Part shown: positions 1 through 64,000 of the stretch, piece by piece
Position numbering within the stretch: the first letter of the stretch is position 1
Layout: each line of letters opens with the position of its first letter
From: a bacterium
GTDB taxonomy: Bacteria > Acidobacteriota > Terriglobia > Terriglobales > Acidobacteriaceae
Length of the DNA stretch: 64,000 nucleotides
Reading direction: 5' to 3'
Assembly: GCA_026225095.1 (NCBI GenBank)
Contig: JAMFSC010000164.1
Coordinates: forward strand, 1-64,000
Position numbers and translations under genes: made by a program
Notes under the pieces: generated by a model
The model's input: only the letters and a program-made list of their open reading frames with translations
Database searches by the model: none
Told to the model about the DNA's origin: nothing

Positions 1-197
1 CCATGAAGGATCGCGGCTTCATCGAGAGCATCACCTCGGGAAGCTTCCACAACCAGATCGCCGCCGGAGTCGAGAGCGCACGCAGCTGCATGCTCGGACG
101 CCAGGCGGCTAACACCGGAGCCGAGGTCACCTGGGACCAGCTCCTCCAACACCCCGAAACTTTTTCCCTGGGCATGGATGTCTCGCAATTCAATTAA
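1..197 (+). CDS. Gfo/Idh/MocA-family oxidoreductase, C-terminal end (partial)
   Basis: The reading frame is open from the window edge to a TAA stop, so only about 65 C-terminal residues are visible. The segment FHNQIAAGVESARSCMLGRQ and the ending HPETFSLGMDVSQFN resemble the tail of acidobacterial Gfo/Idh/MocA dehydrogenases, which reduce or oxidise sugar-like substrates with NAD(P). The Rossmann domain and any Tat signal lie outside the window, so substrate and exact family cannot be judged. The Met near position 3 is internal, not the start. A TonB receptor follows about 110 bases later on the same strand. Confidence 0.6.
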   Translation, partial: MKDRGFIESITSGSFHNQIAAGVESARSCMLGRQAANTGAEVTWDQLLQHPETFSLGMDVSQFN

Positions 198-304
198 CGG
201 TCAGCCTCAAACAACGAACCGAGACCAATCCATTCAGACTCACCGTTCTCATCCAGATGAGCGCCTTCAACCGTCCTTCACCATCCCGTCTTAAGGAGAC
301 CAAA

Positions 305-3300
305 ATGACCATCCACTCATCCCAGCCGCCCGCCGGCAGGCGACACGGAACCAGCCGCTTCGCGCTTCCGCTTCTCCTCTGCCTGATCTCGCTCGCGCCC
401 GTCACTCTCCGCGCCCAGAACACAACCGCCGACGTCCTCGGAACCGCCACCGACTCCTCCGGAGCCGTCGTCCCGGGAGTCACGGCAGTCCTCACCAACG
501 TCGACACCGGCGAGAAGTTCACTGCCACCTCCAACGACGCCGGCCAGTACACCTTCACCCTCCTCAAACCCAGCCGCTACTCCCTGACCATCACCAGCAA
601 GGGCTTCAAGACCGCCACGATCGAGTCCTTCTCCCTCTCCGCCGGCGACCGCGCCCGCGAAGACGCGCATCTCACCGTCGGCTCCGAGAGCCAGGTCGTC
701 AACGTCGAGGCTGCCCCACCTGCCCTCCAGTCCGACACCTCCATGCTCACCAGCACCGTAACCGAGCAGGCCACCCAGGAGCTTCCCCTCAACGGCCGCA
801 ACTTCTACAACCTCGTCCAGATCACCGCCGGAGCCACCGAGGGTCTCAACAACGGTCTCGCCAGCGGCAACCGCCCCGACGACCGCCGCCTCACCTCCTC
901 CGTCTCCGTCAACGGCCAGTCCGACGTCATCAACAACCAGCTCATCGACGGCATGGACAACAACGAGCGCGTCATCGGCTCCATCGGCGTCCGCCCCTCC
1001 GTCGACGCCATCCAGGAAGTCAACGTCCTGACCAACTCCTTCAGCGCCGAATCCGGCCGTTCCGCCGGCGCCATCATCAACGTCATCACCAAGTCCGGAA
1101 CCAACCAGATCCACGGCACCGCCTACGAGTTCTTCCGCAATGACGTCCTCAACGCCAGCCCCTTCAAGTTCGGCGCCAACATCCCCAAGCCCCGCTGGCG
1201 TCAAAACCAGTACGGCGGAAGCATCGGCGGACCCATCTTCAAGGACCGCACCTTCTTCTTCGGCGACTATGAAGCCTTCCGCCTCGCCCGCGGCCTCAAC
1301 CCAACCTCCACCACCGTCCCCACCGCCTTCGAGCGCGCCAACGTCGGCAACTTCACCGACAACCCGGCCATCAACACCATCGTCACCCCCTCCGACAAGG
1401 CCGGCCTCGCCTACTTCAATCTCTTCCCCCAGCCCACCAGCTCCGGGCTCTCCAACAACTTCACCGCCGCCCCCGTCAACACCCAGATCGGCCACACCGC
1501 CGACGGACGCGTCGATCACCGCTTCAGCTCCACCGACTTCGGCTTCATCCGCTACACCTTCAATCGCGTCCTCACCAACGTCGGAGCGCTCTTCCCCGAC
1601 GTCACCGTGGGCGGCCTCAAAGTCTCCCCGGGCGGCAACCTCGGAAGCTACGCCGGTCCTGCCAAGAGCCTCGCCCACCAGGTCCAGTTCAATTACATCC
1701 ACACCTTCACGCCCAACGTCCTGCTTGAGCTCAAGGCCGGCTACACCTTCCTCAACAACTTCCAGAATCCCCTTCAATTCGGATCCGCGCCCAACACCGC
1801 CTTCGGACAGTCCAACCTCAACTTCAGCCCGCGCACCAACGAGCTCTCCCCCGTCACCATCACCCAGGGCGCCACCCTCGGAGCCCACCCGCCCATCGTC
1901 TACCTCGAGAACACCTGGCAGTACGACGGCGCCCTCTCCTGGACCCACGGAAAGCAGACCATCAAATTCGGCGCCGGAGTCATCCGGCGTCAGGACACCA
2001 CCACCCAGACCGATTCCGCGTCCGGATCCTGGACCATCCTCAACTTCGCCACCCTCCTCACCGGCGCCTACACCAGCCTTAGCCGCACAGACATCCTCTA
2101 CCAGCCCCACAACCGCACCTGGGAGCCTCATTTCTATGTGCAGGATGACTGGCGCGTCGCCCAGAACCTGACCCTCAACATGGGCATCCGCTACGACCTC
2201 TACACCCCCTACGTCGATACCAAGAACGTCCTCTCCAACTTCGACACCGACATCGGCAAGATCGTCGTCGCCGGAACCCCAGGAGTCGACGCTCACGGAA
2301 ACATCCGCACCGACTACAGCAACCTCGCCCCCCGCGTCGGCTTCGCCTTCACCCCCAAACCCCGCACTGTCATCCGCGGCGGCTTTGGCCTCAGCTTCGC
2401 GCCCGAGAATCTCACCTCAGGATCCGCCCTCGTCAACCAGCCCTTCAACGCCACCATCGGGCCATGCAGCTCCACCCTCCCCTGCGATCCGAACTACACC
2501 AAATTCGGGCAGGGTCTTCCCGTTCCCGTCCCCAACTCCGCTACCAACCCCACCGGAGCCGTCGCCGCAGCCGTCGACCCTCACTTCAAGTCCACCTATA
2601 TCGAGCAGTTCAACCTCACCGCCGAGCGCGAGTTCGCAGGCAACGTCGCCACCCTATCGTACGTCGGAGAGCTTGGACGCCGCCTCGCCTACTACCTCCC
2701 GGACGTCAACGCAGCCACACCCGACCCCCGGTCTTTCCTTATCATTCCTCCAGCAACGACCCCCGTGATCGACTACAACACGCTCCGCCCCTTCCACGGA
2801 ACGTCCCCGGGCGTCACCCAGGTCCCCTACTTCACCAGCAAGGGACTCTCCTCCTACAACGCCCTGCAGGCCGTGCTCAAGCGGCGTATCAGCAAGGGTC
2901 TCGACTTCCAGGTCACCTACACCTTCGCCCATAACCTGGACGACAGCGAAAGCATCAGCAACAACGGCGGCAATGGCTTCGGCTCGGTTCCGTCCCTCGT
3001 CTCGCAGCTCGAGTACGGCAACGCCAACCTCGATGTGCGCCACCGTGGAACCGGCGCATTCAACTACACCCTTCCCTTCGGAAGCGGTCTCAACGGATTC
3101 CGTGGAATCCTCGCCAAGGGCTGGCAGGTCAACGGACTCGTCGTCCTCAACACCGGCCTTCCCTTCTCCGTGACCAACTCCTCCAACCGCAGCGGAACCC
3201 GTCCCGGAACCTCGAACACCGAGCGGCCCAACCAGATCGCCAACGGCAACCTCTCCACCAAGACCGTCGGCAAGTGGTTCAACACCTCCTCATACGTCGG

Positions 3301-3568
3301 CCAGACCCTCGGAACAGTCGGCAACGAGCGCCGCAACCAAATCTCCGGACCTGGTCTCGAACGCGTCGATCTCTCCCTCTTCAAAACCATCCCCATCGTC
3401 GAGCGCGTCAAGATGGAGTTCCGGACAGAAGCCTTCAACGTCATGAACACCGCGCAGTTCGCCTTCCCCAACGCCAGCCTCGGAAACGCCGCCTTCGGCA
3501 TCATCTCCGCCACCAACAACGCCTACAACCCCCGCATCCTGCAGTTCGCCGTCCGCTTCAAGTTCTAA
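305..3568 (+). CDS. Oar-like TonB-dependent receptor with carboxypeptidase-regulatory N-domain
   Basis: A 1087-residue outer-membrane protein. Residues 1-33 form a signal peptide (basic start, Leu-rich core, ending LRAQ). Residues about 36-120 form a carboxypeptidase-regulatory-like beta-sandwich. A plug domain follows, with the motifs LPLNGRNFYNLV and NVITKSGTN that are typical of acidobacterial Oar-type receptors, then a long beta-barrel ending in Phe (AVRFKF), the usual outer-membrane assembly signal. The ATG at 305 is preferred to an in-frame ATG at 257 because AAGGAG sits 6 bases before it and the signal peptide begins there. These receptors import large or scarce substrates, often glycans; the ligand cannot be read from the sequence. 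A strong hairpin follows the stop. Confidence 0.9.
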   Translation: MTIHSSQPPAGRRHGTSRFALPLLLCLISLAPVTLRAQNTTADVLGTATDSSGAVVPGVTAVLTNVDTGEKFTATSNDAGQYTFTLLKPSRYSLTITSKGFKTATIESFSLSAGDRAREDAHLTVGSESQVVNVEAAPPALQSDTSMLTSTVTEQATQELPLNGRNFYNLVQITAGATEGLNNGLASGNRPDDRRLTSSVSVNGQSDVINNQLIDGMDNNERVIGSIGVRPSVDAIQEVNVLTNSFSAESGRSAGAIINVITKSGTNQIHGTAYEFFRNDVLNASPFKFGANIPKPRWRQNQYGGSIGGPIFKDRTFFFGDYEAFRLARGLNPTSTTVPTAFERANVGNFTDNPAINTIVTPSDKAGLAYFNLFPQPTSSGLSNNFTAAPVNTQIGHTADGRVDHRFSSTDFGFIRYTFNRVLTNVGALFPDVTVGGLKVSPGGNLGSYAGPAKSLAHQVQFNYIHTFTPNVLLELKAGYTFLNNFQNPLQFGSAPNTAFGQSNLNFSPRTNELSPVTITQGATLGAHPPIVYLENTWQYDGALSWTHGKQTIKFGAGVIRRQDTTTQTDSASGSWTILNFATLLTGAYTSLSRTDILYQPHNRTWEPHFYVQDDWRVAQNLTLNMGIRYDLYTPYVDTKNVLSNFDTDIGKIVVAGTPGVDAHGNIRTDYSNLAPRVGFAFTPKPRTVIRGGFGLSFAPENLTSGSALVNQPFNATIGPCSSTLPCDPNYTKFGQGLPVPVPNSATNPTGAVAAAVDPHFKSTYIEQFNLTAEREFAGNVATLSYVGELGRRLAYYLPDVNAATPDPRSFLIIPPATTPVIDYNTLRPFHGTSPGVTQVPYFTSKGLSSYNALQAVLKRRISKGLDFQVTYTFAHNLDDSESISNNGGNGFGSVPSLVSQLEYGNANLDVRHRGTGAFNYTLPFGSGLNGFRGILAKGWQVNGLVVLNTGLPFSVTNSSNRSGTRPGTSNTERPNQIANGNLSTKTVGKWFNTSSYVGQTLGTVGNERRNQISGPGLERVDLSLFKTIPIVERVKMEFRTEAFNVMNTAQFAFPNASLGNAAFGIISATNNAYNPRILQFAVRFKF

Positions 3569-3574
3569 CCCAAG

Positions 3575-3616
3575 GGCCGCTGCAGGACCTGAAAACACCC
3601 AGGCCTTGCAGCGGCC
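3575..3616 (+). terminator. Hairpin terminator-like element after the TonB receptor
   Basis: A perfect 10-bp stem (GGCCGCTGCA / TGCAGCGGCC) encloses a second partly paired stem, and is followed by ATTTGTCT. It begins 7 bases after the receptor stop codon, as expected of a transcription terminator, although the T-run is weak. Confidence 0.55.
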
Positions 3617-3724
3617 ATTTGTCTCAAGCCAGTCTTGCCGCTGTCTTCATCGTTATTCATCTTTGTTCATCAGTCCTTGTACGCCGATGCTTTCGCCCAA
3701 CTCGCCGACTGCATAAGAGAGATC

Positions 3725-5266
3725 ATGCACCCAAGCACCAGACGCACCTTCCTCAAGACCGCATCCGCCGCCACCCTCTCCGCCGCGACCGCCCCATTCC
3801 TCTCCGCCGCCGCCCCGCCCCGCATCGCCTTCGGCGGCATCGGCATCGAGTCGAGCACCTATAGCCGCATCCGCGCCCGCATGGCCGACTTCACCATCTT
3901 CACCGGCCCCGCCCTGACCGACTCCAAGCGCTTCGCCTTCCTCAAGCAGTACCCCGTCTCCTTCCTCCCGACTGTCGTAGCGACCGCAGTCCCCGGCGGC
4001 CCCATCGAACGAGCCACCTACGAAGCGATCAAAGCCCAGTTCCTGGCCGGCTTGAAGTCGCTCCTCCCCTCGGGCCCGTTGGACGGCCTCTTCCTCCCCA
4101 TGCACGGAGCCATGTTCGTCGAGGGAATGCAGGACGCCGAAGGCGATTGGATGGAATCCGCCCGCTCCGTCGTCGGACCCAACTGCCTCATGGCCGCCAG
4201 CTACGATCTCCACGGCAACGTCAGCCAGCGCGTGATCGATAACATCGACATCTTCTCGGCCTTCCGCACCGCGCCGCACATCGACCAGGAAGCCACCATG
4301 CAGCGCTCCTGCAACATGCTCCTGAAGTGCCTGAAGGAGCACATCCGCCCCACACTGGTCTGGTCCCCAATTCCGGTCCTCATGCCCGGCGAGCGCTCGA
4401 GCACGACCTGGCAACCCGGCGAACGCCTCTGGTCGCAACTCCCCAGGCTCAACGCCGAACCCGGTGTCCTCGATGTCTCCCTCCTGGTCGGCTACGTCTG
4501 GGCCGACGAGCCCCGCTCCAGCGCCTCCGCCGTCGTCACCGGAACCGCACCAGCGACCCAGAAGCGCATCTCCACCACCCTCGCCCAGCAGTACTGGGAC
4601 GCGCGCAAGGACTTCCAGTTCGGCACCGAAGTCGGAACCATCGACCAGTGCATCGAGCGCGCCATGAAGGCCCCCACCCAGCCCGCCATCCTCGCCGACT
4701 CCGGCGACAACCCCACCGGCGGAGGCACCAGCGATCGCGCCGAGGTCCTCGAAGAACTTCTCCGCCTCAAGGCTCGGAACGTAGTCTTCGCCGGCATCAC
4801 CGACAAGCCCGCGGCCGACCAATGCTACTCCGCCGGAGTCGGCAAAACCCTGCCCCTCTCGATCGGAGCAACCCTCGATCCGCTTGGCAGCAGACCCGTC
4901 CACGCCAACGCGAAGGTCATCTTCCTCTTCGAAACCAAAGACCCCGCGGAACGCGAAACCGTAGTCCAGATCGAAGGCATCACCCTCGTCCTCTGCGCCA
5001 AACGTCGTCCCTACCACGACATCGCAGACTTCAAACGCCTCAACCTCGACCCGAAGTCATTCAAGATCATCGTCGTCAAATCCGGCTATCTCTCACCCGA
5101 GTTAGCGCCCATCGCGAATCCCAGCCTCATGGCACTCTCCGATGGATCCATCAACCAGGACATCCTCCATCTTCCTGCCAACAAGTACCGCATTCCGTCC
5201 TACCCGTTCGTCGACAACCTGACCTTCACACCCAAGGCCATCGTCTCCAAACGCTCACCCGCATAG
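3725..5266 (+). CDS. Tat-exported M81 / MlrC-type metallopeptidase
   Basis: A 513-residue protein with a twin-arginine signal (STRRTFLKTAS) and an Ala-rich export segment at residues 1-35. The body matches the M81 (MlrC) family: GGIGIESSTYS at the start of the mature protein, LDGLFLPMHGAMF, the AASYDLHGNVS metal-site segment, and SDNPTGGGTSD-type residues in ADSGDNPTGGGTSD. The family founder MlrC degrades linearised microcystin, but most relatives have unknown amide substrates. The ATG at 3725 is chosen over one at 3635 because the Tat motif begins there and AGAGAG precedes it. It lies about 110 bases after the receptor hairpin and is probably transcribed separately. Confidence 0.87.
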   Translation: MHPSTRRTFLKTASAATLSAATAPFLSAAAPPRIAFGGIGIESSTYSRIRARMADFTIFTGPALTDSKRFAFLKQYPVSFLPTVVATAVPGGPIERATYEAIKAQFLAGLKSLLPSGPLDGLFLPMHGAMFVEGMQDAEGDWMESARSVVGPNCLMAASYDLHGNVSQRVIDNIDIFSAFRTAPHIDQEATMQRSCNMLLKCLKEHIRPTLVWSPIPVLMPGERSSTTWQPGERLWSQLPRLNAEPGVLDVSLLVGYVWADEPRSSASAVVTGTAPATQKRISTTLAQQYWDARKDFQFGTEVGTIDQCIERAMKAPTQPAILADSGDNPTGGGTSDRAEVLEELLRLKARNVVFAGITDKPAADQCYSAGVGKTLPLSIGATLDPLGSRPVHANAKVIFLFETKDPAERETVVQIEGITLVLCAKRRPYHDIADFKRLNLDPKSFKIIVVKSGYLSPELAPIANPSLMALSDGSINQDILHLPANKYRIPSYPFVDNLTFTPKAIVSKRSPA

Positions 5267-5497
5267 GCTGAACATCACCTGCCGTGAGGATGCCTCTTGG
5301 CGGCCAGCCGCATGGCTCGAACATGCGTTCCGCGCCGCTGTTTTGGCAGCTCGCAGACCAGGCGAAAGATACGACGCTTCGACGTTTCCTCCGGCGAAGG
5401 ACGCATTCCCGAGTGAATCACGAACCTGCACGTCCTCGCACGGGAATCACCAGCCGCCTGGACCTCAACCACCTCAACCCAGACAAACGTCAATCGT

Positions 5498-6061
5498 TTA
5501 CCGGCCAAGTTTGGTTCCTCCATGCACGATCGTGTAGCTGATCCCGGCAGAAACCCCATAAGGCGACAACGCGCCGAAGGAGAACTGCGGCCATCGCTGA
5601 TACTCCACATCAAGCGCCCGAACCCTCCAGCGATCCCCCATGTGAAGGTCCACACCCGCGCCTCCAGCGACCACGAAGTAGCCACCATGTCCATAGCCGA
5701 AGGGGAAGGAGAAGAGTCCCGCACCAACCATCCCCTTCACATAAGGCTCAACCCTCCCGGACAGGATGGAGACTCGCGGACCAACCAGGTAAGTCGACTC
5801 ACTGGTCTGCTCATCCTCATGCAGCCTTAGCCAGCGCGCCTCGCCCTCCACGCCAACCCTCCAGATCGGGTTGACATCGGCCCAGGCCACAGCGCCCCCA
5901 AGCGTCCGCTTCCCATAGTCCGCCTCGAATCCCGACACACCGCCACCGATCCGGATCGACGTCCCCGGCCCCGTAGCCGTCGGGGCCGCCTGCGCGCCCG
6001 CCCGCCCGGCCCCCGCAACCGCGATCAAAGCCACCAGGGTTGAACTCAGAAGCCCCTTCAC
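5498..6061 (-). CDS. Small outer-membrane beta-barrel protein coupled to the NHL/Ig protein
   Basis: A 187-residue protein that starts at a GTG overlapping the TGA of the upstream giant gene (GTGA), so the two are probably translationally coupled. Residues 1-24 form a signal peptide (LLSSTLVALIAVAG, cut after GAQA). The rest alternates aromatic and glycine residues, as in small OmpA/OmpW-type barrels: SIRIGGGVSGFEADYGK, EPYVKGMVGAGLFSF and a final SAGISYTIV strand. It has no recognised catalytic motif. The tight coupling suggests it helps anchor or export the Ig-repeat protein, which is an inference. Confidence 0.75.
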   Translation of the reverse strand: MKGLLSSTLVALIAVAGAGRAGAQAAPTATGPGTSIRIGGGVSGFEADYGKRTLGGAVAWADVNPIWRVGVEGEARWLRLHEDEQTSESTYLVGPRVSILSGRVEPYVKGMVGAGLFSFPFGYGHGGYFVVAGGAGVDLHMGDRWRVRALDVEYQRWPQFSFGALSPYGVSAGISYTIVHGGTKLGR

Positions 6062-9000
6062 TTGGTCACCGTCAACGAGATGTCCGATACCTGGCTGGCG
6101 CCCGTTCCCGCACCCGACGCAATCACGCGCACCGTGTACGTTCCAGCAGGAGTGGAGTTCTGCACCAGTTTGTTGGCGCAACCCACCAGCCCAAGGCCAA
6201 GCCCAAGCAGCAACACCAGAGAGAGCATCCCTGGAAGTCTTCCCCTTCGCCGCAGCCGTGTCAGCACCACCCCAAGCAGAATCATTCCAGGCAGCAAGCC
6301 ACCTGCCATCAGCGGCCCGATGGAGCGCCTCGTATGCTCCGCATCCCGCAGCTTCGCCACACCTCCAGCGCCCAGCGGATTGCCCGTATCGATCGTCAGA
6401 TGGATGACGTTCGTCCCATTAGCCGCCAGCAGCGTCTTATCGGAGGAGAAGGTGCAGGTCGAATCCACCGGAAGTTCCAGGCAGCCAAGCGCAAGCGTAT
6501 CGGTAAAGCCCTTCACCGACAGCAGCGTCAGATCGACCACGGTATGCGTTCCGCTTGCGACCGACATCGTGGTCGCGCTGGGCGTCATGATGAACGTCGT
6601 CGACGGACCGGATATAATCGTGTAGGCCGCTGCCGCGGATCCCAGGTACACCGCATCGCCCGAGTAAGTCGCCACGATCGCGTAAGAGTTCGCCAGCGGA
6701 AAGATCGTGAACGTCGCGGCACCCGCGGCAGATACCGGAGCCGAGCCCAGCAGATTCCCGCCGCTCGTAAACGTCACCGTGCCCGTTGGCGCGACTGGCC
6801 CATTCGTCTGGACGACACCAACCAACGTCACCTGCTGACCTGACAGATACGTGTTCGACGATACGGTCATCGTCGTCACCGACGGTCGAAGCTGCACCGT
6901 CTCCGTCAACACCGCCGTGCTCGAGGGCAGATTGTCGCTGTCGCCGCCGTACGTCGCCACCAGCGCGTGACCTCCCGCAGCCAGCGACGGCAAGGTCAGC
7001 ACGGCCACCCCGTTGCTGCCCAGCACCACGCTGCCCAGCGACGTTCCGCCATCCATAAACGTAACTACCCCGGTTGCATTTGCTCCGTTGGTCACGGTCG
7101 CCGTCAACTGGATGCTCTGCACGGTCAACGCCGGGTTCACGCTCGACACCAGCGTTGTGTGCGTCTGCATCTGGGTCACCTGCAGCAATACGCCCGAGGA
7201 ACTCACCTGGGTGCCCGCATCGCCGCCATACCTTGCCGTGATCACATGCTGTCCCGGCGACAGACTGCTGGTTGTAAAGGTCGCAACCCCGCCCGAGACC
7301 TGGCCCGTTCCGATGATCGTCGATCCGTCCAGGAACGCGACCGTTCCCGTCGGAGTCTTACCCAGGCTCACCACCGTCGCCGTAAACTTCACAGGACTTC
7401 CCGTGACCGACGGGTTCACGCTCGATACCAGCGCCACCGTGGTGCCCGCCGTATTCACGCCTTGTGGCAGCGCCGCGGAGATAGCGCCCTGGTTCGTCGC
7501 GTCACCCGAGTAGGTCGCCACGATCAGGTGGCTTCCCGCCACCAGCGTCGAAATCCCGAATACAGCAGTACTGCCGTTCACCGTCGCCGTTCCCAGCACC
7601 GTCCCGCTATCGGAGAAGGTGACCGTCCCAGTCGTCGCGGCCCCGCTCACACCCGAGATCGTCGCGGTAAACTGCACCAGATCGCCCACCACCGACGGAT
7701 TCTCGCTCGATGTCATCGCCACTGTATCCACCTGCTGCACCCGCTCGGTCAGAAGCACCGAGGTGCTCGACGCGTGGATTGAGTCACCGCTGTAAACCGC
7801 CGTCAACGGATGGTCGCCGATGGTCAGCGTCGACGTGCTGAACGTAGCGGTCCCCGCGCCGTTGAGCGAAAGGGTTGTCAGCAACGTTCCTCCATCCATC
7901 AGGGCAACCGTCCCAGTAGGTTGAACGGCCGTCCCACTTACCCCGACGCTGAACGTCACCGCGCTGCCAAAGGGGCTCGGGTTCCTGCTCGAAAGCAACG
8001 TGGCCGCACTGGTCCCGATCTGAATCACCTCGGCCAGCGGCGGCGAGGTACTCGCCATATGGTCCGCATCCCCGGCATAAGACGCCAGCAGGTTATGCGT
8101 CCCGGTGCTCAGCGTGTTGAACGTGAAGCTCGCAGAACCGGTCCCGCTGATCGCCGATGTTCCAATCACCGTGTCGCCGTCGGTCAGCAAGATCGATCCC
8201 ACGGGCAGCCCACCGTTGCTTGTGATTGAAGTCCCAAAGGTGATCGACGCACCCGCGTACCCGGGGTTCGCGCTCGAGGTCAAGGCAATCGCCGTTGTGG
8301 TCTGCTGGACCACCTCGGAGAGCACAGCGGATGTGCTCACCCCATCCTTCGCATCCCCACCGTAAGCCGCGGTCAGCGAGTGGCTCCCCGCTCCCAACGT
8401 CGCCAGCGAGAGACTTGCCTGTCCCGATCCATTCACCTGCGTCGTGCCCAGCGTCGTCGCTCCATCGAGGAACGCAATCGTCCCCGTCGGCACGCCACCC
8501 GTCCCAGAGACGACCGCCGTAATCGTAATACCCCTGCCTGCAATCGACGGATTCGCGCTCGAAGTCAACGCCACCGTCGTCGCCGCAAGATTGACCGTCT
8601 CGCCAAGCGCTCCGGACGTACTCGCAGCAAAGTCCGTATCGCCCGCGTAAGAAGCCACAATGTTATGTGACCCCACCGCCAGCGTATTCACATCGAGCGC
8701 CGCAATGCCACCTGCAATCTGACCGGTCCCCAGGGTCGTCGCTCCATCGGTAAAGGTCACCGTCCCGCTGGGTGCGCTTGCTGTCGCATTGGTGGAAGCC
8801 GGTGTAACCGTGGCCGTAAACCGGATCGTCGCACCCGCAGTGCCCGGGTTGGATGAAGACGTCACGACGGTCCCGGTCGAGATCGTCTGCACCGTCTCGC
8901 CCAGGGATGCGGAGGAGCTTCCCCCGTTGGTCGTATCTCCCATAAACGTCGCCACCAGCCCATGGCTCCCCGGCGCGAGTCCACTGGTTGTAAACGTCGC

Positions 9001-11493
9001 ATTGCCCGCCCCATCCAAGGTCAACGTCGTCAGGAGCGTGGACCCATCCAGCACCTTCACCGACCCCGTTGGAGCCACCGCACTCGTAATCGCCACGTGC
9101 ACCGAGAGCGTCAGCGGCGTGCCCACCGTTGGAGTCGCGGAGCTCGACGTCAGCGTCGTCACGGTCGACCACAGGTTCACCACCTGCGACACCGCCGGCG
9201 ATCCTGCGCCCAGCGAGTTCGTATCGCCCACATACGTCGCCGTCATCGTATGCGTGCCCGCCACCAGCGTCGCGGTCGTATACGTCGCCACGGCATTCCC
9301 ATTACCATCCGGAGCCAGTGCTTGCGTGCCGACGATATTGCCGCCATCGTTGAACTGCACGTTGCCCGTAGCAACCACATTCGGAGAGGTCACCGTCGCG
9401 CTGAACGTAACGCTCTGGCCAACCTGCGACGGATTCAGACTCGAGATCAACACCGTCGCAGGCTGCTGCTTCACCACCTCGGTAATGGCCGCCGACACAC
9501 TTGGCGAGTTGGCCACGTCGCCCGTAAACGAGGCCGTGATGGTGTGCGATCCCATCGTCAGCGAGCTGGTCGTGAACGTCGCCACACCTCCCGTCAGCGT
9601 CCCCGTCCCAATCAACGTCGCTCCGTCATAAAACCGAACCGTTCCGGTCGGAGGCGTCGTACCCGTCGTCGTCACACTGGCCGAGAAGGTCACCGGCGCA
9701 CCGATCGCCACCGGATTCGCGCTCGTCGACAAAACGGTACTTGTAGGATCTAGCGCATCCACCTCACCCGACAGGTTCAGCACAGCCGGACTATTCGAGG
9801 CGTTCGATTGCAGCTGGATCACCGCCGTCACCGGGTTCCCCACCAACTGCGGCACAAACTCCGCTCCCACCACGCAGGTCGAGTCCATCGTCAGCGCAAC
9901 GGTCGTCGAGCACGTGGTCGTCGCCGGGTCGATTCCCGACGACGGATCCGCAGCCAGTGCCGTAAAGTGCAGGTCTGCGTTGCCGTCATTCTCTACCGTC
10001 ACCGGCTGCGCGGCGGACGTTCTCCCGACACGAATCGGGTCATACTTCAGATAGGCCACTGTGTTCTGAATCTCACGAATCCGATGGTGGAAGATGTCCG
10101 AGTAGAAGACGTTCCCCGACCCATCGATCGCCAACGCATACGGTCCATACATCGCCGCGAGGTTCGCCGGTCCGCCATCGCCCGAGAACTGCGCCGCGCG
10201 CGTGCCAGCAATGTTCGAAAGCAACTGCGTTCCGACCGCCACCTTGCGAATCAAGTTGTTCCCCGAGTCCGCGATATACAGGTTGCCCGCCACATCCACC
10301 GCCACCGCCGCAGGCCCGCCCAGGTTCGCCGCCGTCGCCGCCTGCCCATCGCCGTTGTAGGAAGTCGAACCCGTCCCAGCCACCGTCGAGATCATGCCCC
10401 CCGCGCTCAACATCCGGATCTTGTTGTTTCCCAGATCCGCGATATAAACATCACCGGCAGGGTCGGTCGCCAGACCCCACGGAGAATTCAATTTTGCCGA
10501 CGTTCCCAGCCCCCCGTCGCCGCTCGAACCCTCCGCCCCCGTCCCCGCCGCCCTCGTAATCACACCGGTCACTGCGTCGACCCGCCGCACCTCGTTGTTG
10601 TTCGTATCCGCAATGTAGAGATCGCCCGCCCCATCGAGCGCAATGCCCTGAGGCGTATTCAGCGTACCCGCCAGCGCCAGTCCCGTATCTCCCGTCGCAC
10701 CCTGCTGCCCGAGCTGGCCCGCCACCGTCGAGATCACGCCCGTAGCCAGGATCAGCTTGCGCACCGCGTGGTTGCCGCTATCGGCGAACAACAGGTTTCC
10801 CGCGCCGTCGATCAACATCCCGCTCGGCGAGTTCACCTCCGCATTAACCCCCAGGCCGTTATCGCCCGAGTAACCCGGCGTCCCCGTCCCCGCGACCGTC
10901 GAGATCAGCCCCGTACCCGCATCCACCCGGCGGACCCGGTTATTGTTCGTATCGGATAGAAAGATGTTTCCCAACCCATCCACCGCCACGCCGCCCGGCA
11001 GAAAGATCGACGTCGACGTCGCCGCAACCCCATCATTCCGATAAACCCAGGTCCCGTCGCCTGCCACCGTCTGCATCGTTCCGGGGATCAGCACGCCCAC
11101 CGAGCCCAGCCCCACACCGTAGAGCATCTGTGTTCCCAGCAGGTTGTTCCCCGAATCGAACAGCTGTACCGCACCCCTCCGCGCCCCCGGAGCCACCGGA
11201 GCGAACTGCACCGGAACAGCGCAACTCCCACCCGGGCCGAAGCTCTGCCCCTGGCACCCCCCTCCCCCAGTCGCCGTAAAGTCGGCCGCAGTCTTCCCCT
11301 GGGTCACCACCCGAATCGTCGCTACCGTTCCCCCGTTCAGCAGCGTCACCGTCGCCGGCAACACCTGAGATCCCGTTCCGACCACCAAAGACGTTGGAAA
11401 GGGTGTAACCGTGTCTGCCCAGGCATTGGTCGAGATCACCAGCGCCGCAAGAAATACCCAAAAACAGAGCCCAAGTTTCTTCACAAAAGTCAT
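6058..11493 (-). CDS. Giant secreted NHL-repeat plus Ig-like-repeat protein
   Basis: An 1811-residue protein. A signal peptide (FVKKLGLCFWVFLAALVIS) is followed by an ASPM/SPD2-like domain and then about six NHL repeats, recognised by the recurring pattern GVAVDGLGNIFLSDTNNNRV and ISTVAGTG, which form a beta-propeller. Next come eleven tandem Ig-like (Big_3-type) repeats of about 90 residues, each starting with a version of TTVALTSSANPS and containing PTGTVxFxDG and GSHxIxAxYxGD. Near the C-terminus a hydrophobic pair (PGMILLGVVLTRL, LSLVLLLGLGLGLVGC) may anchor it. The ATG at 11493 is chosen for its GGAG box and signal peptide; an upstream extension to 11634 is not convincing. The likely role is surface adhesion or stalk formation. 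Confidence 0.88.
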   Translation of the reverse strand: MTFVKKLGLCFWVFLAALVISTNAWADTVTPFPTSLVVGTGSQVLPATVTLLNGGTVATIRVVTQGKTAADFTATGGGGCQGQSFGPGGSCAVPVQFAPVAPGARRGAVQLFDSGNNLLGTQMLYGVGLGSVGVLIPGTMQTVAGDGTWVYRNDGVAATSTSIFLPGGVAVDGLGNIFLSDTNNNRVRRVDAGTGLISTVAGTGTPGYSGDNGLGVNAEVNSPSGMLIDGAGNLLFADSGNHAVRKLILATGVISTVAGQLGQQGATGDTGLALAGTLNTPQGIALDGAGDLYIADTNNNEVRRVDAVTGVITRAAGTGAEGSSGDGGLGTSAKLNSPWGLATDPAGDVYIADLGNNKIRMLSAGGMISTVAGTGSTSYNGDGQAATAANLGGPAAVAVDVAGNLYIADSGNNLIRKVAVGTQLLSNIAGTRAAQFSGDGGPANLAAMYGPYALAIDGSGNVFYSDIFHHRIREIQNTVAYLKYDPIRVGRTSAAQPVTVENDGNADLHFTALAADPSSGIDPATTTCSTTVALTMDSTCVVGAEFVPQLVGNPVTAVIQLQSNASNSPAVLNLSGEVDALDPTSTVLSTSANPVAIGAPVTFSASVTTTGTTPPTGTVRFYDGATLIGTGTLTGGVATFTTSSLTMGSHTITASFTGDVANSPSVSAAITEVVKQQPATVLISSLNPSQVGQSVTFSATVTSPNVVATGNVQFNDGGNIVGTQALAPDGNGNAVATYTTATLVAGTHTMTATYVGDTNSLGAGSPAVSQVVNLWSTVTTLTSSSATPTVGTPLTLSVHVAITSAVAPTGSVKVLDGSTLLTTLTLDGAGNATFTTSGLAPGSHGLVATFMGDTTNGGSSSASLGETVQTISTGTVVTSSSNPGTAGATIRFTATVTPASTNATASAPSGTVTFTDGATTLGTGQIAGGIAALDVNTLAVGSHNIVASYAGDTDFAASTSGALGETVNLAATTVALTSSANPSIAGRGITITAVVSGTGGVPTGTIAFLDGATTLGTTQVNGSGQASLSLATLGAGSHSLTAAYGGDAKDGVSTSAVLSEVVQQTTTAIALTSSANPGYAGASITFGTSITSNGGLPVGSILLTDGDTVIGTSAISGTGSASFTFNTLSTGTHNLLASYAGDADHMASTSPPLAEVIQIGTSAATLLSSRNPSPFGSAVTFSVGVSGTAVQPTGTVALMDGGTLLTTLSLNGAGTATFSTSTLTIGDHPLTAVYSGDSIHASSTSVLLTERVQQVDTVAMTSSENPSVVGDLVQFTATISGVSGAATTGTVTFSDSGTVLGTATVNGSTAVFGISTLVAGSHLIVATYSGDATNQGAISAALPQGVNTAGTTVALVSSVNPSVTGSPVKFTATVVSLGKTPTGTVAFLDGSTIIGTGQVSGGVATFTTSSLSPGQHVITARYGGDAGTQVSSSGVLLQVTQMQTHTTLVSSVNPALTVQSIQLTATVTNGANATGVVTFMDGGTSLGSVVLGSNGVAVLTLPSLAAGGHALVATYGGDSDNLPSSTAVLTETVQLRPSVTTMTVSSNTYLSGQQVTLVGVVQTNGPVAPTGTVTFTSGGNLLGSAPVSAAGAATFTIFPLANSYAIVATYSGDAVYLGSAAAAYTIISGPSTTFIMTPSATTMSVASGTHTVVDLTLLSVKGFTDTLALGCLELPVDSTCTFSSDKTLLAANGTNVIHLTIDTGNPLGAGGVAKLRDAEHTRRSIGPLMAGGLLPGMILLGVVLTRLRRRGRLPGMLSLVLLLGLGLGLVGCANKLVQNSTPAGTYTVRVIASGAGTGASQVSDISLTVTK

Positions 11494-11843
11494 TGCATCT
11501 CCACGCTCTACCCATCGGCAGAATCGCTTCTGACCATCACCTGACCCGATAACCGCCACGCACGCGCGTACCCCAGGATTTCCTCTTTGCGAACCCGCCT
11601 TCGCCTGCGCGACCGTGCAAATGCAGGCAAACATGACGTCCAGACCACTGAGGAAAAGGTTCCTTCCACTTTGGGAAACCCTGTGGTACGCGGTCTATCG
11701 TCCTCCCGCACCAGCCCTCGCGAAATCCCACTTCTGTATTGCCTGGCATTGGAGCAGGGGGGATTGCCATTTTCTCGCCGTAATGTTAGCTTCCCGACTG
11801 AGTCCCCGCCCCCGGCAGCCAAACCACGTATCATTTAAGGAGC
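11494..11843. other. Divergent intergenic region between the NHL/Ig gene and mnmA
   Basis: About 350 bases must carry promoters for both outward-facing genes. No convincing -35/-10 pair, operator palindrome or known riboswitch was identified. The stretch is less GC-rich near 11640-11700 and 11760-11800. Confidence 0.5.
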
Positions 11844-13025
11844 ATGTCCACCGCTGTCTCACCCACGCCGACCGCCTCCACCGCCCAGGTCCCTGCCAAG
11901 ACCATCGCCGTCGCCATGTCCGGCGGAGTCGACTCCTCCGCCGTCGCTGCCCTCCTCCGCGCCCAGGGCTTCAACCTCATCGGCCTCACCCTCCAGCTCT
12001 GGAACCAGCGCCGCCTCGCCGGACACGAGGGCATGCCCGAATCCGTCCAGGGCCGCTGCTGCTCCATCGACGACGTCTACGACGCACGCCGCGTCGCCGA
12101 GCACCTCGGCATCCCCTACTATCTCGTCAACCAGGAAGCCCGCTTCGAGGCCGAGGTCGTCAAGCCCTTCGTCTCCGAGTACCTCGCCGGCCGCACCCCC
12201 ATCCCCTGCACCCTCTGCAACAACCACCTCAAGTTCGACGCGCTCCTGCTCACCGCACGCCAGATCGGTGCCGACCTCATCGCCACCGGCCACTACGCCC
12301 GCAACCACTTCGATCCCGTCCGCAACCGCTGGATCCTCTCCCGCCCCGCCGACCGCTCCAAAGACCAGACCTACTTCCTCTTTGGCCTGACTCAAGACCA
12401 ACTCGCCCACACCCTCTTCCCCCTCGGCGAGATGCAGAAGCCAGCCGTCCGCACCATGGCCGCCGACGCCGGACTCGCCCTCGCCCAGAAGCCCGACTCC
12501 CAGGAGATCTGCTTCATCCCCGGCGGCGACTACTCCGCCTTCCTCGCCGCCTACCTCGACGACATCGGCGAACCCCAGCCCGACCTCTCCGGAGAACTCC
12601 TCTCGCCGTCAGGAGAGATCCTCGGCCGCCATCACGGAATCCACACCGTAACGGTAGGCCAGCGCAAGGGCCTCGGACTCACCAGCCCCTCGCCCCTCTA
12701 CGTCCTCAACATCCACCCGGAGAGCCACGCCGTCACCGTCGGCCCCGAGTCAGGCCTGCTCAGCCGCGAGCTCCACGTCGACCGCCTCAACTGGATCTCC
12801 ATCCCATCTCTCGACGAACCCATCCGCGTCCAGGCCAAGATCCGCCACCGCCACGAGCCCGCCTGGGCCACCCTCTCGCCAGCCGGCCAGGACCCCACCG
12901 GCCAGCCGCTCGCCCACGTCCTCTTCGACGAACCCCAACGCGCCATCACCCCCGGCCAGGCCGCCATCTTCTTCCACGAGGACGAAGTCGTCGGTGGAGG
13001 CTGGATCGTCAACCCGAACGCCTGA
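11844..13025 (+). CDS. mnmA: tRNA-specific 2-thiouridylase MnmA
   Basis: A 393-residue cytoplasmic enzyme that installs the 2-thio group on U34 of tRNA-Lys, -Glu and -Gln, using ATP to activate the base and a relayed persulfide as sulfur source. The PP-loop SGGVDSS lies at residues 26-32. The cysteine segment PIPCTLCNNHLKF and the later QEICFIPGGDY carry the family's two catalytic Cys positions. GQRKGLGL marks the central domain and a beta-barrel C-domain follows. The start is set by an in-frame ATG; the upstream AAGGAG ends only one base before it, an unusually short spacing, and the next Met is inside the PP-loop. It converges with the response-regulator gene. Confidence 0.95.
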   Translation: MSTAVSPTPTASTAQVPAKTIAVAMSGGVDSSAVAALLRAQGFNLIGLTLQLWNQRRLAGHEGMPESVQGRCCSIDDVYDARRVAEHLGIPYYLVNQEARFEAEVVKPFVSEYLAGRTPIPCTLCNNHLKFDALLLTARQIGADLIATGHYARNHFDPVRNRWILSRPADRSKDQTYFLFGLTQDQLAHTLFPLGEMQKPAVRTMAADAGLALAQKPDSQEICFIPGGDYSAFLAAYLDDIGEPQPDLSGELLSPSGEILGRHHGIHTVTVGQRKGLGLTSPSPLYVLNIHPESHAVTVGPESGLLSRELHVDRLNWISIPSLDEPIRVQAKIRHRHEPAWATLSPAGQDPTGQPLAHVLFDEPQRAITPGQAAIFFHEDEVVGGGWIVNPNA

Positions 13026-13051
13026 ACAGCCTCCCGACCAACCCCGCCCCC

Positions 13052-13447
13052 CTATGCCACCAGGCGAAACTCCCTCAACTCCGCCAGAAGCTTCCCCGTA
13101 TCCACCGGCTTGAACAGGTAAGCATCACACAGTTCCTTGAACGACTTCATCACCTCGTTCACGTCGTTCAGCGACGTGGTCATGATGATCTTCACCCCGT
13201 TCGTCGAGGTCACTCCCCGGGCCTCCTCCATCGCTCGCACCTGCCGTACCGCCTCTTTTCCATCCATCCCCGGCATCAGGATATCCATGCAGATCAGCTT
13301 GTAGGGTGACCCCGCCTCCAGCGCGATTCGAAACGCCGCCACTGCCTCGTCCCCATTCACCGCGATATGGCACTCCCCATAACGCGACAGATAGGTCAGC
13401 AGAAGCAGCCGGCTGGTGAAGTCGTCCTCGACAATCAGTGTCTTCAT
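13052..13447 (-). CDS. Single-domain response regulator (CheY-like receiver)
   Basis: A 131-residue stand-alone receiver. It has the acidic pair at 8-9 (VEDD), phospho-acceptor Asp55 in CMDILMPGMDG, the switch Thr in IIMTTSLND and Lys in FKPVD. No output domain follows. It starts at the ATG at 13447, with GGGAG upstream, and is transcribed away from the chemotaxis operon, sharing a 331-base intergenic region with it. It may act as a second CheY, a phosphate sink, or in another pathway; the sequence does not decide. Confidence 0.88.
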   Translation of the reverse strand: MKTLIVEDDFTSRLLLLTYLSRYGECHIAVNGDEAVAAFRIALEAGSPYKLICMDILMPGMDGKEAVRQVRAMEEARGVTSTNGVKIIMTTSLNDVNEVMKSFKELCDAYLFKPVDTGKLLAELREFRLVA

Positions 13448-13778
13448 ACGTCGTCCGCTCCCATGCCCATCGCGCGTACGAAACAACGCAATTCAAGACT
13501 CGCCCCGAAACCGACTCAAATCCGCGCGATGCCTTGCATTCTTTCCGGCCCGTCCCTGAATGGGATTTCCGGGCCGTCTTCCTGATAAGGGAACGAGCAC
13601 GCAGGACGCCGCCAATCTCACGCGTGCGATCGACAGGGGAGCCTGTGTTTTGACCGCATACTGATCTGGTGCCGTCGCCTCGAAGCTCTGCCAAAGCAGC
13701 CGAGACGCATACCCACTCGACGAACCGGACCATAAATCCGACTCTATCCGTCGGTGCCGTGCAGCAAGGAGCGACCCG
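13448..13778. other. Divergent intergenic region upstream of the chemotaxis operon
   Basis: These 331 bases separate the single receiver (leftward) from the STAS-cheA operon (rightward) and probably hold both promoters. A nested hairpin lies at 13546-13576. No sigma-28-like or sigma-54-like promoter of good quality was seen. Confidence 0.5.
13546..13576 (+). promoter_or_regulatory. Nested stem-loop in the leader of the chemotaxis operon
   Basis: An outer stem CGGCCCG / CGGGCCG encloses an inner stem TCCC / GGGA with loop TGAAT and a one-sided TTTC bulge. There is no T-run, so a plain terminator is unlikely. It lies about 200 bases before the STAS start codon and could be a leader structure or protein site. 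Confidence 0.35.
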
Positions 13779-14084
13779 TTGCCAATCACGCTCGATCGTC
13801 GCGAATCCGGGTGCCTGGTGCGCCTCGATGGGATCATCGACATCAGTCTCGCCTCCGAGCTCAAAGAAGCTCTCCTACACGCTCTCGAGTCCGGAAGAGA
13901 GGTCCAGATCGAACTGGACGAAGTCACCGAACTCGATGTGACCGCGCTTCAAGTCCTTTGGGCCGCGGATCAATCGGCCAGGGAATCCGGAACGAGGCTC
14001 ACCATCTATAAGCAAATCCCTGAAAACGTCCTCGAGACAATGAAACTCGCGGGACTCCAGGACTTTCTCACCAGCAAGCAGTAA
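13779..14084 (+). CDS. STAS-domain protein
   Basis: A 101-residue single STAS domain of the SpoIIAA / anti-sigma-antagonist type. Thr55 in ELDVTALQVLW sits where the regulatory Ser or Thr of this family is phosphorylated. It starts with TTG at 13779, supported by AAGGAG 7 bases upstream. It is the first gene of the chemotaxis operon, about 80 bases before cheA. STAS proteins do appear in non-flagellar Che systems, but here no partner kinase of the SpoIIAB type is nearby, so it may report to CheA or to a distant switch. Confidence 0.85.
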   Translation: MPITLDRRESGCLVRLDGIIDISLASELKEALLHALESGREVQIELDEVTELDVTALQVLWAADQSARESGTRLTIYKQIPENVLETMKLAGLQDFLTSKQ

Positions 14085-14166
14085 CTCGTCCGGCCAGATC
14101 GTCCGACTGATCAACACATCACCGGACCGATCAACACATCGCAGGACTGATCCATGGGGGGCAGCA

Positions 14167-16254
14167 TTGTCAAACGGATCCAGCATCGACGCATTCAAAC
14201 AGGCCTTCCAGGAAGAGGCGAGAGAGATCCTCGTCGAGCTCGAAGCCACTCTGCTCGAACTCAACGAGAGTCGTGCCGACGCCGAACTCGTCGGCAAAGC
14301 CTTCCGCGCTCTCCACACCATCAAGGGCTCCGGATCCATGTTCGGATTCGACAAGCTCGCTGCCTTCACCCACAACCTTGAGAACGCCTTCGACGAGGTC
14401 CGCAACGGTCGTCTCGAGGTCACCTCCACGCTCATCGATCTCTCCCTCGCCGCGCTCGATCAGATCAAGGCCATGCTCAACGAGGCCGCCGGTCAAGGCT
14501 CGGCCGATGCCGCCACCATCACCGCCATCCTGTCCCAGCTCCAGCACATCATCGGCTCCGGCCCGAAATCGTCGGACCCCCAACCCGCGACCCAGTCCCA
14601 ACCCGCCTCCACCTCCCACCCCGCGACCACCGAGTGGAAGATCCGATTCGCACCTGGGCCGGATCTTCTGCACAACGGAACCCAGCCTCTGCTTCTCATC
14701 CGGGAGCTGGCGCAGTTCGGCGAGCTCAGTGCCGTCGCCCACACCAACGCCGTCCCCCCGCTCCGCGAGCTTGACCCCGAGCGCTGCTACCTTGGCTGGG
14801 AGATCACGCTTCACTCGAACACATCCGCAGCGGAGATCCGCGACGTCTTCATCTTCGCCGAAGATCAGTGCGAGTTGACGATCGAGCCCGTCAACCTCCC
14901 CATCGATCTCTCGCCCATGATCGCCGCAACCCCAGTGGTCCCAACGGCTGTCGACAGCAGCCCAGCACCCGAGCAGCCCGCCAGGTTTGGACGCCGTGCC
15001 GACGACCGCCCCGAGGGAGCATCCAACATCCGCGTCCCCACCGCCAAGCTCGACCAGTTCGTCGATCTCATCGGGGAACTCGTCACCGTCCAGGCTCGCC
15101 TCGGTGTCATCGCCTCGCGCATCGAGGATCCAGACGTCGCGTCCGTCTCCGAAGAGGTCGAGCGCCTCACCTCCGCCCTGCGCGAAAACTCCATGAGCAT
15201 CCGCATGCTCCCCATCCGCGCCACCTTCGAGCGCTTCCGCCGACTCATCCACGATCTCGCCCGCGACCTCAAAAAGAACGTCGATCTCACCATCGAGGGA
15301 GCCGACACCGAGCTCGACAAGACCGTCATCGATCAGCTCAACGATCCCCTCATGCACCTCATCCGCAACAGCATGGACCACGGCATCGAGCCCTCCGACG
15401 CACGCATCGCGGCAGGCAAACCACCCGCCGCCACCCTGCGTCTCTCCGCCCGCCATGCCGGCGCCAACGTCCTCATCGAGGTATCGGATGACGGCGGCGG
15501 CATCCACGCCGAAGCCGTCCGCGAACGCGCCATCGAGAAGGGACTCATCGCCGCCGACGCCCAGCTCTCCGAGGCCGAGATCTTCTCCCTCATCCTCAGC
15601 CCGGGCTTCTCCACCGCCAAGCAGATCACCGACGTCTCCGGCCGCGGTGTCGGCATGGACGTCGTACGCCAGAGGGTCGAGGCGCTCCGCGGAACCATCC
15701 AGATCACCAGCAAGCGCGGCGAGGGAACACGCATCATCCTGCGTCTTCCGCTCACCCTCGCCATCATCGACGGCCTGCTCGTCCGCGTCGGCCAGGCCTT
15801 CTTCGTCCTTCCCCTGGCCAACAGCCTTGAATGCATCGAACTCACCCGCAAGGACATCGTCGCCTCCCACGGCAAGCACGTCGCCAACATCCGCGGAGAG
15901 ATCATTCCCTACATCCGTCTGCGCGAGTACTTCGACATCACCTCCGGCCGCCCCGAGGTCGAACAGATCATGATCGCCGAGACCGAGAACGGGCGCTGCG
16001 GCTTTGTCGTCGACGAGGTCCTCGGCGACCACCAGACCGTCATCAAGAACCTCGGCCAGTTCTATCGGCACATCAAGTTCGTATCCGGAGCCACCATCCT
16101 CGGCAACGGCACCCTCGCCCTCATCCTCGACCCCAACCGCGTCGTCGAAGACGCCCTGCGCGCCGCCGGTTCAGGCTCACACCTCCAGGCTCTTGCGAAC
16201 GCTGCACCGCCATATTCCATGGCCGCCGATCTGGTCGGCCAGAGCGCTGCCTAG
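14167..16254 (+). CDS. cheA: Chemotaxis histidine kinase CheA
   Basis: A 695-residue cytoplasmic kinase. The Hpt domain carries His50 in RALHTIKGSGSMFG. Residues about 155-245 form the P2-like domain seen in many CheA proteins (LLHNGTQPLLLIREL, CYLGWEITL). The dimerisation helix pair, ATPase domain (N-box LIRNSMDHGIE, DDGGGI, GRGVGMDVV) and CheW-like C-domain (DGLLVRVGQAFFVLPL) follow. It starts with TTG at 14167, with a GGGGGG tract upstream; no nearer ATG is in frame. It phosphorylates CheY and CheB, and should bind the receptor through CheW encoded downstream. Confidence 0.95.
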   Translation: MSNGSSIDAFKQAFQEEAREILVELEATLLELNESRADAELVGKAFRALHTIKGSGSMFGFDKLAAFTHNLENAFDEVRNGRLEVTSTLIDLSLAALDQIKAMLNEAAGQGSADAATITAILSQLQHIIGSGPKSSDPQPATQSQPASTSHPATTEWKIRFAPGPDLLHNGTQPLLLIRELAQFGELSAVAHTNAVPPLRELDPERCYLGWEITLHSNTSAAEIRDVFIFAEDQCELTIEPVNLPIDLSPMIAATPVVPTAVDSSPAPEQPARFGRRADDRPEGASNIRVPTAKLDQFVDLIGELVTVQARLGVIASRIEDPDVASVSEEVERLTSALRENSMSIRMLPIRATFERFRRLIHDLARDLKKNVDLTIEGADTELDKTVIDQLNDPLMHLIRNSMDHGIEPSDARIAAGKPPAATLRLSARHAGANVLIEVSDDGGGIHAEAVRERAIEKGLIAADAQLSEAEIFSLILSPGFSTAKQITDVSGRGVGMDVVRQRVEALRGTIQITSKRGEGTRIILRLPLTLAIIDGLLVRVGQAFFVLPLANSLECIELTRKDIVASHGKHVANIRGEIIPYIRLREYFDITSGRPEVEQIMIAETENGRCGFVVDEVLGDHQTVIKNLGQFYRHIKFVSGATILGNGTLALILDPNRVVEDALRAAGSGSHLQALANAAPPYSMAADLVGQSAA

Positions 16255-16338
16255 CGATTCAACATGGCCCAGCCTTACGGTCCAGTGCCGATACCTCTAC
16301 ACGATCTAGAACGAGTCCCGCAGCATCGGAGAAGCATC

Positions 16339-19300
16339 ATGAAATGGTTTTATGACATGAAGATTGGTACAAGGCTGATGGTCGCCTTCATCCTCGTAGG
16401 GACCATCACCGCCGTCGTCGGCTATGTCGGGATCAGGAACCTTGGCGACCTCGCCCAGCGCTCCGCCAGCGCCTACGAGAACGAGACTCTCGGCATCGCC
16501 TCCATCGACCAGATCAATGTGGATATCAAACAAGCCGCCAGGTCCGAAAAGAATATTCTCTTGTCCGCTAGCGTCGAGCAGCGCGCGATGTACAAAGCCC
16601 GCACCGAGGCAACGATCGCAAAGATCAATGCCGACATTGAGAAGACCCGGCCTATGATCCGTGCCGAAAAAGGAAAGATTGCCTTCGCCCAGATCGAGCA
16701 AAGCTGGAAGGCACGGGAGGAGGTCGCTCATCGCATCATCGACCTGGCGATGAAGGATCCTCTGGAACCGCGAAGAGCGTCGGTGGATCTCGCCTTTGGC
16801 GATGGCGGCACCAGAACGGACGTCGCAGTGGATGCGGTGGACCAGTTGACAGCCATCAAACTCGAAGTCGCGCGCCTTGGAGCGGAGTCCAACGAGCAGA
16901 CCTATCAGAGCAGCCGCAACGTGATGCTCTTCCTCATCATCGGAGGGGTACTGGCGGGCTTCGCCCTCGGAACCTTCATCTCGCGCAGCGTCTCCAAACC
17001 GCTCGCCCAGCTATCGGAGGCCGCGAGACTCATCTCGCTCGGCGACGTCAACCAGAACATTACCTACCAATCCGCCGACGAGGTCGGAGCACTCGCCGAC
17101 TCCTTCCGTGCCCTGATCGTCTACATCAAGGGCCTATCAGGCGTCCTCGAAAAGCTGGCCGCCGGCGATCTCAGCGCCAAGGTCGAAGCCAAATCCGACC
17201 AGGATCTCCTCACCCGCAGCTATCTTAAGATTGCCGATGCCGTCCAGACCCTCGTCCGTGACGTCGACACCCTCGCCCGCGCAGGTGCCGAAGGCGGCCT
17301 CACCACCCGCGCCGACGCCTCCAGGCATCATGGCGACTTCCGAAAGATCGTTCAGGGCGTCAACGAAACACTCGACGCCATCCTCATCCCCATCGGCGAA
17401 GGCAACCGCATCCTCGCGCAAATCTCCTCCGGCAAGATCGACGAACTCATCGCCCAGACCTACAAGGGCGACCACGAGAAGATGAAGATCGCCGTCAATA
17501 AAGTCGCCGTCGTCCTCCAGGGCCTCCAGAAAGAACTCGACCGCCTCACCGAGGCATCCCGCCAGGGCCAGCTCTCCGAACGCGGTAAGCCCCAGCAGTT
17601 CCAGGGCGCGTATGCGGAGGTCATCGTCGGAGTCAACGACATGCTCGACGCCATCCTCCTGCCCATCGGCGAAGGCAACCGCATCCTCGCGCAGATCTCC
17701 GCCGGCAAGATCGACGAACTCATCGCCCAGACCTACAAGGGCGACCACGAGAAGATGAAGCTCGCCGTCAACAACGTCGCCGTCGTCACCCAGGGCCTGC
17801 AAAAAGAGATGTCCCGCCTCACCGAGGCATCCCGCCAGGGCCAGCTCTCCGAACGCGGAAAGCCCCAGCAGTTCCAGGGCGCCTACGCCGAGATCGTCGT
17901 CAACGTCAACGAGATGCTCGACGCCATCCTGTTGCCCATCGGCGAAGGCAACCGTATCCTCTCCCAGATCTCCGCCGGCAAGATCGACGAACTCATCGCC
18001 CAGACCTACAAGGGCGACCACGAGAAGATGAAGCTCGCCGTCAACAACGTTGCCACCGTCCTGCAGGCCCTGCAAAAGGAGCTCACCCGCCTCACCATCG
18101 CATCCAGGGAAGGTCAACTCTCCGAACGCGGCAAGCCCCAGCAGTTCCAGGGCGCTTACGCCGAGATCGTCGTCGGAGTCAACGCCATCCTCGACGCCGT
18201 CATCGCCCCGCTCAACGTGGCCGCTCGCTACGTCGATCAGATCAGCAAGGGCGACATGCCCTCCGCCATCACCGACACCTACTACGGCGACTTCAACACC
18301 ATCAAGAACAACCTCAACGCCCTCATCGCGGCCATGGATGAGATCACCCTCGCCGCCTCGAACATCGCCGACGGCGACCTCACCGTCATCGTCCGCGAGC
18401 GCTCCTCCCAGGACAAGCTCATGCAGGCGCTCGGCTCGATGGTTGGTGGCCTCGTCCGCACTGTCACGGACGTCCGCACCATCGCCAGCGAGGTCGCCAC
18501 CGCCAGCCAGGCCATCAGCACCACCTCCGTCGAGGTCTCCACCGGAGCCAGCATCCAGGCCGCCTCCGCCGAGCAGGCCTCCTCCTCCATGGAGCAGATG
18601 GTCTCCAACATCAAGCAGAACGCCGACAACGCCCAGCAGACCAACAAGATCGCCATCAAGAGCGCCAAGGACGCCCAGGAGAGCGGAAAATCCGTCCTCG
18701 AAGCCGTCACCGCCATGAAGGAGATCGCCACCAAGATCTCCATCATCGAAGAGATCGCCCGCCAGACCAACCTCCTCGCCCTCAACGCCGCCATCGAGGC
18801 CGCCCGTGCCGGCGAGCACGGCAAAGGCTTCGCCGTCGTCGCCGCCGAGGTCCGCAAGCTCGCCGAACGCAGCCAGCGCGCCGCCGGAGAGATCACCCAG
18901 CTCTCCACCACCACCGTCCAGGTCTCCGTACGCGCCGGCGAGATGCTCGACAGGCTCGTACCCGACATCCAGAGAACCGCCGAGCTCGTCCAGGAGATCA
19001 CCGCCGCCAGCCAGGAGCAAGACGTAGGCGCCGAGCAGATCAACAAGGCCCTCCAGCAGCTCGAGCGCGTCATCCAGCAGAACGCCTCCGCCTCCGAGGA
19101 GATGGCCGCCACCACCGAGCAGCTCACCGCCCAGTCCGACCAGCTCCTCAGCGCACTCGGCTTCTTCCGTACCGGAGACGAAGGCCGCAGCCACTCCGCA
19201 CCCCGCAGCCCCAAACCCGCCCAGGTCGTCTCGGCACGGTCCGCCAAGTCCAACGGCCGAGTCCTCCCACCCGAGGGCAGACCCCTCGCCAAGGGTGGCT

Positions 19301-19359
19301 TCAACCTCATGCTCAAGGATAAGAACGACGATCTCGACAAGGGTTTCGAGCGCTACTAA
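16339..19359 (+). CDS. Methyl-accepting chemotaxis protein with tandem 91-residue (di-HAMP-like) repeats
   Basis: A 1006-residue receptor. TM1 lies at about 10-31, a four-helix-bundle periplasmic sensor at 32-193, TM2 at 195-214, then a HAMP domain. Residues 345-617 hold three near-identical 91-residue units, each resembling two HAMP modules ([18 protein letters not shown], then [15 protein letters not shown]). The signalling hairpin follows with its tip [20 protein letters not shown] near residue 805. A flexible tail ends in GFERY, which fits the aromatic CheR-tether pentapeptide pattern. The ATG at 16339 has GGAG upstream and begins right before TM1; an ATG at 16264 would add 25 unlikely residues. 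Confidence 0.93.
17371..18189 (+). repeat. Three perfect-length 273-bp tandem repeats inside the receptor gene
   Basis: Units begin at 17371, 17644 and 17917, each with a version of CTCGACGCCATCCT, and end at 18189 where a diverged fourth start (CTCGACGCCGTCATC) appears. The spacing is exactly 273 bp each time and nucleotide identity is very high, including synonymous positions. This points to recent duplication or ongoing homogenisation within the gene. Confidence 0.93.
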
Positions 19360-19391
19360 CCCTAACCCGCCGCAACCACACAAGGATCCCC

Positions 19392-19913
19392 ATGAGCACA
19401 ACCGACACAACCGGGATGACCGAGACCAAACAATACCTCACCTTCAAACTCGGCGCCGAGGTCTTCGCCACCGAGGTCTCCAAGGTCCGCGAGGTCCTCG
19501 ACTTCACCACCATCACCGAGATCCCCCGCACCCCGGAGTTCATGAGCGGCGTCATCAACCTCCGCGGAAGCGTCGTCCCAGTCGTCGACATGCGCCTCTG
19601 CCTCGAGATGTCCCGCACCGAGCGCACCACCAACACCTGCATCGTCGTCCTCGAGGTCCTGCTCGAAAACGAGTCCATCGTCATCGGAGCCCTCGCCGAC
19701 TCCGTCGAAGAGGTCATCGACCTCGAACCCGACCAGATCCGCCCCGCCCCCCGCATCGGCTCCCAGATTCGAACCGACTTCATCAAGGGAATGGGCAAGC
19801 GCGACCAGCAGTTCATCACGATTCTCGATATCGACCGCGTCTTTTCAGCCGAAGAACTCAGTGTGGTCCGTAACCCGGAAGGCGGCAGATCGGTCTCCGA
19901 ACCGGCAGCCTGA
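19392..19913 (+). CDS. cheW: Chemotaxis coupling protein CheW
   Basis: A 173-residue protein that bridges the receptor tip and the CheA C-domain. It shows the family's landmarks: YLTFKLGAEVFATEVSKVRE at the start, EIPRTPEFMSGVINLRGSVV, then PVVDMR and the closing ILDIDRVFSAEEL. The ATG at 19392 has AAGGA 7 bases before it and is 32 bases after the receptor stop, so it belongs to the same operon. Confidence 0.95.
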   Translation: MSTTDTTGMTETKQYLTFKLGAEVFATEVSKVREVLDFTTITEIPRTPEFMSGVINLRGSVVPVVDMRLCLEMSRTERTTNTCIVVLEVLLENESIVIGALADSVEEVIDLEPDQIRPAPRIGSQIRTDFIKGMGKRDQQFITILDIDRVFSAEELSVVRNPEGGRSVSEPAA

Positions 19914-19940
19914 CGGGAGCCCACACGAGGCCACCCCTTC

Positions 19941-22420
<2,480 letters not shown>

Positions 22421-22470
22421 AACCAGACGCCAGCCATACGACCAGGACCTCATCCGCAGGAGAACACACG

Positions 22471-24330
22471 ATGACAGTGAAGCATCCAAAATCCGCCAGG
22501 ACCACAATGGCCGCCCAGACCGCCCAGACCGCAACAGGGGTGAAGACCGCACCCTCCGTCACGCCCCCCCCCACCACCACCACGAAATCCGTCCCGGCCC
22601 CATTGCGACTCCTCGACAAATCCAGCAAGGATCTCACCCTCCTCGCCCGCGCCAGCGAGACCGAGATCGACGCCATCGCCCGCGCCTTTCAGGAACTCGC
22701 CGGCCAGAGCACCGTCATCCTCGGTCTCGCCTCGGCAATCGTCGACTGCATCGAAGGCGAGGGCATCCGTTCAGTCCTCCCACAGGTAAGCTGCCTCGGA
22801 ACCGCCGCCATGCTCTTCGTCGCCGAAAGGCTCAAGGCCACCGTCGGAATCCTCGATACCGTGACCACCGAAACCAAGCTCCTCAAGCACCTCTCCATCA
22901 TCACGGCCAGCCAGTCCACCATCGCCCTCAAGACCCGCGTCCTCACCATGCTGACCAACGTCGAGGTCGGACGCCTCGGAACCACCGGCTCAGGCTTCCA
23001 GCACCTCGCCGTCGAGCTCTCCAGGTTCTCCCAGTCCCTCTCCGAAGACACCGAAGAACTCGTCCTCCACACCGAGGCCCGCCGCCACGCCATCGAGATC
23101 ACCCGGCGCGTCCTCACCGGCCAGCTTCCCCACCTCCGGGAGGAGTTCGCACGCATCGAAACATCGCTCGCCGAGGACGTCCGAGAACTCGAGTCCGGGT
23201 TCAATGCCCTCCTTGCCATCCCCACCCAGTTCCGATCCGCCGTCCAGGACATCGCCGCCCAGATCACCGGGGTCGTCGCCGCCATCCAGTCCCACGACAT
23301 CACCCGCCAGCAGATCGAGCACGTCCAGGAAGCTCTGCCGCTGGTCGAAGCGAGCCTCTCCGCCGGCAGCAAATCCCGCGCGACCCTGGCCCGCGCAGCC
23401 GCGGCGCAGGACCGCGCCCGCGCCTACGCCGGCCTCACCGTCCAGATCTACCAGCTCCAGAGCATCAAGGCCACCGTCGCCGGCTGGACCTCCCAGGTCA
23501 AGAGCTGCATCCAGGGGCTGCTCGATATCGGCGGCTCAGGGCTCGTCGGAATCAGCCCGCTCGTCCTCGAGCAGGAGCGCGAGGTCTCCTCCAAACTCGC
23601 CCACATCGAGCTCCTCGAGCGCGAGAGCGTCGAGTACAGCGCCAAGATCCGCACCACGGTCGGAAGCCACTCCAGCCTGGTCCAACTCGTCCAGCGCCAC
23701 GTCGAAAAATCACGCGACGTCCGTCAGGTCCTGCATCTGCTCTCCATCAACTCCATCATCGAGGCCAGCCGACTCGGAGATCACGCCAACGCCATCCTCG
23801 AGATCGGCAACGGCATCTCCGACCTGTCCTCCGAGTGGAGCAAGATCACCGACCAGTCCGAACTCGCCATGCAGGAGATCCTCCGCCTCGTCGAACAGAC
23901 CAGGATCCTCCTCGAAACCTTCTCCGAGGACGGCGATGAAAGACTGCGATCGGCGCAGGATGAGACCCGGACCTGCCTCGTCGGCCTGCGCGCCGCCGCG
24001 GAATTCGCCGCCCGGCAGACCTCCGACATCCAGAACGCCACCCGCAGAATGCAGACCGTCAGTGCCGGTGTCGGCCGCACCTGCGATCTCCTCGTCGAAG
24101 CCTATCGTCACCTTGACACCGTCCTCGAGACCCTTGAGGCGAAGCGCCGTCAGCTTGAGACCGCCTACCCCGAGGTTCGCCGCGGCTACGACCCACAGGG
24201 CATGGAGTCTCTCTTCTCCGCCTCCTACACCACCGAAACCGAACGCGAAGTCCTCCACGCGGCCCTCAACGGCAAGGCACTCCCAGAGTTTCAAAAACCT
24301 TCGGTGGGAAATGACGTAGAGCTTTTCTAG
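22471..24330 (+). CDS. Soluble helical Che-associated protein with CheZ-like DITRQ motif and degenerate MCP tip
   Basis: A 619-residue protein without signal peptide or membrane segment, predicted to be almost all alpha-helix after a Pro/Thr-rich N-terminus. Residues 272-284 read IQSHDITRQQIEH. Asp276 and Gln280 reproduce the D-x-x-x-Q spacing of the CheZ phosphatase motif (DLTGQ) on a helix. Residues 423-457 (LLSINSIIEASRLGDHANAI) resemble an MCP signalling tip but lack the canonical E-A-A-R-A-G-E core. The gene sits between cheB and cheY, where a CheY phosphatase is otherwise missing. The ATG at 22471 is chosen because AGGAG lies 8 bases upstream; an ATG at 22417 overlapping the cheB stop is the alternative. 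The function is inferred, not established. Confidence 0.75.
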   Translation: MTVKHPKSARTTMAAQTAQTATGVKTAPSVTPPPTTTTKSVPAPLRLLDKSSKDLTLLARASETEIDAIARAFQELAGQSTVILGLASAIVDCIEGEGIRSVLPQVSCLGTAAMLFVAERLKATVGILDTVTTETKLLKHLSIITASQSTIALKTRVLTMLTNVEVGRLGTTGSGFQHLAVELSRFSQSLSEDTEELVLHTEARRHAIEITRRVLTGQLPHLREEFARIETSLAEDVRELESGFNALLAIPTQFRSAVQDIAAQITGVVAAIQSHDITRQQIEHVQEALPLVEASLSAGSKSRATLARAAAAQDRARAYAGLTVQIYQLQSIKATVAGWTSQVKSCIQGLLDIGGSGLVGISPLVLEQEREVSSKLAHIELLERESVEYSAKIRTTVGSHSSLVQLVQRHVEKSRDVRQVLHLLSINSIIEASRLGDHANAILEIGNGISDLSSEWSKITDQSELAMQEILRLVEQTRILLETFSEDGDERLRSAQDETRTCLVGLRAAAEFAARQTSDIQNATRRMQTVSAGVGRTCDLLVEAYRHLDTVLETLEAKRRQLETAYPEVRRGYDPQGMESLFSASYTTETEREVLHAALNGKALPEFQKPSVGNDVELF

Positions 24331-24380
24331 TATTCAGCCGAAGAATAGGGAAGCAGCAATTTCCCAGGGGAAACACACTC

Positions 24381-24743
24381 ATGAAGCGCATCCTATCCGT
24401 TGACGACTCGGCGAGCATCCGCCAGATGGTCGCTTTCACCCTGCGCGGCGCCGGCTACGACGTCACCGTCGCTGTCGACGGCGTCGATGGGCTCTCCAAG
24501 GCCGGTAGCGCCAGGTTCGATATGGTCATCACCGACCTCAACATGCCCAACATGGACGGCATCCAACTCATCGCCGCCATCCGCAAGCTTCCCGGCTACT
24601 CCTTCGTCCCCATCCTCATGCTCACCACCGAGTCGCAGGTCGAAAAGAAAGACGCCGGCCGCAAAGCCGGAGCCACCGGCTGGATCGTCAAACCGTTCGG
24701 CGCCGACCAACTCGTCTCAGTCGCCCAGAAGCTCGTCAAGTAA
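24381..24743 (+). CDS. cheY: Chemotaxis response regulator CheY
   Basis: A 120-residue receiver with Asp8-Asp9, phospho-acceptor Asp52 (VITDLNMPNMDG), Thr in LMLTTESQ and Lys in WIVKPFGAD. It has no output domain. It is the last gene of the operon, 50 bases after the helical protein, and its ATG has AGGGG upstream. It should carry the CheA signal to the output machinery, which is not encoded in this window. Confidence 0.93.
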   Translation: MKRILSVDDSASIRQMVAFTLRGAGYDVTVAVDGVDGLSKAGSARFDMVITDLNMPNMDGIQLIAAIRKLPGYSFVPILMLTTESQVEKKDAGRKAGATGWIVKPFGADQLVSVAQKLVK

Positions 24744-24754
24744 ACCGCCGCCGA

Positions 24755-24786
24755 CCGCTGTCCGGTTTTACCGCACAACGGCCCAC
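24755..24786. repeat. 32-nt dispersed repeat, copy 1 (CCGCTGTCC...GGCCCAC)
   Basis: This stretch matches 49263-49294 at 29 of 32 positions. Both copies lie between convergent genes, here between cheY and the metal transporter. Confidence 0.65.
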
Positions 24787-24798
24787 GACGTGCGAGCC

Positions 24799-27234
24799 TT
24801 ATTGTGGCGTCCAATGCACATTCCGGGTGAAGAGCCCATCGACAAATCCGATCTGATAGACCAGGAACAATCCGAAACAAACGCTCGCAACCCCTGACAC
24901 AAGAGTAAGATACCGCGTAGACCGCGCGCCACTCAACGCAATCGGAATGGCCATCGCCGTAGTCATCAACATCATCCCCACCACGGTCCCCAGCCCAAAA
25001 ACCACCAAGTAACCCACCGCCCAACCCGGACTACGAATCATCGAGAGCACCAAAAGCGCCACCGCCGCCGACCCTGCAAGCCCATGAACGAGGCCGATGG
25101 CGAGTGGGCGCAGAAGCTGGTAGTAGCCGAAGCGTTCGATCACGCCGCGCAAACCCCGTCGCGCAGGCAGGCGCGGAGCGACGACCACATCCTCCTCTTC
25201 GGAACCAGACCTTGCCCAGCGGGCGGGCGTAAGGCGCTCAGTGAGACCCTGGAGGACACCGGTCAGGTTCAGAATCCCGAGCACGATCAGCATTCCAGCG
25301 ACCGCAAGCTCCATCGAAAGACCAAGCCTTGGCGGAATCGTCAGCTTGAAGAGGATGATGCCGGCGCCTACGACGAAGATGGTCAGCGTATGTCCAAAAC
25401 CCCACATCATGCCGATGACAGCACCCTGTCCCACCGAGCGCTCGCGGCTGACGATGGTCGATACGGCGACGACGTGATCGGGGTCGGTGGAGTGGCGCAT
25501 CCCCAGGAACAGGCCCAGGCCGATAACCGCCAGAAAGGGCCCGAGATCATGCAGGCTGATAGTCCCGAGGCGGCTGGGTGAGAGGCCAGCAGATGGCACC
25601 GCCGCGGCCGCAATGGCCAACCCCGCCACGAACATCGCGGAGGCCGAGGCGAGCGGCAGCCAGCGCTTCGCCCACGGACCATCGCTCTTCCACCTGGAGA
25701 CGAGGTGTCGCGCCCGCACCATCAGGATCCCGATCCCGACGAGTACCGCGGCCAGACCGCAGCTAAACGCCACGATCAGGAAGAGTCCAAGGCCCACACG
25801 GTGCATGGAGACGGCGCTGAGCAGAACCACCAGCGCGGCGGGACAGGGAATGATGCCCCCGGTGACGCCGAGGATGAGCAGTTGCCTCAGCGAGACAGTC
25901 TTTTGCTGGGCACTCACAGGCAGGGCGTTCGCCGTTCCGTCGAACTCGGTGGTCATCCTGACATCACGGCGTCTCGAGTACCAGTGGCTGTGCAGGACCG
26001 TGGCGTCGTGTTCCAACTCTGCTTCAACGCCGGTCCAGGCTCGCAGAAAGAGGTATGCGGCCAGCACAGAGATGACCAGCCCGGAGAAGATGCTCAGCCA
26101 GGGATAGATTCGCTCCGGCACGATGTACTTGGAGGCATAGAGCACAACGGCCCCTAGCAAATAGACCCCAACCGTGTGTGCCGCCGTGACAAGGAGCCCA
26201 AGGCCGACGGCATGGCGTGTTCGTCCGCGCGATCCCACGAGATAGGCCGCGACGATGGTCTTGCCGTGCCCGGGTTCAAGCGCGTGGATCGCCCCCAGGC
26301 CCGCCGCGAGAAAAGCGGCGGTGAACAGAAACCAGAAGCCCACCCGCTGAGTGGCCATCAGCTCGGTAAATCGACTTCGTGGAGTCGCCTGGCGGTTTGG
26401 CGCAAGCACAAGGGCGGGCGCGTCCGCCGGTTGGGGGGTGACCTGGATCACCGGCCCCGCCGCTTGGGAATCAGTCGATACCGCCTCAGTCGTCCCTGCA
26501 GAATTCGATGCGCCAGCAGACGCCTGTCTGGCCACGATGACCGCCGGGTTGATCTCGGACGGACGGGTCGTCGCCACGGCCACGGCAGGCACGGTGTACA
26601 TGATCTCGGCCGACAGGTCCTGGGGCGGGCTGTTCAACAGATCGGTGGGATAGTTGGTCAGTTGCTCGCTGCGGTCGACTTGAAAGGGCTGAGGCGCCCC
26701 CAGGTCGACCCCCTGTCCCGGCGTGACGACGATCTCCTTCCATCCTGCATGCCCGGGGAAGTTGTCGTCGCGGTAGCGTAGGTGGAAGGTTGTCTGATTT
26801 GGCTTGAGGCGGTAGGTTCCCCGGTAGATAACGCCGATCTTCATGGTGGGGAGACCACCCGCGCCCGGCGGAAAGATGACGCTCTCCGACAGAGTCGCGA
26901 GGCGGACCGGATCGCCGTTCACCTCGACCAACAGACCGGCCTTCCACTGCGAGGCCTGCCGTACCAGATAGGGGCGCAACGTGGCGTCACCGACCTGCGC
27001 AACGATTCCCGCCTCCTGAATCTGCTGATAGGTTGGGATCTCCGCCTCGTCGACGATGTAACGGAGTTCGACGGCATCCTTTTCCACGCGGATTCCGGCG
27101 TAGTGATTGATGCTGAAGTTGCCCATCGGATGGGCGTGGCAGACCCGCGCCGAAGCCGCAACCAGCAAAATCGCGAGCCACAGACGAAACCCTACCTTGC
27201 GAAAGATCGGCCTGCCGGGCTGCCTACTGCGCAT
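24799..27234 (-). CDS. Fused two-domain Ni/Co-type transporter (NicO/RcnA-like plus UreH/HoxN-like) with periplasmic N-domain
   Basis: An 811-residue membrane protein. A signal-like segment (LWLAILLVAASARVCHA) precedes a periplasmic domain starting HPMGNFSINHYAG. The first membrane domain has HALEPGHGKTIVAAYLVGS, the NicO/RcnA signature, and about six helices around a His-containing loop. The second has MRHSTDPDHVVAVSTIVSRE, an HX4DH-type signature of UreH/HoxN-like nickel-cobalt permeases, then GFGHTLTIFVVGAG. Finding both families in one chain is unusual. The ATG at 27234 overlaps the TPR gene by 11 bases; an upstream Met at 27396 lies deep in that gene. Metal and direction of transport are not decided by the sequence. 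Confidence 0.82.
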   Translation of the reverse strand: MRSRQPGRPIFRKVGFRLWLAILLVAASARVCHAHPMGNFSINHYAGIRVEKDAVELRYIVDEAEIPTYQQIQEAGIVAQVGDATLRPYLVRQASQWKAGLLVEVNGDPVRLATLSESVIFPPGAGGLPTMKIGVIYRGTYRLKPNQTTFHLRYRDDNFPGHAGWKEIVVTPGQGVDLGAPQPFQVDRSEQLTNYPTDLLNSPPQDLSAEIMYTVPAVAVATTRPSEINPAVIVARQASAGASNSAGTTEAVSTDSQAAGPVIQVTPQPADAPALVLAPNRQATPRSRFTELMATQRVGFWFLFTAAFLAAGLGAIHALEPGHGKTIVAAYLVGSRGRTRHAVGLGLLVTAAHTVGVYLLGAVVLYASKYIVPERIYPWLSIFSGLVISVLAAYLFLRAWTGVEAELEHDATVLHSHWYSRRRDVRMTTEFDGTANALPVSAQQKTVSLRQLLILGVTGGIIPCPAALVVLLSAVSMHRVGLGLFLIVAFSCGLAAVLVGIGILMVRARHLVSRWKSDGPWAKRWLPLASASAMFVAGLAIAAAAVPSAGLSPSRLGTISLHDLGPFLAVIGLGLFLGMRHSTDPDHVVAVSTIVSRERSVGQGAVIGMMWGFGHTLTIFVVGAGIILFKLTIPPRLGLSMELAVAGMLIVLGILNLTGVLQGLTERLTPARWARSGSEEEDVVVAPRLPARRGLRGVIERFGYYQLLRPLAIGLVHGLAGSAAVALLVLSMIRSPGWAVGYLVVFGLGTVVGMMLMTTAMAIPIALSGARSTRYLTLVSGVASVCFGLFLVYQIGFVDGLFTRNVHWTPQ

Positions 27235-28720
27235 GAATCCCTCTGGCCGGTGACGTCGCGGCGGTCCTGCTGTTCGTTGGATCGCCCTCAGGCGACAGCT
27301 CACTCCCGGGGGCTCTGACGTTAGACGCCGCGGCGCCAGGTGTAGCAGCCAGGAGGAGGGCAAGCGTCTTCCCTGCCTGCGGGGCAAACAGGACATGGAA
27401 GTTCGGATTGATGGCCAGCGCCCGTTCCAGGTGGGCCTTCGCCTTCTCGGAATCTCCGGCCGCCCGGTAGATCATTCCAGCATGATATTCGAGCAGGGCG
27501 TCGACCGTTCCCATTCGCAGGGCCTGCTCGATCGCCTCCTTCGCCTTCGCGGTCTGGCCGTTTTTTACGAGAGCCCATGCGAGGGCGTCCGACGTATAGA
27601 CGTCGTGGCGCGCCTCCAGTTCCTTCTGGGCAAGGTCCACGGCCTCCGGCAGCTTGCGGTCATGATCGGCATAGAACAATGAAAGTTCGCGATTGTAGAC
27701 CTGCCGGTTGATGGCGCTGAGCCGTCCGATGTATTCGACCAGGCTGTACTGCTTCTGCGCCTCCGCGAGACTTCCAGATGCGGCGTAGACATCCCCCAGG
27801 GCCGCGACGTAGATGGGAAGGGGAACGATGGCGACTGCCTGCCGATAGAAATCGATCGCCTCGGGAAGACGGCCCTGCGCAGCTCGGATGCGTCCCATGG
27901 CAGCCAGGGCGCGGTGGTAGCGGGGATACGCGGCGAGGGAGGCGGTCTCTTCCCGCTCGGCAGCCTGCAGATCCCCGAGTTGGAAGTACTGCTCTCCGAG
28001 CATGAACTCCGTCCAAGCAAGATTCTCAGGCGGAAGATGCAGATTCCGGGCCATGGCGATGGATTGCTTCAGGCCCTCCGACGCCTGGTCGGTCCTGCCC
28101 TCGATCCAGTCCAAACCGGCGCCATGGCTGGCAGCCAGAAACGCCAGGCCGGGATGCGGCTTGCCGTCGTCCGGGGCGTGGGCGAGTCGATCGTAAAACT
28201 TCCGCGACTCGGCATAGTTCCCCATCTCCATCTGCGCGTCGCCCGCGTAGGGAACAGCGGAAAGGTCGTCGGGGATGAGAGCGATCGCCTTCCGGGCGTC
28301 GTCGAAGGCTTCCTGAAAACGGTGTTCCGCCAGATGGACGCTGGCGAGCTGGGTGTAGGCCGGCGCAGCATCGTCGTGGGTGGATTCGAGTTTCAGGGAG
28401 TGCTGAAGCGCCGCCTCCGCGAGTTCGATGTAGCTGATATCCCCGGTCTCGCGTGCCTTCTGCGCGTAGGCTCCGGCCAGCCGGTTATAGCTGATCCAAA
28501 AGTCGGGGTCACGAGCGACCTGGGCCTGGTAGAACCGGATGCGCTGATCGGATGGATCTGGATGTGAAGCCGCACCGGAGTGTTCTGCGGCTTTTGCCTG
28601 GGCCGGAGTTGCCCCATGGGCCGAAGTCACGGTCTGGGCGACCCCGTAAGAGGTCAGCACCCAGACCGCACCCAGACACAAGGACCCATGACCGGCCATC
28701 TTCGCGCTCATCGTTCGCAT
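27224..28720 (-). CDS. Secreted TPR-repeat protein
   Basis: A 498-residue protein. An N-terminal hydrophobic segment (LCLGAVWVLTSYGVAQ) acts as a signal. The rest is a series of tetratricopeptide repeats, for example DPDFWISYNRLAGAYAQKA, DAALEYHAGMIYRAAGDSEK-type units and a final AKAHLERALAINPNF. The ATG at 28720 follows the DUF4331 stop by 13 bases, and the gene end overlaps the transporter, so the set is one operon. TPR arrays mediate protein contacts; a scaffold role with DUF4331 and the transporter is an inference. Confidence 0.82.
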   Translation of the reverse strand: MRTMSAKMAGHGSLCLGAVWVLTSYGVAQTVTSAHGATPAQAKAAEHSGAASHPDPSDQRIRFYQAQVARDPDFWISYNRLAGAYAQKARETGDISYIELAEAALQHSLKLESTHDDAAPAYTQLASVHLAEHRFQEAFDDARKAIALIPDDLSAVPYAGDAQMEMGNYAESRKFYDRLAHAPDDGKPHPGLAFLAASHGAGLDWIEGRTDQASEGLKQSIAMARNLHLPPENLAWTEFMLGEQYFQLGDLQAAEREETASLAAYPRYHRALAAMGRIRAAQGRLPEAIDFYRQAVAIVPLPIYVAALGDVYAASGSLAEAQKQYSLVEYIGRLSAINRQVYNRELSLFYADHDRKLPEAVDLAQKELEARHDVYTSDALAWALVKNGQTAKAKEAIEQALRMGTVDALLEYHAGMIYRAAGDSEKAKAHLERALAINPNFHVLFAPQAGKTLALLLAATPGAAASNVRAPGSELSPEGDPTNSRTAATSPARGIHAQ

Positions 28721-28733
28721 CGGTTCCGCCCGC

Positions 28734-30167
28734 TTACTGCTGGACAGGATAACCGATCGTCCCGACTTCACCCGGCAGGGGAGCCGGAGGAGCGATGTAG
28801 GGGAAGGTGGTGAGGAACGTACGATCGTTGCCGACGGTGGTCATATCGATGACCGAGGCGTCGGGTTTGATGAACTGCGTGCCCTGAAGGACGACCAGAA
28901 CGCGACGGTCAACACATGTCGTGGGAAAGTCCACGCAATTGAGCGCCGCTCGGCTGCCAAGGGGGCCGCCGCCTGCAACACCGGACGGGAAGTGGACGTC
29001 GGCCAGGGCGCGAATGATCTGGAGCGGTGCGTCGATCGAAGAGTAGTTGAGGGTGCGTCCGTTCTGAAGGCCAAACTGACCGATGGCCGGGTTGGTCACA
29101 GGCAGGTCCAGATCGAGCCGGAGCACATCAGGAAGCAACGCGATACGGAGCAGGTCCTTGCTTGTATTGACGAAGGATGAACCGAGCAATAGCGGAGCGC
29201 CGTTGGGTAGAGTGGCTACGCCCTGGCTGGTGAGCAGAGCGGCGCGGCCGGCGATCGTGTTGCCCGAGCCGTCGTTATCCGTCGTGGTGAGCGCATCCGG
29301 GACGAGGCTGGAGTAGTTCGCCACATCGTTCTCCGGGATGGCGAAGTTGAAGGGGTCCCGCATCGGCTTGGGGACGAAGATCGTGGCGAACGCCTGCTGG
29401 CCCTGGCGCTCAAACTGCTGGAACGTCTTGGCGCCGTGGCGAGTGGGGACGCGCTGGCTGACCGTGGCCCACACGTTGATCTTCGATGAACTGCCACGCA
29501 GCATCGTCTTGGGCACGGAGACGACGATGGAGGTGACGTTGAAGCCGGCGAAGATATCCACTCCGCTGGTTCCGTCGCTCCGGACGGCGCGCCCGCGGAA
29601 GGGCCCGACGGCCCGGAAGAGATCCTGCTGACTGTTCAGGATGCGGGTGAACTGGGCGAAGTCGAAGACGAACGGGTCGTCGCGAAGACCGACATAGGCC
29701 AGCACGCCCGAACCACTGCCGAACATGGTGCCGAAGGTTCCGGTCGCGGTCGGCTGGGAGCTCAACAGGACATTGCGAGCGCCGGTCACGGTGGGTACGG
29801 CGGGTCCGTAGATGGAGGCGGTCTGGCCTTGGCCCGCCTGGTCGAAGGTGGCCTGGATGACCAGATCCTCACGCGCGTCACCGGTGTTATCGATCTTGAA
29901 CTGATAGAGAAGGTCGGGCGAGAAGGCATAGCTGGACGACTCAGCCGCCAGCGCGAACGGGTTGACGTTCATGATCAGAACGACACGGGTGGAATCGTTC
30001 GGGTCGGTAAAGGCATAGACGTCGGTCAGATCGCCTTCGGGAATCGCATCGACGGTCGGCGCCTCGCGGTGGTCCGACCCATAGACGGTGTGCGGAACTG
30101 CCTTATATGCAACCACGGCCAACGCAGCCGCCAGTACTCCATACTTCCATATCCTGCTCGTGATCAT
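28734..30167 (-). CDS. DUF4331-family secreted protein
   Basis: A 477-residue protein with a signal peptide (YGVLAAALAVVAYKA) followed at once by the DUF4331 hallmark GSDHREAPT. Further family landmarks are LTDVYAFTDPND near residue 50 and the repeated beta-rich segments such as VVLIMNVNPFA and RVPTRHGAKTFQQFERQGQ. The family has no established biochemical role. The ATG at 30167 has GGGGCGA upstream. It lies between a lipoprotein gene and the TPR gene, all leftward. Confidence 0.88.
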   Translation of the reverse strand: MITSRIWKYGVLAAALAVVAYKAVPHTVYGSDHREAPTVDAIPEGDLTDVYAFTDPNDSTRVVLIMNVNPFALAAESSSYAFSPDLLYQFKIDNTGDAREDLVIQATFDQAGQGQTASIYGPAVPTVTGARNVLLSSQPTATGTFGTMFGSGSGVLAYVGLRDDPFVFDFAQFTRILNSQQDLFRAVGPFRGRAVRSDGTSGVDIFAGFNVTSIVVSVPKTMLRGSSSKINVWATVSQRVPTRHGAKTFQQFERQGQQAFATIFVPKPMRDPFNFAIPENDVANYSSLVPDALTTTDNDGSGNTIAGRAALLTSQGVATLPNGAPLLLGSSFVNTSKDLLRIALLPDVLRLDLDLPVTNPAIGQFGLQNGRTLNYSSIDAPLQIIRALADVHFPSGVAGGGPLGSRAALNCVDFPTTCVDRRVLVVLQGTQFIKPDASVIDMTTVGNDRTFLTTFPYIAPPAPLPGEVGTIGYPVQQ

Positions 30168-30215
30168 TGCTCGCCCCTTTATTCCGTGTCGGATTGCTTG
30201 TTCGATTTCGCGGAT

Positions 30216-30980
30216 CTACTGTTTCTGCGCTGTTCCGTCCAGCAACGCCCTGTCGTCCAGCCCAACCAGGGCAATCTGCGACGCGGATATTGCGTAATAG
30301 CTGAAGGTGTTGCCGCCGATGACGGCCTGTCCGCGCCCGTTGGAACCCGGGGCGATCACGAAGCCCGAGAGCGTCGGGTAGTTCTGCGGAACGCTCCCAT
30401 CGGTGTAGAGCGCGGTGCCGCTTGAGATCGCGCCCGAAGCCCCAGCCACGAAGCTTCCCGTGGCTGTCAGCGTGCCCTGGCCGTCACCCTTCAGGCTGAA
30501 CGTGTAGGTTCCGGCGGGCGTGAAGGCCGTGGTGGGAGCCGCGTACAGCGTGCCGCTCCCCGTGCCGTCCAGCTCCGCGATCGTGGTAGAGCCAGACTTG
30601 ATGATGGGAGCGGCATAGGACTCCGTGGTTCCGTGACCGTCCGTCAGGCTGATGGTCGCCACACCCGCCGCTACCAAGTACGTCCCGGTCAATGGGACGT
30701 TGGCATCGATCCCGGAACCGAGATTGTAGTCCGCCACTCCGCTGGTGATATTGCCTTTGCCGTCAGCGACCAGCGTGCCCGCCACGGCGAAGTCACCATC
30801 GGTCGGGTTGGTCCCGGTGACGAAGTAGGTGTACTGCCCACTGAAGTCGGAGGCAGTCAGCACCGTCGGAGTAGTCGCTGTCGTGGTGTTGCCGCCGCTC
30901 CCGCTGCATGCTGTCAGCCAGGCCGCAAGCGATACCGTGGCAAAGGAAAGGATAGTCTGCTTCAGTCTGCCGGCATTCAT
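30216..30980 (-). CDS. Putative lipoprotein, Ala/Thr/Gly-rich beta-repeat protein
   Basis: A 254-residue protein whose signal peptide ends in a lipobox, LTAC, with Cys25 as the lipidation site, followed by SGSGGNTTTATT. The mature part contains beta-strand repeats of a type common in acidobacterial surface proteins (GTLVADGKGNITSGVADYN, then GSFVAGASGAISSGTALY). No catalytic motif is visible. The ATG at 30980 has GGGGCG upstream, the same box as the next gene, so it is probably the first gene of the operon ending with the transporter. Confidence 0.78.
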   Translation of the reverse strand: MNAGRLKQTILSFATVSLAAWLTACSGSGGNTTTATTPTVLTASDFSGQYTYFVTGTNPTDGDFAVAGTLVADGKGNITSGVADYNLGSGIDANVPLTGTYLVAAGVATISLTDGHGTTESYAAPIIKSGSTTIAELDGTGSGTLYAAPTTAFTPAGTYTFSLKGDGQGTLTATGSFVAGASGAISSGTALYTDGSVPQNYPTLSGFVIAPGSNGRGQAVIGGNTFSYYAISASQIALVGLDDRALLDGTAQKQ

Positions 30981-31294
30981 GGGTAGCGCCCCTTATGACC
31001 TAGGTACGAACTGAGGTACTGATTTAGTTTTGCCCGGCGGTGATTTTTTTTGTTCGCGCCGGGAAGCCCGTCCGACCTGCTTCAGGCAGGAAAGCAAGGC
31101 TATCTCAATGTGGCGGAATCATAGCATGGGAAAATGGACCGCAAGCCGTCTCCGCGTAGCGCTGCAAGAGAAACCGGCACCTGACGGAGCCTGGCGCGGA
31201 GATCCCAACAAAGAGGCCTTTGGAAGCTTCCGTCGGTCGGCCGCCGCTCCTGAGTTTGTGCATCTTAAAACAACACGAACACCAGAGGAGCCCG
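30981..31294. other. Divergent intergenic region with direct and inverted repeats
   Basis: These 314 bases separate the lipoprotein operon from the small secreted protein. They contain two AGGTAC direct repeats (31002-31007, 31014-31019), an inverted repeat CCCGGCG / CGCCGGG at 31033-31039 and 31057-31063 with a T-run in its loop, and a short hairpin CCTGC / GCAGG near 31075. No known riboswitch matched. Confidence 0.45.
31002..31019. promoter_or_regulatory. Possible operator: two AGGTAC direct repeats 12 bp apart
   Basis: The repeats are one helical turn apart and end about 35 bases upstream of the lipoprotein start codon. The placement suits a regulator or promoter element, but only two short copies are present. 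Confidence 0.3.
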
Positions 31295-31669
31295 ATGCCC
31301 CCGACCGGACCAAGCGCACTTCCCCCAAAACGCCCGATTACTATTCTTGCCTCTATCGCTGTCTGCATGCTTTGGTACCCCGGCGCCCTCTTCGCGCAGC
31401 AGGACATTCGCAACCTCTCCGGCACTGTCACCGACCGCCAGCACGAACCGCTCCGGGGGGCCGTCGTCCAGGTGCAGGAGGAAGGAACACAGATCGTCGC
31501 CTCCTATATCACCGACCGGCAGGGTCACTACCGGTTCAGGCATCTTCGCGGCAGCACTGACTATCTGGTCTGGGCCACCTACCGCAACCAGAAGTCAAAG
31601 GAGAAGACCATTAGCCAGTTCGACGCCAGGCATAACGTGAAAATAGACCTGATCATCAAGCTCGAGTAA
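31295..31669 (+). CDS. Small secreted carboxypeptidase-regulatory-like domain protein
   Basis: A 124-residue protein made of a signal peptide (ILASIAVCMLWYPGALFAQ) and one carboxypeptidase-regulatory-like beta-sandwich (NLSGTVTDRQHEPLRGAVVQ, TDRQGHYRFRHL). It resembles the N-domain of an Oar-type receptor without plug or barrel. The ATG at 31295 is supported by GAGGAG 5 bases upstream. It lies 102 bases before mmsA. Such stand-alone domains occur in Acidobacteria but their partner is unknown. Confidence 0.8.
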   Translation: MPPTGPSALPPKRPITILASIAVCMLWYPGALFAQQDIRNLSGTVTDRQHEPLRGAVVQVQEEGTQIVASYITDRQGHYRFRHLRGSTDYLVWATYRNQKSKEKTISQFDARHNVKIDLIIKLE

Positions 31670-31771
31670 GCTGGTTTGCCCCGGCTACGAAGTGGCGTGT
31701 ACGATCCATACACCTGCCGGATGTACGTCGCGCGGCCTGCCGACGCTCCTGCTCGTCGATGAGGTCTTCGT

Positions 31772-33313
31772 ATGTCCACGCTAGCCGCTCCCGATGTGAA
31801 CACTTCTGTCGCTGTCTCTGTCCGTGAGATCAACCACTGGATCGATGGACGTCTCGTTCCCGGCACCTCAGGTCGATTCAGCGACGTCTATAATCCCGCC
31901 ACGGGAAGGGTGCAGGCTAAGGTTCCGCTCGCAGACGTCTCCGAGCTGAATGTGGCCGTCGAGGCCGCGCAGCGCGCCTTCCCCGAGTGGGCCGCGCAGC
32001 CTCCACTGCGACGCGCGCGTGTGCTCTTCCGGTTTCGCGAGCTGTTCGAGCAGCACCTCGAAGAGTTCGCCTCCATCATCACGTCGGAGCACGGCAAGGT
32101 GCTCTCGGACGCGCGCGGCGAGGCGACCCGAGGACTCGAGGTCGTCGAGTTCGCAACGGGAATCCCGCAGCTTCTGAAGGGTGAGTACACGGAGCAGGTG
32201 GGAGCGGGAATCGATAGCTGGTCGATGCGGCAGCCGCTGGGCGTGGTCGCCGGCATCACTCCCTTCAACTTCCCCGCCATGGTTCCGATGTGGATGTTCC
32301 CCGTGGCGCTGGCGTGCGGAAACGCCTTCATCCTCAAGCCGAGCGAACGCGATCCCAGCGCCTCCGTCCTGATCGCCGAGCTGCTCAAGAAGGCCGGCCT
32401 TCCCGATGGCATCTTCAACGTAGTCCATGGCGACAAGCAGGCGGTCGATGCTATCCTCGAGCACCCCGGCATCAGCGCCGTCAGCTTCGTCGGCTCGACG
32501 CCGATCGCCGAGTACGTCTACCGCAAAGGCACCGCGACCGGCAAGCGCATCCAGGCCCTCGGAGGAGCGAAGAACCACATGATCGTCATGCCCGACGCCG
32601 ATCTTGACCAGGCCGCAGACGCCCTCGTCGGAGCGGCCTATGGCTCGGCCGGAGAGCGCTGCATGGCCATCTCGGTCGCCGTAGCGGTGACCAATGCGAC
32701 AGCAGACGCATTGATCGACAAGCTGAAGGAGCGCATCGCCAAGCTGGTGATCGCTCCCGGCACAGAAGAGAACGCGGAGCTCGGGCCGCTCGTGACCGGA
32801 GCCCACCTGGAGAAGGTGCGGGGCTACGTCGAGCTTGGAACCCAGGAAGGTGCGGAGCTTCTGGTCGATGGACGCGACGGCGCGCTGCCCCGTGGCGATG
32901 GCTTCTTCCTGGGCGCGTGTCTCTTTGACCATGTAAAGCCGGAGATGCGGATCTATAACGAAGAGATCTTCGGGCCCGTGCTTGCGCTGGTGCGAGCGCG
33001 AGACTTCTCCACCGCGCTGCAACTCGTAAACGAACACGAGTTCGGCAACGGCGTCGCGCTCTTCACCCGCGACGGCGATACCGCCCGTGCCTTCGCGCAC
33101 CAGGTGCAGGCGGGGATGGTCGGGATTAACGTCCCGATTCCTGTGCCGATGGCCTTTCACAGCTTCGGCGGTTGGAAGCGTTCGCTGTTTGGCGACCACG
33201 CGATGCATGGGCCGGAGGGTGTGCGGTTCTATACGCGGATCAAGACTGTGACGGCGCGTTGGCCCACGGGGATTCGCGTTGGCGTCGATACGACGATGCC
33301 AACGCTGGGATAG
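31772..33313 (+). CDS. mmsA: Methylmalonate-semialdehyde dehydrogenase (CoA-acylating)
   Basis: A 513-residue NAD-dependent aldehyde dehydrogenase that converts methylmalonate or malonate semialdehyde to propionyl- or acetyl-CoA, in valine and inositol breakdown. Landmarks are [16 protein letters not shown], the [12 protein letters not shown] cofactor loop, [18 protein letters not shown], and the catalytic Cys297 in [11 protein letters not shown], which is the MmsA form of this motif. The C-terminal [19 protein letters not shown] is also typical. The ATG at 31772 has GAGG about 8 bases upstream. It converges with alaS. Confidence 0.93.
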
Positions 33314-33443
33314 AAGCTTTCCTGCCGGAGTTGCTTCGCGCGGTCCTCCCAAGGGTCGGAACGAAACTTTGCTTGCGATCATCGGGGCGCCACGCGAAGC
33401 GGTATACGTGTCACGAAGTGACCGCCGGCCGCGCAGGGCGCTC

Positions 33444-35069
33444 TTACGGCAGTAACGTTCCAACGACTTCAGCAGCCCTGGCAAGCGTGGGAGTAAGCGC
33501 CGCCGCGTCCGACCCGCCCGCCTCCGCCAGATCCGGACGTCCGCCACCCTTGCCCCCAACCATCGGAGCCAGCAGACCAATCAGCTTACCTGCCTGAATC
33601 GTTCCCGTCAGATCCTTGGTCACAGCGGCGATCAGCGAAACCTTACCCTCCACCTCCGCCCCAAGCACGACCACGCCCGACCCAAGCTTCGTCCGCAGCG
33701 TATCAACCAACGTCCGCATCTGCCCCTTGTCGAGACCGCTCACCCGCTGCGTCAGCACCTTCACGCCTTTGACCGTGACAGCCGATTCCGCCACCTCGTC
33801 AACCGTGCTGCTCGCAGCCTTCATCCGCGCCTGATCGAGCTCGCGACGGAGCTTCTTGACTTCATCGTCCTGAGCCGCAAGACGCAGTCGCAGGCTATCG
33901 GCATTAGCCGAGCCACCGACCAACTGGTTGACCACGCGGGTGACGTCGTAGTCGCGGCGAAACTCCTGCAACGCACCAGTTCCCGACAGCGCTTCGAGCC
34001 GCCGAACCCCCGACGAGACAGACGATTCGCCAACCAGCTTGATCAGCCCAATCTCGCCCGTAGCCCGCGTATGCGTTCCGCCGCAAAGTTCAGTGGAAAA
34101 GTCACCGATCCGCACCACGCGAACCCGCTCGCCATACTTTTCCCCAAAGAGCGCCATCGCCCCGAGCTCCTTGACCGCGACGTCGATAGGAACATCAACG
34201 AGCGTCTCAACGTGCGCATTGGCAAGCACCTGCCGATTGACGATGTCTTCGATCTCCTGCATCTCCTGCTCGGAGACTCCGGTGAAGTGCGAGAAGTCGA
34301 AGCGCAAACGATTCTGATTGACCAGCGATCCCGCCTGCTTGACATGCTTACCCAGCACCTCGCGAAGCGCCGCATGCAACAAATGTGTCCCGGTATGGTT
34401 GCGCTCGGTCGCCGCACGGTTCTCATGGTTGACCGCAGTGTCGACCTCATCGCCGACGGCGATGGCCTGAAGCACAAGCACCTTATGGGCAAAGACGCCC
34501 TGGACAGGCTTGGTCACACCGCGCACCTCGGCCAACGGAGTATGGTGATCGCTCGCATAGAGCAACCCAATGTCCCCCTGCTGTCCACCGGAGTCTGCAT
34601 AAAAGGCCGTTGCATCGAGGATGACCTCACCTTCTTCTTCAGGCTGAAGCGAAGGAACGCCAACCCCATCCTTAACCAGCGCAAGCACACGTGCACCATC
34701 GACACGCAGAGCAGAGTAGCCTTCAAACTCCGTCTTGGGAAGCTCACTATAAACAGGGTTAGCCGACTTCTGCGAGCCGCCCTTCCAAGAGGCGCGGGCG
34801 CGTTGCTGCTCTTCTTCCTTGGCGCGCTCGAAGCCTGCTTCGTCAAAATCGAAACCGTCGTCGTGCAGTGCCTCTTCTATAAAGTCCTTCGGGAGGCCAA
34901 AAGTCTCAAAGATTCGGAAGCATGCGTCGCCTGGAAGAATTGGAGTTATGCCGCGGCGGCGCAGATTTTCAAGTTCCATGCTCCGTCGAACTATTGGATC
35001 TGCATCGTCGTCAAAGTCTAGCGTCAGGTGTATTTTGGCAAATTCGAAAGCGATCGACTGCTCCACCAA
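33444..35069 (-). CDS. alaS: Alanine-tRNA ligase, C-terminal part (frameshifted from N-terminal part)
   Basis: This frame holds the editing and C-terminal domains of Ala[17 protein letters not shown] (editing HxxxH), [13 protein letters not shown] (third zinc-type site), and the C-Ala domain with [15 protein letters not shown] near the end. The GTG at 35069 has no ribosome-binding site, so it is unlikely to be a true start. The frame is open back to a TGA at 35093, and it continues the N-terminal part if one base is restored at about 35070-35091. The editing domain clears Ser and Gly mischarged on tRNA-Ala. The intact enzyme would be about 936 residues. Confidence 0.88.
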
Positions 35070-35500
35070 ATCATCAAGCTTTCTCGATCAAGTTCTATAG
35101 TTCTTGAAAACTGCTCCTCCTCCGCTTGAAGCACTTTCTTGATAGACTCAGTCGCCGACACTAACTCTGGGTATGCTGTGCCCATAATTTTCACAACCGG
35201 GAAGACCATAGCGTAAAAGAACGACCCAAGTGCCCCACGCTGACGACCATGACGAATCGCACGGCGAATGATCTTACGCAGAACGTAACCTCGGCCCTCG
35301 TTTGAGGGCAATACACCGTCTGCGATTAGAAAAGTCGCCGATCTTGCATGGTCCGCTATCACACGGTATGAAGCGGGAAGTGGTGATCCAGAGATTGAAT
35401 CCATAGTGGATGAAGCACCAGCGGAGGCCATGACTAGTTGCTTAGAGGCTTCGACCAATTCCGCAAAAAGATCGGTCTCATAGTTCGAAAGCACCCCCTG
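34860..35500. other. Low-GC tract inside alaS
   Basis: Counting by eye, 35041-35220 has 81 G+C of 180 (45 percent), while 34021-34080 has 37 of 60 and 35701-35760 has 38 of 60. Codon choice shifts in parallel, with more A/T third positions. The edges are approximate. The tract spans the frameshift and an extended linker of the enzyme. Confidence 0.6.
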
Positions 35501-36253
35501 CAACACACATGCGACCCGCTCCAACCCCATCCCCGTATCGATCGAAGGCTTGGGCAGCGGAGTCAGCACCGGACCCTCCGGAGTCACGGAGCGATCGAAC
35601 TGCATGAACACAAGATTCCATATCTCCACATACCGCTGATCGTCCTCTGGAAACGGCCGGTCCTCCCCGCTCTCACTGGCGGCAACCCCAAGGTCATAGA
35701 AGATCTCCGAACTCGGCCCGCAAGGCCCCGTCTCGCCCATCTGCCAGAAGTTGTCCTTGCCCGACATCGCAATGATCCGCTCTTTCGGAACACCCGTCTC
35801 GATCCAGAACTGCTCCGCCTCGTCGTCGCGCGGAACCTGCGCATCGCCCTCGAAGATCGTGACATAGAGCCGGTCCTTATCGATCCCAAACCATTCTTTA
35901 CTCGTCAGCAGCTCCCAAGCATAGGCGATGGCGTCCCGCTTGAAGTAGTCCCCGAAGCTGAAGTTGCCGAGCATCTCGAAGAAGGTGTGGTGGCGGCGGG
36001 TGAAGCCGACATTTTCGAGATCGTTGTGCTTGCCCCCGGCGCGGACGCACTTCTGCGAGGTGACAGCGCGAACGTAGTCGCGGCGCTCTGCCCCCCGAAA
36101 AACGTCCTTGAACTGGTTCATTCCAGCGTTGGTGAACAGCAGGGTCGGATCGTTGTGCGGGACGAGCGAAGACGAGTGCACGCGGCGATGGCCTTTGCCT
36201 TCGAAAAAGCGCAGGAAATCTTCGCGAATCTGGGAGCCGGAACGGTAGTCCAT
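35024..36253 (-). CDS. alaS: Alanine-tRNA ligase, N-terminal catalytic part (frameshifted)
   Basis: This frame encodes the class II catalytic and tRNA-recognition domains: [54 protein letters not shown], and [17 protein letters not shown]. It then runs out of frame, ending in the non-homologous [16 protein letters not shown]. The ATG at 36253 is preferred to a TTG at 36274; the ribosome-binding site is weak. The gene lies 39 bases after the type III polyketide synthase on the same strand. AlaRS is essential, so either the shift is an assembly error, the strain has another copy, or the parts work separately. The region around the shift has unusually low GC. Confidence 0.88.
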
Positions 36254-36292
36254 AGATGGCCAGTTTACAGGCAAAGCGGCCGTCCCCGCCCG

Positions 36293-37357
36293 CTACCAGC
36301 GCAGCAGCACCAATTCCAGGCAGAACCCCGGCCCCATCGCCGCGAGGATGCTGTACGTTCCCGGCTCGCCGCGCTGATGACGCAGGTAGAACTCGAGCAC
36401 TGTCAGAACCGACGCGGCCGAAAGATTCCCATGCTCCCGCAGACTCTGCCAGGAGGGTGCAAGCGCGTCCGCCTCAAGCCCCAGCGACTGCTCGACCGAC
36501 TCCAGCACCTTCGGACCGCCCGAATGGAAGATCCAGCTTCCAATCTGCGACTGAACCAGGTGCTGCTCGGCCAGAAACGAGTCGACGTCGCCACGCAGAT
36601 GCTCCAGCACGACCTTGGGGACATCGGGCGATAGAACGATCTTGAATCCCATATCGCCGATGTCCCAGCCCATCACATGCTCGGTATGGCGATAGAAGGT
36701 CGAGCGCGTAGCCAGCACCTGCGGCCCGGCCAGCCTTGGATTCCCGCGAAAGGCGTCGTCCCCCGAGATCACCACGGCAGCCGCGCCATCGGCAAAGAGC
36801 CCCGTCGAGATCAGGTTGGCGATCGACTGGTCATCATCCTGCCAGGTCAGCGAGCAGAGCTCAATCGACAACAGAAGAGCGATCTCGTCCGGAAACGCCT
36901 TCACATAGTCGCTCGCCCGCGCGATGCCGGCCGCCCCGGCCACGCAGCCCAGCCCAAAGATCGGCGTACGCTTCACATGCGCCGGAAAGGGCATCCGGTT
37001 GATCAGCCGCGCGTCGATCGTCGGACTCGCAATCCCCGTGACCGAGGCAAAAAAGATGGCGGAGATGTCAGCCGGGGTAATCCCCAACGGGTCGAGTGCC
37101 GCGGCGATCGACAGCTCGCCCAGGCCGACCGCCGCCTCGATCCAGGCATTGTTCGTCTGGGTAAACCCCTTCAAGGTGGGGTAATGGTCCAGCGGAAAGA
37201 CGAAGTTCCGGTGCGCCACTCCGCAGTTGGCATGCAGCCGGGTCAGCAGGCGGGGTTCGGGAAGACGGTCCTGCCAGCGAGCCACCAGGGCGTCTGCGAT
37301 CTCGGTCTGGGAGTAGCGGTAGGGAGGATAGGCGGTGCCAACGGACGAGATCTGCAT
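36293..37357 (-). CDS. Type III polyketide synthase
   Basis: A 354-residue chalcone/stilbene-synthase-fold enzyme that condenses malonyl-CoA units onto an acyl-CoA starter. The catalytic triad is visible: Cys138 in FGLGCVAGAAGI, His in WIFHSGGPKVLE and Asn in EHGNLSAASVL. The start MQISSVGTAYPPYRYSQ is typical of bacterial members that make alkylpyrones, alkylresorcinols or naphthols; the product cannot be told. The ATG at 37357 is chosen because upstream Mets would add a non-homologous extension. No tailoring methyltransferase or oxygenase is adjacent; alaS follows 39 bases downstream. Confidence 0.9.
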   Translation of the reverse strand: MQISSVGTAYPPYRYSQTEIADALVARWQDRLPEPRLLTRLHANCGVAHRNFVFPLDHYPTLKGFTQTNNAWIEAAVGLGELSIAAALDPLGITPADISAIFFASVTGIASPTIDARLINRMPFPAHVKRTPIFGLGCVAGAAGIARASDYVKAFPDEIALLLSIELCSLTWQDDDQSIANLISTGLFADGAAAVVISGDDAFRGNPRLAGPQVLATRSTFYRHTEHVMGWDIGDMGFKIVLSPDVPKVVLEHLRGDVDSFLAEQHLVQSQIGSWIFHSGGPKVLESVEQSLGLEADALAPSWQSLREHGNLSAASVLTVLEFYLRHQRGEPGTYSILAAMGPGFCLELVLLRW

Positions 37358-37523
37358 GCGTCTCTGGAGGGTAACGTGCTCAGCCCGCGAAGGAAAGCGA
37401 CCCCGCCCTTGTCGTTCGATGCGGTGAAGGTTGTATGACGATTGAGTCATCCAGCCGGTCACGGCAGGCCGGTCCCGCCGACGGGGGATGGCCTGACGGG
37501 GCGGCAGCGTGTGTAATGGAGTC

Positions 37524-39323
37524 ATGACGCATGGTCGCAAGCTCGTGTTGACGGTTGTATCGGTTGTCCTCGCGCTCTGCCTGGCGGGAAGTATCGTGAC
37601 CCGCGGTGCAATGGAGAACCTGCCCTTTCTCCACGGAACCCGGACATCCGCGCAGGAGGGAGTGGTTGATCAGAAGCCATGGCAGACCGCCCAGGCGCTG
37701 GCTCCGCTCGCCGCCTCGCGCGAGGAGAGGGCCTTCGCCCGGGAGGCCGAACGATTGGCCGATCATGAGGTCGACCAGGCCTTCGCGACCGCTCTCCGCC
37801 AGGCGAGCCAAAAGGCCGCTACCCTCACCGGCGACGCCGTCGGGATCGAAAAAAAGGTTGAGGCCCTGCAAATTCAGGTACAGAAGGACCAGGCCGAGGT
37901 CGACCGCCTCACCGAAGCGGTCAAAGGCCCCCGGGGCGCAACCCTTCAGGACGAACTCGACGTCAGCAAGTCGGAGCTCGAGCTCGACAAGAATGAGCTC
38001 GACGACGAATCCCAGCGCCTCACCCGCTCCAGTGGCGACCAGCGCAGCGAGATTCAACGGGAGTTGACGACGCGCGAGGCCGCCATGAAGAAGTACGACG
38101 ACCAGGTGGCCAGCGGAGGCGAGGTCGCGGTCATCGCCACGCAGCGCTACGGAACGCTTGCCGGAAGATTGCAGGCATGGTTCAGCCAGAGGAGCCGGAC
38201 GGCCCTGCTGAAGCAGGCGGAGCAACAGTCAAGAGCGGACGCTGCCTCGCTGACGTCCGAGATGAAGGCCCTGCAGGCCTCGAACGTCACACCCCCGTCG
38301 GCCGTGGCCCCAGCACCCAGTCAGGCGCCGCCCGCTGCCCAGTCGATCGACGAGAAAAAGGCCCGTCTCGCGCGTCTCCAACGTCGCGCCGCCCAGGAAA
38401 CTCTCATCGATCTTATGGAAGATCGTATCGAGAACCATAACCAGCTCGCCCAGGTATATTCCCGCTGGACCAGGCAGGTCGACCTGCAACACCGCATCGT
38501 CCTGCATCTTCTGCTGAACTCCTTCGCCCTCATCGGCTTTGTCGTGCTGGGAACGATCCTCGCGGGAGCCGTCGTCCGCATGCTCCTCGGCCGGGCCAGG
38601 ATGGAGCCCCGCCGCGAAATCACCCTGCGAACCATCCTCGATCTCGGCGTGCAGTTGGTCGGCGTCTTGCTGATCGCGCTCGTGATCTTCGGCCCACCCA
38701 GCCAGGTCCCCACCATCCTGGGTCTCGCCACGGCCGGGCTAACCGTCGTCTTCCAGGACTTTATCCTCGCCTTCTTCGGCTGGTTCGTCCTGATGGGCCG
38801 TAACGGCATCCGCGTAGGCGACTGGGTCGAGATCAACGGTGTCGGCGGTGAGGTCATCGAGATCGGCCTCTTCCGCACCGCACTGCTCGAGACCGGCAAC
38901 TGGACCGACAAGGGCCACCCGACCGGCCGGCGCGTCACCTTTGTCAACAAATTCGCCATCACCGGCCAATACTTCAACTTCTCCACCGTCGGCCAGTGGA
39001 TGTGGGACGAGATCACACTCAACGTTCCGGCGTCCGACAACTCCTATCAGGTCATCGAGCAAATCCACAAGATCGTCCTCGCGGAGACCGAAAAAGACGC
39101 CAAGATGGCCGAGGCCGAGTGGCGCGGCGCCGTCAAGACCAGTGGAATCAGCCAGTTCAGTGCCACCCCCTCCGTCGATCTGCGTCCCGCGGCCTCCGGC
39201 GTCGATATACAGGTGCGCTACGTCACACGGGCAGTCGACCGCTTCTCCGTGCGCAACAAGCTCTACCAGGACACCATCGACGTGCTCCAGAAGGCGACCA
39301 GGCACGCTGAGACAGTTGGGTAA
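37524..39323 (+). CDS. MscS-family mechanosensitive channel with long periplasmic coiled-coil N-domain
   Basis: A 599-residue inner-membrane protein. A signal or first TM (LVLTVVSVVLALCLAGSI) is followed by about 300 residues of charged coiled coil (KKVEALQIQVQKDQAEVDRL). Three TMs follow, the last being the pore helix GLATAGLTVVFQDFILAFFGW. The MscS beta-domain has GIRVGDWVEINGVGGEV. Such channels open on membrane tension during osmotic downshock. The start is uncertain between GTG at 37509 and ATG at 37524; the ATG is used because GGAG lies just before it. Confidence 0.88.
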   Translation: MTHGRKLVLTVVSVVLALCLAGSIVTRGAMENLPFLHGTRTSAQEGVVDQKPWQTAQALAPLAASREERAFAREAERLADHEVDQAFATALRQASQKAATLTGDAVGIEKKVEALQIQVQKDQAEVDRLTEAVKGPRGATLQDELDVSKSELELDKNELDDESQRLTRSSGDQRSEIQRELTTREAAMKKYDDQVASGGEVAVIATQRYGTLAGRLQAWFSQRSRTALLKQAEQQSRADAASLTSEMKALQASNVTPPSAVAPAPSQAPPAAQSIDEKKARLARLQRRAAQETLIDLMEDRIENHNQLAQVYSRWTRQVDLQHRIVLHLLLNSFALIGFVVLGTILAGAVVRMLLGRARMEPRREITLRTILDLGVQLVGVLLIALVIFGPPSQVPTILGLATAGLTVVFQDFILAFFGWFVLMGRNGIRVGDWVEINGVGGEVIEIGLFRTALLETGNWTDKGHPTGRRVTFVNKFAITGQYFNFSTVGQWMWDEITLNVPASDNSYQVIEQIHKIVLAETEKDAKMAEAEWRGAVKTSGISQFSATPSVDLRPAASGVDIQVRYVTRAVDRFSVRNKLYQDTIDVLQKATRHAETVG

Positions 39324-39430
39324 AGTCTTTCCAGCGAATGGAAAACCCTTACCTACATCATTAGAGGCGCCACAGTTTAGGCCGGCCAAACGGCCCACAG
39401 GATGGCCCTCAACGTGCTTGCAAGCCATTT

Positions 39431-40435
39431 ATGAAATCACGTTACGCTGCCATCCTCATCACTTCCCTCGCGGTTGCCCCCGCCCTGTGTCATGCTGATC
39501 CCATCCTGGGCGTCGCGAACGCCTATAATCTGGTGGCACTTGGAACCGTGGATAGCCACGGCAATACCTTGCTGGCCGGCAACATCAGCACCTCCGCCGA
39601 CATCGGAGGCCGCGTCGCCGCTTCGAACATGGTGCTCTCTGGCACGACCATCGGAAGCACCCTGAACTCCGATCCCTTCGGCTCCCTCGCCATGTTCGAC
39701 GTCGTCTCCACCAAAGGCCTCAGCGCCGGCGAGCAGTTCAACATCAACAGCCACGGCAACGTCTACGCTCCGGGCGCAAACGGCAGCTTCAACTTCAACG
39801 GCGGCGGTCATCGTGTCACCACCGGATCCACCGGCATCGACTTCAATACGCTGCGTTCGACCCTGGATGCCGAGACCTTCTCTCTTGCCGCCCTGGCTGC
39901 AACCGGCCAGGTGCTCGGAACCAATCAGCCCGGCGTCAACCCATCCTTCTTCGTCCTCAAGGGCAGCAGCTCCATCCTCAACATCTTCGATATCACCGCC
40001 GCGGAACTCGCCGATACCAATCACCCCATCGACATCCAGGCTCCCGTCGGATCCACCATCATCGTCAACGTCTCCGGAACCTCCGACACCCTCGGCACCG
40101 GACTCTACTACAACGAGAATCAGAACTCCGGCGACAGTTCCGCGGGCAACGACATCCTGTTCAACTTCTCCGACGCAACCTCGGTCACCATCAATGGCCA
40201 GTTCAACGCGTCCATCCTGGCGCCGTTCGCTATTCTGAGCGGCTCCTCGCAGATGGGCGGAACCTTCATCGCAGCCCAGATCGGCCAAACCGGCGAGGTC
40301 CACAACGACGAATTCACCGGCATTCTGCCTCAGAGTCCTTCCGCTGTCACCCCCGAGCCCACCGGCCTGGCTCTGTTCGGAACCGGGGCACTGATGCTGA
40401 TCGGAGCGGCAAAGCGCAGGATCGTGAACTCCTGA
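39431..40435 (+). CDS. Choice-of-anchor A family protein with PEP-CTERM sorting signal
   Basis: A 334-residue secreted protein. A signal peptide (AILITSLAVAPALCHA) leads into a choice-of-anchor-A beta-helix domain (LGVANAYNLVALGTVDSHG, NTLLAGNISTSADIGGRVA). It ends in a PEP-CTERM tripartite signal: VTPEPTGLALFGTGALML followed by basic AKRR, which would be cut by an exosortase. No exosortase is encoded in the window. A role in the extracellular matrix is inferred from the sorting signal. Confidence 0.85.
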   Translation: MKSRYAAILITSLAVAPALCHADPILGVANAYNLVALGTVDSHGNTLLAGNISTSADIGGRVAASNMVLSGTTIGSTLNSDPFGSLAMFDVVSTKGLSAGEQFNINSHGNVYAPGANGSFNFNGGGHRVTTGSTGIDFNTLRSTLDAETFSLAALAATGQVLGTNQPGVNPSFFVLKGSSSILNIFDITAAELADTNHPIDIQAPVGSTIIVNVSGTSDTLGTGLYYNENQNSGDSSAGNDILFNFSDATSVTINGQFNASILAPFAILSGSSQMGGTFIAAQIGQTGEVHNDEFTGILPQSPSAVTPEPTGLALFGTGALMLIGAAKRRIVNS

Positions 40436-40472
40436 GCCTCGCTCAACTTTTGTAATGTTTCGATAAGACCAG

Positions 40473-40503
40473 AGAGCCAGGACGGCATAAGCCTCCTGGC
40501 TCT
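40473..40503 (+). terminator. Perfect 10-bp hairpin after the PEP-CTERM gene
   Basis: AGAGCCAGGA and TCCTGGCTCT pair perfectly around an 11-base loop, 38 bases after the stop codon. The following GCTTGCGTC is not T-rich, so termination may need Rho. Confidence 0.5.
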
Positions 40504-40700
40504 GCTTGCGTCTCCGAGGCATAGTCCGCGTCCACGTCGTTCCCGGGCGACATCCAGGGGCGGCCGTTCCACTGCGCCTCGCTCCTTACCATCCCGTCGA
40601 ATCCACATGGACGATTCGTGCGACTCTCCGTCGCCGGAATGCGTCTTATCCTTGAAGTCCAGACATTCAACGGCCCAAAAGCGAAGAGATTGAGGAAAGC

Positions 40701-43700
40701 ATGTGGATTGTAGTCCTGGCGCTGCGGCGCCCCTACACGTTTGTCGTTGTGTCTCTGCTCATCTTCCTGCTTGGTATCGGCTCCGCCATTGAATCGCCGA
40801 AAGACATCTTCCCCTACATCAATATCCCGGTCATCACCATCGTCTGGACCTACACCGGCCTCACCCCCAACGAGATGGAAGGCCGCGTCGTCACCGTCTG
40901 CGAGCGCGCCCTCACCACCACCGTCAACGACATCGAGCACCAGGAGTCCGAGTCCTACCAGGGCGTCTCCGTCATCCGCGTCTACTTCCAGCCGACCGTC
41001 CAGGTCGATCTCGCCATGAGCCAGGTCACCGCCATCGTCCAGACCGTCCTCCGGGTCCTCCCCCCCGGCATCACCCCCCCGGCGATCCTCAAGTACGACG
41101 CCTCCAGCGTTCCCATCGTGCAGCTCGCCCTCGGTGGCGAAGGGCTCAGCGAGTCCGACCTCTACGACCTCGGCATCAGCTTCATCCGTCCCCGCCTCTC
41201 GAACGTCCAGGGAGCCTCCGTTCCTCTGCCCTACGGCGGCAAGGTCCGCCAGGTCATGGTCGATACCGACCCCAACATGATGTTCGCCAAGCACCTCTCG
41301 GCCACCGACGTCTCCACCGCCATCACCCAGCAAAACCTCATCCTCCCGGCCGGAACCGCGCGTCTCGGCGACCGCGAGTTCGTCGTCAAGATGAATTCGA
41401 GCACCGCCACCATCGACGCCCTCAACGACCTCCCCATCCGCGCCTCGAACGGCGCCATCGTCTACATGAAGGACGTAGCCCAGATCCACCAGGGCTACGC
41501 CATCCAGACCAACGTCGTCCGTCAGAACGGCAAACGCGGCGCCCTCCTCACCGTCCTCAAGAACGGCAAGACCAGCACCATCGACATCGTCAAGAACATC
41601 AAGGCCGCCATCCCCCGCGTCAAGGCCGGCCTTCCCCCAGCCCTCACCATCACCCCCCTCTTCGACCAGTCCATCTTCGTCCGCGACTCCATCTTCGAGG
41701 TCGTCCGCGAGGCCTCGATCGCCGCCGCCCTCACCGGCCTCATGATCCTGCTCTTCCTCGGAAGCTGGCGCTCGACCCTCATCGTCTGTACGTCGATCCC
41801 CCTCTCCATCGCCACCTCCATGGTCATCCTCTGGGCGCTCGGCGAGACCATCAACGTGATGACCCTCGGTGGCCTCGCCCTCGCCGTCGGCATCCTCGTC
41901 GACGACGCCACCGTCGAGATCGAGAACACCCACCGCAACATGTCCGAGCGCAAGCCCCTCGTCCGCGCCATCCTCGACTCCGCCCAGCAGGTCGCCTCCC
42001 CTGCCTTCGTCTCGACCCTCTCCATCTGCATCGTCTTCCTTCCCGTCACGCTCCTCACCGGCGCAGCCAAGTATCTCTTCACCCCCCTCGCCATGGCCGT
42101 GGCCTTTGCCATGATGGCCTCCTACTTCCTCTCACGAACCCTCGTCCCCACCATGATGCACTTCCTCCTCCCCGCCGAACTCTTCCTCTACCAGGACGAA
42201 GGCGCAGCCGAGAAAGAGGAGCAGCACAACTGGATCTGGCGCTGGCACTCCAGGTTCGACCGCCAGTTTGAAAAGATGCGCCACCACTACAAGGGCGCGC
42301 TGGAGTGGTGCCTCGCCAACGCGACCCTCACCCTCCTCATCTTCGCCGCCTTCGTCCTCTGCAGCCTGCCCCTGATCTTCATGATCGGCCAGGACTTCTT
42401 CCCCTACGTCGACTCCGGCCAGATGCGCCTCCACGTCAACCCCCCACAGGGCCTGCGCATCGAGGACTCAGAGCTCTACTTCGCCGCCGTCGAAAAAGAG
42501 ATCCGCCAGGTCATCCCGACCGAAGAAGTCCAGCTCATCCTCGACAACATCGGCCTCCCCAACAGCGGAATCAACCTCGCCTTCGGAACCACCGGGACCA
42601 TCTCCAACTCCGACGGCGAGATCCTCATCGCGCTCAAGCCTGGCAAGCGCGAGACGACAAAATACATGCGCCTCCTCCGCCAGGATCTCGCGCAGAAGTT
42701 CCCCGACGGAACCTTCTTCTTCACCCCCGCGAACATCACCAACCAGATCCTCGACTTCGGCCTCCCCGCTCCCATCGACCTCCAGGTCGTCGGCCGCGAC
42801 AAGGGCAACTACGAGCTAGCCTCCAAACTTTCACAGCAGATCGCCGCGATCCCCGGCGCTGTCGACGTACATGTGCACCAGCAGGTTACATATCCCACCA
42901 TGCAGGTCAATGTCGACCGCAGCAAGGCCCGCCAGCTCGGCCTCACCCAGCAGGACGTAGCCCAAAGCATGCTCATCTCATTGAGCGGCACCAGCCAGAC
43001 CGCCCCCAACGAGTGGCTCAACACCGCCAACGGCGTCAACTACCAGGTCGTCGTCCAGACCCCCAACTACCGCGTCTCCACCCTGCCCGAGCTCTCCCGC
43101 ACCCCCATCACCTCACCCAGCGGCAACACCAGCCAGCTCCTCGGCAACCTCGCCACCTTCCGCCGCGACGCATCCCCCATCATCATCGACCACTACAACA
43201 TCCAGCCAGTCTTCGATGTGTACGCCGACGTCGATAACCGCGACCTCGGAGGAGTCGCCAGCGAGATCAAGAAGATCATGGACGACGCCCGCAAGAACCT
43301 CCCCGTTGGCGTCACCCTCGAGCTCCGCGGCGAGGTCAAGACGATGAACGACTCCTTCGTCCGCCTCGGCATCGGAATCATCTTCGCCATCGGCCTCGTC
43401 TACCTCCTGATGGCGGTCAACTTCCAGTCCTGGCTCGATCCCCTCATCATCCTCATGGCCATTCCCGGAGCCTTCTGCGGAATCCTCTGGATGCTCTTCG
43501 CCACCCAGACCACCTTCAACGTCCCCTCGCTGATGGGAACCATCATGACCATCGGCGTCGCCACCGCCAACAGCATCCTGATGGTCGTCTTCGCCAACGA
43601 TGAACGCGTCCTTGGCAAAGATCGTTTCGAAGCCGCCCTCAACGCCGGCTTCACCCGTCTCCGCCCCGTCTGCATGACCGCCCTCGCCATGATCATCGGC

Positions 43701-43922
43701 ATGCTCCCCATGGCGCTGGCCATCGGCGAAGGCGGAGAACAGAACGCTCCCCTCGGCCGCGCCGTCATCGGTGGCCTGCTCCTGGCCACCGTGGGAACCC
43801 TCTTCATCGTGCCCGTCATCTACTCCCTGATGAAGAAGAACGCACCCGCCGACTTCGACCGCGAGATCGACGAAGCAGAGCACCAGCAGGAAGAAGCAAG
43901 GGAACAGGAGCAACACGCTTAA
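40701..43922 (+). CDS. RND efflux pump inner-membrane transporter (HAE1 / AcrB-like)
   Basis: A 1073-residue proton-driven pump with twelve TM helices in two halves. TM1 is YTFVVVSLLIFLLGIGSAI. The proton-relay pair in TM4 is GILVDDATVEIEN. The porter domains show the AcrB pattern (SVPIVQLALGGEG, LPIRASNGAIVYMKDVA). TAA overlaps the ATG of the next gene (TAATG), so it is coupled to the adaptor. The ATG at 40701 has GAGGAA upstream. The substrate is unknown. Confidence 0.93.
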   Translation: MWIVVLALRRPYTFVVVSLLIFLLGIGSAIESPKDIFPYINIPVITIVWTYTGLTPNEMEGRVVTVCERALTTTVNDIEHQESESYQGVSVIRVYFQPTVQVDLAMSQVTAIVQTVLRVLPPGITPPAILKYDASSVPIVQLALGGEGLSESDLYDLGISFIRPRLSNVQGASVPLPYGGKVRQVMVDTDPNMMFAKHLSATDVSTAITQQNLILPAGTARLGDREFVVKMNSSTATIDALNDLPIRASNGAIVYMKDVAQIHQGYAIQTNVVRQNGKRGALLTVLKNGKTSTIDIVKNIKAAIPRVKAGLPPALTITPLFDQSIFVRDSIFEVVREASIAAALTGLMILLFLGSWRSTLIVCTSIPLSIATSMVILWALGETINVMTLGGLALAVGILVDDATVEIENTHRNMSERKPLVRAILDSAQQVASPAFVSTLSICIVFLPVTLLTGAAKYLFTPLAMAVAFAMMASYFLSRTLVPTMMHFLLPAELFLYQDEGAAEKEEQHNWIWRWHSRFDRQFEKMRHHYKGALEWCLANATLTLLIFAAFVLCSLPLIFMIGQDFFPYVDSGQMRLHVNPPQGLRIEDSELYFAAVEKEIRQVIPTEEVQLILDNIGLPNSGINLAFGTTGTISNSDGEILIALKPGKRETTKYMRLLRQDLAQKFPDGTFFFTPANITNQILDFGLPAPIDLQVVGRDKGNYELASKLSQQIAAIPGAVDVHVHQQVTYPTMQVNVDRSKARQLGLTQQDVAQSMLISLSGTSQTAPNEWLNTANGVNYQVVVQTPNYRVSTLPELSRTPITSPSGNTSQLLGNLATFRRDASPIIIDHYNIQPVFDVYADVDNRDLGGVASEIKKIMDDARKNLPVGVTLELRGEVKTMNDSFVRLGIGIIFAIGLVYLLMAVNFQSWLDPLIILMAIPGAFCGILWMLFATQTTFNVPSLMGTIMTIGVATANSILMVVFANDERVLGKDRFEAALNAGFTRLRPVCMTALAMIIGMLPMALAIGEGGEQNAPLGRAVIGGLLLATVGTLFIVPVIYSLMKKNAPADFDREIDEAEHQQEEAREQEQHA

Positions 43923-45748
43923 TGGATCAATCCAGCTTCGAGCAGAGAGAGCGCGAACGTCGCGCACGCGAGCAACACAAACTCGCTCAGGGTTTCGAGC
44001 GCGGCCCCGTCGACCCCGAAGGCCGCGCCCTCGGCGACCAGTTCACCGAGGTTGAATCCATCGACGGCCCACGCCTCGGTGACACCTTCGCCGGCCCCGC
44101 CTACGTCGACCAGCACCGCCTCGGCAACGCCTTCGCCGACCCCAACTCCGCCGACGACACCAAGCTCGGCCGCTCCTTCGCCGAGACGCAATCCAGCCGC
44201 AAAAAGAAGCACGAGTTCCACGTAGCGGAGAAGTTGAAACCCCGCGGCAACCACACCATCCTCCTCTGGTTCCTCCTCGGCGTCGTCGTCCTCTTCGGCC
44301 TCATCTTCGTCCTCGGCTTCCTGCCCCGCCACGAGCGCGACAAGGATAACGCCAAACGCGCCCAGGCCCAGAAGGACAAGGTTCCCGCGCTCGAGGTCGT
44401 CACCGTCAAACGCGAACAAGGCGGAAGCGGCCTCACCATCCCCGGAACCACCACACCCCTCATCGAGGCCTTCGTCTACGCCCGCGCCAACGGCTACCTG
44501 CAACGCCGCCTCGTCGACATCGGCGACCACGTCCGCAAGGGCCAGCTCCTCGCCGTCGTCGATTCTCCCGACCTCGACGAGCAGGTTGCCCAGGCCCGCG
44601 AGCAGGTCCGCCAGGCCGAAGCCCAGGTCGCTCAGCAGCGCACCCAACTCGCCCTCACCAAGGTCACCTGGGACCGCTGGCGCGTCCTCGTCGCCAAGGG
44701 AGTCTTCGCCCGGCAGGATGGTGACCAGCGCGAGGCCGACTACCTCCAGCAGCAGGCCAACGTCTCCGCCGCCGAACGCAACGTCGAGGCCTACCAGGCC
44801 AACCTCCGCCGCGTCATCGCGCTCCAGAGCTACGAACAGGTCCGAGCCCCCTTCGACGGAGTCATCACCGCTCGCAACGTGGACGTCGGAGCCCTCATCT
44901 CCGCCGCCGGATCCACCAGCGGAGGCCCCGCCAGCCCATCCCAGGCGGGCCCAAGCGCCGGACAACAGGGCTCCGCGCTCACCAACTCCGGAGGCTCCTC
45001 CGGCTCCGCGCCCACCGCCTCCAGCCCAGGAGGAGGAGGTGGAGCCGGAGCCCTCTTCTCCATCGCCCAGGTCGAGCGCCTCCGCATCCTCGTCTCCGTC
45101 CCCGAGGGCTATGCCCCCGCCGTCCACACCGGCCAGCACACCCTCCTCCACTTCCAGGAGTTCCCGAAGCAGGAGTTCTACGGCGACGTCACCCGCACCG
45201 CCGGGTCCATCGACCAGAACACCCGCACCCTCCTCACGGAGGTCCAGGTCGATAACCACAAAGGCACCCTGATGGCCGGCATGTACGCCGTCGTCACCTT
45301 CGCCGAAGTTCCTGGAAATGCCCCTGGAAATGCCCCCGGAAACACCACCGGCCCCGTCACCATCCCCGGAGACGCCATCGTCATCCGCGAAAATCAGCCC
45401 ATGGTCGCCCTCGTCTTGGATGGCAAGGTCCACATGCAACGCGTGGAAATCGGCCGCGACTTCGGATCAGCCGTCGAGATCGTCAACGGCCTCAAGGAAG
45501 GTGACGTCATCGCCACCAGCGTCACCGACGACGTCATCGAGGGAGCGAAGGTCCAGACCAGGCAAAGCCCCGCTGAGCAGCAGAACGCAAGCCACCAGCC
45601 AGCCCAGACCAAGGCCCCCCCGGGCGGCTCCAGCCAATATGGCGATCAGTCCATCACCGACCAGAACATGCAGGGCCACGCAGATCAGAAGCAAAGTGGC
45701 GGCAAGAAGGATTCGAACGGTCCCAAGGGCTCCGGGAGCAAGCCATGA
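43922..45748 (+). CDS. RND periplasmic adaptor (MFP) with 15-residue repeats in an N-terminal cytoplasmic tail
   Basis: A 608-residue adaptor. Unlike usual MFPs it begins with about 110 residues that hold five LGxxF-type repeats (residues 21-86), then TM helix LLWFLLGVVVLFGLIFVLGFL at about 112-134. The periplasmic part has the lipoyl/barrel-sandwich domain (FVYARANGYLQRRLVDIGDH), a coiled-coil hairpin, and the beta-barrel region with a Gly/Ser-rich insertion. The C-terminus is Gln/Lys-rich. It couples the pump to the TolC channel encoded next; its TGA overlaps that ATG. Confidence 0.9.
   Translation: MDQSSFEQRERERRAREQHKLAQGFERGPVDPEGRALGDQFTEVESIDGPRLGDTFAGPAYVDQHRLGNAFADPNSADDTKLGRSFAETQSSRKKKHEFHVAEKLKPRGNHTILLWFLLGVVVLFGLIFVLGFLPRHERDKDNAKRAQAQKDKVPALEVVTVKREQGGSGLTIPGTTTPLIEAFVYARANGYLQRRLVDIGDHVRKGQLLAVVDSPDLDEQVAQAREQVRQAEAQVAQQRTQLALTKVTWDRWRVLVAKGVFARQDGDQREADYLQQQANVSAAERNVEAYQANLRRVIALQSYEQVRAPFDGVITARNVDVGALISAAGSTSGGPASPSQAGPSAGQQGSALTNSGGSSGSAPTASSPGGGGGAGALFSIAQVERLRILVSVPEGYAPAVHTGQHTLLHFQEFPKQEFYGDVTRTAGSIDQNTRTLLTEVQVDNHKGTLMAGMYAVVTFAEVPGNAPGNAPGNTTGPVTIPGDAIVIRENQPMVALVLDGKVHMQRVEIGRDFGSAVEIVNGLKEGDVIATSVTDDVIEGAKVQTRQSPAEQQNASHQPAQTKAPPGGSSQYGDQSITDQNMQGHADQKQSGGKKDSNGPKGSGSKP
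43982..44179 (+). repeat. Five LGxxF repeats of about 15 residues in the MFP N-terminus
   Basis: Repeats begin at residues 21 (LAQGF), 37 (LGDQF), 52 (LGDTF), 67 (LGNAF) and 82 (LGRSF). The last four are exactly 15 residues apart. Acidic and Pro residues fill the spacers. Confidence 0.8.
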
Positions 45749-47850
45749 ACCTGGCCCACCGTTCCCTCGCCCTCTTTCTGATAGCAGCCATCACCGCATC
45801 CGCCCAGACCGGAACCGGCACAGCCGCAGCCGGAGCAGCCGCCAACGCACAGCTCCCACCAGCCGATCAGGCCACCGTCCCCCTCGCGAACACGCCCGTC
45901 CTCCCGCAAACCCCTGACGTACCCCCCATCGCCGCCTTCATCCCCAGGCCCCCCGGCCAGAGCCCCGAGCTCCAGCAAGCCGCGTCCTCCACCATCACCA
46001 CCGACCGCTCCCGCGCCACGGGCCTCGGCTTCAGCTTCTACGGCCTCCTCGGACCCTACCGCCGACCCCGCGTCCCGGAGCTCTTCCCCGGAAGCGGCGA
46101 CCGCCTCCGCTCGCTCATCCGCGACAACAAGCTCTTCCTCTCCCTCCACGACGCCATCTCCCTCGCCATCGAAAACAATCTCGACGTCGAGGTCGAGCGC
46201 TACAACCTCCAACTCGCCGACGACGACCTCCTCCGGGCCAAAGGTGGAGGAACCCTCCGCGGAATCGATTACACCGTCCAGGCCACGCCCAACGGAGTTG
46301 GAGGTCCCGGCAGCCCGCTCCTTAATAAAGGCGCCACCAACCCAAACCCCACCGTCCCCACAGTCACCGACCTCACCTCGCTCAACTCCACCACCCAGAC
46401 CACCCTCAACTTCGGCCAGACCGGTACCGCCCTCCAGCCCGGCAACGCGGGCTCCATTCCCCTCTTCGACCCCAACCTCATCCTAACCGGCGGCTACCTC
46501 CGCCGCTCCAACACCGTCTCCCTCACCACCACCACCGATACCACTGGGACCACCACCCAGGCCGCCCCCCTCCACTACATCACCACCAACCTCGCATACC
46601 TGCAGGGCTTCAGCCCCGGCACCCAGATCGAAGCGACCGTCAACAACGACTCACAGGTCATCTACGCCACCAACTCCGAAAACGATCCCTTCTACTCCCC
46701 CAGCACCTCCGTCACCATCACCCAGCCACTCCTGCGTGGCCGTGGCCGCGATGTGAACCTTCGCTACGTCCGCATCGCAAATCTGGATCAGCGCGTCTCC
46801 CGCCTCCTCTTCGACCAGCAGGTCCAGCAGGTCGTCTACGGAATCTCCCGCCTCTACTTCGATCTCGTCAGCCTGGGCGAAAACGTCGCCGTCAAGCAGG
46901 AAGCCCTCCACGCCGCCCAGAAGCTCCGCAAAGACGACGCCGAGCAGGTCATCGAGGGCACCCTCGCCCCCATCGAGCTCACCCGCGCCTCCGCCCTCGT
47001 CAGCTCCAGCGAGTTCGACCTCATCCAGGCCCAGGGCCTCTACCGCCAGCAGGAGGTCATCCTCCGCAACCAGATCATCCGCACCGGCTCCCCCGTCTTC
47101 GGAGCCTCCTTCTCTGAGATCGTCCCCACCGACCGCATCCTCGTCCCGGACCTCATGGACACCATCCCCGTCAGCGATCTCATCCAACTAGGCCTCGCCC
47201 AGCGCCCCGACCTCGCCCAGGCCGAAGTCCAGATCCAGGCCGGCCAGGTCAACCTCAAGGGCTCCCGCAACCAGGTCCTTCCCCAGCTCAACGCCTACGC
47301 GAACGTCGAGACCCGCGGCTCCTCCGAGGTCGGCTACGAGCCCCTCGGCTCCCTCGGCACCGGAATCCCGACCATCCCCCAGAACCTCGCCCTCGGCGGT
47401 CTCCGTACCTCGACCGTCTACCAGGCCGGAATCCAGCTCACCCTCCCCCTGCGCAACCGCATCGCCGCCTCCGACGCCGCGCGCGATACCGTTGTCCTCC
47501 GCCAGACCCAGGCCCGCACCGAACGGCTCTCCAACCAGATCCGCGAAGAGATCGAAAACGCCGTCATCGCCCTCGAAACCGCCCACGCCGCCTACAACGC
47601 CGCCCGTAACAGCACCGGCTACCAGGAGCAGTTCCTCCAGACCGAGATCGACAAGCTCTCCGTCGGTGAATCCACCAACCTCGCCGTCATCCAGGACGAA
47701 ACCTACCTCGCCCAGGCCCGCTCCACCGAGATCGCCGCCCGCAGCAACTGGAAAAAAGCCCAGATCGAGCTCCAGCGAGCACTCGGAGCCCTCCTCCAGG
47801 AAAACCGAATCGCCCTCGACGACGCCGTCCGCGGAGTCCTTCCACAATAA
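45745..47850 (+). CDS. TolC-family outer-membrane efflux channel
   Basis: A 701-residue protein with a signal peptide (SLALFLIAAITASAQ). The outer-membrane-efflux-protein domain shows the paired coiled-coil repeats: SLHDAISLAIENNLDVEVER in the first half and VSDLIQLGLAQRPDLAQAEV in the second. A Pro-rich linker of about 100 residues precedes the domain, and long beta segments lie between helices. The ATG overlaps the MFP stop by 4 bases, closing the three-gene pump operon. Confidence 0.92.
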   Translation: MNLAHRSLALFLIAAITASAQTGTGTAAAGAAANAQLPPADQATVPLANTPVLPQTPDVPPIAAFIPRPPGQSPELQQAASSTITTDRSRATGLGFSFYGLLGPYRRPRVPELFPGSGDRLRSLIRDNKLFLSLHDAISLAIENNLDVEVERYNLQLADDDLLRAKGGGTLRGIDYTVQATPNGVGGPGSPLLNKGATNPNPTVPTVTDLTSLNSTTQTTLNFGQTGTALQPGNAGSIPLFDPNLILTGGYLRRSNTVSLTTTTDTTGTTTQAAPLHYITTNLAYLQGFSPGTQIEATVNNDSQVIYATNSENDPFYSPSTSVTITQPLLRGRGRDVNLRYVRIANLDQRVSRLLFDQQVQQVVYGISRLYFDLVSLGENVAVKQEALHAAQKLRKDDAEQVIEGTLAPIELTRASALVSSSEFDLIQAQGLYRQQEVILRNQIIRTGSPVFGASFSEIVPTDRILVPDLMDTIPVSDLIQLGLAQRPDLAQAEVQIQAGQVNLKGSRNQVLPQLNAYANVETRGSSEVGYEPLGSLGTGIPTIPQNLALGGLRTSTVYQAGIQLTLPLRNRIAASDAARDTVVLRQTQARTERLSNQIREEIENAVIALETAHAAYNAARNSTGYQEQFLQTEIDKLSVGESTNLAVIQDETYLAQARSTEIAARSNWKKAQIELQRALGALLQENRIALDDAVRGVLPQ

Positions 47851-48057
47851 TCCCAGCCTCCCAGTCCCGTTCCCAATCCTGAATCTGCGAATCATCGCAA
47901 GATTAGTCTCCCCAAACCTGCCAATCGTGCCTTCGCCGTTGTAGAGTATGCAAACGGAGATGAAGGCTCCGTCCGCCCAAAGGCATCCAGCAGTATCCAG
48001 GCGAGTCCAACACCCCGCACCTCCCGATCCCGGGTCGTGCACGAGGAGCACGTTTTC

Positions 48058-49035
48058 ATGAGTTTTTACCTAGCCATCGACGCAGGCGGCACCAAAACCG
48101 ATTTCGTCCTCGCTGACGGTGTCCGCGAACTCGCACGCGTCCGCGCCGGCACCATCAAGCGTCTCCGCGCCGACGCCGACACCACCACCTTCAATCTCGA
48201 GACCGCCCTCGCTGAGCTCCACTCCGCATCCGGCGTCCCCATGTCCGCCATCGAGCGAACCTGCGTCGGAACCGCCGGCGACTCCGTCCCACTCGTCTCC
48301 GACTGGCTCCGCCACGCCATCAATGCGCGCGTCGGCGGCGAACTCCTCCTCATGGGCGACGTTGAAATCGCCCTCGACGCCGCCTTCTTCGGCGGCCCCG
48401 GAGTCCTCATCCTCGCCGGAACCGGCTCCAACGTAGCCGGCCGCACCTCGAACGGTCGCCTCACCACCGCCGGAGGCTGGGGCCCGGCCCTCGCCGACCA
48501 GGGCTCCGGCCACTCCATCGGCCACAACGCCCTCCGCGCCTGCTTCATGGCCGTGGACGAGGAAAAGTCCACCACCCTCCTCCAGGCCATCCTCGACTTC
48601 TGGAAGATCGCCTCCCTCGACCTCCTCGTCGAGTACGCCAACAGCACCCCCGCACCCGATTTCTCGCGCCTCACCCAGGTCACCGTCGCCTGCGCACTCG
48701 CCGGCGACGCCGTCGCCCGATCCGTTCTCAACTCCGAAGGCGAGCAACTCGCTCACCTCGCCCATCTCGTCATCCAGCGCCTCCTCCACGAGTCGCCCAA
48801 CCTCATCCCCCGCGTCGCCTTCACCGGAAGCATCATGGAGAAGGTCCCCCTCGTCCGCGATACCGTCGTTCGCAAGATCAAGGACCGATTCCCCCAGGCC
48901 CAGATCCTCGAAGGCGTCGTCGATCCCATCATGGGAGCCCTCTGGCGCGCCCGCAACCAGCGCATCGCCCACCCGCCCCGCCAGTTCCGCCACCAGCCCA
49001 TCCTCGAAGAGATCCAGGCCCGCGACGCCTCGTAA
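48058..49035 (+). CDS. BadF/BadG/BcrA-type ATPase, N-acetylglucosamine-kinase-like
   Basis: A 325-residue ASKHA-fold kinase. The phosphate-1 loop is AIDAGGTKTDFVLAD, phosphate-2 is LILAGTGSNVAGR, and the adenosine region is GWGPALADQGSGHSIG. The N-acetylglucosamine-kinase group shares these motifs. The ATG at 48058 is chosen because GAGGAG lies 9 bases upstream; a GTG at 48037 overlaps that box. It precedes a fucosidase and LamG protein on the opposite strand, in keeping with sugar use. Confidence 0.85.
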   Translation: MSFYLAIDAGGTKTDFVLADGVRELARVRAGTIKRLRADADTTTFNLETALAELHSASGVPMSAIERTCVGTAGDSVPLVSDWLRHAINARVGGELLLMGDVEIALDAAFFGGPGVLILAGTGSNVAGRTSNGRLTTAGGWGPALADQGSGHSIGHNALRACFMAVDEEKSTTLLQAILDFWKIASLDLLVEYANSTPAPDFSRLTQVTVACALAGDAVARSVLNSEGEQLAHLAHLVIQRLLHESPNLIPRVAFTGSIMEKVPLVRDTVVRKIKDRFPQAQILEGVVDPIMGALWRARNQRIAHPPRQFRHQPILEEIQARDAS

Positions 49036-49262
49036 AGCAGCTCATCCCTCGCCAAAAAACCGGGTGCCCCACCCTTAGAGCATCTCTCTGGTTGCTGTGG
49101 TCTCCGGTCTCTGTGGCTTTCAAGGCCGAAGGCCCGCCCCATAAGAGCCTCGGTCTCGGCCCCCAGACCCAGCGTGCCGTACTGCGAACCGGCTCAGGGA
49201 TTCCCCGACCGACTTCACCCGCGCGATAAACGCACCATAGCAGACCACTTTCGAATCAGCGC

Positions 49263-49294
49263 CCGCTGTCCAGTTTTTCCGCGCAACGGCCCAC
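49263..49294. repeat. 32-nt dispersed repeat, copy 2 (CCGCTGTCC...GGCCCAC)
   Basis: This stretch matches 24755-24786 at 29 of 32 positions and, like it, lies between convergent genes. Confidence 0.65.
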
Positions 49295-49431
49295 ATTCTG
49301 CACACGAAAAGCTTCTGGTGAAACATTGGGGAATTTCGATCGTTGCCCACTAACCCTTTTAGAACACCATGGATGCAGAAAACTCGCAGAAAACGGCTAT
49401 TTCAGACCACTTTATTGGAAATTCCGAACCC

Positions 49432-49446
49432 AGTGGTCTGACCACT
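49432..49446. promoter_or_regulatory. GntR/FadR-type operator-like palindrome AGTGGTCTGACCACT
   Basis: A perfect 15-base palindrome with the TGGTCnGACCA core of FadR-subfamily operators. It lies between convergent genes, so it does not face an obvious promoter. Half-sites GACCACT recur upstream at about 49238-49244 and 49407-49413. Confidence 0.55.
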
Positions 49447-49502
49447 TGGCCGGCAAATAGGGAGGCGAACCACCCCTTCAGGAGAACGGCTCTAAGGTGG
49501 GT

Positions 49503-51202
49503 TTACATCCCCAGGCTCACCGGAGTAATCCGCAGGCCATAAGCGATGTCGTTCGGCCTCCCTGGCGGCATCGTCACCACCAGCGCATCCCCCGTCCGTT
49601 CGAACTTTAGCTGCGCTCCCGACCCCAGCATCTCCACCTTGGTAATCGCCGCCGGCAGCACCGTCGAGTTCTTCCCCAGCGTCTTGATCCGCAGCTTTCC
49701 ATCCTCCGGCCACCCCAGGGCGATCGCGTAGAGGCGCCCGTCTTTCGTCGTAAACCTATATCCTCCGCCGTGTAAGCCCTTCCCTTCCCCTCATTGAAGT
49801 TCCCCGTCGCCACCACATCCGGAGGCCCCTCCCCATACACCTTGAACGGCCGCGTCCCGAAGATCGCCTCCCCATGAGCCGGAATCCACCCCGCCAACCC
49901 AGCCAGAATCTCCCGCTCATCCGAGTCGATCGACCCATCCCCCTTCAGCGGAATATTCAGACACAGGTTCCCGTTCTTGCTCACGATATCGACGAGCATA
50001 TGCACCACCGTCTTCGCCGTCTTGTACCTGTGCTCCTCGAAGGTGTGGATGTTGTAGTGCCAGTCCCCGATACAAGTATCCGTCTGCCAGGGGTTCGGCA
50101 GAATCTCATTCGACCTTCCCCGCTCCAGGTCGAGCGCCGCCGCCCCCCTGTGCTGCGGAACAAACTGCTTCCCAAACACCACCGCTTCAAGCTTCCCACC
50201 ATGGCGTGCGATGCTGCTGTTGTAAAAGTGCGCCGTAATGTCCAGCCCCGTCTGCCCCAGTGGAAGCTCCGTATTGTCGAAATAAACCATGTCCGGCTCA
50301 TAGGTATCGAGCAGATCCTTACACCGCAGAAACCACGTATTGGCAAACTCCGGGTCGTCACATGGCGTGTTCTCATCCCACACCATATCGTTCCGTTCAT
50401 GCCACTCTTTCATGGCTTTGATCGACGTAATCCCATCCGGAGCCACCAGCCTCGGCCCCACATAAAGCTCCTGCGGATCGAGCCCATCCCACGCCTTCCC
50501 TTTCCCGGCACCCTTCTTCGTAAATCCGTCGTACCGCACCCCGGCCATCGGCCCCTCGGCGTCATACGCAAACGCCGTCTGAAACCAGTGCCACGCATGC
50601 GCCGAGTGATTACTCACCCCCAGCCGCATCCCCCGCCTCTTGCAGATCGCCGCCCACGTCCCCACGATGTCCTTCATCGGCCCGATCCGCGTCGAGTTCC
50701 AGGCATGAAACTTCGAGTCATAGTTGTCGAAGTTGTCGTGATGGTTCGCCAGCGCCATAAAGTACTTCGCCCCCGCGGCCTGGTACAGATCCATCAGCCC
50801 TTCGGGATTCCACCGCTCCGCCTTCCAGATCGCGTCGATATCCTTGAACCCGAACTTCGACGGATGCCCGTACGTCTTCACGTGATAGTCGTAAGCCGAA
50901 TCCCCCTGCATATACATCCGCCGCGCATACCAATCACCCTGCTCCGGCTGACACTGCGCCGACCAGTGCGCCCAGATCCCGAACTTCGCATCGCGAAACC
51001 ACTCCGGAGTCTTGTACTGCGCCTTCAGCGAGTGCCAGTTCGGCTCGAAAGGCCCCGCCGCCAACCCTCGCTCCGCACTCGTAGCCACCCGTCCCACCGG
51101 GTTCGCGACTGAGGTAGGCACATCCCCCAGCATCTTCTTCGCAGCCACCGCTTGCGCCGCCGTTGCCATCATCCCCAAAGCCCTGCGACGAGAAATCCTC
51201 AC
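49503..51202 (-). CDS. Tat-exported GH29 alpha-L-fucosidase, frameshifted near the C-terminus
   Basis: A glycoside hydrolase of family 29. A Tat-like signal (RISRRRALGMMATAAQAV) begins at a GTG at 51202, with AAAGGAG 5 bases upstream. Landmarks include WFRDAKFGIWAHWSAQ, ALANHHDNFDNYDSKFH, and PDMVYFDNTELPLG, whose Asp is the nucleophile position. The open frame runs to 49607 with a non-homologous tail. Restoring one base near 49757-49760 continues the domain (RFTTKDGRLYAIALGWPEDG) to a TAA at 49503, giving about 566 residues. The 1700-base length is one short of a full codon. It removes terminal fucose from glycans outside the cytoplasm. Confidence 0.85.
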
Positions 51203-51249
51203 ACACTCTCCTTTACCTACGAAATCAGCCTGCCCGACGTGATGAAACT

Positions 51250-51293
51250 GGGTGCCCCACCTTCGCGACACGTCTCACCGTCGCTAAGGTGGG
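51250..51293. repeat. REP-like palindromic repeat, copy A
   Basis: Arms CCCACCTTCGCGAC and GTCGCTAAGGTGGG pair with one mismatch around a 10-base loop, preceded by GGTG. A closely related copy lies at 53311-53352. Confidence 0.7.
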
Positions 51294-51327
51294 CCGGAGA
51301 GCCGACGAAGCCGCCCAGTCAACTCAA

Positions 51328-52053
51328 CTACTTACTCCGGCCCACAGCCTTTCCGAAGGGAACCAGAAACTCCTCCGGCGTCAGCACATGCCGCGTAAAC
51401 CGAGCCTCATAGATCGTCCCCTTGAAGTAATCCCAACGATTGATCCGCGTCCCCAGCGAGCTTCGCCCCGGCATCTGCGGCGACAGCTTCACCGCTCCCT
51501 CCGTCTGCAGAACCCCATCCACATAGTTCCGCAGCGTCCTTCCATCATAGGTAGCGGTAGCCGTATGAAACCCGTTCCCAAACCCATGCAGCTTTTCCGG
51601 CGAGCAATCGAGCAAAGTCCGATACGCCCCCGCCTCCTTCGCCGAGGTCGCAAAGCTGTCCAGGCACCACCGCTTCTCCAAACTTCCTGGAACAAACCGA
51701 ATTCTGATCTCGAACATCAGCCGCATATTCGGAGAGTCCTTCCCATCCGCATCCACCGACTGCAGATGAAAGATCCTCTGCTCCTCCGCCCCATCCGCGT
51801 CCGGACGAAAGACCATCTCCCACGTCCAGGTCTCGGCCCCCGCCAGCGGATGCACCGGTACAAAAACCGCATCATCCGTACCGCTAAAGTGAATCCCCTC
51901 GGCCGTTACCTCAGGATGCCCCTCGACCACCGGCTTCACCCCACCAATCAAATCCAGCCCGTGCAGACGCCAGGTCACCTGTTCCTTCGCAGGCTCCGGG
52001 GGGACCGCCTGAAACAGCAAAGCAAAAACCAGCATCGAGAGCATGGTCGACAT
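51328..52053 (-). CDS. Secreted LamG / concanavalin-A-like domain protein
   Basis: A 241-residue protein with a short signal (LSMLVFALLFQAV) and a jelly-roll domain of the LamG type: TWTWEMVFRPDADG, FHTATATYDGRTLRNYVDG and a C-terminal strand series ending FTRHVLTPEEF. LamG domains bind carbohydrates. It lies 125 bases upstream of the fucosidase on the same strand, which fits a joint role in glycan handling. The ribosome-binding site is weak. Confidence 0.78.
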   Translation of the reverse strand: MSTMLSMLVFALLFQAVPPEPAKEQVTWRLHGLDLIGGVKPVVEGHPEVTAEGIHFSGTDDAVFVPVHPLAGAETWTWEMVFRPDADGAEEQRIFHLQSVDADGKDSPNMRLMFEIRIRFVPGSLEKRWCLDSFATSAKEAGAYRTLLDCSPEKLHGFGNGFHTATATYDGRTLRNYVDGVLQTEGAVKLSPQMPGRSSLGTRINRWDYFKGTIYEARFTRHVLTPEEFLVPFGKAVGRSK

Positions 52054-52162
52054 CTTTCAAGGTGTCATGATTCAGAAAAAAGATTTGCACGAAGAGTAGG
52101 TTGCCCGCCACAGCCGAGTCAAGCTCCCGCCAATTCAGCGCCAATGGCGCGGCCTATACCAG

Positions 52163-52232
52163 CCTGGGGCAACGCCCCAGGTTAGGAGTCGCCTACGAAC
52201 GCGAGGGCTGAAAGTCCGGCCTATGCCTCGCG
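52163..52232. repeat. REP-like element with two hairpins
   Basis: A perfect hairpin CCTGGGGC-AAC-GCCCCAGG (52163-52181) is followed by a second with arms CGCGAGG and CCTCGCG (52200-52206, 52226-52232) enclosing GGGCTGAAAG-like sequence. It resembles REP elements linked to RAYT transposases, but no such gene is here. Confidence 0.55.
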
Positions 52233-52304
52233 CGGCCCCACCCACCCAGCCCGTGCGAGCCCGCCCTCCCAACCCGGACCCAACGATCCCCCCCGCCCAA
52301 ACCT

Positions 52305-53219
52305 TTACGTATTCTGCGGATCCACCGCCCGGAACCCGTACGTCTCATACCTCGTCGTCAACTTCCCCTTCGCCACCTCCACCACCGTAAACCCCTCCGG
52401 AGTCCCCCACCGCGTCCCCTTCCACCAGTTCCCACACACCGCCCCCGACGTAATATAGGGAACCCCATGCCATTCGACCCGCTCATTGATGTGCGTATGC
52501 CCCTGCAGCACCCCAAGCACATTGTGCCCCTCAAACAACTTGATCGTCGCAGGCCCATTGATAAACCCATCCCCCTTCGCCGCCGCGGGCGCCGGAGGAG
52601 CATAGCTGTTCACCGCCGACACCAACGGAATATGCGTCGTCACAATAATCGGAGTCCCCGCCGGAGTCTTCGCCAGGTCCGCCGCCAGCCACTGCATCTG
52701 GTCGTCGTCGATCCGCGCCTCATAATGATGGTCGTTCGTGATCCCGATTGAATCCAGGACGATGAAGTGATGCCCCTTGTGGTCCCACGAGTACCACGTT
52801 GGCCCAAACCGATCCGCAAACAGCTTCTTCCCATACAAAGGGTCCGTCGGCGCCATCCCCGACGCCGTGTACACGCCGCACACATCGTGGTTCCCGAGCG
52901 TATGGTGAACCTTCAGCCCCAGGTCCTCCTGCGTCTTGTCGTACAGATCGAAGTTCTTCAACACCGTCTGTTTCGGAGTTCCAAGCGCATCGAAGATGTG
53001 ATCCCCACCCTGAATCGCGAAGTCGGCCGGAATCGTCCGCGCCCGCTTCATCGCCATATCCGTCCCGGCGACCGCATTCAACTCCGGCTGCGTATGGGTG
53101 TCGGTCAAAAACAAAAACGTGAACCCCTCCTCCGCACCCAGCGCAACCGAAGGCAAAGCCGCAGCCGCAGCCGAAGCACCAAGTAAGGACAGAAAAGAAC
53201 GCCGATTGATCATCGTCAT
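52305..53219 (-). CDS. Tat-exported calcineurin-like metallophosphoesterase
   Basis: A 304-residue enzyme with a Tat signal (NRRSFLSLLGASAAAAA). The five metal-binding blocks are present: DTHT, GGDH, GNHD, THIP and GHTH. Two metal ions are expected at the active site; the substrate may be a phosphomonoester or a phosphodiester. It starts at the ATG at 53219. A REP-like copy lies in the divergent gap to the VKOR gene. Confidence 0.9.
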   Translation of the reverse strand: MTMINRRSFLSLLGASAAAAALPSVALGAEEGFTFLFLTDTHTQPELNAVAGTDMAMKRARTIPADFAIQGGDHIFDALGTPKQTVLKNFDLYDKTQEDLGLKVHHTLGNHDVCGVYTASGMAPTDPLYGKKLFADRFGPTWYSWDHKGHHFIVLDSIGITNDHHYEARIDDDQMQWLAADLAKTPAGTPIIVTTHIPLVSAVNSYAPPAPAAAKGDGFINGPATIKLFEGHNVLGVLQGHTHINERVEWHGVPYITSGAVCGNWWKGTRWGTPEGFTVVEVAKGKLTTRYETYGFRAVDPQNT

Positions 53220-53310
53220 TTAGAAATCATACCCAAGCTCCATTTCCGCAGTGTCAACGCCCCCTTGACTCCCTTTCGACCCTGGAAATTTCCCGCCACC
53301 ACGAAGTCGG

Positions 53311-53352
53311 GGCCCCACCTTCGCGACACGTTTCACCGTCGCTAAGATCGCG
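53311..53352. repeat. REP-like palindromic repeat, copy B (degenerate right arm)
   Basis: The left arm CCCACCTTCGCGAC, the loop and GTCGCTAAG match copy A almost base for base, but the distal right arm has decayed to ATCGCGG. It lies in the divergent region between the phosphoesterase and VKOR genes. Confidence 0.65.
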
Positions 53353-53439
53353 GTGTCTTAAAGCACTTCCGTCTTGGCAATGGGAAGGGGGAGGGTACCC
53401 CTCCCCGTGAAGGAAACCCGGAGCGGATAAGATGATCTC

Positions 53440-53943
53440 ATGCGATTCGTTCTAGCCCTCCTCGCTCTCGCAGGTCTCGTCGTCAGCGTCCTCGCCCTGC
53501 GCGTGCACAACATGGATCCGGGTCTGGCCCCGCCCTGTGCCGTCTCCGAGCACTGGGACTGCGGAGCCGTCAATCACAGCCGCTTCGCCGTCTTCCCACC
53601 CAGGACCTTCGACGAAGACCCCGGCAGCCACAAGCTTCATATCCCGGTCGCCACCATCGGCATCGTGAGCTACGGCCTCATGGCGCTCCTCGCACTCCTC
53701 GGACGCTTCGCGTGGCTCCGCGAACTAGCCCTGGTCAGCTTCATGGGCGCCGGCATGCTCACCTACCTTGAGGCCTTCGTTCTCGAAAAGTGGTGCATCT
53801 ACTGTGTCTGGTCTCAGGCCATCGTCACCGTCCTGCTCGTCGCGGCCATCGTCGCAGTCATCCTCGACCGCCGAAGCAGCACCTTCAAGGCCAACCTCGT
53901 CGAGTCGGCCGTGCGCCGATCACGCACCGTAGAAGAGCTGTAA
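53440..53943 (+). CDS. Vitamin K epoxide reductase (VKOR) family protein
   Basis: A 167-residue membrane protein with four or five TM helices. The CxxC centre is Cys119-Cys122 (KWCIYC), and the loop pair is Cys33 and Cys41 (CAVSEHWDCG). Bacterial VKORs reoxidise the DsbA-type thiol oxidase with quinone as acceptor. This one is not fused to a thioredoxin domain, so a separate DsbA is expected elsewhere. Nearby mqnC makes menaquinone, its likely electron acceptor. Confidence 0.9.
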   Translation: MRFVLALLALAGLVVSVLALRVHNMDPGLAPPCAVSEHWDCGAVNHSRFAVFPPRTFDEDPGSHKLHIPVATIGIVSYGLMALLALLGRFAWLRELALVSFMGAGMLTYLEAFVLEKWCIYCVWSQAIVTVLLVAAIVAVILDRRSSTFKANLVESAVRRSRTVEEL

Positions 53944-53984
53944 CCACGCATCTCAAGGTTCTGGACGCTTAGGAGACACCGCCA

Positions 53985-54368
53985 ATGTGGCCGAAGATGC
54001 TGCTCGAGATCCTGCCTCACCTGTCCCGCCTGCTGCCGATGTGGGATAAGTTCCTCAACTCCAAGGCCGCCAACGACAAGGCGACCGAGAACGCCCTGAA
54101 CGCATTATCCGAGGGCGTCCGCGGCGATCTCGGCCAGATCACCGCCGCCCACTCCAGCCTCTACCGCCACCTGCAGGACCAGAGCGCCCAGATCGCCGAG
54201 TTGAGCGAGCAGATCCGCCTCACCCAGGCCGCCGCCGAGCGCGCCGAAGCCGCCGCCCGCCTCCCCGACCCGGCCACCGCCCAGATTGCAACCTGGGTCA
54301 AAGTTGGCGTCATCACAATCGTCGTCCTGTTGCTTGCCGTCATCACCCTGCAACTGACGCACCGTTAA
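53985..54368 (+). CDS. Hypothetical membrane-anchored coiled-coil protein
   Basis: A 127-residue protein of unknown family. Residues about 20-95 are rich in Ala, Glu and Gln and probably form a coiled coil (SAQIAELSEQIRLTQAAAER). A C-terminal TM helix, VGVITIVVLLLAVITLQL, ends the chain. It lies 41 bases after the VKOR gene and 32 before mqnC on the same strand, so it is likely in the same transcript. Confidence 0.7.
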   Translation: MWPKMLLEILPHLSRLLPMWDKFLNSKAANDKATENALNALSEGVRGDLGQITAAHSSLYRHLQDQSAQIAELSEQIRLTQAAAERAEAAARLPDPATAQIATWVKVGVITIVVLLLAVITLQLTHR

Positions 54369-54400
54369 TCCCGAGCGCCCGAGAGGAGTAGAATCGACCC

Positions 54401-55447
54401 ATGGGAATCAGCCGCGAACAGGCCTTGGACTGCTTCAACTCGGACGACCTGATCGGAATCGGGATGGAAGCCGACAGCGTTCGCCGGCGCCTCCACCCCG
54501 AAGGCGTGGTCAGCTACATCATCGATCGCAACATCAACTACACGAACTTCTGTACCGAATACTGTACGTTTTGCGCCTTCTACCGGCCTCTCAAGGGCAA
54601 GCTCGCCGCCGAAGGCTACATCCTCAGCTTCGACACCATCTACGACAAGATCCGCGAGACCATCGAGATGGGCGGAACCGGAGTCCTCATGCAGGGCGGA
54701 ATCCATCCGGACCTCAAGATCGACTGGTTCGAGTCGCTCTTCTCCGGAATCAAGCAGCGCTTCCCCTCCATCTGGCTGCACTGCCTCTCCGCCTCCGAGA
54801 TCCTCGCCATCGCCGAGTACTCCGAGATCACCCTCCGCGACACCATCATGCGCCTCCGTGACGCCGGCCTCGACTCCATCCCCGGAGGAGGAGCCGAGAT
54901 CCTCGACGACGAGGTCCGCCACCGCATCGCCCGCCTGAAGTGCAAGACCCAGGACTGGGTCGACGTCCACCGCACCGCGCACTCGCTCGGCATGCGTACG
55001 ACGGCCACCATGATGTTCGGAGTCGGCGAAACCATGGAACACCGCGTCAACCACTTCGAAGTCGTCCGCAAGCTGCAGGAAGAGACCGGTGGCTTCACCG
55101 CCTTCATCCCCTGGAGCTTCCAGCCGAATAACACCGCTCTCGGTGGCCGCGGTTGGGACGAAGCGACCTCAGTCGAATACCTCAAAACCCTCGCCATCAG
55201 CCGCATGTATCTCGATAACATCGAGAACGTGCAGTCGAGCTGGGTCACGCAGGGCCTGAAGGTCCTCCAGATGGGACTCCGCTTCGGAGGCAACGACGTC
55301 GGTTCGGTCATGCTCGAGGAGAACGTGGTTCGCGCAGCCGGAACCGCCAATTGCACCACCGAAGAAGAGCTCCGCCGGATCATCCGCGACGCCGGCTTCA
55401 AGCCCGTGCAGCGCGACACCCTCTACCGGACGATGTTCCTCAACTAA
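54401..55447 (+). CDS. mqnC: Cyclic dehypoxanthine futalosine synthase MqnC (radical SAM)
   Basis: A 348-residue radical SAM enzyme of the futalosine route to menaquinone. The cluster cysteines are Cys51, Cys55 and Cys58 (NFCTEYCTFCAF). Other family marks are VLMQGGIHPDLKI, the SAM segment GLDSIPGGGAEIL, and IPWSFQPNNTAL. It cyclises dehypoxanthine futalosine. Other mqn genes are not in the window. The ATG at 54401 has GAGAGG upstream. Confidence 0.94.
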   Translation: MGISREQALDCFNSDDLIGIGMEADSVRRRLHPEGVVSYIIDRNINYTNFCTEYCTFCAFYRPLKGKLAAEGYILSFDTIYDKIRETIEMGGTGVLMQGGIHPDLKIDWFESLFSGIKQRFPSIWLHCLSASEILAIAEYSEITLRDTIMRLRDAGLDSIPGGGAEILDDEVRHRIARLKCKTQDWVDVHRTAHSLGMRTTATMMFGVGETMEHRVNHFEVVRKLQEETGGFTAFIPWSFQPNNTALGGRGWDEATSVEYLKTLAISRMYLDNIENVQSSWVTQGLKVLQMGLRFGGNDVGSVMLEENVVRAAGTANCTTEEELRRIIRDAGFKPVQRDTLYRTMFLN

Positions 55448-55473
55448 GCCGTTCGTTCGAGGAGAACGTCCCG

Positions 55474-56070
55474 ATGACCCCAGTATCCCCCAAGCACCGC
55501 TGTTCCTGGGCCCAAAGTGACCCGCTCCTCCGCGAGTACCACGACCAGGAATGGGGAGTTCCCGAGTTCGACAGCCGCGCCCTCTGGGAGTTGCTCATGC
55601 TCGAGGGCTTCCAGGCCGGTCTCTCCTGGCTCGTCGTCCTGCGCAAGCGCGAAGCCTTCCAGGCCGCCTTCCACCAGTTCGATCCCGCCAAAGTCGCCCG
55701 CTTCGACGATGACGACGTCGAACGCCTCATGGCCGAACCACGCATCATCCGAGCCCGCGCCAAGATCCAGGCCACCATCCAGGGCGCCCGCATCTACCTC
55801 GACATGCAGCAAGCCGGCCAGGCCTTCTCTACCTACATCTGGAGCCTGGCCGGAGGCAAGCCGATCCAGAACACCGGCCCCGTGCCGGCCTCCACGGTCC
55901 TGTCCGAAAAGATCTCAAAGGATCTAAAGCAGCGCGGCTTCAAGTTCGTCGGACCAGTCATCGTCTACGCCTGGCTACAGGCTGCCGGAATCGTCAACGA
56001 CCACTCACCCGCCTGCTTTCGGCGCAGCGTCTGCGAGCGCATAGCCCGAAGACCGCCTCAATTCACCTGA
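55474..56070 (+). CDS. tag: 3-methyladenine DNA glycosylase I
   Basis: A 198-residue base-excision enzyme that removes 3-methyladenine. The zinc ligands match the family: Cys10 (KHRCSW), His23 (YHDQEWGVP), and the His and Cys in VNDHSPACFRR. The substrate-pocket segment is LMLEGFQAGLSW. The ATG at 55474 has GAGGAG 9 bases upstream and follows mqnC by 26 bases. Its last 13 bases overlap the AbrB-like gene on the other strand. Confidence 0.93.
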   Translation: MTPVSPKHRCSWAQSDPLLREYHDQEWGVPEFDSRALWELLMLEGFQAGLSWLVVLRKREAFQAAFHQFDPAKVARFDDDDVERLMAEPRIIRARAKIQATIQGARIYLDMQQAGQAFSTYIWSLAGGKPIQNTGPVPASTVLSEKISKDLKQRGFKFVGPVIVYAWLQAAGIVNDHSPACFRRSVCERIARRPPQFT

Positions 56071-56315
56071 GCCAGTGTAATGTTGAACTTGCCATCGCGA
56101 TTGTCGACGTGAACTTCCGTTCCCTCTGCGATCTGAAGCTTCTCTACAAGCCACGCCGGAATGTGAACGACCAGATCGTCCCCGTAGATCTCGGAGATCT
56201 CCTGTGCTACAAGGTGAAGCTCCTCCCCACCTTCGTCGAGCGGAATGCAGAGCGCAAGCCCTCCATTGATCCGTTCGACAGGTCCACGCAGCGAGATGCA
56301 GTTCTCATCGAACAT
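56058..56315 (-). CDS. AbrB/MazE-like DNA-binding domain protein
   Basis: An 85-residue protein. Its C-terminal half, VVHIPAWLVEKLQIAEGTEV then DNRDGKFNIT, fits the AbrB swapped-hairpin fold used by MazE antitoxins and transition-state regulators. The N-terminal half (SLRGPVERINGGLALCIPLD) is not recognised. No toxin gene is adjacent. The end overlaps tag by 13 bases. The ATG at 56315 has GGAG upstream at a long spacing. Confidence 0.65.
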   Translation of the reverse strand: MFDENCISLRGPVERINGGLALCIPLDEGGEELHLVAQEISEIYGDDLVVHIPAWLVEKLQIAEGTEVHVDNRDGKFNITLAQVN

Positions 56316-56401
56316 CGCCTGAGCTTACTCCACCCGAACCTCGTTCGTCAGCATCGAAGGCTATCCACTCGGTTACCCATGTCACAGAACGCTCGCGTAG
56401 A

Positions 56402-58087
<1,686 letters not shown>

Positions 58088-58139
58088 TCCCTTCGCGTCC
58101 CCGATGTCTTCCTACTTACCCAAATGGAATGAGCGCAAG

Positions 58140-58166
58140 AAAAGCCCGGCACGCAGCCGGGCTTTT
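58140..58166. terminator. Bidirectional intrinsic terminator
   Basis: AAAAGCCCGGC and GCCGGGCTTTT pair around the loop ACGCA, giving an 11-bp stem with a T-run on both strands. It lies between two convergent genes, the glycosyltransferase and the outer-membrane protein, and can stop both. Confidence 0.9.
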
Positions 58167-58186
58167 CCGTTGCGACTGAAATGCTG

Positions 58187-59194
58187 TTAGAACCGAATTC
58201 CAAACTTTACAGGAATGTAGGTCGACCGATTGCCATTGGCCGGATAAAGGTTAGTCGCGGTGAAGGACGCGGACGTGTAGTTGTTGACCGTGACGCCACC
58301 CGGCCGATTTTGATTTGCAACATACACATAGCGTACTTCGCCATAAAAGCGCTCGTTCGCAAACCGGGACATCTTGTACGTGAAACCGATTCCGCCATTC
58401 GCGCCCGCGGCATTGCTGGAGTACTTGTCGATCGTCTGGTTCGCCTCGTACTGATAGCAGCCGTAGTAGTAGTCGCAGTAGGTTCCAACTGCAGGAACGG
58501 TAAAGTTCGCCGTCTTATGATAGAAACCGACTCCGCCAACAACATAGGCGTCGACGTTTCCGCCTCCATGAAACGTATAGGTCGGATCCAGCGTGAAGGA
58601 CCAGATATGGCTGGAGCCGTCCAGTCCTGACACGGGGGTACAGGAACCCCCGCAACCGTAGTTGTAGATGGTCGTCTGATTCGTCAACGTGGACCCCTGA
58701 AAGCCGAAGTGGTCGTAGTCGAACTGCAACAGAAGAGCGAGATTCTTATTGAAGTTCCGTCCCCCACCCACCTGAAAGCCGTAGCTCGGAGTCAGGTAAG
58801 CATGCGTGTTGCCGATCGGCAGCGTCAAGCCCGCGCCGGCAAGGAAGGCGTACTTGTTCGAGCCATCCGGATTATGGCCCTGGTCGCTGTAGTTCGGGCG
58901 GCCATAGCGACGCCGTGGTGGTGGCTGTTCAGAGCCCGTGCTCCTGAAGCTGTAGTTTTCCGCCGCATCGAGCTCCGCGGCCCCAGTGCTGCTGCTATAG
59001 CCAACTCCATCATCCGTAAGCTTCAGTGACGGAAGCGCCGGCGAGTAAGTCTCGGCGAAGAGCGACGCCGGCTGTTCCAGCGACGCGACGTTCATCGAAC
59101 CCTGTGCGCAAAGATAGGTGGCTCCGGGAAGGGCAAGGAGGGCAAACGTCACCGCGCTTCGGACGGCGAAGGTCAAACTTCGATTCATATTCAT
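58187..59194 (-). CDS. Outer-membrane beta-barrel protein
   Basis: A 335-residue protein. A signal peptide (LTFAVRSAVTFALLALPG) is followed by a Pro/Arg-rich stretch and then an OmpA-type barrel with alternating aromatics (YLTPSYGFQVGGGRNF, LLLQFDYDHFGFQG). It ends IPVKFGIRF, with the terminal Phe used by the BAM complex. The ATG at 59194 has AGGAG upstream. A Cys-rich loop (YNYGCGGSC, YCDYYYGCY) may carry disulfides. Its function is unknown. Confidence 0.8.
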   Translation of the reverse strand: MNMNRSLTFAVRSAVTFALLALPGATYLCAQGSMNVASLEQPASLFAETYSPALPSLKLTDDGVGYSSSTGAAELDAAENYSFRSTGSEQPPPRRRYGRPNYSDQGHNPDGSNKYAFLAGAGLTLPIGNTHAYLTPSYGFQVGGGRNFNKNLALLLQFDYDHFGFQGSTLTNQTTIYNYGCGGSCTPVSGLDGSSHIWSFTLDPTYTFHGGGNVDAYVVGGVGFYHKTANFTVPAVGTYCDYYYGCYQYEANQTIDKYSSNAAGANGGIGFTYKMSRFANERFYGEVRYVYVANQNRPGGVTVNNYTSASFTATNLYPANGNRSTYIPVKFGIRF

Positions 59195-59341
59195 CCTGGT
59201 GAACTCCTGAGACGACTTCTCCGGGTTTAGACCCTCTAGCGTGAGTTTTGTTGTGGCCCCGGCGGGCATTTGTCCCTCATGGAAGATACTAGCTGATCGT
59301 CCATCGAACGCGTCGGAGAGCTTCTCCTCATACCAAGAAGG

Positions 59342-59370
59342 ATGGGCATCCCGGCCGTCAGGATGCCCAT
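59342..59370 (-). terminator. Perfect 10-bp hairpin after the RNase E/G gene
   Basis: ATGGGCATCC and GGATGCCCAT pair around a 9-base loop, 24 bases beyond the RNase stop on the minus strand and followed there by CCTTCTTGGT. It also lies between the two same-strand genes, so it should separate their transcripts. Confidence 0.6.
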
Positions 59371-59393
59371 GAGAAGCTTACGCGCCCCGCTCT

Positions 59394-62300
59394 CTAGTGG
59401 ATGTCGAACTGCTCCGGATGCAGGCTGGGATCGCTCTTGATCAGAATCGTCTTCCCACACATCTCCTCCATCTCCTGCAGCCAGCGGGAGCCAGCCAGCT
59501 TCAGCTGTTTGACCACCTCTGGATGCACGCGCAACATGACATCTCCGCGATCGAGATGCTTGTGCATCTTTTTCATTTCGACGTAGATGTCGTTACAAAC
59601 GGTTACAGGTGACTTCACCATACCAGTCCCGACACAGACGTTGCATGTAGTCGACAGAGTCCGCTCCAGCGACTGCTTCACGCGCTTGCGCGTAATCGCC
59701 ACGAGGCCAAAGTCGTTGAACGGCAGAACCTTCGACGGAGCACGATCCGACTTCAACTCTTCTTCCAGAGCCGCCATCACGCGATTGCGATTCTTGCGCT
59801 CATCCATGTCGATAAAGTCGATGATGATGATGCCGCCAAGATCACGCAGCCGAATCTGTCGCACGATCTCCGGAATCGCATCGAGGTTGGTCTTCACGAT
59901 CGTATCTTCGAGCCGTGCCGTCTTTCCAACGAACTTGCCCGTGTTGATGTCGATCGCGACCAGCGCCTCCGTCTGATTGATGACAATCGATCCGCCCGAC
60001 TTCAACCAGACCTTCGACCGCAGCGCCTTGTTGATCTCCTCCGTGATGCCGAACTGTTCAAACAGCGGAGTCTCCTTCGTGTAGAGCTTCACACGCCGGA
60101 TCAACGATGGCTGGAACCGCTGCAGGAAACGCAGCACCCGCTCGTACTCCGTCTCGGAGTCAACCCAGATCGCCGAGAAGTTGTCCGTCACCTGGTCCCG
60201 CAGAATCCGCTCAACGAGGTTCAAATCGTGGTAGATCAACGCGGGTGACTTCGACGACTCCGAACGCTGTTTGATATCGGTCCAGAGGTTCAGCAGGAAG
60301 CGCAGGTCGGAACGAAGCTCGTCCTCGCTCGCGCCCGCGGCGGCCGTGCGAACGATAAATCCGCCGGCAGCCTCGCCCTTTTCCGAAAGCAGGATCTCCT
60401 TCAACCGGCGCCGTTCGGCATCGGATTCGATCTTGCGCGATACGCCCGTGTGGCTTACCGTCGGCATGAACACCAGGAAACGTCCCGGCAGTGCGATGTG
60501 TGATGTGATCCGAGCGCCCTTCTTGGCGATCGGCTCCTTGGCGATCTGGCAGAGAATCTCCTGCCCCGGCTTCAACAGCTCCGAAATCGCCGGAAGGTTC
60601 GTGCTCTGCATCGATTGCCGGCCACCGCGCCCGTTGCTCCGGCTGCGATCGCGATCCCCGCCACCACCTGTATTCCGCGCCCGTTCGCCAAGCCCGCTGC
60701 GATCGGGACCGCCGTTACGGTCGCCAGACTCGCGGCTGCGCTCGCCTCTGCCCCCACGTCCCTGGTCACGGCGCCCAGCGTCGCGGCGCCCACGGCCATT
60801 CGTATACTGGCCGCCCTCGGCAGGCGCGGAGCCCTCCTCCGACGCATCCCGATCAAGCCCGATCTTCGAGCGGCTCTCTTCCTCTTCATTCCCGAAGCCG
60901 CCATAGCCTCCCTGGGAACGGCTTCCGCCCTCCTCGAACGCATCCTGGGTATCTTCGCGATCCTGCTCGACCCGGGACTCCTCGACGCTGTCCTCTTCAA
61001 GGGTGTCTTCCTCAAAGTCTTCGTCCCCATCCTCTTGCTCCGCGGCCACGCCGTCGGTACGCGTGATGTGGTCGATCGACATCTCCCGGATCATCATTCC
61101 GAGGTCGGCCGAGCCCTCAAGCTGCTCTTCCTCGAGATCGTCGAAATCATCCTCCCCATGCGCATGAAGGCTGATCGGTTCGAGGTCATCCTCTTCGATA
61201 AAGTCTTCTTCCAGGTCGCCCGCGCCCGGGGCAAAACCCTGCGAAGCCTCCTCGAACTCCTGCTCCTCCTGCTGCAACTCTGTCTCGCCAACGCCAACAC
61301 TGGGAACGGGAGCAACCTCTGCCTCTCCCAACGCCGCATGAAACACAGGCGGCTCCGAAAGCATATCGCCCGTCGCCGCGATCTCAGTCACCTCATGCTC
61401 GGCCCGCGCTTCCTCCAGATGCTCATTCCGCGTGGGATGAACAAAGTTGGCCTCGGCCATCGGGTGCATCGGCTCGGCGCTAAACAAGACGGGCGTCTCG
61501 GGTTCGAAATACACCGGATCGACGCCGTTCGATGTTTCATGGCCCGCTGATACCTCGGCAGCAGGTTCGTCGGCGACATGAGTCTCGGAGACAAACACCT
61601 CTCCGGACGACGCAACCTCCAGAGGATGCTCGGCCTCCTGCGCGGCAGCCGGTTCGTCAACGACCGGCGCACTCTGGCGATACTCGCTCGGTGCCGCAAG
61701 GTCGACCCGATAAGAAGCCGACGCCTCCTGCGGTTCATACTCCGCCTCGGCCAGGGGCTCGCTCTCCGCCACAGGCTCCGTGTAAGCCTGCGCAGCATCG
61801 ATCAGGTGGATCTCGCCCTCCCGGCCCGCATCGCTGGCATGCCCCGCATCTTCCATCTGCGGAGCCTCAGCGGTCGCCTCAGGAAGCGGAGCATGGACGA
61901 ACTCCGGACGATGAGCATGAATCTCTTCGCTCTTCTCGTCCGCAAACGCATACCCCGAAACAGGTCCGGCGGACTGCAGATCCGCAGCCGGCGGCGAAGA
62001 GGGCACAGTCATCACACCCGGCTGAACTGGAGCGTTCCGGGCGTCCGATTGAGCATTGCGATCCCGCCCACTCGACTCCCGTTCATCCCGACGGCCATCG
62101 TTGCGCCGCATATCCGACCGCCCCGAGCGATCCGGCCGCCCCAAACGATCCCCGCCCCTCGACTCCGAAGGCCGCCCCGCGCCAGCCGACCCGCCCCGAT
62201 ACCGCGAGAGCGTCTCGCCCGGAAGCACCGCACTCCCGTCCCAGTTGGGATCCACCTTGAACTCATAGTCCGGAAGCACCACCGGCGTCGCCTGGCTGGA

Positions 62301-63650
62301 CGCAACCGGCCCGCTCTCGGAGCGCTTCTCTTCCGATCCCTTCCGGTACTTCGAAAGCGACTCACCCGGCAGGATCAGCGGCTCAACCTGTGGCTCCGCC
62401 GCCGCCGCAAGCTCCACTGGCTCATCCAATCCGCCCGTCGGAGCTTCAGCCGACGCATCCACTCCATACAGATTTCCCCTGGGCGCAAAACCACGCGGCA
62501 CCCTCAACGCGCGCTGGTCACGGTCACCGCGGCCACCACGCTCGCCACGCTCTGGGCGCTGACCGCGATCGTTACGATCCCGGCGGCCCTCCCCGCTACC
62601 CTCCTCCGCACTCCGAGGCACCGAAACAGGCGGCGGAACAGGCACAGACGCAGTAGAAATAGTCTCATGCACCGCTCCTCCATCGATCTCGAAACTTGCT
62701 CCCTCGTCAAAATCTTCGCTGCCAGCCGCCGGCACATCTTCCGCACCAACTACCGCCCCAGCTTGAGCCAGATCCTCACGTTGTCCCGTACCGCGCCCCC
62801 GACGACGCCCTCTGCGCCCCCGCCAGCGACGGCTGCCATCCGCCCCGGGAGCTGCGCTTCCCAACTCGCCGCTCTCCGTACCGGCAGGCGGAATCACCTG
62901 CAATCCGATCGGAACAACCACAATCGGCTGCTCTTCCACCATTGCCCAATCCCCGGTGTCCTCCGTCTCGTTGCTAGCTCCAAAGGGCCGTTCCACCGTT
63001 GGCGCCACAGCGGTGCGCTCCCCTGCCTGACCCGCCGGACGATCGGTCCGATCCCGCCTGCCCCGACCGCGATTCCTTCCGCCCCGGTCATTCCGATCGC
63101 GCCGGTTGCCGAACTCCTCACCCCGACCCTCGCTTGCCAACGCGATATCGGAGGCTGGGGTGGCGGTCGCCTGCTCCTGGGTCCGCTCGGAGACATAAGC
63201 CGGACGCCGCTCCGAACCACGATCCTGATTCCGCGAGTCGCCGCGATCCCGACGGCCTTCCCCACGCTGTCCTTCGCTCCGTTGACCCTCGCTCCGCTGG
63301 CCCTCACCGCGAGAGCCCTCCACCCGCTGCCCCTCAACCCTCTGGCCTTCCCCACGCGAACCTTCAGCACGCGGAGCCCGTTTGGCGTCGCCGCTCTGGT
63401 CGAAGTCGGCGGAATCGCCCGCCTCTTCCATAAAATCAGTAATGTAGAGAAAGGCGTCCCGCTCCAGGCCAATGTCCACAAAACTGGACTGCATCCCCGG
63501 AAGCACGCGCGTTACGCGTCCGTTGTAGATCGATCCTGCGAGCGTGTACTCATTCTCGCGTTCATAGTAGATCTCTGTGAGTTCGTCGCTTTCGACGATG
63601 GCAAGCCGCGTCTCGTGCGGCGTACTGGAGATGTAAATTTCCTTCGACAT
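59394..63650 (-). CDS. rng: Ribonuclease E/G with a very large acidic/Arg-rich insertion
   Basis: A 1418-residue endoribonuclease. The N-terminus (KEIYISSTPHETRLAIVESD, then GRVTRVLPGMQSSFVDIGL) starts the S1 domain. After about residue 75 a low-complexity segment of about 940 residues interrupts it. The domain resumes at LPAISELLKPGQEILCQIAK near residue 1016. The DNase-I-like catalytic domain has the metal-binding Asp in IIIIDFIDMDERKNR and in FNDFGLVAITRKR, and the zinc-link TCNVCVGTG. The insertion contains eight pentapeptide repeats and long Glu/Asp stretches and is probably disordered. It acts in rRNA maturation and mRNA decay. Confidence 0.92.
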   Translation of the reverse strand: MSKEIYISSTPHETRLAIVESDELTEIYYERENEYTLAGSIYNGRVTRVLPGMQSSFVDIGLERDAFLYITDFMEEAGDSADFDQSGDAKRAPRAEGSRGEGQRVEGQRVEGSRGEGQRSEGQRSEGQRGEGRRDRGDSRNQDRGSERRPAYVSERTQEQATATPASDIALASEGRGEEFGNRRDRNDRGGRNRGRGRRDRTDRPAGQAGERTAVAPTVERPFGASNETEDTGDWAMVEEQPIVVVPIGLQVIPPAGTESGELGSAAPGADGSRRWRGRRGRRRGRGTGQREDLAQAGAVVGAEDVPAAGSEDFDEGASFEIDGGAVHETISTASVPVPPPVSVPRSAEEGSGEGRRDRNDRGQRPERGERGGRGDRDQRALRVPRGFAPRGNLYGVDASAEAPTGGLDEPVELAAAAEPQVEPLILPGESLSKYRKGSEEKRSESGPVASSQATPVVLPDYEFKVDPNWDGSAVLPGETLSRYRGGSAGAGRPSESRGGDRLGRPDRSGRSDMRRNDGRRDERESSGRDRNAQSDARNAPVQPGVMTVPSSPPAADLQSAGPVSGYAFADEKSEEIHAHRPEFVHAPLPEATAEAPQMEDAGHASDAGREGEIHLIDAAQAYTEPVAESEPLAEAEYEPQEASASYRVDLAAPSEYRQSAPVVDEPAAAQEAEHPLEVASSGEVFVSETHVADEPAAEVSAGHETSNGVDPVYFEPETPVLFSAEPMHPMAEANFVHPTRNEHLEEARAEHEVTEIAATGDMLSEPPVFHAALGEAEVAPVPSVGVGETELQQEEQEFEEASQGFAPGAGDLEEDFIEEDDLEPISLHAHGEDDFDDLEEEQLEGSADLGMMIREMSIDHITRTDGVAAEQEDGDEDFEEDTLEEDSVEESRVEQDREDTQDAFEEGGSRSQGGYGGFGNEEEESRSKIGLDRDASEEGSAPAEGGQYTNGRGRRDAGRRDQGRGGRGERSRESGDRNGGPDRSGLGERARNTGGGGDRDRSRSNGRGGRQSMQSTNLPAISELLKPGQEILCQIAKEPIAKKGARITSHIALPGRFLVFMPTVSHTGVSRKIESDAERRRLKEILLSEKGEAAGGFIVRTAAAGASEDELRSDLRFLLNLWTDIKQRSESSKSPALIYHDLNLVERILRDQVTDNFSAIWVDSETEYERVLRFLQRFQPSLIRRVKLYTKETPLFEQFGITEEINKALRSKVWLKSGGSIVINQTEALVAIDINTGKFVGKTARLEDTIVKTNLDAIPEIVRQIRLRDLGGIIIIDFIDMDERKNRNRVMAALEEELKSDRAPSKVLPFNDFGLVAITRKRVKQSLERTLSTTCNVCVGTGMVKSPVTVCNDIYVEMKKMHKHLDRGDVMLRVHPEVVKQLKLAGSRWLQEMEEMCGKTILIKSDPSLHPEQFDIH
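63246..63365 (-). repeat. Eight EGxRx pentapeptide repeats in the RNase E/G insertion
   Basis: Residues 96-135 read as eight units of the form EG[SQR]R[GVSD]. The 15-base unit is imperfectly conserved at the nucleotide level. Arg-Gly rich repeats of this kind often bind RNA. Confidence 0.75.
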
Positions 63651-64000
63651 TGCGCTCTGCTCTTTCTGCCCGATCCGGAATCAATGTCCGGAGTGCGGGC
63701 GGCAGGCAGGCGAAACGAGTTCGTACGCGGCGCTAGCGTGGTGCTAGGCGCGATTCACCAGGAAATCGGACAAGTTGCGGGATGTAGAAGCGGCGTGCAG
63801 GCTCGTTCCGGCGGAACGCATGGTGCGACCGTGACCGGCGCGAACCGTCCCGGGAGGCGCACAGACAGTGCGACCCACGTTACAAGTGGCCGTATAAGTC
63901 GGACCGGGTAGATCCAAACCGGTGAGACCAGCAATGCTGGACTGTGCTTCGAACAAAAAGCGCATCGCGGAGTTTGTGACCAGATCAGCCTTTGTGCGAG
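63651..64000. other. Terminal region upstream of the RNase E/G gene
   Basis: These 350 bases should hold the promoter of the RNase gene. An imperfect hairpin (GCGCTAGC at 63731-63738, GCTAGGCGC at 63744-63752) lies about 80 bases upstream of the start codon. An open frame on the minus strand runs off the window edge but has no recognisable domain. Confidence 0.4.

Follow-up and report, generated by a model that had tools for sequence, protein, structure and literature searches.

In E. coli, chemotactic signal termination is recruited to the receptor array through CheA, and in the phosphatase CheZ, Q147 positions the attacking water and D143 orients the CheY active-site lysine. CheZ forms a four-helix bundle from the two hairpins of a dimer; CheC and CheX differ from the CheZ type in both fold and motif. 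The available text on E. coli CheZ lays the protein out as an N-terminal helix, a hairpin (residues 35-168), a linker and a C-terminal helix (199-214), and treats the FQ that precedes the catalytic Asp as part of an AXXFQ motif (PMC7750401); the accessible part of another report describes fusions of CheC or CheX to CheA (PMC10782961). S. meliloti CheT is reported to be a CheY-P phosphatase with a DXXXQ motif that shows no significant homology to known chemotaxis proteins and forms a complex with CheR (PMC12654446), so the general kind of enzyme is already known. According to Tran et al. (2008), Geobacter genomes are without cheZ and CheZ-independent signalling must operate in them; the same paper describes a CheR tether at the end of Geobacter receptors of class 34H (PMC2577667). 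In the open-access literature, searched by title and start of the abstract, we found no description of a receptor-CheZ hybrid. Here we describe P0001, an acidobacterial protein that, judged from its sequence and that of its relatives, is probably a cytoplasmic CheZ-type CheY-P phosphatase built on chemoreceptor-like helical hairpins.

P0001 is encoded in a chemotaxis cluster within a 64,000-nucleotide stretch of contig JAMFSC010000164.1 (assembly GCA_026225095.1), the whole of which we call the window. The cluster runs cheA (14167), MCP (16264), cheW (19392), cheR (19941), cheB (ending at 22420), the P0001 gene and cheY (24381), which confirms the placement between cheB and cheY given in the initial annotation:

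14167..16254, + strand, cheA (from the Pfam scan of cluster proteins)
16264..19359, + strand, methyl-accepting chemotaxis protein with a canonical tip and several HAMP domains
19392..19913, + strand, cheW
19941..20792, + strand, cheR
20843..22420, + strand, cheB open reading frame, true start probably near 21356
22471..24330, + strand, P0001 gene, receptor-like/CheZ-like hybrid protein of 619 amino acids
24381..24743, + strand, cheY, presumed substrate of P0001

Translation of the P0001 frame (22471-24330, + strand) gives 619 amino acids with zero internal stops. We favour the ATG at 22471 over a start at 22417 because an AGGAG (22458-22462) sits ahead of it. The 5' part of the cheB frame (20843-21355) encodes about 170 low-complexity residues without a Pfam match, so that the real cheB start probably lies at about 21356. 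In the cluster MCP (16264-19359), Pfam recognizes one 4HB domain, one HAMP and four HAMP_2 stretches. The product of cheY at 24381 retains D8, D9, D52, T82 and K104 (counted by hand). Pfam found CheZ, CheC and CheX absent among the 10 proteins scanned around the P0001 gene.

Within P0001, we distinguish the following segments:

22612..22710, + strand, N-terminal helix, residues 48-80, including T64-E65 (assigned by eye)
22918..23025, + strand, first degenerate receptor tip, approximately residues 150-185
23263..23346, + strand, CheZ-like catalytic segment, residues 265-292
23296..23298, + strand, codon of D276
23308..23310, + strand, codon of Q280
23707..23841, + strand, second degenerate receptor tip, residues 413-457
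24226..24246, + strand, conserved motif, residues 586-592, with Y586, T587 and R592 invariant
24307..24327, + strand, conserved C-terminal tail GNDVELF, residues 613-619, a candidate docking peptide

Both receptor tips are degenerate. The MCPsignal family (PF00015) matches residues 422-534 at 23.1 bits (E 7.6e-5), a weak match that falls short of the 34.6 cut-off and is in keeping with the initial annotation's degenerate tip at about residues 423-457; that annotation missed the first tip (about 150-185) and the conserved GNDVELF tail. At E<=1, Pfam gave P0001 no match to a sensor domain or HAMP, none to CheC or CheX, and none to CheZ (PF04344). D276 and Q280 sit inside IQSHDITRQQIEH, and the translation confirms the reading DITRQ at residues 276-280. 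P0001 holds two DxxxQ motifs, starting at D260 and D276. Shuffled copies of the protein contain 1.37 such motifs on average, with at least one in 77.5% of 2000 shuffles; because this is the chance level, a DxxxQ is by itself not evidence, and the evidence is its conservation.

A protein search of genome contigs returned six relatives of P0001, three from metagenome-assembled genomes named Acidobacteriaceae or Acidobacterium (43-53% identity over the best segment) and three from Geobacteraceae (23-25% over the best segment), the latter all passing the PF00015 cut-off. Overall identity between acidobacterial and Geobacteraceae members of this long family is about 20%. In an alignment of P0001 with the six relatives (A1), the longest conserved run is HDIxRQQIEHVQE. 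The A1 profile, run on 141 genomes from the order that includes Geomonas propionica (G298), gave matches at E ~1e-70 or better in about 102 by hand count; at E <= 0.001 it matched 140 of the 141, the weak matches including ordinary receptors and shorter relatives. The best 30 matches all carry HDIxRQ and an [ED]LF terminus, and at all 30 loci frames for a STAS protein, cheY and cheA lie downstream on the same strand within 1.5 kb; in Geomonas, cheR, cheD and cheB come after STAS-cheY-cheA.

After removing an ordinary receptor (L002) and three duplicates (L016, L017, L023), we obtained 35 distinct long sequences, many of them close relatives and one (L012) cut at its N-terminus, and D276 and Q280 are invariant in 35/35, which bears out the earlier expectation that homologs keep both residues. 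H275, R279, E283, H284, V285, L618 and F619 are likewise invariant in 35/35, as is a C-terminus of the form [NDS]x[ED]LF. Residues 273-285 form the most conserved 13-residue window of P0001 (mean 4.11 bits, versus 2.02 overall). The other DxxxQ, at D260, is not invariant across the family.

Shorter relatives are open frames of about 345-483 amino acids with a single hairpin-like MCP region. We examined 14 of them, comprising 12 loci from one search plus L003 and L009, and all 14 pass the PF00015 cut-off and carry FQDxxxQ after the receptor tip. The tip is near-canonical by eye in 13/14, L009 being divergent, and 13/14 have a strongly hydrophobic N-terminal stretch, part of which may precede the true start in these stop-to-stop frames. 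The 13 C-termini not cut by a contig end read ELF in nine, ELW or EIW in two, and neither in two (L049, L052). cheY adjoins the gene at 11/12 loci, and at the remaining one (L047) the contig ends. Neighbouring receptors end in EFERF/EFEKF in 5/5 cases whose end was read, resembling the CheR tether of Geobacter, and the short hybrids beside them end in ELF, ELW, EIW or otherwise.

We compared the catalytic segment with that of CheZ. It reads LQFQDITRQKIEKVV in over-cut-off CheZ of the same phylum, MQFQDITRQKIEHVI in short relatives such as L048 and IQSHDITRQQIEHVQ in P0001. The string QFQDITRQKIE is common to acidobacterial CheZ and several short relatives. Over 24 residues, the 14 short relatives share 8-14 identical positions with the acidobacterial CheZ L059, P0001 shares 10 and E. 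coli CheZ shares 6. Across 16 diverse long and short members, invariance is confined to Q273, D276, Q280 and V285, four columns out of 71. The corresponding 71-column profile, A2, was built from 16 hybrids and zero CheZ sequences. Among 297 genomes of the phylum it matched 23, and in 18/18 genomes with an over-cut-off CheZ it matched the CheZ reading frame (E 1.5e-5 to 4.7e-10; coordinates compared by hand). Two genomes with sub-cut-off CheZ matches only (G010, G037) were unmatched by A2.

Profile-profile alignment with hhalign points the same way, with a CheZ set that is narrow (14/15 from one phylum, Neff 2.0): the 15 CheZ sequences reached a probability of 96.1% against the 14 short relatives, 92.3% against 38 long ones and 4.5% against eight ordinary receptors. 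With the catalytic motif masked, the short score was 69.0% and the long score 1.7%. The fall from 92.3% to 1.7% means that the CheZ similarity of the long family rests on the catalytic helix. What remains of the short match lies in the N-terminal helix, where LPELAAQLDAITsDTE pairs with the LPQYTELLGAQLREATAETE region, so in this comparison the N-terminal helix of the short relatives aligns to the N-terminal hairpin helix of CheZ, and that of the long family does not. E. coli CheZ alone gave non-significant scores in the right register, both by hhalign (2.0% for short, 0.5% for long, 0.1% for receptors) and against A2 (7.2%); the conserved Asp and Gln align by hhalign with its D143 and Q147.

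At E <= 1, PF04344 matched at least 11 of 24 family proteins (3/10 long, 8/14 short) and 0/10 ordinary receptors, some of which come from the same clusters as hybrids; the count combines P0001 (0/1) with batches of 1/5, 3/10 and 7/8, and is a minimum because for P0005 and P0006 it draws on the best 25 families listed. None of the scanned family members passes the PF04344 cut-off of 30.7 bits, the best being L048 at 22.4 bits. Judged by end coordinates, the 10 best matches that cover the motif place the Asp at profile position 126-129 (129 in the four that lack net gaps), and the match of E. coli CheZ itself places D143 at 129-132. The best match of L053 lies over the N-terminal helix and not over the motif. 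The residues just before the Asp are FQ in 14/14 short relatives, A, F, S or T followed by H in the long family, and SH in P0001, which therefore lacks the FQ feature of CheZ. Because both the Pfam cut-off and this feature were tested and neither was found in P0001, we do not file it as CheZ.

Several architectures related to CheZ turned up in these searches. L059 (1228-2187) is a CheZ preceded by a HAMP domain (Pfam HAMP E 5.9e-7) and is a further link from receptor modules to CheZ. In L127 (715-1686) and L131 (1468-3129), a CheW domain recognized by Pfam is fused to a CheZ-like helix recognized by A2, which reads QFQDISRQ and QFQDIARQ, respectively; Pfam gave no CheZ match for either at E<=0.05. 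These fusions are another possible array-bound phosphatase. L084 (1285-1899) and L120 (1354-2307) are small CheZ-like proteins with MDQSEIDALL and QFQDITRQ, L084 having a sub-cut-off CheZ match at 24 bits; their MDQSEIDALL resembles the CheY-binding N-terminus of FliM/FliN.

Downstream of the Asp, the hydrophobic face of the catalytic helix is oriented as in CheZ. We computed the hydrophobic moment over the next 18 residues: its angle to the Asp is 149-219 degrees in 25/25 members (P0001, 10 of the other 34 long and 14 short) and 174-178 degrees in 3/3 CheZ proteins, E. coli included, so that the Asp and Gln lie opposite the hydrophobic stripe in all of them. The hydrophobic face before the Asp flips in all 25 members and in two acidobacterial CheZ proteins, and does not in E. 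coli CheZ. AlphaFold models of full-length P0001 (pTM 0.53) and of residues 44-305 (pTM 0.40) are all-helical, and the hairpin is verifiable in neither. The fragment model consists of two helices, of which the second (54-257) runs through the expected tip without a break. The full-length model breaks the helix at residue 274, and the fragment model has no break there. By fold, the full-length model scores comparably against helical toxins, TTYH channels and chemoreceptors, and CheZ is absent among the 50 matches listed; long helices make this comparison uninformative. Against solved structures, the full-family profile retrieved chemoreceptors at the top and then unrelated coiled coils, and the catalytic-segment profile retrieved unrelated coiled coils, with CheZ absent from the best 60 of 98 matches.

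The hybrids share with CheZ a catalytic-helix D-x-x-x-Q in the same register and a gene beside cheY as for E. coli cheZ; after the helical part they end in a conserved tail that may correspond to the C-terminal peptide of CheZ. They differ in a presumed longer hairpin with a receptor signalling tip (two tips in the long form), in length (open frames of about 345-690 amino acids, versus 214 for E. coli CheZ and 315-403 for acidobacterial CheZ frames), and in their tail, which is ELF in place of the VDDII/VDDLL type. Compared with the MCP signalling domain, the tip is near-canonical in the short relatives and degenerate in P0001, which has no sensor or HAMP match and adds the CheZ-like helix and ELF tail. 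CheC and CheX share the proposed role of P0001. CheT, compared here by description only, binds CheR and is not described as receptor-like in the available text (PMC12654446).

The 35/35 conservation, the reciprocal profile search, the hhalign comparison and the helix face together favour the initial proposal of a CheZ-type phosphatase on receptor-like hairpins, and comparative evidence makes it well supported that P0001 is a variant of the CheZ kind. CheZ appears to be the best model for how P0001 works; from this model we infer catalysis, CheY as the substrate, tail function, hairpin fold and array location. The presumed first hairpin would carry D276 and Q280 on its C-terminal helix, on the face opposite the hydrophobic stripe; Q280 would place the attacking water and D276 would orient the CheY active-site lysine, like CheZ Q147 and D143. 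The C-terminal ELF tail may tether CheY, as the CheZ C-terminal helix does, and the two degenerate receptor tips could hold P0001 on the receptor/CheA/CheW array or next to it. The sensing of array state put forward in the initial annotation is more speculative, and the tips of P0001 are degenerate.

The same features could belong to a soluble receptor-like array adaptor, a sink or scaffold without catalysis that would bind CheY-P, or some other Che protein, through its conserved HDIxRQQIEHV helix and its ELF tail. The weak MCPsignal matches and two receptor-like tips fit such an adaptor, as does long-family conservation that reaches past the Asp and Gln to H275, R279, E283, H284 and V285, as a binding surface would. 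However, just four columns stay invariant once the divergent short relatives are included, both residues of CheZ chemistry being among them, and the catalytic segment retrieves true CheZ genes; we consider the adaptor unlikely. Improbable to a greater degree is a dual-function, CheT-like adaptation protein whose ELF tail tethers CheR or CheB, with phosphatase activity secondary. In receptors, the NWETF pentapeptide tethers CheR or CheB, and the P0001 tail NVELF resembles it in position and partly in sequence. cheR is present in the cluster, and a CheT-CheR complex is reported in the available text on CheT (PMC12654446). The tails of the hybrids (ELF, ELW, EIW or other) nevertheless differ from the EFERF/EFEKF ends of neighbouring receptors (5/5), which weakly suggests a partner other than CheR. 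Finally, it is very hard to credit that P0001 is a degenerate receptor without a role in signalling, its DxxxQ having arisen by chance: although 77.5% of shuffled copies contain the motif by chance and the gene is missing from 14 other genomes of the genus, the 35/35 conservation, the conserved tail and the conserved gene neighbourhood argue against it.

If P0001 is a CheZ-type phosphatase, it is one of several candidates in its cell. The window's genome contains FliM and three CheX matches, and a CheC match was not found there; the statement in the initial annotation that the cluster has no cheC, cheX or cheZ therefore holds for the 10 cluster proteins scanned and does not extend to the genome, where CheX is present. 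Two of the CheX matches are in a second che cluster (L099, G000:C150:1-9000), which reads cheA-cheR-cheD-cheY-cheX-cheB-receiver-cheX, and the third is near fliM. Every che cluster of this genome seems to have its own candidate phosphatase, and a shared phosphatase is also conceivable. We rejected the idea that the hybrid is the only phosphatase of the cell, with CheX matches in 11/11 genomes searched and CheC matches in 5, some of the two kinds being the same gene.

Over-cut-off CheZ is absent from 7/7 host genomes; G298 has a sub-cut-off PF04344 match of 21 bits in a 92-amino-acid frame. One hybrid, L130, shares genome G097 with CheZ, which touches a refuting condition named in the initial annotation, and we rejected general mutual exclusion with CheZ. 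L130 (622-1824) is a single-hairpin hybrid with a near-canonical tip, QFQDRVSQ and a C-terminus of SDITFF. More frames, of 380-470 amino acids, matched A2 in G097's family of genomes. Distribution in the window's phylum is patchy: in the A2 genome search, which caps the candidates scored in each genome, strong matches outside CheZ-bearing genomes came from the window's own genome, G139, G171 and G193, and among the 15 genomes of its genus searched with A2, only its own matched and the 14 others did not.

Beyond P0001 itself, we tentatively suggest, at somewhat less than even confidence, that there is a large hybrid class in which receptor hairpin and CheZ helix form one coiled coil, acting as an array-gated CheY-P phosphatase, and that CheZ and the receptor hairpin share ancestry. 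An array-gated hybrid, if real, would couple the generation and termination of the signal in one lattice; shared ancestry, if real, would mean that CheZ arose by shortening of a hairpin or the hybrid by lengthening of CheZ. The long family is a concrete candidate for a missing phosphatase in bacteria such as Geobacter. If this reading is correct, a receptor-like protein can itself house signal termination, which would then not only be recruited through CheA.
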